IMG/VR virus record: IMGVR_UViG_3300025168_000442
Location: 1 to 29,254 of that record
Reading direction: 5' to 3' (one strand)
DNA: 29,254 bases
Source: a virus
How positions within the stretch are numbered: position 1 is the first letter of the stretch; each line of letters begins with the position of its first letter. This document shows, one piece after another, positions 1 through 29,254 of the stretch. A program made the position numbers and the translations under genes. The notes under the pieces were generated by a model. The model searched no databases, was not told where the DNA came from, and worked only from the letters and a program-made list of their open reading frames with translations.

Positions 1-768
1 ACCAGCTCCTGCAATAGCAGCAATAAGATTACCTTTTGAAAGAGTCACATTACTAGCTTTATCTAAAGCATTAAAGGTACAAAAATTATTAGTAGCTGTG
101 TCTACGGTTTTAGCATTAGTACCTGCACCGTTAACAGTGAAATTATTTGATTGCCCGCTGGTATCTGTTCCCAAAGCTGCAGCGTTACCAAACTGACATC
201 TAAATCCATTTGTTCCATACGTTAACCCTGGAAAATCTACTTTTGGTTTCCATCCTCCTGTTGTAGAATCTGTTTCTCCAAAAGTAGATGGAGTTAATGC
301 TTGTCCATCTATAAAATTAATATCTGTTAAATACCCACTTAATTGAGCACTACCATCTCCTCTTTGACCTATATATTGACCTGTATTACTATTTATAACA
401 GATTCAGAGTTTTGTGCAGGCCAAGTTTGTGTACCCCAATTTGTAATTTGTTCTCCATTAATATATACTTTAGTTCTATTAGAATTTGTTGATTGAGCAG
501 TATCCCATACCCAAACAATATGATACCATGATGAGAAGTCTTGAAATCTTCTTGTAGTTATTACTTGAACTTGAGTTGAACTTATATATCCAAATATTTC
601 TATTCTACCATCACTTGTATAATTTAAACGCATTCTATTATTACTATCTGTATAACCAGCAAAAACAGTATCTCCATTAACATCTTTTAATTTTTTAAAC
701 CAACCACTCCAAGTCCATAATCTTCTATTTCCTGCACTTGACGGTGTTCTTGATAAATACGTTGGCAT
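1..768 (-). CDS. LamG/concanavalin-like virion protein, C-terminus cut by window edge
   Basis: An open frame starts with ATG at 768 and runs 256 codons off the left edge. The start overlaps the stop of the gene before it in a TAATG junction, so the two are probably translationally coupled. The visible part is rich in aromatic and beta-strand residues: an N-terminal SRTPSSAGNRRLWTWSGW, then SSWYHIVWVWDT, TKVYINGEQIT and a later YLTDINFIDGQALTPSTFG. This is the pattern of LamG/concanavalin A-like lectin folds that recur in marine phage tail-fibre or appendage proteins. Inference: a host-binding or virion-surface protein at the distal tail. The family call rests on sequence pattern only. Confidence 0.75.
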   Translation of the reverse strand, partial: MPTYLSRTPSSAGNRRLWTWSGWFKKLKDVNGDTVFAGYTDSNNRMRLNYTSDGRIEIFGYISSTQVQVITTRRFQDFSSWYHIVWVWDTAQSTNSNRTKVYINGEQITNWGTQTWPAQNSESVINSNTGQYIGQRGDGSAQLSGYLTDINFIDGQALTPSTFGETDSTTGGWKPKVDFPGLTYGTNGFRCQFGNAAALGTDTSGQSNNFTVNGAGTNAKTVDTATNNFCTFNALDKASNVTLSKGNLIAAIAGAG

Positions 769-1592
769 TATAAATCAAACCTCATACTATTTTGTTGTCC
801 TACAGTTATAGCTATACTAAATGCTCTAGCTGCAGTTTGGCCCTGTGCATCTGTAGCCGTTACCGTAAAGTTATACGTCGTAGGACTTGTTGCTCCTGAC
901 TCTGTTCCTGTTATTGTAGCATTAGTTGCTGCTGTATTCAACGAAAGACCTCCAGGCAAAGACCCAGACGTTATAGCAAAAGAGGCAGCATCTGTCGCTG
1001 TAATTGTAATCGTTCCAACATTTGACCCTGCAGCAAAACTGCCAAGACTACCTGCTGCTGTTTGCCAAGCTGGTGCGTCTGATACTGTTAGTAGCGCTGA
1101 ACCTGATCGTACGGCTAATCCGTTATTATTCTCTACACGAAGAAAATACGTGCCATCTACTGGCAGTGTAAACGTCGCTACAACAACTGTTGAGCTAGTA
1201 AAAGAGACTGAGTCTGCTGATACAATAGCTCCTGTTGTAGAATTAATTGCATCAACAAAAGGAACAGAAATATAATTGGTTCCTGTTATAGTAACTGCTG
1301 TTTGCGTGTTTTCTATTGTTGAAGGATTGATAGAACCAATTGTTGGAAATGTTAAAACTGATCCTACGGTAATTGAACCACCTAAAGCAACAGATGATCC
1401 ATTAATTGTAATTGTTGAGTTTGCTAATTTACTATTAGCAATAGAACCTGCTAGTTCGTCGTTTGTAACTGATCCATTAGGTAATGTTATTACTGTACCT
1501 GCTGGCAACGTTATGGTGTCACCGTTCTCTCCTATTTGAAGAGCAGTACCTGATCCTTGTGGTATAATTTTATTTACTTCAAGTGTGCTCAT
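768..1592 (-). CDS. Tail appendage protein with IPT/TIG-like and putative Ig-like domains
   Basis: 274 residues. The N-terminal 75 residues are repetitive and polar (TLPAGTVITLPNGS, then NSKLANSTITINGSS), typical of phage fibre stalks. Residues about 84-170 look like an IPT/TIG beta-sandwich (INPSTIENTQTAVTITGTNY, then DGTYFLRVENNNG). Residues about 194-262 match the putative Ig domain pattern (SFAITSGSLPGGLSLNT, then YNFTVTATDAQGQ). There is no signal peptide or membrane segment. The start overlaps the upstream stop as ATGA and the stop overlaps the LamG gene as TAATG, so it sits in a coupled tail operon. Likely a structural or adhesion protein; the exact location in the virion is not known. 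Confidence 0.75.
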   Translation of the reverse strand: MSTLEVNKIIPQGSGTALQIGENGDTITLPAGTVITLPNGSVTNDELAGSIANSKLANSTITINGSSVALGGSITVGSVLTFPTIGSINPSTIENTQTAVTITGTNYISVPFVDAINSTTGAIVSADSVSFTSSTVVVATFTLPVDGTYFLRVENNNGLAVRSGSALLTVSDAPAWQTAAGSLGSFAAGSNVGTITITATDAASFAITSGSLPGGLSLNTAATNATITGTESGATSPTTYNFTVTATDAQGQTAARAFSIAITVGQQNSMRFDL

Positions 1593-2047
1593 AAGATAAA
1601 TAAATTTCCTGTTACGGACAGTGTACCTGTAATAGATACGGGTCCAGCTAAAACGCCAGAGTCCATTGTTTGAACATCGCTAATTGTAGAATTATGTGTT
1701 GTCACATATGCTGTAGGATCCATGACAGGAGATGGTGCCTTCTTTGCTGGATATGTACAAAATACATCTTTTGCACCTGCAGAAAAATCTACTTTATTAT
1801 CACCATTCGTACTCTCTAAAACTGTATCTCTTGATAGTGTATCGGGAGAAGCATCGGTTATAGTACCTATACCAATTTCATATTCCGTACTTCCTGACTG
1901 TATAGCAATACAGTAGTAAGTGGTATTTGTTGTGCCAATACCTGCGACAAACGATTGAAAACCTGAGCTTGCTCCTGCAAGGTTTACAGTTCCCGTTCCT
2001 GTTGTTGTCGTGGTTTCTTTAACACGATCATTGATAATCAATGCCAT
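1589..2047 (-). CDS. Conserved phage tail/fibre-associated protein
   Basis: 152 residues. The N-terminus (ALIINDRVKETTTTTGTGTV, then YEIGIGTITDASPDTLSRDT and a final CTYPAKKA) belongs to a recognisable family found beside fibre genes in many marine and enteric phages. The C-terminal 45 residues (from about SPVMDPTAYVTTHN) are a short repetitive linker ending in SITGTLSVTGNLFIL, which resembles a trimerisation or docking tail. ATGA overlap with the next gene. Virion role inferred from family and position; no enzymatic motif seen. Confidence 0.7.
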   Translation of the reverse strand: MALIINDRVKETTTTTGTGTVNLAGASSGFQSFVAGIGTTNTTYYCIAIQSGSTEYEIGIGTITDASPDTLSRDTVLESTNGDNKVDFSAGAKDVFCTYPAKKAPSPVMDPTAYVTTHNSTISDVQTMDSGVLAGPVSITGTLSVTGNLFIL

Positions 2048-2056
2048 GCTAAATCC

Positions 2057-2518
2057 CTACGATAATCTTAGTATAGCTGTACCCGTACCTGGTGACGGAA
2101 ACTGAACTTTAAATGTACCATTAGTTGCTGTAAAATCAGAACCAAAATTTAAAATACAAACTGAATCTGTAGTGTTTGAACCGCCATCTGTTGTAGTATT
2201 GTATATCATTGCACCTCTTGCCGTAAAGCTAGCGGAAGTCCATTCAGGATCAGTACTCCAATCAACAAATGCTGTTGTAGCTGTTGTACTTCCTGTTACA
2301 GATTGGTTTTGTAAAGCTAAACCGCCTGCGGAATATGCTGATGTTCCTCCAGCGTTTTGAGTTTCTGCCGTATTACTGTAATTTGAAGTTGTTGCATCTA
2401 AATTTGCACTTGATGTAAATAATGCAATTTTGAATGCAGACCCACCATTTGCAAAATCATGGAATCCTTTTAACAGATCCCTTTTAAAGGTGTTGCATAC
2501 TGCTTGTGCTATAGCCAT
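2057..2518 (-). CDS. Conserved virion structural protein of unknown function
   Basis: 153 residues preceded by a good ribosome site (AAAGGAG, 6 bases before ATG). The sequence is Thr/Ser/Ala-rich and beta-rich, with a helical N-terminus (KRDLLKGFHDFANGGSAFKI). The pattern KIALFTSSANLDATTSNYS and a late FTARGAMIYNT are recognisable from hypothetical proteins beside tail-fibre genes in marine phages. No membrane segment or catalytic motif. Placed between adaptor and fibre genes, it is probably part of the tail or baseplate. Confidence 0.6.
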   Translation of the reverse strand: MAIAQAVCNTFKRDLLKGFHDFANGGSAFKIALFTSSANLDATTSNYSNTAETQNAGGTSAYSAGGLALQNQSVTGSTTATTAFVDWSTDPEWTSASFTARGAMIYNTTTDGGSNTTDSVCILNFGSDFTATNGTFKVQFPSPGTGTAILRLS

Positions 2519-2530
2519 TTTTGTCTCCTT

Positions 2531-3205
2531 TTATGGTTGTTGCGATTTAAGAGGAGTCCTTAAAACTCCATCCATATATTCATCTCTTCTGCCACGACCT
2601 TGTTGTTCTATAGACAAGTCTTGTAATGCATTAGCATAACCTTGTTCATATTGAGCAAGTAGGTCATAGGGGCCTTTGAGAAATTTAAAAGCCTCGCAGA
2701 GACACGCATACAACAACGTTCTAGGGGCATTTATACTAACCCAAGTAGTCGTATTTGTAGACGATAGTCCTGTTGGTAACTTATTTAAAGCTACTTCTAT
2801 ATTATATGCGGAATTAGGAGTCGGCGCAAGATATATGTTCCCAGCTTTCCAATTTGAATAATACACAGGTGTAGCTGTAGCAGTTCTATCAGGCCAATAT
2901 TCATTCATAAATGTAACATCTTTTTGTTCTAATTTTTTACGAGAATTACCTAAACTTTGTCCATAAATTTGAACTGATCTGATAAGAGCAAATTCTGCTA
3001 TTCCTGTGCCAGGTAATGATACAAAAGCATTGTTAGCAGTTAATGAAGCAATCTGATAAGATCTAAATGCATCTAAATCTACTTCTCTAAATATTCTATT
3101 CTCAGCATTAGATATAAAATCATTAACAATAGTAGTTGTTAAAACATTTGCATCTGTTTCTGTGTAAGCTCTAATTTGATCTACTAATTCTGCGTATGTT
3201 GTCAT
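2531..3205 (-). CDS. Head-tail adaptor-like protein (SU10-adaptor-type)
   Basis: 224 residues. The N-terminus (MTTYAELVDQIRAYTETDA, then VNDFISNAENRIFREVDLDA) is a helical bundle followed by a beta-rich centre with PGTGIAEFALIRSVQI and NIYLAPTPNSAYNIEVAL. The C-terminus is helical again, with FKFLKGPYDLLAQYEQGYA. This helix-sheet-helix arrangement is that of adaptor proteins that sit under the portal in short-tailed phages. Two bases separate it from the preceding gene; AAGGAT lies just upstream of the ATG. Inference: portal-nozzle connector. It could equally be a tail tube protein of the same broad class. Confidence 0.6.
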   Translation of the reverse strand: MTTYAELVDQIRAYTETDANVLTTTIVNDFISNAENRIFREVDLDAFRSYQIASLTANNAFVSLPGTGIAEFALIRSVQIYGQSLGNSRKKLEQKDVTFMNEYWPDRTATATPVYYSNWKAGNIYLAPTPNSAYNIEVALNKLPTGLSSTNTTTWVSINAPRTLLYACLCEAFKFLKGPYDLLAQYEQGYANALQDLSIEQQGRGRRDEYMDGVLRTPLKSQQP

Positions 3206-3206
3206 A

Positions 3207-3713
3207 TTATCCTTCTATAGTAACCGGACCTGAAGTGCAAAGCATACCTCCAAATCTTACGTTTGTTTGATCTGATGTTTGTCCTGTTACATTAAATGTG
3301 TAAGAGTTTGCATCTCCAGCAGGTACAGTTATTGTGTATCCATTAGAATCTTCTATTTTAGCTTGAGTAAATCCAGACCCTCCAACACAATTTCTAAATC
3401 TTACTGTTTCACCTGTTGTTCTTCCATGATTAAATTCTATAACTGTAATAGTCCCTGAACCATTTGTAGAAAAAAATGGATTACCTGTTAATAATCTAGC
3501 CGCAGGAGTTTCTACTCTTGCCGGCCGAGCGTTTTGTAAAGCTTGTGGCTCTGGAGCTGTTCTAATAGGTTGTAATTGAGGTTGTTTGGCTTCAAATTCT
3601 GTATAATGAACTAACGATCCAGTCCATTCTTTAACCATTTCTCTGTAAGGAAATTGTAATCCACTTCTGTCAGATATAGCTAAAGCATTTTTACCACTTG
3701 CAAATTTAGCCAT
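3207..3713 (-). CDS. Conserved marine-phage structural protein
   Basis: 168 residues. The first 60 residues (ALAISDRSGLQFPYREMVKE, then WTGSLVHYTEFEAKQPQ) form a signature recognisable in many marine phages. They are followed by a Pro/Arg-rich linker and a compact beta domain (GSGTITVIEFNHGRTTGETV) at about residues 85-160. It lies between two adaptor-type genes with 1-base gaps and is probably co-translated with them. A role at the head-tail junction or nozzle is inferred from position alone. Confidence 0.6.
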   Translation of the reverse strand: MAKFASGKNALAISDRSGLQFPYREMVKEWTGSLVHYTEFEAKQPQLQPIRTAPEPQALQNARPARVETPAARLLTGNPFFSTNGSGTITVIEFNHGRTTGETVRFRNCVGGSGFTQAKIEDSNGYTITVPAGDANSYTFNVTGQTSDQTNVRFGGMLCTSGPVTIEG

Positions 3714-3714
3714 A

Positions 3715-4419
3715 TTAACCTACCGATGGAAAATAAGCTTGCGGAGTTAAAAAAAGACTTGTTCTAGCACCGTCTTGGTCAGCAGCTCTTTTCCATTCAT
3801 CTTCATAAATTAATTTTAATGCTTGCATTCTTTCAGGAGCTTTTTTCTGTGCTAAATAATAAGCAAGTCCTGCAGTCATGCAAGGAATAAACCTAAATGG
3901 TATTTGTGCATTGTCTCTGTAAGTATCAATATCAAACATTCTAATCATTGCATAATATTTTAAAGTGTAATTTCCACTAGCAGGAACTGCTGGAAATAAA
4001 AACAAAGTAGGATTTATTTCTCTTTGAAAATAAAATTGAGAGGGTCTACCGGAAGTAGCTTTATCAGGCATATTAAAATAAGTAGCTCTGCTTATAGAAG
4101 TAACTGCATAATCATAAGTACCATCATTTATAACTACGTCTGTAATATCAATAATTGCGGAAGCGTCATCGGCTGCATTCCCATATAAAGCTGTGCCTGT
4201 TACAGATTGAGCATTAGCAGTTAAAGCTTTATTAGTTTGTTGTATAGTCCATAAATTAAGTCCCCTATTAGCCCATTCAGCTAATAAAATATTAAGTGAT
4301 CTTTTTGCTGTTTTAAGGTCATATCCATCACGAACCATAATTCCACATCTTTCATAAGACTCTTGAATCATGTCATTAATTTGTAAATCAAAGGACTTTG
4401 TTGTAGAATAAGTTGGCAT
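3715..4419 (-). CDS. Head-completion/adaptor protein, P22 gp4-like pattern
   Basis: 234 residues. Residues about 12-60 (NDMIQESYERCGIMVRDGYD, then SLNILLAEWANRGLNLWTIQ) reproduce the N-terminal helical layout of P22 gp4-type adaptors, where a LxxLLxEW helix follows a glycine turn. The middle is beta-rich, and the C-terminus has FRFIPCMTAGLAYYLAQKKAP and an acidic helix EDEWKRAADQDGART. It is the first gene of the connector group (4419 to 2531). The assignment to a ring under the portal rests on family resemblance. Confidence 0.65.
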   Translation of the reverse strand: MPTYSTTKSFDLQINDMIQESYERCGIMVRDGYDLKTAKRSLNILLAEWANRGLNLWTIQQTNKALTANAQSVTGTALYGNAADDASAIIDITDVVINDGTYDYAVTSISRATYFNMPDKATSGRPSQFYFQREINPTLFLFPAVPASGNYTLKYYAMIRMFDIDTYRDNAQIPFRFIPCMTAGLAYYLAQKKAPERMQALKLIYEDEWKRAADQDGARTSLFLTPQAYFPSVG

Positions 4420-4486
4420 TATCTTTCTATATTAGTCCTTTTTTTGACTGGTGTAAAGTAATCTGATTTAATTGTTAATTCAGACA

Positions 4487-4720
4487 TTAATCTTTTATTA
4501 TTTTATATATTTTTAATTTACCCTCAAAATCTGGCCTGAGCTCTGCTTTAACTCGATCACATTCGTAACGAATAACATTAACTCTATTGTCTGATAAATT
4601 TCTTTCTGCTTCTCTTTTAGCTTTTAAACATTTAGACAATCCATCTGTCATCATATGCCCATCCATTGAACCATTAACATACATAACTAATGCGAAAACT
4701 ACACTAATGACTGGTTCCAT
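4487..4720 (-). CDS. Small protein with N-terminal hydrophobic segment
   Basis: 77 residues. The first 18 residues (MEPVISVVFALVMYVNGS) are hydrophobic and could be a signal peptide or a single membrane anchor. The rest is charged (KCLKAKREAERNLSD) with two cysteines. It overlaps the preceding gene by 17 bases, so translation is probably coupled. It is the last member of a run of five membrane or exported proteins (6257 to 4487). A spanin-like lysis role is possible but no lipobox is seen. Function unknown. Confidence 0.55.
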   Translation of the reverse strand: MEPVISVVFALVMYVNGSMDGHMMTDGLSKCLKAKREAERNLSDNRVNVIRYECDRVKAELRPDFEGKLKIYKIIKD

Positions 4721-5099
4721 TTTGCCTCACTTTATCTTTTAATTTTTCTACATCACCTTGTAATTTAGATACTTGGTCTTTTAAAAAATTTATATTAACT
4801 GTGTTAGACATCATAGATTCCATTTCAGTTTGCATACCTTCTAACTGCTCTGCCATAAACTCAATAAGCATATATTGTTCTGAATCAGCAGGCAAGGTTC
4901 CCATTTCACCACGAGGCCATTTAATTCTAAATTCTGTATTCTTTTCTAAATCTTTTTCTGCTAAAATTAATGATGTTTCCATGCTTGTAATTCTTGATAC
5001 TACTCCAAAATAAGCCCACACACCTACTGCCACCGCCGCTACAATGCTAAGCAAGTTTCGTATTGGCATATCTATGCTAGTTTTATCACTTACTTTCAT
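4704..5099 (-). CDS. Membrane-anchored coiled-coil protein
   Basis: 131 residues. A short basic N-terminus precedes one membrane segment at about residues 13-35 (RNLLSIVAAVAVGVWAYFGV). A long heptad-rich stretch follows (SMETSLILAEKDLEKNTEF, then LKDQVSKLQGDVEKLKDKV). This topology, one N-terminal helix and a periplasmic coiled coil, is that of inner-membrane spanins and of small phage envelope proteins. It overlaps its upstream neighbour by 14 bases. Lysis role inferred, not shown. Confidence 0.55.
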   Translation of the reverse strand: MKVSDKTSIDMPIRNLLSIVAAVAVGVWAYFGVVSRITSMETSLILAEKDLEKNTEFRIKWPRGEMGTLPADSEQYMLIEFMAEQLEGMQTEMESMMSNTVNINFLKDQVSKLQGDVEKLKDKVRQNGTSH

Positions 5100-5532
5100 T
5101 TTCTATCTTTTTATTAACACCTTTACATAATTCACGAACTGTAGAAAATTCATCACCTAGTTCTAGGTCTTTATATTTAGCACAATTAGCTAACAGCTCT
5201 AACTCTTGCCGTAGTCTATCATTTTCACGAAGTAATTGTATAGTATCATCATTACAGGTAGATTGTAATGGCCAACTAAAACGTATACCTAAAGTTCCAT
5301 TAACATCATCACTATAACTATTATAATTATTATCTATATTACCATCACCATCTAAATACATAGTTTTACCATCTAGTCCTCTAAGTTCTGTATATAAATC
5401 TATTCTACCACGTTCACAGCTGCTGTTGCTACTACCTAAATAATCATTTCTTGCTTGTGTTTTAGTGCTTAACAAACAACAGATGATTAACAACACTATT
5501 AAAAAAACAAGTAGACCACGTTCGTATTTCAT
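5086..5532 (-). CDS. Exported or membrane-anchored protein, unknown
   Basis: 148 residues. Residues 5-24 (RGLLVFLIVLLIICCLLSTK) are a strong signal or anchor sequence. The CC at 18-19 is not a canonical lipobox because the preceding residue is Ile. The mature part carries four further cysteines, an Asp/Asn-rich stretch around 60-75, a GIRFSWPL strand and a short coiled coil (LLRENDRLRQELELLANC). TAATG overlap with its upstream partner suggests a coupled pair, as in i-/o-spanin arrangements. That pairing is a hypothesis. Confidence 0.55.
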   Translation of the reverse strand: MKYERGLLVFLIVLLIICCLLSTKTQARNDYLGSSNSSCERGRIDLYTELRGLDGKTMYLDGDGNIDNNYNSYSDDVNGTLGIRFSWPLQSTCNDDTIQLLRENDRLRQELELLANCAKYKDLELGDEFSTVRELCKGVNKKIENESK

Positions 5533-5984
5533 TAGTAACCGCCCGATGCTACTCTTTCAATTTCTTTTATATCGTATCCTATTTGTCTAAGAGAATCTGT
5601 GTTACCTCTAACAAGCTCTTCTAACGCCTGGTACTCTGCTTGTGATGCTAATTTGTACGAACCATCACGTAGTGCTGCAACAATGCCCTCGAGCCTACCT
5701 ACCCATGTTGCCATTTCGGCCATTTCTTTTACGAGCTCTTCCCTAGCGTCTGCGTAGTTCTTAGAGTTCATACTTGTTTTATCTGTGTAAGTTCTGTGTA
5801 TGTTATCTATATCGCTGTATATACGTTCTTCTAAGTTCTCTACCTCTACCTTTAATATATTAATAGTGTCCGTGCTTGCATCAATTTGTGATGTCAGCTT
5901 ATTGACATAATTAAGAGTTCCGTATGCCCCAGCTATCAAAGAAATTAAAATTGGTAGTGAAGCTAGATATTTAAAATATTTCAT
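5532..5984 (-). CDS. Membrane-anchored coiled-coil protein
   Basis: 150 residues. One membrane helix at residues 6-26 (YLASLPILISLIAGAYGTL) is followed by a predicted coiled coil to about residue 110 (INILKVEVENLEERIYSDID, then LVKEMAEMATWVGRLEGIV). The C-terminus is acidic and ends in ASGGY. It begins at the stop of a 19-codon leader ORF (TAATG) and ends in a TAATG junction, so it lies in a tightly coupled group of envelope genes. Same topology as the gene ending at 4704, so the two may be distant relatives. Function unknown. Confidence 0.6.
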   Translation of the reverse strand: MKYFKYLASLPILISLIAGAYGTLNYVNKLTSQIDASTDTINILKVEVENLEERIYSDIDNIHRTYTDKTSMNSKNYADAREELVKEMAEMATWVGRLEGIVAALRDGSYKLASQAEYQALEELVRGNTDSLRQIGYDIKEIERVASGGY

Positions 5985-6043
5985 TATTTTTTCTTTGATT
6001 GTTCATAAATTTCTAACGTTCTAAAAATAGCTATACTAAACAT
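5984..6043 (-). CDS. Possible 19-residue mini-gene
   Basis: ATG at 6043 is preceded by a textbook ribosome site (AAAGGAG, 7 bases spacing). The frame MFSIAIFRTLEIYEQSKKK ends at a stop that overlaps the next ATG (TAATG). The ribosome site falls inside the end of the preceding gene (stop at 6036). Either this is a real micro-protein or a short leader whose translation delivers ribosomes to the membrane protein gene after it. That gene has no ribosome site of its own, which favours the leader role. Confidence 0.45.
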   Translation of the reverse strand: MFSIAIFRTLEIYEQSKKK

Positions 6044-6257
6044 TGTTTTTCTCCTTTATTGTTATTTTGGTTCCTCCCACATAGAGTCCGAACCATGCGG
6101 CTCCAGCGCCTACTACTACTGATACAAAAGCTGATTGTGCATTAGTAGGATCTGGCAACCCCATAAACCATTCTGTGGTACGCCAAAATGAAATACCATA
6201 CAGTGTAATTAATAATCTAGGAAAAATTCTCCAAGCTGATAATCTTTCCGGTGTCAT
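6036..6257 (-). CDS. Small integral membrane protein, holin-like
   Basis: 73 residues with two membrane segments, about 12-30 (FPRLLITLYGISFWRTTEW) and 42-62 (SAFVSVVVGAGAAWFGLYVG), and a charged C-terminus. The layout and the SAWRIFPRLLITLYG and VVGAGAAWFGLYV signatures are those of small membrane proteins common in marine phages. They are usually listed as hypothetical or holin-like. A second, different holin candidate lies at 12951-13349, so which of the two times lysis is open. Two bases separate it from the previous stop. Confidence 0.55.
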   Translation of the reverse strand: MTPERLSAWRIFPRLLITLYGISFWRTTEWFMGLPDPTNAQSAFVSVVVGAGAAWFGLYVGGTKITIKEKNNV

Positions 6258-6259
6258 TA

Positions 6260-6898
6260 TTAACCGTCAAAGAAAATAGTTAAACCTTTTACAGCTAATC
6301 CACCTTCAGCCCATTCAACATATGAAGCAGACTTAAATAACAATCCATTATCTGGAATGTATGGATCATATTGTCCAGCAGCTACATCAACAGCCATTCT
6401 AGTAATAGCAGTTGACCATCCAGTTGCAGTATCTATTACAACAGCAGCGGGATTAACATCTGAAAAAGTAAGTAAAACATCTGCTTGGATATCTCCACTC
6501 ATTCCTCTTACTCTAGTTCTTCCAGGATAAACACATCCTGCATTACCAGAAACACCTGCAGAAACATTTGTTGCTAAAGCAGTAGAAGAACTTAATTGTG
6601 TAACAGTATTATAATAATTAACACTTAAAATTGTATTATTATTTAAACCTCTTACAGTTTCTGCTACAGCTTGTCCGTTAGGACTAGTTCCTCTTATTGT
6701 AAAATCTGTTGTTGAAAAGTTAGCAGTACTTGTAATACTAACTTTTTTACCCTGATTAGCTGTTCCAAAAGTAGCAGCAGCACCAGTTATTATTAAATTA
6801 CCGGGAGCACCTATCGTCTGGGCAGCGGCAATAGAAGTAGTAGAATCGGCTGCACCATCGACAAATCGACGGGCAGTGACATGTGATACGTTTCCCAT
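6260..6898 (-). CDS. Virion structural protein, paralogue of the 6953-7858 product
   Basis: 212 residues, beta-rich, no membrane segment. The segment around residues 50-120 (TSTANFSTTDFTIRGTSPNG, then QAVAETVRGLNNN) repeats the layout of the adjacent upstream gene (TSTGNDSALRFTVTGTNANG, then QLLTESNITGPNAG). Each is followed by a Val-Thr-Ser/Gln-Leu strand and an SVG/AGV turn. The two genes therefore probably arose by duplication. AAGGAA precedes ATG. Likely a capsid- or tail-surface protein; no family is named with certainty. Confidence 0.6.
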   Translation of the reverse strand: MGNVSHVTARRFVDGAADSTTSIAAAQTIGAPGNLIITGAAATFGTANQGKKVSITSTANFSTTDFTIRGTSPNGQAVAETVRGLNNNTILSVNYYNTVTQLSSSTALATNVSAGVSGNAGCVYPGRTRVRGMSGDIQADVLLTFSDVNPAAVVIDTATGWSTAITRMAVDVAAGQYDPYIPDNGLLFKSASYVEWAEGGLAVKGLTIFFDG

Positions 6899-6915
6899 AT
6901 TTTTCCTTATAAGTT

Positions 6916-6941
6916 AAGGGTGAGGTTTTATCCCCACCCTT
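6916..6941. other. Hairpin between the two paralogous virion genes
   Basis: AAGGGTG at 6916-6922 pairs with CACCCTT at 6935-6941, and the stem continues for two more pairs after one mismatch. No T-run follows on the minus strand, so a full terminator is unlikely. It may stabilise the 3' end of the upstream message or act as a processing site that sets the ratio of the two products. Confidence 0.5.
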
Positions 6942-6952
6942 GTTTGTTTAGA

Positions 6953-7858
6953 TTACCAAGCCTCAGCGTTCAATAATCTTTTTTGTGCATATTCTGCAAC
7001 AAATATATTTTTACCAGTGGTAGCAAGGGTACCTGATGGAGTATATGTAATAATCATATTACAATCCATTTCATAGCCAAAATTACCAGCGGTTGCAGTT
7101 GGATCTTGTTGAACAACAAGCCATTTAGTCCATTGAGTTGCATCAACAAGAATAGCATCACCATTATCATTAGCAGTAACAGCACCTTTGTTTGTAGCAG
7201 TAGCAATGTCACCAAATTGATCTACATCAAGTGTAGTTCCAATTTCTAACACTTCATTACCTCCACCGTTCCATGCTTGGTAACGATAAGTAGTTAAATG
7301 AATTAGTGCTGAACCATATGGAATAACTCCAATAGCATGCTGATATTGATCACCAGCTGTATGTCCAATTCCTACACTTATGCTTCCAGTACTTACTGCG
7401 GAAGAAGTGATAGAAGTAACAGATTTAAACAAGCCTGAAGTAAAAGAAGTGCCTGCGTTAGGACCAGTAATATTACTCTCTGTTAATAATTGTCCATTTG
7501 CATTTGTTCCTGTTACAGTAAATCTTAATGCGGAATCATTTCCTGTGCTTGTAAACATAATTTTACGAGCCCAAGATGCTCCACCAATAGTATCACTACT
7601 TGCAGGAACAAAAGATCCGTTAGTAGTTCCAGTACCATTGATAAGAACAGTAAATGAACCGTTATTATTTGAATCCCCAGTAGTTATAGCTCTTACTAAA
7701 CTAATAGCAGTAGCCGCTGCTGGAGAAGGTGATTGAACATAAATTGAAGCTGTATTTGTCAACCAATTTACATTTGAAATATTAGTTCCAAGGTTTGCTC
7801 CACCTGTCTCTAATATATTGCCCGATTTAACCGGACCGGAAAAAGTCGTAGTACCCAT
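6953..7858 (-). CDS. Virion structural protein, Thr/Ser-rich
   Basis: 301 residues. ATG at 7858 follows a strong GGAGG ribosome site. The sequence is almost all beta strands and turns (TSTGNDSALRFTVTGTNANG, then TGSISVGIGHTAGDQYQHA). A C-terminal half from about residue 185 has YRYQAWNGGGNEVLEIGTT and FGYEMDCNMIITYTPSG. It is the first gene after the terminator behind the major capsid gene and has its own leader of about 100 bases, so it may be expressed separately. It shares a central module with the 6260-6898 product. Likely a capsid or tail protein of unknown position. Confidence 0.6.
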   Translation of the reverse strand: MGTTTFSGPVKSGNILETGGANLGTNISNVNWLTNTASIYVQSPSPAAATAISLVRAITTGDSNNNGSFTVLINGTGTTNGSFVPASSDTIGGASWARKIMFTSTGNDSALRFTVTGTNANGQLLTESNITGPNAGTSFTSGLFKSVTSITSSAVSTGSISVGIGHTAGDQYQHAIGVIPYGSALIHLTTYRYQAWNGGGNEVLEIGTTLDVDQFGDIATATNKGAVTANDNGDAILVDATQWTKWLVVQQDPTATAGNFGYEMDCNMIITYTPSGTLATTGKNIFVAEYAQKRLLNAEAW

Positions 7859-7924
7859 GTTTACCTCCTGGCGTATAGGCCTAATAATGCAGTCTCTATA
7901 CCGTCTGCCTAGCCAGTCTGCAGA

Positions 7925-7953
7925 ATTATAATTAATCTAGGAAAAAAGATTAT
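7925..7953 (-). promoter_or_regulatory. Weak sigma70-like promoter after the capsid terminator
   Basis: A perfect TATAAT lies at 7930-7925 (minus strand), just downstream of the terminator at 7960-7987 and about 65 bases before the 7858 start codon. The -35 position (7953-7948, ATAATC) does not resemble TTGACA, so use would need an activator or a phage factor. Supported mainly by placement: a terminator followed by a separate leader. Confidence 0.3.
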
Positions 7954-7959
7954 AAAATA

Positions 7960-7987
7960 AAAAAGGCGCTCATACAAGCGCCTTTTT
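7960..7987 (-). terminator. Rho-independent terminator after major capsid gene
   Basis: GGCGCT and AGCGCC form a perfect 6-bp GC-rich stem around a 6-base loop, flanked by A5 and T5 tracts that extend the pairing. The minus strand continues with a T-rich stretch. The symmetric A/T flanks would also terminate plus-strand transcription. It starts 22 bases after the capsid stop codon and is the clearest terminator in the window. Confidence 0.9.
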
Positions 7988-8008
7988 CACCTAAGAAAGA
8001 ATTAGTTT

Positions 8009-8923
8009 TTAACTACCTTGAGATGCGTAAACACATCTTGGATCAGAGAAACCAAAGCTATATCTTTCACGAGCTTTGTATCTCATATTTCCTGTATCGA
8101 AATCGCCTTCCATAGCAGTTGTAATTGGTGTTCTTACAAAATGCTTAAAGCCATTTGGACAATCGGTTTTAATAAAGAATGCATCAGTATCAGTTAAATA
8201 ATGATTTACGCTGTATCCTTGAGGAATATATCCTGATTGATTGAATACGTTGATATCATTATCAGCTGTACCTACTCTACCCGTTGAATTCATTAATCTA
8301 TCAGCTACAAATTGTAAAGCTGAAGGAATAATCATTTTCATTGGTTTCAATGCAATTTTCAAACCTCTTTCATCAATAAAAGCAGCAACATCAATAACTG
8401 CTTGTTCAAGAGAAGTCTCGTTCAAGTCAGCATCTGTAGCACTTCTATTAGAGAAGTTTCCACCTGTTAAAGTTGGGTGAGCAGTAGAAGCTAAAGCAAC
8501 TCCGTCTCCACCAAAATCAGCAGCGTTTGCAGAAAATGCATTGTTAAGAATATTAGCACCCTTAACCTGTTTAGTATTAGCCATCGAACGAGCTAGAGCT
8601 TTTGTATATCTAGCACTGACTCTGTCGTAAAGGTTATCCTCTACAGCTTCTTCAGTGATAGCAAAAGCAAGAGCAATAGTTTCGTTAGTGTATCTCGCAG
8701 TGAAAGATTCTTGTGCAGTATCATAATTGATTGCCGCACCTTCATTTTTCACAGGAGCACCAGCGAACCCGCCTAACATTACTTCTTCTTCAAAAGCTCT
8801 GTCTGAACTTTCTTGGTCGAAGATTTCTGCTGCTTCGTTCTCATAGCGTTTGTATTCTAAGCCAAAGAGAGCATTTAAACCCGGCTCTAATTCTTTGGCT
8901 AACTGGGATCTAGAAATAGCCAT
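8009..8923 (-). CDS. Major capsid protein
   Basis: 304 residues. The N-terminal helix region (LFGLEYKRYENEAAEIFDQ, then RAFEEEVMLGGFAGAPVKNE) leads into ESFTARYTNETIALAFAITE. The late motifs GGDGVALASTAHPTL and NGFKHFVRTPITTAMEGDF belong to a widespread HK97-fold capsid family of marine phages, usually about 300-350 residues. No N-terminal delta domain or head protease is seen nearby, in line with a separate scaffold protein (10029-10961). It lies in the usual place, after scaffold and decoration-like genes, and is followed at once by a strong terminator. Confidence 0.85.
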   Translation of the reverse strand: MAISRSQLAKELEPGLNALFGLEYKRYENEAAEIFDQESSDRAFEEEVMLGGFAGAPVKNEGAAINYDTAQESFTARYTNETIALAFAITEEAVEDNLYDRVSARYTKALARSMANTKQVKGANILNNAFSANAADFGGDGVALASTAHPTLTGGNFSNRSATDADLNETSLEQAVIDVAAFIDERGLKIALKPMKMIIPSALQFVADRLMNSTGRVGTADNDINVFNQSGYIPQGYSVNHYLTDTDAFFIKTDCPNGFKHFVRTPITTAMEGDFDTGNMRYKARERYSFGFSDPRCVYASQGS

Positions 8924-8926
8924 ATA

Positions 8927-9511
8927 TTATATCCCCGCTAAGTTAGTGTAAGCGTGATCGTTAATTCTAACAACCAAGTCTACGTTTGTTTCACCAGCAG
9001 TATTGTTAGGAGCTTGAACTATTCCTGTAACTCTCAACTGCTCATCGGCAGCTCCTAGTCCAGAAAAGTCTAATTCCATAGAACTCATACCGTTAGTTGT
9101 GTTACCATTTGCGTTACCTACCATAGGTGCATTGGCTCCTACCGATGTTTGATCGGCAGCACCGTCCGCTTGAACGATGAATAGTTGATCTGGATCATCA
9201 TAAACTTTAATTTCCGCTGCTACTGCTCCTTGCGTTACAGTTGAAGCTGGCCAATAGTTCTTCCAAATTGGTTTCCCTGTTGAATCAACGTAGTTTACAC
9301 CACCACAAACTCCTACAATTTTTGCAGAGTTTGATTTAGCGTCTACTGCTATTTCAATAGTTCCATCAGCTTTTAGTTGAACGGCTGTACCATTAAAGAT
9401 GTTTGATGTGTAACCAGAAGCAACTTTATAAGTAGAGAAACCAGCTGTTTCATACTTGTTACCAAGCATTTTAACAGGAACTAGTCCTCTAGGCGCATCT
9501 ACATTTGCCAT
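8927..9511 (-). CDS. Capsid decoration/stabilisation-like protein
   Basis: 194 residues, beta-rich. The start (MANVDAPRGLVPVKMLGNKY) and the segment YTSNIFNGTAVQLKADGTIE are recognisable from proteins encoded directly before the major capsid gene in many marine phages. Those are usually assigned as head decoration or stabilising proteins. A strong AAAAGGAG site precedes ATG. The role is inferred from position and family; it has no enzymatic motifs. Confidence 0.6.
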   Translation of the reverse strand: MANVDAPRGLVPVKMLGNKYETAGFSTYKVASGYTSNIFNGTAVQLKADGTIEIAVDAKSNSAKIVGVCGGVNYVDSTGKPIWKNYWPASTVTQGAVAAEIKVYDDPDQLFIVQADGAADQTSVGANAPMVGNANGNTTNGMSSMELDFSGLGAADEQLRVTGIVQAPNNTAGETNVDLVVRINDHAYTNLAGI

Positions 9512-9557
9512 AATTTACTCCTTTTCTAGAAACATCAAAATCCCGACCAATTCAGAA

Positions 9558-10025
9558 TTATTGATTGCCTCCAAATGTTACTTTTGAGCTCCTATTACTT
9601 GACATAGGCATGCTCGGGTGCTCGTCTTTTAGAACCTCATTGTCTATCGCTTCTTGCACCTCTTTAGACTTTTTCTGGAAATATTCATTTCTAGATTTAG
9701 CCATTTCAAGAGGAATTTTAGCTAATAGCAAACCTCCAACTCCTATAACACCTTTGTACTTACCTTCAGAAAGCGAAGGATATTTCATTACATCCTCTGC
9801 TGAAAGTTCATCTTCCCTGACCAGTTCATAACCTTCTCTCAACCTTGATGTAATATTTTTATCATCAGGCTGACCTTGAAGTTCTGCTCTGAGCCAACGA
9901 TACTTGAACCCTTCAGGGGGTACTGGTGCATCTAGTTGTCTCGGTGGGGACCAGACCGTTTTACGAGCTTGTAAGTCCCTAGTTTCAGCGTGTCGAGTAG
10001 TTTTTTTTAGTTTTACGTTTTCCAT
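9558..10025 (-). CDS. Conserved capsid-module protein, unknown function
   Basis: 155 residues, charged and mostly helical. The segment FKYRWLRAELQGQPDDKNI followed by SRLREGYELVREDEL is a conserved signature next to scaffold genes in marine phages. The later KSRNEYFQKKSKEVQEAID is a likely coiled coil. GGAG precedes ATG. Adjacent to scaffold on one side and the decoration-like gene on the other, it may assist capsid assembly. That is inference. Confidence 0.6.
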   Translation of the reverse strand: MENVKLKKTTRHAETRDLQARKTVWSPPRQLDAPVPPEGFKYRWLRAELQGQPDDKNITSRLREGYELVREDELSAEDVMKYPSLSEGKYKGVIGVGGLLLAKIPLEMAKSRNEYFQKKSKEVQEAIDNEVLKDEHPSMPMSSNRSSKVTFGGNQ

Positions 10026-10028
10026 ATT

Positions 10029-10961
10029 TTACTCCTTCACGAATTTTGCGTATTCATCTAATGGCACACCTAGCTTTTTAGCTATGGCTACTTGTGATGG
10101 TGTGAGTTTCACAGTACGGCGTCCAGTTTTATTTCCAACCCGAGAATTAGCACCAGCAACAGTCTGGACGACCTTATTGCTAGTAATATTCGAATTAGAA
10201 TTCGTTTGTCCTATCTTATCAGGAAAATACCCTTTTAGTCTAGTATCAATTTCAGTATAATATTCATCTGACTCAGGATTCATTCCTTCATTTACTAATG
10301 TAGTATGAATTCCCCAAGTAGCATATGTCATTGCTTGATCTTTTCCTTCTCCTTGACCAAACCATTGATTTCGTTGTGCCCATTGAAGAGCTTTTTCACT
10401 TGGTTGTGGAGTTTGTTGAACTTGTTGTTGAACTTGTGCAGGAGCTTCCGGAGTTACCTTTTGCTCTACAGGTTCTGCTTGTTTTTTACTTTTAGCAGAA
10501 ACTACTCTTTGTTTATGAACAGCATTTTCAGCTAATTTAGCTTGAGCTTCCGCAACAGCTTCAAAATCTTGTTTTTGATGTGCTTCAGTTATAGCTCTTT
10601 TTAAGGCTAATTCAGTAGCATCTACTCTTTGAGCAACTTCTTCAATGTAAGTATCATCTAAACTAGTAAATTGTTTTTGTAAGGTGTCATTTTTCTTTTT
10701 AACACTTTCCGCAAATTTTATAGCTGCTTCTTTTTGACGTTCTTCTTCACGCCATTTTTTTGTTAAATCATTTATTCTCTTTTTAACTCCAGAAGAATAC
10801 TCTTCATGCTCAGAATCACTTTGATTCTCTTCTTTTGTTTCAATTGGTTGAATTGTTTCTTCTTCTGTTGAAGTATCATTTATTTCTACGTCAACAGGAT
10901 TACCTGTATCTTCAATAGGTATTGTTTTTTCTTCACTTAATGATGGTTGTGCTTCTGGCAT
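10029..10961 (-). CDS. Scaffolding protein
   Basis: 310 residues. The first 60 are acidic and disordered (DVEINDTSTEEETIQPIETK). A basic/acidic coiled coil runs to about residue 165 (KKRINDLTKKWREEERQKE). A Gln/Pro-rich linker leads to a compact domain with LQWAQRNQWFGQGEGKDQAM and NPESDEYYTEIDTRLKGYFP. The C-terminus is basic (KLTPSQVAIAKKLGVPLDEY). This acidic-coil-basic layout, with a C-terminal capsid-binding segment, is typical of scaffolds, and the gene lies two genes before the major capsid gene. GAGGAGA precedes ATG. Confidence 0.8.
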   Translation of the reverse strand: MPEAQPSLSEEKTIPIEDTGNPVDVEINDTSTEEETIQPIETKEENQSDSEHEEYSSGVKKRINDLTKKWREEERQKEAAIKFAESVKKKNDTLQKQFTSLDDTYIEEVAQRVDATELALKRAITEAHQKQDFEAVAEAQAKLAENAVHKQRVVSAKSKKQAEPVEQKVTPEAPAQVQQQVQQTPQPSEKALQWAQRNQWFGQGEGKDQAMTYATWGIHTTLVNEGMNPESDEYYTEIDTRLKGYFPDKIGQTNSNSNITSNKVVQTVAGANSRVGNKTGRRTVKLTPSQVAIAKKLGVPLDEYAKFVKE

Positions 10962-10976
10962 GACTATCTCCTCATG

Positions 10977-11405
10977 TTAGTTTGTTAGCGGTGATAAAAC
11001 GTATTCAGGATCTTTAACAACTGCCATAACTTCGTCGTCATTAAGTAATCTGAGTTCTCCACCGTCGATTTTAATTCTTGCTCCCGCATATCTGCCGAAT
11101 AATATCCAATCTTTCTCTTTACACCAAGGACCTGTAGGAAATTTTCCATCATCCTTGTAGCATAAATCACCAACTTTCATTACCAATCCTACATTGGTTG
11201 ACCATTGGCTTTCTTCAACAGTTTTATCTGTTAGAATAATTCCACCTTTACTTTTATCTTTTAATTTAAAAGGCATTACCAATAATCTCCAACCACTGGG
11301 ATTAGGTAATTTTGAATGTTCGGGTTTTTTCTCTTTTTCTTTTATCTCTTTATTTTTTTTCTCTAAGGCAAAAACTTTTGTAGGTATCACATTAGTTTTA
11401 GTCAT
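10977..11405 (-). CDS. Phage GroES-like co-chaperonin
   Basis: 142 residues. After a charged N-terminal extension of about 32 residues, positions 33-131 follow the Cpn10 fold: GWRLLVMPFKLKDKSKGGII (first strands and mobile loop about 50-66), VGLVMKVGD (about 72-80), DWILFGRYAGARIKIDGG (about 99-116) and a final DDEVMAVV (123-130). GroES itself is about 97 residues, so the extension and a 10-residue insert before DWILF are extra. In T4 the analogous gp31 replaces host GroES so that GroEL can fold the capsid protein. Here the gene lies next to scaffold and capsid genes, which suggests the same use. It could act with host GroEL, as no GroEL gene is seen here. Confidence 0.8.
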   Translation of the reverse strand: MTKTNVIPTKVFALEKKNKEIKEKEKKPEHSKLPNPSGWRLLVMPFKLKDKSKGGIILTDKTVEESQWSTNVGLVMKVGDLCYKDDGKFPTGPWCKEKDWILFGRYAGARIKIDGGELRLLNDDEVMAVVKDPEYVLSPLTN

Positions 11406-11598
11406 CGTCTAGCTCCTGTTTTTTTAGCAGGTCCGTGAGTTCCTGGCTGATTGCATTCCAAGCATGTAATTTTCCTAATATATACTTATAATCAGGGAAA
11501 TCTTTTACTTCACCTGTTATAACTTGAGTTAGCTGCTCTTGTCTAGTTTTTATTTCTTTTCTTAGCCTTTCAGCTAAAACAATTACTTGATCAGGCAA
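11398..11598 (-). CDS. Small helical protein, TTG start
   Basis: 66 residues beginning at a TTG codon (11598). The TTG follows AAGGAG at 5 bases, so it is the likely start. All helical and charged (VIVLAERLRKEIKTRQEQLT, then KLHAWNAISQELTDLLKKQ), giving a short coiled coil. It overlaps both neighbours by 8 bases, which implies coupled translation with the co-chaperonin gene. Small helical proteins of this type are common in marine phage late operons; function unknown. Confidence 0.6.
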   Translation of the reverse strand: MPDQVIVLAERLRKEIKTRQEQLTQVITGEVKDFPDYKYILGKLHAWNAISQELTDLLKKQELDDD

Positions 11599-11773
11599 TT
11601 TTACTCCTTTTATATTTTTTCATAACTGTATTGTTACTTAATCCTCCATTTTTAAATCTAGGAAAATTATCAGAAACACGAATAGGTTTAATTTTTCCTG
11701 GTTTAATTTTTAATCCTTGTGGATCAGGGCCTCTTAGTGGAGGAGGACCAAATCTTTTTCCGGGTAATTTCAT
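11591..11773 (-). CDS. Small basic Pro/Gly-rich protein
   Basis: 60 residues with many Lys, Arg, Pro and Gly (KRFGPPPLRGPDPQGLKIKP). A FKNGGLSNNT stretch resembles the short x-x-GG motifs seen in other proteins of this genome. No membrane segment. It overlaps the lysozyme stop region on one side (ATGA) and the TTG-start gene on the other. Probably a DNA- or protein-binding virion component; function not known. Confidence 0.55.
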   Translation of the reverse strand: MKLPGKRFGPPPLRGPDPQGLKIKPGKIKPIRVSDNFPRFKNGGLSNNTVMKKYKRSKIA

Positions 11774-12207
11774 ATTTCAATTGTAGCCATTAAATCACTT
11801 AAATGTTTTGCTCTATTAGGGGTTTGTTTATTCCAACGACTATCAAGCATTTCAATACTTGCATTTTTAAATTGTTTCATTTTAACAAAATCAAAAGTTT
11901 TTTTAAATTTAGAGACCCCTCCAGGGCCAAGTTGAAATATCATTTCCGTGTAAATTTCCTTTAACAATTCAGGTGGATCATAACTTAAATCACACATAAA
12001 CATATTTTCACATAATAATTCTGCATGCTCTAAATCAGTTTTAAAAACTTCTTCTAGCTGTTCTTTTGAATATTCTACTCCTTCTTTAAAAGGATCTCCT
12101 TCTATTACTTTATGGCCATAACCGATAGTGGCAAACCCGAGGGTATCTTTGTAAATTTTATTTCTGAAGCCTTCGTTTTGTTTCACTCGATCTGCTAGTG
12201 TACTCAT
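11770..12207 (-). CDS. T4-type lysozyme (GH24 endolysin)
   Basis: 145 residues, close to the 164 of T4 lysozyme. The catalytic triad is intact: Glu12 in RVKQNEGFRNKIYKDT, Asp21 in the same stretch, and Thr27 in GFATIGYGH. The C-terminal half has MIFQLGPGGVSKFKKTF and the conserved SRWNKQTPNRAKHL signature. It cleaves the MurNAc-GlcNAc bond of peptidoglycan at lysis. No signal peptide or SAR segment is present, so it needs a holin. A GTA-type holin candidate lies about 740 bases upstream. ATGA overlap with the next gene. Confidence 0.93.
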   Translation of the reverse strand: MSTLADRVKQNEGFRNKIYKDTLGFATIGYGHKVIEGDPFKEGVEYSKEQLEEVFKTDLEHAELLCENMFMCDLSYDPPELLKEIYTEMIFQLGPGGVSKFKKTFDFVKMKQFKNASIEMLDSRWNKQTPNRAKHLSDLMATIEI

Positions 12208-12208
12208 A

Positions 12209-12487
12209 TTAACAATTCCATTTCCTTAGTGATTTATTAATCCTAGAATTAGGATCTTTTGCTGTTTTAGAACTAGTTCTTCTTTTTTTCATACCTTCCA
12301 TCCTTGCACAGAATGACTTACGTCTTTTAGCAGCTTTTGAACCTTTTTTCAACTTTGATGGTTTTGTTGTAACTGCTGTTTTTAATTTAGAACCAGGATT
12401 AGCCTTTCTATAAGAAGCTACACCTTTTTTATTTAGTCCTCCTGACTCACTTTTGCCTTCTTTTCGTTGCCAAGCAGGACTAGCCAT
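12209..12487 (-). CDS. DUF6321-like basic protein
   Basis: 92 residues. MASPAWQRKEGKSESGGLNK at the start, RRKSFCARMEGMKKRR near residue 55-70 and a C-terminal SLRKWNC match a small conserved phage family (DUF6321 pattern). Strongly basic with three cysteines or near-terminal Cys residues, suggesting nucleic-acid contact. One base from the lysozyme start; 8-base overlap with its upstream neighbour. Function of the family is not known. Confidence 0.65.
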   Translation of the reverse strand: MASPAWQRKEGKSESGGLNKKGVASYRKANPGSKLKTAVTTKPSKLKKGSKAAKRRKSFCARMEGMKKRRTSSKTAKDPNSRINKSLRKWNC

Positions 12488-12692
12488 ATGTAGTCTCTTT
12501 TCTTCTATCTTCCATTACCATTCCGCATCCATTAGCTACTCCTTTTGGATTTTTAGAACTTTTTCTAACTTGAGATAAATTTTTACCGTCTTTAGCTTGT
12601 ATTTTATTTCCGTGTTTTTTAGCAAAGTTTTTTGCGACTTCTGGCTCATTAGCATATAAATATGCTCGTTGCTTTGCCGATTTAAAAGGCAT
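12480..12692 (-). CDS. Small basic conserved phage protein
   Basis: 70 residues. The N-terminus MPFKSAKQRAYLYANEPEVA followed by KNFAKKHGNKIQAKDG is a widespread phage signature (MPFKS-x-x-Q-R-x-Y-L/M-x-A). Highly basic. TAATG-type junction with the gene before and an 8-base overlap with the gene after. These proteins are usually unannotated; virion packaging with DNA is a guess from charge. Confidence 0.65.
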   Translation of the reverse strand: MPFKSAKQRAYLYANEPEVAKNFAKKHGNKIQAKDGKNLSQVRKSSKNPKGVANGCGMVMEDRRKETTYG

Positions 12693-12949
12693 TAGGGTTG
12701 TTTTTTAGCTGTTTTAGCGGCTCTTTTAAAATTAGCTGCTGTTGGAGCACCTTTACTTCCAGGTGTTCTCATTTTTTCACCACTACCTGAGGCAATACGT
12801 TCTTTTTTGGCGTGTATATTTGCATATAAGCCATCTTTAGCTTTTATAACTTTACCTTTGCCATTTTTAAAACCTATTTTTTTAGCTATTTTAGGATTAC
12901 TTTTTTTTAAAGCTTTCATTCCTTCGTTCATTGTTTTCTTTGTTCCCAT
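12692..12949 (-). CDS. DUF5872-like basic protein
   Basis: 85 residues, rich in Lys and Gly. The signature GLYANIHAKKERIASGSGEK followed by MRTPGSKGAPTAANF matches a small conserved family (DUF5872 pattern) found in phages and viruses of marine bacteria. The first 35 residues are a lysine-rich helix. Its stop overlaps the next ATG. Function unknown; with its two neighbours it forms a block of three basic proteins. Confidence 0.65.
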   Translation of the reverse strand: MGTKKTMNEGMKALKKSNPKIAKKIGFKNGKGKVIKAKDGLYANIHAKKERIASGSGEKMRTPGSKGAPTAANFKRAAKTAKKQP

Positions 12950-12950
12950 T

Positions 12951-13349
12951 TTATTTTCCTTTTTTAATTAAACCCATTGCACCTTTTCCAGCCTTAATGC
13001 CGAAGCTTGCTGAGCAGGCTATATATAATAAATGTTTATAATAATCCGGAAGTGACTGCAATGCGACAAAGCCAGCTTCTATATGCTGTGTCATTCCAGG
13101 AAAAAATACTAATGTTGCTGGAGCTAGTAAACAAATTAAAATTAGTTCGTCTTTCCACGAACCTTTCATCTGATCTACTGCTGTTGTTTCCCATTTTACT
13201 TTTCCAGCAATCTGATCTTGTTTTAATTTAGTTGCTGCTTTAACTTCTGTTACTTTAAGTTCAGCTTTTGCCTTTTTTGTTTCGACGAAGCCACGGACCG
13301 TATCCGCAGCAACGCCGAGTAAAGGTTTTGCTAAGAGTTGCCAGACCAT
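12951..13349 (-). CDS. Holin, GTA three-TM type
   Basis: 132 residues. Amphipathic N-terminal half (residues 20-60, Lys/Ala-rich helix), then GSWKDELILICLLAPATLVF at about 63-82, a middle helix near 88-100 and HLLYIACSASFGIKAGKG at about 106-123. The W-K-D-E before the first membrane helix and the A-S-F-G-I-K in the last are the pattern of holins first described with gene transfer agents. It would form inner-membrane pores that release the lysozyme at 11770-12207. Only three small genes lie between the two. Confidence 0.75.
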   Translation of the reverse strand: MVWQLLAKPLLGVAADTVRGFVETKKAKAELKVTEVKAATKLKQDQIAGKVKWETTAVDQMKGSWKDELILICLLAPATLVFFPGMTQHIEAGFVALQSLPDYYKHLLYIACSASFGIKAGKGAMGLIKKGK

Positions 13350-13352
13350 AGT

Positions 13353-13487
13353 CTAGGCAGCTCCACCTGTCATCCAACTGATGACCCAAAGAACTATAAC
13401 AGCGACAATAGCCGCCTTAATCCAGTCCTTCATTTTCCAGTCCGACCATTCTTTGATATGGCCCCATAGGTCTTTTAATAAATTCAT
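13353..13487 (-). CDS. 44-residue membrane protein with strong RBS
   Basis: ATG at 13487 is preceded by a perfect AAGGAGGT at 4 bases. The frame runs 44 codons to TAG at 13353, three bases before the holin start. Tryptophan-rich amphipathic start (NLLKDLWGHIKEWSDWKM) and one membrane helix (WIKAAIVAVIVLWVISWM) ending in TGGAA. Its place directly before the holin suggests a holin partner, antiholin or lysis-timing peptide; that is inference. Codon use and ribosome site make it a convincing gene despite its size. Confidence 0.75.
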   Translation of the reverse strand: MNLLKDLWGHIKEWSDWKMKDWIKAAIVAVIVLWVISWMTGGAA

Positions 13488-13500
13488 ATAACCTCCTTAG

Positions 13501-13644
13501 TTAATGAATAGTCAAATCGAAGTCCGCTTCGAATTCAACAGTATTTTCTAGCTCATGTTCACAATTATTGCAATCACAACTAGAACAACTGCCTCCGTTG
13601 GTATGATGACAAGCATGTCCGCAATGTCCGCACAAATTATCCAA
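13501..13644 (-). CDS. Cys/His-rich 47-residue protein, TTG start
   Basis: Frame from TTG at 13644 to TAA at 13501. Seven cysteines and several histidines lie within 30 residues (NLCGHCGHACHHTNGGSC, then SSCDCNNCEHE), followed by an acidic tail (NTVEFEADFDLTIH). This is a likely metal-binding peptide. There is no ATG and no clear ribosome site. The TTG overlaps the stop of the previous gene next to a run of six T, so it may be reached by re-initiation, by a +1 frameshift on TTT-TTT, or the T run may hold a sequencing error. The ordered CxxC pattern argues that it is really translated. Confidence 0.5.
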   Translation of the reverse strand: MDNLCGHCGHACHHTNGGSCSSCDCNNCEHELENTVEFEADFDLTIH

Positions 13645-13921
13645 AAAACTTAACGCCTTTGGTTGCTGCCCCTACTCCACGCATAGTTTTAGTTGGTTTT
13701 TTAACATTTTTATCTACATCCATGCCTTCTACTGAAGGTCCTGGTTTAAGTTTAAATTCACCACCATCTTCGTAGCCCATTGGAGACATTGGAGTCATTC
13801 CACCGCCCATGTAGTTCATTTTAGGCATTCCACCGCCCATGTAGCCCATTCCGCCCATTTGCATCATGCCACCACCCATGTACTTCTTTTTTTTCTTATC
13901 TTTTTTTTTATCTTTTTTCAT
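13637..13921 (-). CDS. Met/Gly-repeat basic protein
   Basis: 94 residues. It opens with a lysine tract (residues 2-13), then three copies of YMGGGM at about 14, 27 and 37 separated by Met/Gly/Pro-rich spacers, then YEDGGEFKLKPGPSVEGMD and a C-terminal RGVGAATKGVKFFG. The final motif (RG-x-G-A-A-x-K/R-G) is recognisable in small proteins of marine phages, so this frame's ending looks genuine. AAGGAA precedes ATG. Likely a small virion or DNA-associated protein; function unknown. Confidence 0.65.
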   Translation of the reverse strand: MKKDKKKDKKKKKYMGGGMMQMGGMGYMGGGMPKMNYMGGGMTPMSPMGYEDGGEFKLKPGPSVEGMDVDKNVKKPTKTMRGVGAATKGVKFFG

Positions 13922-13928
13922 ATTTTCC

Positions 13929-14165
13929 TTAATGTAACGTTGGTTTTATCAAATTAATTTGAAAAACATCCTCAAGTTGATTTTCAAAAACAGTTTCTGC
14001 TATTGGTCCCTCTAAAGCATGATCTATATAGATTGCTTTAACAACTGATAACATAGCTGCCGCCATAATTAACTTATCTTCACTTGTTTTTGCGTATTGC
14101 TCCACATGTGATGCAAAATCATTTATGCCTCGACTTAATTTATCATCATTTTCAGGATATGACAT
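13929..14165 (-). CDS. Hypothetical helical protein
   Basis: 78 residues with acidic N-terminus (SYPENDDKLSRGINDFASHV) and a helical centre (EDKLIMAAAMLSVVKAIYID). ATG overlaps the portal stop in TAATG, so it is expressed with the portal. The Ala/Met-rich helix at about 33-45 is too short and charged at its ends to be a clear membrane helix. No family recognised. Confidence 0.6.
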   Translation of the reverse strand: MSYPENDDKLSRGINDFASHVEQYAKTSEDKLIMAAAMLSVVKAIYIDHALEGPIAETVFENQLEDVFQINLIKPTLH

Positions 14166-16552
14166 TAATTTTTTCTCATTTTAGCTTGTTTTAAATTGAT
14201 ACCAGCTCTCATAGCTGCAATTTCAGCATCTTGGTCAAGTTTTTTCTGATCAATTTCAGTTTTTTGATCTAATTTACCTCTGTCAATGTCTAATTTTTCC
14301 ATATCATACATAGCTTTACGCTGTGCATCTTGTTCTTTTATGTCAATTTCTCTAGTTTTTAATTCAACTAATGGATCTTGACCAGTTCCTTCTAAATATT
14401 CTTGTTCTTCTGCTACAATTTCTTCTGTTATAGTAGATTCTACTTCAGCAATTTCACTCTCTAGTCTATTTTGCATTTCTTTTTGCATTTCAGGAGGTAA
14501 TTGTTGTCCACCTAACTGTTGTTGTAATTGTTCTAATTCTTCTTTGTTTTTTTCCATAACTTGTTGTCTTGCCATAAATGAAATATGTTCACTTATATGT
14601 GCTTGTAAAGAAGCCATAGCAATTACACTTTGTCTTACTAAACTTGAGGACATAAATGCTCTGTGAGCTTTTATATGGGCTTCATGATTTTGTTCTGGAT
14701 AAGCAGTTAATGGTTTAGATTTCAACGCCTCTGAATTTTCTTTTGCTGGATCTACAGGTCCAGGTTTAGGAGGAGGTGGTAATACTGCATCAATATTATT
14801 AACTCCAAGTGCTTGGTACATTCTTCTGTAAGCTTCATAAATATTATGAATTCCAGGGTTAGCTCCTGTTAATTGTAATTGTGCTTGTGCCAACTGAATA
14901 CGTTGAGACATAGAAAATATATTTGGATCGGATACAGGCATAATATCTACCCTGTCATCAAAGTCTTGTTGCTTAATCATTCTGTTACCACCTACAACGT
15001 TGTAAGGATATTCTGGTGGTAAATATTGTTGGAATACTTTTGATAATAATTTAAATTCAACTTTTTGTGCATAGTGCATTCTTTTATGAATTGCACTCAT
15101 AACTTTAGTTCCTTGTTCAATCATAGCCATGGTAGTTCCTACCGGATTAGCATTGTTTGAATCACCTATCTTTGCATCAGCTACAGCAGCAAATCTTTTT
15201 CCTGCATCAACACAAAAACCAAGTAACATAAATAATGTTTGACTAGGTTCTTTGTAAGGTAAAGGTAAAAGTCCTGCTCGTAGATCACCAGATGGTGCAT
15301 CTACATCCCTGAATTCTCCTGGTTGGATGGGATTATCGTCGTCTGCAACTCGCAACCCTCTCGCTTTAAATCCTGCAGGGAGATTGGACAACGTACCTGC
15401 ATCAATGAGTTGACGGAGAGCTGACGTAGCTGTCCTGGAGAGACCCCCGAGCATGTGGATAAGACCAAAGCCATAAAAACCAAGACCAGGCAAAAACTTA
15501 TAATGTACAAAATATTGAATTTTTTTTCTAAGGGGATCGTCCTGTTTGAAGTTTCGGTATATAGATAAAACTTTTCCGGAACCTTCATCAACAGTAACAA
15601 CATATGGTACTCTTATACCTGTAGGTTCTCCTGTTTCCAAATTCCTATCTTCAAAACCTACTATGTCTAAATCACAATGAAATTCTAATAATGTATATTC
15701 ATTGTCATCTTCTTCTCCGTAAGTTGTAGAACTAATACCTTGCACGTTTTGATATTCTTCTTGTATCTGATTATTTTCAACTAATGATGGTCTAATTTCT
15801 ACATCTCTGTAAAAACCACCAACTTGATTTTTTCTAACTTCATTGTAAGATTGTTTAACGATATGTGTAATTCTTTGACAAGATTCTAAGTCAGTTGCAT
15901 AAAAAGGAACAATTAAATCTTCTACAGGAATAAAAGAAGCTTTAGCTCTTTGTTGTTGTGCATCAAAATAAACTTTTTTAAATGCAGATCCAGCTAATCC
16001 TAAATGAAATAACAATTGATCCATATCAGGATCATATTCTTCCATTACCGTAGTAATTTGATAATTCATGTAATCTTTTACTCTGTTAGCTTGTTGCTCT
16101 GTCTCTTCGTTTTGTTCACCAACTATATTACATTTTACCGGACCGCCTGCGGGTAGTAATTCTTTGTAAGCTTGTGCTTGAAACTGTGTTGCGGATTCAG
16201 CAAGTAATGGATGAGTAACTCCACTAGCTCCTTGAAAAGGTCTAGCTCGTTCTTCATATTTAAATCCTAATAATTTAATACCATCAACGTAGGATCTTTC
16301 CCAATCTTGTCTTGAGGATTTATCATCTTCATAATAAGCCCTAAGATTATCTGACATTTTTCCAAGTTCACTATCTTCAAGGACTTCTGCTAAATTTCCA
16401 TCAAAAGGTATTTGAGGTAATTCTTGCTCTTGATTAATTAAAGCTCCACCATCATCAGTAAGTTCTATATTAACTTCAGATTGTTCTTGTGCTACGCCAA
16501 GAGGATCTAACTCCCCTGGAGCCATGTTTGGTAATGCTTTTTCTATTGCCAT
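14165..16552 (-). CDS. Portal protein, P22-like family
   Basis: 795 residues, within the 700-800 range of P22-type portals. Clip, wing and stem signatures include RAYYEDDKSSRQDWERSYVD (about 70-90), RPFQGASGVTHPLLAESATQ and FYGFGLIHMLGGLSRTATSA (about 360-380). Also seen are FRDVDAPSGDLRAGLLPLPYK and NPVGTTMAMIEQGTKVMSAI. The last 150 residues form long Gln/Glu-rich helices (KNKEELEQLQQQLGGQQLP), like the barrel helices of P22. It forms the DNA entry ring at one capsid vertex. Unusually, a 1670-codon gene lies between it and TerL. Both junctions are TAATG. Confidence 0.9.
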   Translation of the reverse strand: MAIEKALPNMAPGELDPLGVAQEQSEVNIELTDDGGALINQEQELPQIPFDGNLAEVLEDSELGKMSDNLRAYYEDDKSSRQDWERSYVDGIKLLGFKYEERARPFQGASGVTHPLLAESATQFQAQAYKELLPAGGPVKCNIVGEQNEETEQQANRVKDYMNYQITTVMEEYDPDMDQLLFHLGLAGSAFKKVYFDAQQQRAKASFIPVEDLIVPFYATDLESCQRITHIVKQSYNEVRKNQVGGFYRDVEIRPSLVENNQIQEEYQNVQGISSTTYGEEDDNEYTLLEFHCDLDIVGFEDRNLETGEPTGIRVPYVVTVDEGSGKVLSIYRNFKQDDPLRKKIQYFVHYKFLPGLGFYGFGLIHMLGGLSRTATSALRQLIDAGTLSNLPAGFKARGLRVADDDNPIQPGEFRDVDAPSGDLRAGLLPLPYKEPSQTLFMLLGFCVDAGKRFAAVADAKIGDSNNANPVGTTMAMIEQGTKVMSAIHKRMHYAQKVEFKLLSKVFQQYLPPEYPYNVVGGNRMIKQQDFDDRVDIMPVSDPNIFSMSQRIQLAQAQLQLTGANPGIHNIYEAYRRMYQALGVNNIDAVLPPPPKPGPVDPAKENSEALKSKPLTAYPEQNHEAHIKAHRAFMSSSLVRQSVIAMASLQAHISEHISFMARQQVMEKNKEELEQLQQQLGGQQLPPEMQKEMQNRLESEIAEVESTITEEIVAEEQEYLEGTGQDPLVELKTREIDIKEQDAQRKAMYDMEKLDIDRGKLDQKTEIDQKKLDQDAEIAAMRAGINLKQAKMRKN

Positions 16553-19500
16553 TAAATTGTTCCTAGTATTTCATCTACGTCCGGTAATTTAGAACCTACT
16601 CTACCACCATCTGCGTGCATTGGTAAACCTATTTTTCTTATTGTATCTTTCGCTTCTGTAAAATCAACATAAGGTAATCCTGATACTTCCATTTTTCTTC
16701 CGTCAAAAGATTTTTTAACTAAATCAGGAGCAGCTTGGCTGTATGAATTTATACCATCACCATCAAATTGTAATGTAAAGTTCATGTCATCTCCTACACC
16801 TGATATTTTAATTCTAGCTGATTCTGGGTCTAATCCTAACTTAGCGGCTCTTTCCATTAAATCTTTATTTAAATCTTCTGCTGCTTCTTTCATAAGTTTA
16901 TTATAAATTGTTTTATACCCTGCAATATCTTTCGCATCAGCTGATTCATATACACCAACAATTTCACCAGGATTCCAGGACACGTTTGTCTTGCCTTCTG
17001 ATATTGCTTTTTCTATATGTGATTTTAAAACATTCTTGACCCAATCTTTTTGTTTTTTAAATGGATAATCTTGTGAGCCACTTTCATATCGTGCTCTTCG
17101 TAGTTGTGCATTCTTAGATATATCCGTATACGATCCTGCAAACTTAACTTCATCAGGAAATAGTCTTGCTAAAAATTCTTCTATTGGCATTTTGGTATCG
17201 GCCACTATTTGTGCTTTGATAGCATCAAATGTATCTACCCCACCAAACATACCTCCTCTAACCTGTCCTCCTTGAGAACTATCTAATAAATCTTTAATGT
17301 TTTGTACTGCTCTATCAAGTCCTTCAAATGATCGTGTGTTTCTCGGCAGGTCTTGATTAGCGATACGTTCTAATAATGATTTTTGACCTTCATCTCCAGA
17401 TGACATTTTACGAGACCAAAATTTATCATAATTACCAAATGCGGAATCTCCAGGATTTAATTTAGATATTCTTTGTGCATCTAAGAAATTTTTATTTTTA
17501 GCTCTACCTAATTCTTTTTTAGAAGCTTGAGTAAGACCACTTAAAAATTCATTTGCATCATCGATCATCTGTTGATTAATTGTTCCGTAGTTATCTAAGA
17601 TAGATCGTTTAACATTTTGTTTTTGATTTAATCCTAAATTTTTAAAACTCTCTCCATATAAATCATTAGCTACCTGATCTACCTTAACATCAAATCCTGT
17701 AGGTTTAGGTTTCTTTGCTTCTTTAGATGCTTCTAATTTTGTTTTTGCATCAGCAAATACTTGAGCATCATCTTCTGTTCCAAAACTTTTCTTTGGAACT
17801 TTTCTTTTTGTTCTTGTATTTATTACTTCCCAAATAGGATTATCAGCGCTGCCTGCTTTGAGTTGTACCTCAAACATATCAGGAACAGTTTCACCAATAG
17901 GCATGTTAATAGGATCTGTATCAAAGTTATATAACTTATTGTCCTTACTAAAATTATCCCACGCATCATCAAGTGCTTTTTCAGCTTGAGGTCTTAATTT
18001 TTTTTCTGCATTTTCTAATATATCAATACCTGCTATATCTTCAGGACTTTGGTAAGATGTAGAACCACGGTGAACATCACTTTGTGCTTCCATAATATTT
18101 TCTGTAACTCTACCATCGGTTGTTGTTTTATCTATAGATCTACTAAAAGAAATAGAATTATCTGAATTAGGATGACCACTGTTATGAAATTCATGACGAG
18201 AGGACTGTCCTTTTTGAGGATTAAATCCTTGCTCCATAATTGTATAATCTTCCGTCCTGGTCCCTGGCCAACCGGTGCCCTGAAAATTACTAGTTAATCG
18301 TGGATTAACATTTAAACGTTTAAATCTATTAACAATCTGATTTAATTTTTGAGCTTCGGTATATAGTAAATTAATATTAGGGTTGTTTGCTTTTCTTAAA
18401 ATGTTTGGTAATACAGTGCTTGTATACTTTTGTATAACAACACTTGGATCTTCTACTCCAGCAAAAGTTCTTTTACTTGTTCCTCCTGCCATTGTTTCCA
18501 ATTCATTTATCATGCTTTGCACAGCCATTTTATACTCTTGTAAAACACGGCCTGAGTTGCCTGTAGCAGTAATAGGTACATTTACTAGTTCTTGTTTAGC
18601 ATCTTTTATTGCTCTTCTTGTTATGTCAGGACTAATTTCATTACCTGCTTTAACAGCTCCTGCATTTTCTCCTAATTGACCTGCTCCATAAAATTCAGAG
18701 TATCCTCTTTTAATTTGATTGTTATTTTGTAATAAATCTTGTCCAATCTTTAAAAAAGTTAACGCATCAATGGTTTGATCCCCACCTTCTTTTATTAAAT
18801 TACTTATTTGGAAAGACATTCCGGTATCTTTCATTTCGTTCAGGGCTCCTGCCCCGTCACCATCTTCCATTTCTTTTTTCCACTGACTTAATTTTTTCTT
18901 AGTCTTGGAAGCAGATCCTGCATATTTAGTCTGAACGTAATCTTCTATTTTACTAAACCGAGGAACTATATAAGTATCTAAAGATTCAACTCTCTCTACT
19001 TCGGCTGGATCTAATCGTGGTTTTTGAATTTCTACTTTAGGTTCTGTAACTTGTCTTGTTGTATCTGTTACCTCTACAGTTTCATCTATTTGTGCTCCTG
19101 TTGGAGAAACAACTTCTTCTGTTTCAGACAAACGAGAGGCTTCACTTATAGGAGCAGGTTTATCTACTGCTCTTGATCCTTTTAAATATTTAGCTAATGC
19201 ACCAGGGGCCGTGAGTACGGCGGTAGGAGGACCTGTGTAGTAACCAGCTGTTCTTCCTAACTCATCCATGGTCATTCCAGACAGAGTTGACTCTGTTAAA
19301 TTTGGTGTTGGAATCTTATCTCTAAACTCATCAAAGTATTTAGTAAAAGCAGGTTTATCTAGTAGAGCTTGAAACTCCTCACTAAAAGGAGAATAATCTG
19401 GTGATGATCTAGAAATGTTTCGTTGATCAGGATTAGCTATTTTATCTGTAGGAAAACTTTGTATCTGTGCCCCTTTTTTAGTTGCCTCAAATAATCCTGC

Positions 19501-21564
19501 TAATAGTTCACCCATTCCTTCCGCCGAACCTGCAAAATAATTAATTACCCCGTCTGGTAAATTAAACAATCCTTCTTTAAATATTTCAAACCCTGTTGCA
19601 TCTCCGTAAAACTTTTTACCTTCAGCAAGAGCTGCTGCTCTCATTTCATCAATTTTGTTTTGATCTGTAGGAAACTTACCTTGATCTGAATATAAACTTT
19701 CATAACTTGGAAGTTGACCCATTTGAAATTGATTGATGTCATAAGGATCGTAATCATTTAATCTGCTACCTTCAGCAAACTTAGGAGGACCTCCGTCTTT
19801 TAGTTTACCTTTTTCTGCAGGGGCTCCTATGTAAACTTCAGAGCCATCTTCATCTACATACATTGCTCTAAGGTTTCTTTTCTTTAATTTACTTTCAATA
19901 CGATTCATTTTTTCGGTATTACCTTTTGCTAAAGCTTCTTTATATTGAGCCATCTGTTTATCTTTAAATAAATTATCTTTTGAAATTTCTGTCGTATATC
20001 TTTCACGGTTCGCCGCTTCTCCAAAAAGTATATCTCCTTGCGCTATGCTTCCTGTATGTCCTAGAGTTTCTCCTGAATTGTAAAAATTTCTTCTTCCATC
20101 TAATAAAGTAGCTTTATTATTAGCTGTTCTTTGTATTTTATCTTTAATGTAATCTGCAAGGTAAGGATCTTCATTTCTCATAATTGTATCAATAACTACA
20201 TTGGTTGCTGCTCTTATATTTTCTTCTGAATAAACATCTCCTTTTACTTTATTTGGATTCTCTTCTCTTATAGCAATTCTAAAATCTTGATCATAACGAT
20301 CCATTTGTGGTTTAGAAATTTTAATTCCTAAATCATTAGCATACTGTCTTATATTTTTTTCAAATTGATTTTGAGCTGTTTGATAAGAACTTAATTTTCT
20401 TTCATCTTTTTTTCTGTTTCCAAACAATTGATTTACTATTCTTTCATATGTTTTCATTTGAAAATCAATTCCATGTTTATCTATAAAATGTTGTCTTATT
20501 ATTTCTAAGTCAGGTCTCCCTGTTATAGAAGAAGTATACAACCTGTCTTTCATTGCTGGGTTGTCCTCTAAAAACTGTGGTAATTCTTTTCTAACTGTTT
20601 TTCCATCATTAACTCTTTTTAATTCATCTTTATTTTTAAATTCATCTTTGACTACACGGTAGGTTCTACCGTCTGATTTTCTTTCTTTAATTTCTGTCTG
20701 ATCTTTTTTATATGTTTTACCAGCTATTGTAACAGTATCTTTAGTGCTATCTCCCATAGTCAAAATAGTAAAATCTTCTATCTCTGGTATTGGAAATCCT
20801 GTATTCGTAGGTAATTCAATAGGTGGTACAGATGTTGGAGGTAATTTTGTTTCTATTTCTGGTACTGCTCCTCCTGTAGTTGTAGGTATATCAATTTTTG
20901 GAGAAGGGCGGTTAACATTACGTCTTGCTTCCGCTTCTCTCGCTTGTCTTTCTTTTTCCATAGCATCAGCATCAGGACCAATTTCAATACTTCCATCTCC
21001 TCTTTGTCTTACATCGTTACCAAAATAATTTATATTACCGTATTCACCTCTGTCTGCTGCATCTCTAACTTTGTCAGCTACAGTTGCTGATGTTCTATTT
21101 CTTCTTGCTTCATCTATTGCTGCTTGTCTCTCTGCTTTTTTTCTCGCTACTTCCTCAGGATCTGAACTTAAATCACCTGCGTTTCCTACGCCGGGAATAT
21201 TACTTTCCATTAACTGTGCATTAGCACCTAACGTGCCATCACCCATTTGAGTAGTAACTAAATTACTGAGAAAAGGAACTCTTGTACCAATAAACTTTGA
21301 TGCTTTACCAAGACGTCTTAAAATGTCATCGTAATCTATAAATGCTCCAGGGGCCATGGTTGCCGAACCAGACGCAAATCTAGGTACACCACCATTTCTT
21401 TTTTCATCAACCAAACTTAGAGGGGGATATAATATTTTGATAATCTCATCATATTCATCTTTTGTAATATCACCACGAGACAACTGCGTGTCTGCAGCTT
21501 TTCTACCCATATGTAAAAGTAAACTGCTAAGTCCTACAGGTTGTCCGATTCTTTCATCATCCAT
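16552..21564 (-). CDS. Giant polyvalent virion protein (QSDxH ... PFK module)
   Basis: 1670 residues. Residues 1-60 are helical. Residues about 61-67 read PRFASGS, about 594-600 PKFAEGS, and close to the C-terminus HADGGRV. A Pro/Thr linker near 215-265 repeats itself (IPTTTGGAVPEIE and LPTNTGFPIPEIE). The C-terminal part carries two halves of a module seen in phage polyvalent proteins: ENIMEAQSDVHRGS at about 1155-1168 and PFKKQKDWVKNVL from 1501, followed by GKTNVSWNPGEIVGVYES and a final GLPMHADGG. In most such proteins the halves are much closer. Here more than 300 residues lie between them. Probably injected with, or packaged beside, the DNA. Enzymatic activity unknown. Its place between TerL and portal is unusual; both junctions are TAATG. 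Confidence 0.7.
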   Translation of the reverse strand: MDDERIGQPVGLSSLLLHMGRKAADTQLSRGDITKDEYDEIIKILYPPLSLVDEKRNGGVPRFASGSATMAPGAFIDYDDILRRLGKASKFIGTRVPFLSNLVTTQMGDGTLGANAQLMESNIPGVGNAGDLSSDPEEVARKKAERQAAIDEARRNRTSATVADKVRDAADRGEYGNINYFGNDVRQRGDGSIEIGPDADAMEKERQAREAEARRNVNRPSPKIDIPTTTGGAVPEIETKLPPTSVPPIELPTNTGFPIPEIEDFTILTMGDSTKDTVTIAGKTYKKDQTEIKERKSDGRTYRVVKDEFKNKDELKRVNDGKTVRKELPQFLEDNPAMKDRLYTSSITGRPDLEIIRQHFIDKHGIDFQMKTYERIVNQLFGNRKKDERKLSSYQTAQNQFEKNIRQYANDLGIKISKPQMDRYDQDFRIAIREENPNKVKGDVYSEENIRAATNVVIDTIMRNEDPYLADYIKDKIQRTANNKATLLDGRRNFYNSGETLGHTGSIAQGDILFGEAANRERYTTEISKDNLFKDKQMAQYKEALAKGNTEKMNRIESKLKKRNLRAMYVDEDGSEVYIGAPAEKGKLKDGGPPKFAEGSRLNDYDPYDINQFQMGQLPSYESLYSDQGKFPTDQNKIDEMRAAALAEGKKFYGDATGFEIFKEGLFNLPDGVINYFAGSAEGMGELLAGLFEATKKGAQIQSFPTDKIANPDQRNISRSSPDYSPFSEEFQALLDKPAFTKYFDEFRDKIPTPNLTESTLSGMTMDELGRTAGYYTGPPTAVLTAPGALAKYLKGSRAVDKPAPISEASRLSETEEVVSPTGAQIDETVEVTDTTRQVTEPKVEIQKPRLDPAEVERVESLDTYIVPRFSKIEDYVQTKYAGSASKTKKKLSQWKKEMEDGDGAGALNEMKDTGMSFQISNLIKEGGDQTIDALTFLKIGQDLLQNNNQIKRGYSEFYGAGQLGENAGAVKAGNEISPDITRRAIKDAKQELVNVPITATGNSGRVLQEYKMAVQSMINELETMAGGTSKRTFAGVEDPSVVIQKYTSTVLPNILRKANNPNINLLYTEAQKLNQIVNRFKRLNVNPRLTSNFQGTGWPGTRTEDYTIMEQGFNPQKGQSSRHEFHNSGHPNSDNSISFSRSIDKTTTDGRVTENIMEAQSDVHRGSTSYQSPEDIAGIDILENAEKKLRPQAEKALDDAWDNFSKDNKLYNFDTDPINMPIGETVPDMFEVQLKAGSADNPIWEVINTRTKRKVPKKSFGTEDDAQVFADAKTKLEASKEAKKPKPTGFDVKVDQVANDLYGESFKNLGLNQKQNVKRSILDNYGTINQQMIDDANEFLSGLTQASKKELGRAKNKNFLDAQRISKLNPGDSAFGNYDKFWSRKMSSGDEGQKSLLERIANQDLPRNTRSFEGLDRAVQNIKDLLDSSQGGQVRGGMFGGVDTFDAIKAQIVADTKMPIEEFLARLFPDEVKFAGSYTDISKNAQLRRARYESGSQDYPFKKQKDWVKNVLKSHIEKAISEGKTNVSWNPGEIVGVYESADAKDIAGYKTIYNKLMKEAAEDLNKDLMERAAKLGLDPESARIKISGVGDDMNFTLQFDGDGINSYSQAAPDLVKKSFDGRKMEVSGLPYVDFTEAKDTIRKIGLPMHADGGRVGSKLPDVDEILGTI

Positions 21565-23045
21565 TAGTAATATCTCTCCTCGCTCCCGTAATCAGGAACA
21601 GTTGGTTCTTCGTAATAATCATCAGGTAATGTAACAAAATTTCCTTGGCGAAAACGTAGCACAGCTTGTGTTGTTGAGTCAACATAATCATCGTTGTCAC
21701 CAAAGGGAAAGGCAGCACATTCCTCAATGACTTCTTGCGCCCACCTCTTATCTGGAACCCAAATTTGGCCTGCTTCAAATACCGGTGCTACAGCGTTTAC
21801 TCGTACATGTTTATCATTTCCTTTGCTCGGTGTAAAGTTCGTAACTGGAATTCCGATCTGTCTTAGTTCATGGGTCAGGGGTAATCCAGATGCTTTAGCT
21901 TCCACGATTACTGTCTCCGGTTCAAACTCTCTGTACTTCTCTAATGCTTTTCTTTTGAGTTCAGGAAACTCCCATCTACCTCTCACCGCATCAAGTAAAA
22001 TTAAATAGACTTTGCCATCAGCTTCTGAAGTGAACACACCCCACGTTGTAATAGCACTATAGTCTGCAGTTTCTTTTTTTGAGTACGCCGTATCATAACT
22101 TTGTATAACATGTTGTATGTTGTTGGGTGGATCATCAGATTCCCATTTCATCCACCACTCTCTTTTAATAATAGATCCTTCTTCAGAGGTTGGTTGTTGC
22201 TGCCACTGTGCTTGCCACTTCTGTTCATTCAAGGAAGCTTTGACCGATAACAGTTCATCCTTCTTCCAATACTCAGGCCATATAGGATTACCTGTCTTAG
22301 GAAAGATTGCAGGGAATTCTATTAGATCCCATTGATCTGCTTTAACTTCTTTTTGTGCTCCTACTAATCTACCTGTCAAATCTTTGGTAGACCACCTTGT
22401 CATAACAATAACAATGATACCTCCGGGCTGAAGTCTTTGTCGTGGTCCTGAGGTGTACCACTCGTAGGCATTATCGAACGCTGTTTCTGATAAAGCATCT
22501 TGCTCGGAATGAGGGTCATCAATAATGAGAAGATCTGCACCACGACCGGTGATAGCTCCACCTACCCCTGTTGCGAAATACTCTCCACCTTTATTGGTCT
22601 CCCATCTTCCTGCTGCTTTACTATCGGCTGATAGTTCGACATCTTTGAATACTCGTTTGTAATCTTCGTGATCCATCAGGTTTCTTACTTTTCTTCCAAA
22701 GCGGAAGGCCAGTTCGCCAGTGTGCGTTGCTTGTATGATCTTGGTTTTTGGTGCATGGCCCATGATCCATGCTGGAAGTAAATAGGATGCAAACTCAGAC
22801 TTCGTGTGCCTTGGAGGCATGTTCACGATCAATCGTTTTAATTTTTTATCTTTTATTAATTGAAATTTTTCTGCAATTTTTTGATGATGATATCCTGAAA
22901 TAAACTCTGGCCATACTGCTTTAACAAAGTCCAAAAAATTTTCTTTTGCTTTAGCAGAGGTATCTAATTCTTTTTGTCGAAGTTCTAACTTCAACATTAG
23001 ATCTTTAGCTTCATCAGGATTTGTGGTTTCAAAATCCAAAGACAT
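21564..23045 (-). CDS. Terminase large subunit
   Basis: 493 residues from ATG at 23045. An in-frame TTG at 23060 is possible but has no ribosome site. The ATPase domain has the Walker A variant PPRHTKSE at 77-84, Walker B LLIIDDPHSE at 172-181 and a coupling-type VMTRWS near 214. The RNase H-like nuclease domain has SYDTAYSKKETADYSA (Asp at about 318), VIVEAKASG (Glu at about 382) and DDYVDSTTQA (Asp at about 456). All key acidic residues are present. It pumps DNA through the portal and cuts concatemers. TerS lies over 3 kb upstream, beyond an accessory region. No ribosome site precedes the ATG. Confidence 0.95.
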   Translation of the reverse strand: MSLDFETTNPDEAKDLMLKLELRQKELDTSAKAKENFLDFVKAVWPEFISGYHHQKIAEKFQLIKDKKLKRLIVNMPPRHTKSEFASYLLPAWIMGHAPKTKIIQATHTGELAFRFGRKVRNLMDHEDYKRVFKDVELSADSKAAGRWETNKGGEYFATGVGGAITGRGADLLIIDDPHSEQDALSETAFDNAYEWYTSGPRQRLQPGGIIVIVMTRWSTKDLTGRLVGAQKEVKADQWDLIEFPAIFPKTGNPIWPEYWKKDELLSVKASLNEQKWQAQWQQQPTSEEGSIIKREWWMKWESDDPPNNIQHVIQSYDTAYSKKETADYSAITTWGVFTSEADGKVYLILLDAVRGRWEFPELKRKALEKYREFEPETVIVEAKASGLPLTHELRQIGIPVTNFTPSKGNDKHVRVNAVAPVFEAGQIWVPDKRWAQEVIEECAAFPFGDNDDYVDSTTQAVLRFRQGNFVTLPDDYYEEPTVPDYGSEERYY

Positions 23046-23149
23046 TTCTAGTATGTACAATTTTTTTTAAAATTTTTCAACCGACTTGTTTCTGACAGTG
23101 AATGGGGTGGGGCTGACTGTGCAAAACAAGCACTAAAGGTGCACAACCT

Positions 23150-23200
23150 AATGTAACAGGTAGTAAGGGGGAAAGGGCGTGGAAGTGTAAGGATTATTAA
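23150..23200 (-). repeat. Spacer box A (most degenerate copy)
   Basis: Aligns without gaps to boxes B-F. AAAGGGCGTGGAAG at 23173-23186 (plus) is well kept; the TTTC position reads TTAT. The TATACT position is poorly kept (TACATT with a one-base shift). It is the second box of the pair in spacer 1, 105-130 bases before terL. Confidence 0.5.
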
Positions 23201-23355
23201 ACTAAATATATGTAGGGACTCCAAGGGCTTTGGCTACTAGATATAGTATTGTATTGTACATGATGACCAACACCTGCCATCTCAGGACGCTGCACCTGCT
23301 GCACCAGCCCTGGGCTGCGGGTGAATTTGCCTGGATCGGAAGCGAGCCAGTCTTA

Positions 23356-23406
23356 AATATAATAAAAGAAATTAGATAAAGGCGAGGAAGTACAGGGATT
23401 TCAAAC
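23356..23406 (-). repeat. Spacer box B
   Basis: Gapless match to the family: TATATT at 23361-23356 on the minus strand, GGCGAGGAAG at 23381-23390 and GATTTCAAAC at 23397-23406 (plus). It begins 17 bases after the stop of the preceding gene at 23423. Unlike the other copies its TTTC core forms the loop of an 8-bp hairpin, so here it may also terminate transcription of that gene. Confidence 0.6.
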
Positions 23407-23422
23407 CCCTGTACTGAAATGA

Positions 23423-23662
23423 TTATCTATTTATATTGAAGTTGTTAGCTAACTCTTGAGCTAACTTAAGACCATACGCACTAACTTGAGGTATGTCTTT
23501 ATTCTGTAGTATGAATTCAAATATACTACTATCTAAATAACTTGCTAACATCTGCCAATTAACTTGCTCTTGACCATTCTCCACAGTTTCAATGAGTGAA
23601 TTAGGTCTAACTGTGCTAACTGCATTAGCTTGTCTTAATATGTCTAAGTAATTATCTGGCAT
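23423..23662 (-). CDS. Hypothetical accessory protein
   Basis: 79 residues, acidic to neutral and helical (NYLDILRQANAVSTVRP, then VNWQMLASYLDSSIFEFILQ, ending LAQELANNFNINR). It overlaps the upstream gene by 11 bases, with AAGGGTG before ATG, so the pair forms one translational unit. No family recognised. It is the second gene of the accessory cassette between boxes C and B. Confidence 0.6.
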   Translation of the reverse strand: MPDNYLDILRQANAVSTVRPNSLIETVENGQEQVNWQMLASYLDSSIFEFILQNKDIPQVSAYGLKLAQELANNFNINR

Positions 23663-24026
23663 TAGACACCCTTAATAGTTTAACAAGTTCACTATCAACA
23701 TTATTAGAACTACCACTAACATTCTTTATAGTAACGCTAGTAGATGTTTTATAAGGAATAGATAACTTCTTAGAAGTTAATAGTTTTTTAACTTCTGATT
23801 GGTTAAGTATATCACGACTTGATTGTGATATTGCATAAGTGTCTGTGCCATGCTCAAAAACAAAATTCTTTTTATCACTAACTAATTTGTTATTAGCTAC
23901 GATTTCAGTAAATTCATTCCTAAGTTGGTTAACTAACTTATCAATACTATTCTTAATATCTAAGGCAACACGATACTCAACAAGAGTAGCAACAGCCTTG
24001 TCATTTAATTTAGATTTCTTAGTCAT
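23652..24026 (-). CDS. Hypothetical accessory protein
   Basis: 124 residues with a clear AGAGGT ribosome site. Helical N-terminal half (ATLVEYRVALDIKNSIDKLV) and a Lys/Ser-rich C-terminal half with SEVKKLLTSKKLSIPYKTS. No Cys, membrane segment or catalytic motif. It is the first gene of a two-gene cassette bounded by repeat boxes. No family recognised; the helical, basic nature would fit a small DNA- or protein-binding factor. Confidence 0.6.
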   Translation of the reverse strand: MTKKSKLNDKAVATLVEYRVALDIKNSIDKLVNQLRNEFTEIVANNKLVSDKKNFVFEHGTDTYAISQSSRDILNQSEVKKLLTSKKLSIPYKTSTSVTIKNVSGSSNNVDSELVKLLRVSNAR

Positions 24027-24161
24027 TATAACCTCTTTCTAAATGGTTTAATCAATTAACTATTAATTGATAAGTAACTAAACAACTTATTATAACTAAT
24101 TGCAACATAATAAATAAATAGTTGTGCATAACTTTTTTCAGCACGGACCGTACTTCTGTGA

Positions 24162-24212
24162 AGTATAAGAACAACTTACAGCAAAAGGCGTGAAACCTAG
24201 TGGATTTCAAAC
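24162..24212 (-). repeat. Spacer box C
   Basis: TATACT at 24167-24162 and, upstream on the minus strand, TTGAAATCCACTAGG leading into TTTCACGCCTTTT (24210-24184). Spacing between the two parts is identical to boxes B and D-F. The flanking inverted repeat (GAAACCT/AGGTTTC) folds the upstream part of this copy. It is the second box of its pair, about 135 bases before the 24026 start codon. Confidence 0.65.
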
Positions 24213-24285
24213 ACACGCTTCAGCCATCAGGTTTCGAATCAACAGGAATGGCACAGTTCTGCGAAAAACTGTTGACAAAATCCAC

Positions 24286-24302
24286 GGTCCGGCCGGCCGG
24301 CC
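24286..24302. repeat. GC palindrome with GGCCGGCC, spacer 2
   Basis: GGTCCGGCCGGCCGGCC in an otherwise AT-rich genome. It is self-complementary over 12 bases and lies 7 bases from TATACT of box D. The same GGTCCGGCCGGCCGG string recurs at 25168-25182. Either a stem-loop at the 5' end of a transcript or an operator. Confidence 0.75.
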
Positions 24303-24308
24303 AACCAA

Positions 24309-24360
24309 AGTATAAAGATCTATTTAAAAAAAGGGCGTGGGAATCAAGGTATTTCGTCAA
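24309..24360 (-). repeat. Spacer box D, overlapping the end of the 52-residue gene
   Basis: TATACT at 24314-24309; GACGAAATACCTTGA and CCCACGCCCTTTT upstream on the minus strand. The stop codon of the preceding gene (24346-24344) lies inside the box. A GGCCGGCC palindrome begins 7 bases past TATACT, in the region where a transcript would start. Confidence 0.65.
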
Positions 24361-24502
24361 TCCATCGCACGATATCAGGAGCTGCGGTGAACGCAGCTAC
24401 ACCAGTGGCCAGGATAAATGAAAACACAAGAGCCAACAAAGGGTTCCTGCCTGTAAAGATCAAGAACCCTAATGAAAACCAAAAGACCAATTGAAACTGC
24501 AT
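24344..24502 (-). CDS. 52-residue two-helix membrane protein
   Basis: ATG at 24502 overlaps the TGA of the previous gene (TGATG), then 52 codons to TGA at 24344. Two hydrophobic helices (FQLVFWFSLGFLIFTG and LLALVFSFILATGVAAF) are joined by a short RNP turn and followed by a polar tail APDIVRWIDEIP. The coupled start, clear topology and clean stop make it a real gene. The stop codon lies inside repeat box D. Function unknown; a membrane partner of the protein encoded just before it is plausible. Confidence 0.75.
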   Translation of the reverse strand: MQFQLVFWFSLGFLIFTGRNPLLALVFSFILATGVAAFTAAPDIVRWIDEIP

Positions 24503-24843
24503 CACGCTGCAGCCTCCAGCATCTGCTGCATCTGCGACCAGGCCGCAGCTTCAGAGTCAACCAGGACATGTGCACCATCTCCCCAATCCAGGAACCAATA
24601 TTCCAAGCGGTGAATTTCTTTATGTTCGTTAACGTAAGCCCTGAGCTCATCCGATGGACCACCCCAGCTGAACTGCCAGCGCCAGTAGCCTTCTATCTGA
24701 TCATTAAATGTATTAGGCTCTACATAATCAAAGCTAAGCGCATCATATTCAGGATCCTTCAGGTCCTCCTGCCTTTCTTTCCATTCTTGCGTAACACGCT
24801 CGGCGCAGGTGGGTTGTCTCTTCAATACTGTTACAGTCTCCAT
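24502..24843 (-). CDS. Conserved phage protein with SWGGPSDE signature
   Basis: 113 residues from ATG at 24843, chosen because AAAGGA precedes it. A longer frame upstream lacks a ribosome site. Acidic, tryptophan-rich core: EGYWRWQFSWGGPSDELRAY at about 51-70 and RLEYWFLDWGDGAHVLV at about 79-95. This pattern is familiar from small conserved phage proteins, often followed by a small membrane protein, as here. Function unknown. First gene of the cassette between boxes E and D. Confidence 0.7.
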   Translation of the reverse strand: METVTVLKRQPTCAERVTQEWKERQEDLKDPEYDALSFDYVEPNTFNDQIEGYWRWQFSWGGPSDELRAYVNEHKEIHRLEYWFLDWGDGAHVLVDSEAAAWSQMQQMLEAAA

Positions 24844-24939
24844 GTTGTTCCTTTCTTTAATGGGGGCGTTTGCAAAACTTCTAAACGGATTCGGTACCCC
24901 CACTACATATATAGTTATAACTTATTATAATGTAAAGCA

Positions 24940-24957
24940 AAAAGATTTAAATCTTTT
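24940..24957. promoter_or_regulatory. Perfect 18-bp palindrome, possible operator
   Basis: AAAAGATTTAAATCTTTT reads identically on both strands. On the minus strand it is followed about 10 bases later by TATAAT (within CATTATAATAAG), so it would overlap the -35 region of a promoter for the 24843 gene. A dimeric repressor or activator site is the simplest reading. Confidence 0.45.
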
Positions 24958-24992
24958 GGATAAGTTCCCGCATGGTATGAACAACTCAGCTG

Positions 24993-25005
24993 CCCCGGCC
25001 GGCCG
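24993..25005. repeat. GC palindrome with GGCCGGCC, downstream of box E
   Basis: CCCCGGCCGGCCG, 7 bases past the TATACC of box E on the minus strand. Shorter and lacking the GGTCC flank of its relatives at 24286 and 25168. Confidence 0.65.
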
Positions 25006-25011
25006 TCAATT

Positions 25012-25061
25012 GGTATAAGAGATAGATATAGAAAAGGGCGTAAGACCTAGTGTATTTCAAC
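25012..25061 (-). repeat. Spacer box E
   Basis: TATACC at 25017-25012 with TTGAAATACACTAGG and TCTTACGCCCTTTT upstream on the minus strand. Same internal spacing as the other copies. Preceded by CCTGATG, as are boxes C and F. It is the second box of its pair, about 170 bases before the 24843 start codon. Confidence 0.65.
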
Positions 25062-25167
25062 CATTCCCCAGCAGCTCCTGGCTGCAGCTGCGGGCATCAG
25101 GATTCATGCTTCATAAAAAAACCGCAGAAACCCTAGAGTATTTAACACTTGACAGAGGCGAAAACAC

Positions 25168-25182
25168 GGTCCGGCCGGCCGG
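25168..25182. repeat. GC palindrome with GGCCGGCC, downstream of box F
   Basis: GGTCCGGCCGGCCGG, 6 bases past TATACT of box F on the minus strand. Identical to the first 15 bases of the spacer 2 copy. Both copies are followed on the minus strand by CGTG and then TGTCAA. Confidence 0.75.
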
Positions 25183-25188
25183 TAACTT

Positions 25189-25239
25189 AGTATAAGGAAT
25201 AGAAAATAACTAAGGCGTGAAAGTCAGTGTATTTTGAAG
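25189..25239 (-). repeat. Spacer box F, overlapping the nuclease stop
   Basis: TATACT at 25194-25189; TTCAAAATACACTGAC and TTTCACGCCTTAG upstream on the minus strand. The upper part encodes the last residues of the nuclease (QNTLTFTP) and contains its TAG stop at 25212-25210. First box of its pair. Confidence 0.65.
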
Positions 25240-25635
25240 ATCCTTCTCGGTCCATGCATCAGGCAACATGGTACCTGAACCCTGGTTCAACAGTTCCAAA
25301 CCCAAGGTGTGTAGTTCCCTAGACATATGTCCTGGGAATACAGCATATGATGCCTTCCTGGCACCTGGGTTGCTAATCTTTACAAATATAAAACTGACAC
25401 CTCCATGCTTTGTATGAGCATAATGCCATGCAATTTGTTTTGGCGATATGATAACTTTTTGTAACTTATTACATTTTAATTCGATCCAAAATTGTATGCC
25501 TTGATTAGTGCTTAAATCTTTGAAAACTCCAAATAAATCAGGTACACCAGGTGATGCCCATGACTCTATTCTAGTCCAGTTAACATTGGGAGTCTTATTT
25601 TTAATTTCTTGCCAAAATTTCTTTTCAGGACGCAC
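25210..25635 (-). CDS. PD-(D/E)XK nuclease (VRR-NUC/resolvase-like)
   Basis: 141 residues from GTG at 25635, with AAGGAAG 6 bases before. The catalytic pattern is complete: Glu24 in RIESW, GVPDL with Asp33, IELK with Glu52 and Lys54, and Gln67 in SPKQIAWH. This is the small single-domain nuclease type found in phages as a Holliday-junction or replication-associated resolvase. It could process branched DNA before packaging, which fits its place beside the terminase genes. It overlaps the HNH gene by 11 bases. Its last codons lie in repeat box F. Confidence 0.8.
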   Translation of the reverse strand: MRPEKKFWQEIKNKTPNVNWTRIESWASPGVPDLFGVFKDLSTNQGIQFWIELKCNKLQKVIISPKQIAWHYAHTKHGGVSFIFVKISNPGARKASYAVFPGHMSRELHTLGLELLNQGSGTMLPDAWTEKDLQNTLTFTP

Positions 25636-26065
25636 TACTAACTTCCTTTTTTGTTAATATTTTATGGCAATTTGAACACAAAATATCACACTTTTTTACC
25701 TCTTTGACTATGTTATCGAGCTGTACCCAACTGCTTTTTCTAATATTTGACACATTATTACACTTACTATTTCTATCACGATGATGAAATTCTAAAGCAT
25801 AAGGACTCTCCTTGTAGCCACATTTTTGACAACCTTTACTTAATTTATAATTGTTTAAATAATTAGATACTTTGTCATACAGATTCTTTTTGTATAATTT
25901 CTTTTTAGCTAAATTCTTTTTAAAACTATTTGGCTCTCTCCAGTTCTCTTTAAAATATCCATCTCTTTTTAATCTTACTGTTATGTAACCATCAAATATA
26001 TAACCATCTTCTCTAGCATCACCACAAACAAAAAAAATGTTAGTCTTGGGATTCAATCTCTTCAT
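25625..26065 (-). CDS. HNH endonuclease
   Basis: 146 residues. Residues 1-70 are basic with IFFVCGDAREDGYIFDGYIT. The C-terminal zinc-bound HNH fold has CQKCGY at 79-84, LEFHHRD at 91-97 and ILCSNCHK at 128-135. Three of the four zinc cysteine positions are paired CxxC motifs, and the catalytic His is in FHH. It overlaps TerS by 26 bases and has no strong ribosome site, so it depends on TerS translation. HNH proteins encoded next to terminase genes are known to assist genome cutting in some phages. A homing endonuclease is the alternative. Confidence 0.75.
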   Translation of the reverse strand: MKRLNPKTNIFFVCGDAREDGYIFDGYITVRLKRDGYFKENWREPNSFKKNLAKKKLYKKNLYDKVSNYLNNYKLSKGCQKCGYKESPYALEFHHRDRNSKCNNVSNIRKSSWVQLDNIVKEVKKCDILCSNCHKILTKKEVSSAS

Positions 26066-26525
26066 GAGGTACGTCTACAATTACTTCCGGAAATCTATTC
26101 CTTAGATCTTTGAGCCTATCTGCTACCTCGACCTTACTCATCTTATCAATTGACCCAGTCAATATCTCTTTACGATCTATGTATAATCCAGCAGCTCTTC
26201 CTCGTGAAACTTCTGCATTAACAGCTGCCGAGTAATTTTTTTCTGACTCTGCATTTTTACTTAACTCATCTAATCTCTTCATATGTCTTGTCATATTAGA
26301 CATATACTTTTTGTGAATTTCTTCTCTTAATAAGGATATATAATTAGCAACTTTTGGAAACTCTTTAGCTGATTGCAATCTACTAGCATATATTCTAGCT
26401 GTCTTTTTTGGATAACCGGATAATATAGCACATTCAGTTGCACTTTTATCTCCATCATATCTGACTAAAAGCTCTGCAAACTTTCTTTGTTTCGAAGTTA
26501 TTTTAATTTCAGTTAATTGACTCAT
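26040..26525 (-). CDS. Terminase small subunit
   Basis: 161 residues. An N-terminal helix-turn-helix at about 11-50 (KQRKFAELLVRYDGDKSATE, then CAILSGYPKKTARIYASRL) is followed by a coiled-coil region. The conserved SRGRAAGLYIDRKEILTG and SIDKMSKVEVADRLKDL then follow, typical of phage TerS. It recognises the packaging site and loads TerL. No ribosome site is visible. The ATG overlaps a preceding stop (ATGA), so it may rely on coupling. It is separated from terL by two nucleases and an accessory region. Confidence 0.8.
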   Translation of the reverse strand: MSQLTEIKITSKQRKFAELLVRYDGDKSATECAILSGYPKKTARIYASRLQSAKEFPKVANYISLLREEIHKKYMSNMTRHMKRLDELSKNAESEKNYSAAVNAEVSRGRAAGLYIDRKEILTGSIDKMSKVEVADRLKDLRNRFPEVIVDVPHEEIESQD

Positions 26526-26737
26526 TTTACAATGTATAGGATGTTTTTAACAGAAAACATATATAATGTCTCAAAAAATTCTTTTACGCTGGCTTTATAG
26601 GTTACACCAGTTACACCTTGGTTACACCATAGTGTAACCCATTTCTTAAGCTGGATAAGGGTTACAGAAGCGGTTACACCGGTTACACCATTTTCAACAT
26701 TTTTTCTAAAATAATTTGTAAATATATTTCTATGCAT
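26522..26737 (-). CDS. Doubtful ORF carrying the GTTACACC repeats
   Basis: 71 codons from ATG at 26737, no ribosome site. The peptide is dominated by repeat-encoded GVTGVT segments (VENGVTGVTASVTLIQLKKW, then CNQGVTGVTYKASV) and hydrophobic ends. The repeats are 9 bases apart and so keep the frame. The only support is the ATGA overlap with TerS. The DNA repeats may be the functional part. Confidence 0.35.
   Translation of the reverse strand: MHRNIFTNYFRKNVENGVTGVTASVTLIQLKKWVTLWCNQGVTGVTYKASVKEFFETLYMFSVKNILYIVK
26601..26690. repeat. GGTTACACC repeat cluster (iteron-like)
   Basis: GTTACA begins at 26601, 26610, 26621, 26661, 26673 and 26682 (plus), mostly as GGTTACACC or GTTACACC. An inverted copy GTGTAACC at 26632-26639 makes an 8-bp hairpin with 26620-26627 (loop CATA). 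Two tandem pairs are exactly 9 bases apart. The cluster lies just before terS, where a TerS binding site or a replication or regulatory iteron would be reasonable. Confidence 0.65.
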
Positions 26738-26743
26738 TCTATA

Positions 26744-26956
26744 CTAAAAAAATTTAGGATCTAACATTAACAATTCTTTAGGAATATACATATGACGTCT
26801 CATAGCATTAAATCCTTTACGAACCAGTTCCTGCCACACTTCTGACTTTACAATGACATCATTTTTGGGGTTGAGAAAATGCAATGTTACTCTGCCACAT
26901 TTGTGACAATGTTTAACTTCCTTGATTGGACTGTTTGGCAGTGAATAAGAGGACAT
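26744..26956 (-). CDS. Small protein with one CxxC motif
   Basis: 70 residues with a strong GGAGGG ribosome site at 5 bases. VKHCHKCGRVTLHFLNPKN at about 14-32 holds a CxxC pair and His; the rest is basic and helical (VWQELVRKGFNAMRRHMYIP). It could bind one metal with His partners. It overlaps its upstream neighbour by 44 bases in another frame. No family recognised; likely regulatory or nucleic-acid binding. Confidence 0.65.
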   Translation of the reverse strand: MSSYSLPNSPIKEVKHCHKCGRVTLHFLNPKNDVIVKSEVWQELVRKGFNAMRRHMYIPKELLMLDPKFF

Positions 26957-27116
26957 TGTCTCCCTCCAATTGTTTTAATTTATGTTTAATAACGTTTTTA
27001 TCAAAAATATTGTACTTTGCAAGTAAAGCAAGCGCCCTGGCGCTCTTGTTTGTAGGGCGCAAGCCTTTGATTAGTCGATCTAATAATTTCTTTTGGACAT
27101 CTGTTGTTGTATACAC
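26913..27116 (-). CDS. Small helical protein, GTG start, hairpin-covered RBS
   Basis: 67 residues from GTG at 27116, 7 bases after AAGGA. A nearer ATG is in a different frame and too close to the site. The sequence is helical with a wHTH feel (VQKKLLDRLIKGLRPTNKSA, then ALLAKYNIFDKNVIKHKLKQ). The ribosome site is part of a perfect 9-bp stem (27126-27164), so translation may be controlled. Possible DNA-binding regulator; no family named. Confidence 0.6.
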   Translation of the reverse strand: MYTTTDVQKKLLDRLIKGLRPTNKSARALALLAKYNIFDKNVIKHKLKQLEGDNVLLFTAKQSNQGS

Positions 27117-27125
27117 TTCATTATC

Positions 27126-27164
27126 CTTCCTGGAATTTCGGACTTCACCTACTTATCCAGGAAG
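27126..27164 (-). promoter_or_regulatory. Inverted repeat that can hide a ribosome site
   Basis: On the minus strand CTTCCTGGA (27164-27156) and TCCAGGAAG (27134-27126) form a perfect 9-bp stem around 21 bases. The second arm contains the AGGAAG of the ribosome site for the GTG at 27116. In RNA it could block initiation; as DNA it could be an operator. Confidence 0.55.
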
Positions 27165-27197
27165 TTATTATACAACAAATTTACATTTGTCGCAAGA

Positions 27198-27518
27198 TTA
27201 CCCTCCAAACTTGTAATTATCAGTTCTTTTACAAGGTTCGCAGAATCTCTGTAACACAGAAGATATATCAAATTTTTGATAACATAAATTACATCTACGT
27301 TGACCAATCTTCTCTGATGCAGGCATATATCTCTTTATCTGCCTGTGTTTAAATTTTGGTGTATGACCATTTTTAATCCTTATCCTATGTAATCTACCCG
27401 CAACCGAGTTCTTACTTTTGTTCATTCGTATGGCAATATCTCTTACCCTTACACCTTTTTGATCCAATTCAATAAGTCTCGCATTATCTTCATCGCTCCA
27501 CATGTTTTCCACGTCCAT
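27198..27518 (-). CDS. GcrA-like regulator with zinc ribbon
   Basis: 106 residues from ATG at 27518, which follows AAGGAGAG. An upstream in-frame start lacks such a site. Residues 7-48 follow the GcrA HTH pattern: MWSDEDNARLIELDQKGV then IAIRMNKSKNSVAGRLHRI, with the WSDE opening and the V-x-G-R-x-H-R recognition helix. The C-terminus has C76/C79 and C93/C96 as a zinc ribbon. GcrA is an alphaproteobacterial sigma70 co-activator at methylated promoters. Phage versions may redirect host transcription. GcrA itself is about 170 residues, so this is a short form. Confidence 0.65.
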   Translation of the reverse strand: MDVENMWSDEDNARLIELDQKGVRVRDIAIRMNKSKNSVAGRLHRIRIKNGHTPKFKHRQIKRYMPASEKIGQRRCNLCYQKFDISSVLQRFCEPCKRTDNYKFGG

Positions 27519-27625
27519 AAATCTCTCCTTTTTGTTATTTTGTTCACGAACCACACATCATCAACATCACTGTAGACATATGTAATCACTTTATCTTTCT
27601 TAATAGTGTTATAATATATAGTCAA
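27449..27625 (-). CDS. Possible small protein overlapping the GcrA-like gene
   Basis: 58 codons from TTG at 27625, placed 8 bases after GGGGAGGAG, one of the strongest ribosome sites in the window. The first half looks protein-like (TIYYNTIKKDKVITYVYSDV, then DDVWFVNKITKRRDLW). The last 70 bases overlap the GcrA-like gene in another frame. There is no other candidate start for that ribosome site. Still weak evidence. Confidence 0.35.
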   Translation of the reverse strand: MTIYYNTIKKDKVITYVYSDVDDVWFVNKITKRRDLWTWKTCGAMKIMRDLLNWIKKV

Positions 27626-27664
27626 AATGGTGGCTCCTCCCCTTTTTTAATATCTACAATAGGT

Positions 27665-27892
27665 TTACTCTGGATAAATTTTGTAGTTTTGGAAACATTC
27701 CGGATCAAGCAATGGTCCGTAATAGATCGACAAGGAATCTTCAACGCCCTCTGTCCACGTTTGGCGATAATACTTATCTTCCTTGAGTTCCCCTTGTGAG
27801 TTACAAACCTTACACTGCTCAATGGATTGTTCCGCCTCGAATCTAAGCTTATGATACCCATTACCCTTGCACTCGTGACATATTATTGCCAT
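27665..27892 (-). CDS. DnaJ-type zinc-motif protein
   Basis: 75 residues, ATG preceded by GGAGGG. CHECKGNGY at 5-13 and CKVCNSQGE at 27-35 make two CxxCxGxG-like knuckles that bind one zinc, as in the DnaJ cysteine-rich domain. The remainder is acidic and aromatic (YYRQTWTEGVEDSLSIYYGP). Free-standing proteins of this type are frequent in marine phages and their role is unknown. It overlaps the ribbon-helix-helix-like gene by 32 bases. Confidence 0.7.
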   Translation of the reverse strand: MAIICHECKGNGYHKLRFEAEQSIEQCKVCNSQGELKEDKYYRQTWTEGVEDSLSIYYGPLLDPECFQNYKIYPE

Positions 27893-28046
27893 TTTTACCC
27901 TCCAATTTTTTTATCTCTTTTTCTACTAATTGTTCAATATATCCACCTACTGTCTGATAACTATGTTTTGCTAATTTTTTAATGTTATCATGCACCTTAG
28001 GTTTAATTGCTATCGTGGCATATCGTGATTTCATTACCTTCTCCAT
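27861..28046 (-). CDS. Ribbon-helix-helix-like DNA-binding protein
   Basis: 61 residues. SRYATIAIKPKVHDNIKKLA at about 7-26 is a strand plus first helix; SYQTVGGYIEQLVEKEIKKL at about 29-48 supplies the second. This is the Arc/CopG-type layout used by small phage repressors. GGAGA precedes ATG at 28046; a second ATG five codons in also has an upstream AGAAGG. Probably a transcriptional regulator of the early genes, acting as a dimer. Confidence 0.65.
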   Translation of the reverse strand: MEKVMKSRYATIAIKPKVHDNIKKLAKHSYQTVGGYIEQLVEKEIKKLEGKNGNNMSRVQG

Positions 28047-28183
28047 GTATCTTCTCCTTTAACATATGTTTTGCGATCAGTTGCCAACCAACCAATTACA
28101 CCGTAATGTTGTGAATTGTAAATTTGTAACCAAATTAAAGTTGGTTCTTTTTTTCTAAAATAATTAAATATCTTCTTTATCAT
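28034..28183 (-). CDS. 49-residue protein with strong RBS
   Basis: ATG at 28183 follows AGGAGG at 5 bases and lies inside the end of the upstream gene. The frame runs 49 codons to TAA at 28034, overlapping the next gene by 13 bases. Sequence: basic amphipathic start (MIKKIFNYFRKKEPTLIWLQ), then IYNSQHYGVIGWLATDRK. No family recognised. The ribosome site and both overlaps make it a likely gene. Confidence 0.65.
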   Translation of the reverse strand: MIKKIFNYFRKKEPTLIWLQIYNSQHYGVIGWLATDRKTYVKGEDTWRR

Positions 28184-28457
28184 TCTTACCTCCTAATACT
28201 ATATCACCTGCAATTGCAGCATAACCTGCCATATCAACAAAATGATCTTTCACTGCTTTTCTTGATTTAGTTCTACCAATCTTTAACAACACCATCATTA
28301 TTGCTACTTCATCAGCAGTAATAGGCATGTTTAAATATGCACTCCATAAATCAGCTATGTTGTTATTATTGCTTACGCACTCACCATGAGTAAATTCACG
28401 AGACGCTACGGCCTCGTTAGCTTCTTCTAATATATCAGTTTTTACATCATCCGACAT
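28164..28457 (-). CDS. DUF6378-like protein
   Basis: 97 residues from ATG at 28457, preferred over the ATG at 28463 because GAGG is 7 bases away. NIADLWSAYLNMPITADEVA at about 33-52, then IMMVLLKIGRTKSRKAVKDH and FVDMAGYAAIAGDIVLGG follow the all-helical DUF6378 pattern known from phages. The fold recalls small MazG-like helical proteins with acidic residues facing a core, but no nucleotide activity can be claimed. Overlaps both neighbours. Confidence 0.7.
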   Translation of the reverse strand: MSDDVKTDILEEANEAVASREFTHGECVSNNNNIADLWSAYLNMPITADEVAIMMVLLKIGRTKSRKAVKDHFVDMAGYAAIAGDIVLGGKNDKEDI

Positions 28458-28641
28458 AATCATACCTCTTTCTCATTATTTTATGTAATCGTTCCCAATG
28501 CATACGATCAGAAACTTCTTTCCAACTTGTGCAATCTCTTTTTGCACGTTTACCTGCTTCGAAATAAGCAGCATAAATTCTTTCTTTTAATCTTCCTGAA
28601 TAATAACTTTTACTTTTTGCAGGAGTTTTTATACGAGCCAT
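28447..28641 (-). CDS. Small basic hypothetical protein
   Basis: 64 residues from ATG at 28641; an in-frame TTG three codons earlier is less likely. Lys/Arg-rich with aromatic residues (KSKSYYSGRLKERIYAAYFE, then CTSWKEVSDRMHWERLHKI). Overlaps the upstream 43-codon gene by 13 bases and the DUF6378-like gene by 11. No family recognised. Confidence 0.55.
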   Translation of the reverse strand: MARIKTPAKSKSYYSGRLKERIYAAYFEAGKRAKRDCTSWKEVSDRMHWERLHKIMRKRYDYVG

Positions 28642-28760
28642 TGATACCAACCACTCGAAACAATTTGCCAGGTTATAAATAAAATTACAACACTAGCCAT
28701 GTAAGGTTTACCATACAAAAGTAATGTCATTAAAACTAACAAGTAACCAATATACAACAT
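28629..28760 (-). CDS. 43-residue membrane protein
   Basis: ATG at 28760 overlaps the preceding stop (TAATG) and has AAGGA six bases before. Two hydrophobic stretches (LYIGYLLVLMTLLLYG and MASVVILFITWQIVSS) joined by KPY, then WYQWLV. Small two-helix membrane proteins in early phage operons often act on the host envelope or in exclusion; nothing here proves that. Confidence 0.65.
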   Translation of the reverse strand: MLYIGYLLVLMTLLLYGKPYMASVVILFITWQIVSSGWYQWLV

Positions 28761-28903
28761 TACTTATCCTTATATCTATTCATTAAATTTTCATCGGTGC
28801 TATCATCAATGAAATAAGTGTAACCATTTAATTCCACCATAAGAGCATCTTTATCTGTTATGATAATAGTTATCTTACCAACTTTTATTTCTGTGCGTTC
28901 CAT
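28760..28903 (-). CDS. 47-residue hypothetical protein
   Basis: ATG at 28903 with AAAGG at 5 bases; stop shared with the next ATG. Two beta-like stretches (TEIKVGKITIIITDKDALMV, then ELNGYTYFIDDS) and an acidic/basic tail. First gene of the small cluster behind the predicted promoter at 29115-29143. No family recognised. Confidence 0.6.
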   Translation of the reverse strand: MERTEIKVGKITIIITDKDALMVELNGYTYFIDDSTDENLMNRYKDK

Positions 28904-29134
28904 ACAAACCTTTCTTTCTTTGTGAGTAGGGGGGTTCTTTGACTACCCCCAACCTTTTCCCGACAAGTCAAACTGTTCTAGCTTAACTAGTACTTCAGTA
29001 CCAACTCTCACACCCTCAGTCATGCGACCATACCTTGCGAGAACCGTGCCTTACTACCTTGTTACAGTTGTTCAGCCATACTCCGAGAATGTTGCACCAT
29101 CCTCATTTAAATACCTTATATAATATCTTATAAC
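28904..29134. other. Leader region between helicase and small-gene cluster
   Basis: 231 bases. Contains a GGGGG/CCCCCC stem (28950-28946 with 28934-28929, minus strand) with no T-run after it, a short GTAC-TTCA-GTAC palindrome near 29000, and one short frame (28943-29023, MTEGVRVGTEVLVKLEQFDL then SGKGWG) with only AAGG nine bases before ATG. Most of it is probably a structured 5' leader. The short frame is not strong enough to list as a gene. Confidence 0.5.
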
Positions 29135-29143
29135 TTATTGCAA
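29115..29143 (-). promoter_or_regulatory. Sigma70-like promoter for the small-gene cluster
   Basis: TTGCAA at 29143-29138, a 17-base spacer, then TATAAG at 29120-29115 on the minus strand. The -35 hexamer covers the last two sense codons of the helicase gene. It would start a transcript near 29108, leaving a leader of about 200 bases before 28903. Confidence 0.5.
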
Positions 29144-29254
29144 CCATTCTTTTAAATCTTCACCTAAAATTGTTGATGCTAGATTTATCTTGGTTTTCAG
29201 GGCTTTTATGATGTTCTCATCAATAGTTTTTCTTGCAACAAGATCTATGTATGT
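29135..29254 (-). CDS. SNF2-type helicase, C-terminal end only
   Basis: The last 39 codons of a gene that enters from the right edge, ending at TAA 29135. The sequence YIDLVARKTIDENIIKALKT then KINLASTILGEDLKEW matches the C-terminus of phage SNF2-like DNA helicases, where the T-I-D-E/x-I-x-x-A-L helix closes the second RecA-like domain. Such helicases act in phage replication or recombination. Helicase motifs I-V lie outside the window, so the call rests on the tail alone. Confidence 0.65.
   Translation of the reverse strand, partial: TYIDLVARKTIDENIIKALKTKINLASTILGEDLKEWLQ

Follow-up and report, generated by a model that had tools for sequence, protein, structure and literature searches.

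A GcrA-type DNA-binding domain joined to a four-cysteine tail in a viral protein, and a neighbouring gene that covaries with promoter-like cassettes

Here we report that a gene of a 29,254-base virus record (G+C 36%; "the window" below means this whole stretch) encodes a 106-residue protein in which a helix-turn-helix (HTH) of the GcrA type is followed by a four-cysteine tail. On balance, we favour the view that this protein binds DNA and regulates transcription for the phage, and that it derives its DNA-binding domain, but not the sigma-interacting domain (SID), from the GcrA architecture. We also report that the cores of promoter-like cassettes in the same clade vary together with a neighbouring 67-residue protein rather than with the 106-residue protein.

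Results

An intact, selected gene in a clade of viral contigs

The gene (27198–27518, minus strand) starts with an ATG at 27518 that has AAGGAG just 5' of it; an alternative, longer reading from a GTG at 27554 is possible. Seventeen other viral contigs encode the protein, with identities of 69 to 100%; the 16 contigs from the first search were aligned with the window (alignment A1, 17 rows), and L031 is an additional contig. Values of dN/dS against nine relatives are approximately 0.03 to 0.23, indicating purifying selection and, thus, that the open reading frame is not a chance one. A sequence-only reading had proposed an HTH N-terminus and a four-cysteine C-terminus for this frame, and that proposal is borne out by the intact gene, the purifying selection, and the invariance of the cysteines.

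The large terminase subunit of the window (TerL; 21564–23060, minus strand) is 64–67% identical to those of the Pelagibacter phage HTVC027P (64%), 023Pt_psg01, and DSL-LC04, and 58% identical to that of the Pelagibacter phage HTVC023P. The small subunit (TerS) lies at 26040–26525, minus strand (PHROG 51, E 3.5e-12). Across the clade, as far as each record extends, one gene order is seen repeatedly: small genes, the 106-residue protein gene, the 67-residue protein gene, o26744, TerS, an HNH-like gene (Pfam HNH E 0.034, below the cut-off), a VRR-type nuclease gene, promoter-like boxes, and TerL; the labels HNH-like and VRR-type are our presumption, made from weak matches. Between the boxes, in part of the clade only, lies a reading frame (24502–24903, minus strand) that weakly matches PHROG 36747 (E 3.4e-7), a family without assigned function, and at 28164–28463, minus strand, lies a clear DUF6378 protein (E 5.8e-25). 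A tRNA search found none, and the window and nine loci gave no Rfam match at the gathering threshold.

The complete records of HTVC027P, HTVC023P, 023Pt_psg01, and DSL-LC04 were searched with a profile and yielded no 106-residue protein; Pfam GcrA, too, matched none of these four relatives at E <= 10. The HTH gene annotated upstream of TerS in DSL-LC04 likewise has no GcrA match. A genome_contigs search found no relative. The first 49 kb of HTVC027P contain no annotated RNA polymerase gene, and the window itself is a fragment.

The N-terminal domain is homologous to the GcrA DNA-binding domain

The best Pfam match of the 106-residue protein is GcrA (PF07750), at E 3.1e-5 and 24.8 bits versus a cut-off of 26.9 bits. 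The match spans residues 6–69 only and ends at position 66 of the 155-position profile. Two of ten relatives scored singly pass the cut-off (L011, 29.5 bits; L014, 27.4 bits), and in L017 Sigma70_r4_2 scores marginally above GcrA. Aligned by hhalign with the N-termini of 20 bacterial GcrAs, taken from 80 loci, the N-terminus of the clade gives a probability of 93.2 and an E of 3e-7. Higher values against phage GcrA N-termini (99.2) and against a mixed full-length alignment (98.5) were not relied upon, because the phage rows had been gathered with an alignment that contained the query.

The reciprocal search leads to the same family. A profile of the clade matched 24 of 289 alphaproteobacterial genomes at E <= 1e-3 (265 without a match), and the 12 best of these 24 matches all carry the GcrA C-terminal motif. 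Thirteen of the 24 were examined; the thirteenth (L208, the single match of a Caulobacter genome) is a protein with two HTHs and without the motif, and is not a GcrA. None of the alphaproteobacterial matches extends beyond query residue 88. Five clade members and seven bacterial GcrAs have the same residue at eleven positions. Five of these (N37, V39, G41, H44, and R45) fall in the predicted recognition helix (residues 36–49, KNSVAGRLHRIRIK), which is itself invariant in A1 except for S or A at position 38 and carries I48V in L031. Identity to bacterial GcrA over the DNA-binding domain is 26–29%.

Structure models agree with the profile results. The AF2 model of the protein (mean pLDDT 77) has helices at residues 9–20, 25–32, and 36–49, and it superimposes on the GcrA DNA-binding domain 5yiu with Z 8.1 and an rmsd of 1.8 over 48 residues. 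We conclude, from profiles and model together (Pfam, hhalign, AF2, and VIA-align), that residues 7–49 (27372–27500, minus strand) are homologous to the GcrA DNA-binding domain. The earlier proposal that the HTH follows GcrA is upheld by the GcrA profile search, by hhalign, and by the reciprocal genomes, with a Pfam score that stays below the cut-off. Two results argue for caution about a particular closeness to GcrA, and the 265 genomes without a match and L208 count on the same side. The best PHROG of the HTH is PHROG 323 (D5-like regulators; E 6.3e-7), which outscores PHROG 16311 (E 0.0017), a family to which most of the length of a true GcrA can be matched; and the Z of 8.1 to 5yiu is tied with Myb domains, for example with the spliceosome protein 8i0p_L (Z 8.1), which we take to be CDC5.

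The protein lacks the sigma-interacting domain, and GANTC is not enriched

GcrA consists of a DNA-binding domain (residues 1–45), a linker, and the SID (residues 108–173), which is the part that binds sigma70 region 2 (portions of PMC7403470). All 20 bacterial GcrAs carry a SID motif that we wrote ourselves, C-x-[WFYA]...C...YCxx[HC], and so do 32 of 34 distant phage proteins that had been retrieved through their HTH; the 106-residue protein does not have it. The GcrA SID has a conserved C/C/C/H set of its own, the spacing of which is unlike that of the four-cysteine tail; homology between the two was not found, and hhalign of the tail against a SID profile gave a probability of 0.4% and no alignment. 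Judged by its sequence, the 106-residue protein is not a GcrA.

The sequence-only reading described GcrA as a sigma70 partner that senses GANTC methylation, and suggested that the phage may redirect host polymerase. For the 106-residue protein, a GcrA-like partnership with sigma70 is not supported, the sigma70-binding domain being absent, and neither is GANTC sensing. The window contains 61 GANTC sites versus 78.6 expected, a mild depletion; the corresponding ratio is 0.69–0.84 in five other clade records scanned and, for the four relatives that lack the 106-residue protein, 0.79–0.96 over their first 49 kb. Eight of the 61 sites lie between genes versus 7.6 expected; overall there is no enrichment, and an argument from enrichment to methylation sensing was rejected. 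The sequence-only reading had also proposed a check for GANTC sites near phage starts: by raw count, five of the eight intergenic sites fall in the box region described below, which speaks in favour of that reading, and one of the five window boxes listed contains GANTC. Host genomes are also depleted in GANTC but are enriched in it between genes (portions of PMC3973325).

It is very improbable, in our estimate, that the protein works as a full GcrA, recognising methylated GANTC and bringing host sigma70 polymerase to promoters of the phage or the host. The GcrA-type HTH, the known homologues in phiCbK-like phages (part of PMC3556154), the presence of a CcrM homologue in SAR11 bacteria (part of PMC3973325), and the five intergenic sites in the box region would fit such a role; the absence of the SID, the GANTC counts, and the occurrence of weakly similar HTHs (E 3e-4 to 0.8) in phages of Salmonella, Bacillus, and Thermus speak against it. 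A passage of PMC2877005 implies that a cluster including part of the Rickettsiales, with Pelagibacter named in the context, is without CcrM and GcrA.

The same absence of the SID would suit a decoy, which would occupy host GcrA sites and block rather than activate the host GcrA promoters, and the five recognition-helix residues held in common with all seven aligned bacterial GcrAs would suit it as well. A decoy would presuppose a GcrA in the host, however, and the domain identity to bacterial GcrA is only 26–29%; we regard a decoy as unlikely.

The tail is a predicted zinc ribbon

The tail carries C76xxC79-x13-C93xxC96 (27231–27293, minus strand). The four cysteines are invariant in 17/17 rows of A1 and in L031, so that both CxxC knuckles of the C4 zinc-ribbon or treble-clef pattern are present and conserved. 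Modelled alone, residues 58–106 give a beta hairpin followed by a helix (AF2; pLDDT 74). Fold matches to this model are weak (best Z 2.1, with YacG, 4tma, among the rows; best Foldseek E 2.2), and the missing fold match is not taken as a sign of a new fold. The tail alone found no match at E <= 10 among 50,697 phage records and no useful PDB or Pfam match. The cysteine pattern and the model would fit a zinc ribbon.

Alternatively, the protein might be a DNA binder left over from, or accessory to, a homing endonuclease or the packaging machinery; it would then be no transcription factor. TerS and the possible HNH gene are nearby, and the HTH weakly matches the HNH PHROG 20467 (E 0.3). Residues 58–106 contain no conserved histidine, however, and the HNH-type catalytic His/Asn between the zinc knuckles is absent; the gene, moreover, is intact and under selection in the aligned relatives. 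We consider this origin quite improbable, and a transcription regulator remains our preferred reading.

Promoter-like cassettes with an atypical -35 region recur between TerS and TerL

Six promoter-like cassettes ("boxes") lie on the minus strand at 23150–25237, in the TerS–TerL region. Five have the core ACGCC: those at 25188–25237 (with -10 TATACT and CCGGCCGGCCGG downstream), 25011–25060, 24308–24357 (which contains GATTC), 24161–24210, and 23150–23199, the last being a weaker, sixth cassette that the pattern of the box table missed. The cassette at 23355–23404 has the core TCGCC. The layout comprises an AAAT element (in 5/6), the core at the -35 position, and a TATA-like -10. The atypical -35 region noted earlier was confirmed: the six boxes read CGCCTT or CGCCCT, with the TATA-like -10 17 to 18 bases downstream. 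GGCCGGCC stands near the expected start in three of the six.

These GGCCGGCC palindromes (24291, 24997, and 25173) lie just 3' of the cassette -10 in an A+T-rich phage and recur in the clade. W04 (52% G+C) contains four GGCCGGCC, three of them between the terminase genes, with no cassette visible around them.

All 14 records that hold the VRR gene, window included, have the cassette arrangement after it, some of them ending after one or two boxes. The 56 boxes in these 14 records have cores of two types, [AT]CGCC or CA[GA]CC, and 13 of the 14 records are uniform in type. The exception, L146 (IMGVR_UViG_3300012953_002254), has a pair of ACGCC boxes close to VRR, then a pair of CA[GA]CC boxes, and looks like a natural recombinant. 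AAATAC, the -10, and CCGGCCGG are present with both types.

The breadth of this distribution depends on the pattern used. When the six boxes of the window were turned into a strict weight matrix, strong sites were confined to the window and to G001, its near-twin; an initial view that boxes and 106-residue protein do not co-occur was withdrawn, other genomes holding cassettes with changed cores. A pattern scan of viral contigs gave 14 loci, of which nine belong to the clade and five showed none of the clade genes searched for, and the first 49 kb of each of the four named relatives (HTVC027P, HTVC023P, 023Pt_psg01, and DSL-LC04) gave no cassette by pattern. A looser pattern also matched several records, including W01 and W03, at a few places that lack the GGCCGGCC element, and these were taken for chance.

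The cassette core covaries with the neighbouring 67-residue protein

Next to the 106-residue protein gene lies a gene for a 67-residue protein (26913–27116, minus strand) of no known family (neither Pfam nor PHROG gave a match at E <= 0.05). In a search reaching close relatives only, 11 loci were found, all in contigs of the 106-residue-protein clade, and dN is below dS.

To compare, gene by gene, identity within core types with identity between core types, we used nine lineages in which the two genes and the boxes are all present. G001, L004, L147, and G005 were excluded as close copies (the 106-residue proteins of G005 and G004 are 94% identical, most of their other genes 99–100%), and L002, L006, L008, L017, L029, and L146 were excluded for missing genes or boxes. 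The 106-residue protein does not track core type: the difference is 0.5 points, the rank is 30 among 84 splits, and the nearest neighbour is of the same type in 3/9 lineages. The window protein is 98% identical to that of G002, where the core types differ, and 74–75% identical to that of L030 or L031, where the core type is shared. The 67-residue protein gives a difference of 18.9, rank 1/84, and a same-type nearest neighbour in 9/9, and one of its segments reads TNxSAR with one core type and GxSKxR with the other.

The genes between the 67-residue protein gene and VRR do not track core type (o26744, 47/84; o26522, 48/84; TerS, 40/84; HNH-like, 28/84), nor do o27665 (48/84), o27861 (13/28), o28164 (21/28), and TerL (13/28). 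Three genes that touch the boxes or lie among them do track it: VRR at 1/84 (nearest neighbours 8/9), o23652 at 1/28 (6/8), and o23423 at 1/28 (8/8). A recombination block is a less likely but conceivable cause of the tracking, given that these three genes share it. The covariation was noticed prior to testing, which took in 13 genes and nine lineages, and no rank lower than 1/84 is attainable; we therefore treat the covariation as a lead of moderate strength.

The sequence-only reading had suggested that host polymerase may be redirected, possibly to these boxes, through the 106-residue protein. That link is weakened, because core type tracks the reading frame at 26913–27116 instead. The pattern of identities makes it more likely that the variable core would be read by the 67-residue protein than by the 106-residue protein, which may act at the type-invariant parts of the boxes.

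According to a stronger form of this idea, the two proteins would make up a two-factor system like T4 MotA/AsiA, in which the 67-residue protein would read the core and the 106-residue protein would read the invariant part or touch polymerase. Both genes and the cassettes are found in one clade only, the four named relatives lack the 106-residue protein and show no cassette by pattern in their first 49 kb, the elements common to both box types would provide an invariant part, and residues 36–49 of the 106-residue protein are near-invariant. Against this, the joint presence is confined to that one clade, and so counts as one event. We think such a system unlikely.

The leader of the 67-residue protein gene

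A sigma70-like promoter, TTGCGA-17-TATAAT, is predicted by consensus match before the 67-residue protein gene (27167–27195, minus strand), in a window where a sigma70 consensus scan gave 14 matches versus 24.4 in shuffles, that is, fewer than in shuffled sequence. The promoter-like element is also found in G002, G003, L006, L008, L011, and L031, and with TATAAA in L014; as aligned, it is not found in L012, G004, G005, and L017. The leader itself contains a 9-bp perfect inverted repeat (27126–27164, minus strand).

In L005 (5356–5425), the corresponding leader reads UACGAA, a variable hairpin, and UAGGAACGG close to the start, as do those of L007, L008, L011, and L014. We take this arrangement to resemble a bulged-G (loop E/sarcin-ricin) module; the leader gave no Rfam match at the gathering threshold.

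Discussion

Our preferred reading, a phage transcription regulator on a GcrA DNA-binding domain, implies a simple scheme. The GcrA-type HTH would insert its nearly invariant predicted recognition helix into DNA, the C4 zinc ribbon would provide a protein contact, either for dimerisation or with RNA polymerase, and the protein could in this way help the phage to switch gene sets on host RNA polymerase. A more specific version, for which we would claim little likelihood, is that the clade of HTVC023P-like marine phages hijacks host polymerase with two proteins, a zinc-ribbon GcrA domain and a 67-residue cassette reader, and that the cores are switched with the type of the latter. In broader terms, this open-ocean phage group probably steers host polymerase. 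The covariation of boxes and 67-residue protein offers a concrete protein–site pair in such a group, and the two box types with their matching protein types form a ready swap system.

Among the proteins examined, the combination of HTH and C4 tail is seen in the 106-residue-protein clade only; by pattern, it occurs in 0/34 distant phage proteins and 0/13 alphaproteobacterial matches. BFVD, where the comparison was of models only, contains models of uncultured phages with weak similarity (E 4.3e-4 for one of them), so the combination may be commoner than it looks. Titles and the starts of abstracts in the literature on GcrA with phage, sigma, or zinc do not describe this architecture.

Comparison with known systems places the protein as follows. 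In T4, MotA keeps the -10 element and replaces the non-consensus -35 region with a site for a phage factor. The likeness of the present system to T4 MotA/AsiA sigma appropriation (portions of PMC6755090) is one of idea only, homology being neither claimed nor found. The D5-like phage transcriptional regulators of PHROG 323 provide the best PHROG match of the HTH, but only positions 148–199 of the 319-position profile are matched, and the tail is unmatched. Phage-encoded GcrA is known from phiCbK-like phages (part of PMC3556154) and from Agrobacterium phage Atu_ph08 (part of PMC6630229); the phiCbK-like genes, and IMG/VR contigs among L165–L198, are likewise phage genes with a GcrA-type HTH, but the IMG/VR proteins, unlike those of the clade, keep the SID motif in 32/34 cases. 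With Caulobacter GcrA (PF07750; PDB 5yiu, 5yix, and 7ye1), finally, the 106-residue protein shares the fold and the N-terminal HTH core W, L, L, G, IA, N-x-V-x-G-x-x-HR; Caulobacter GcrA has 173 residues and a SID with C-x-W...C...YCxxH, whereas the 106-residue protein has the C4 tail instead. A GcrA DNA-binding domain freed from the sigma-binding domain in this manner lets one ask, in a case supplied by nature, which function of GcrA resides in which of its parts.
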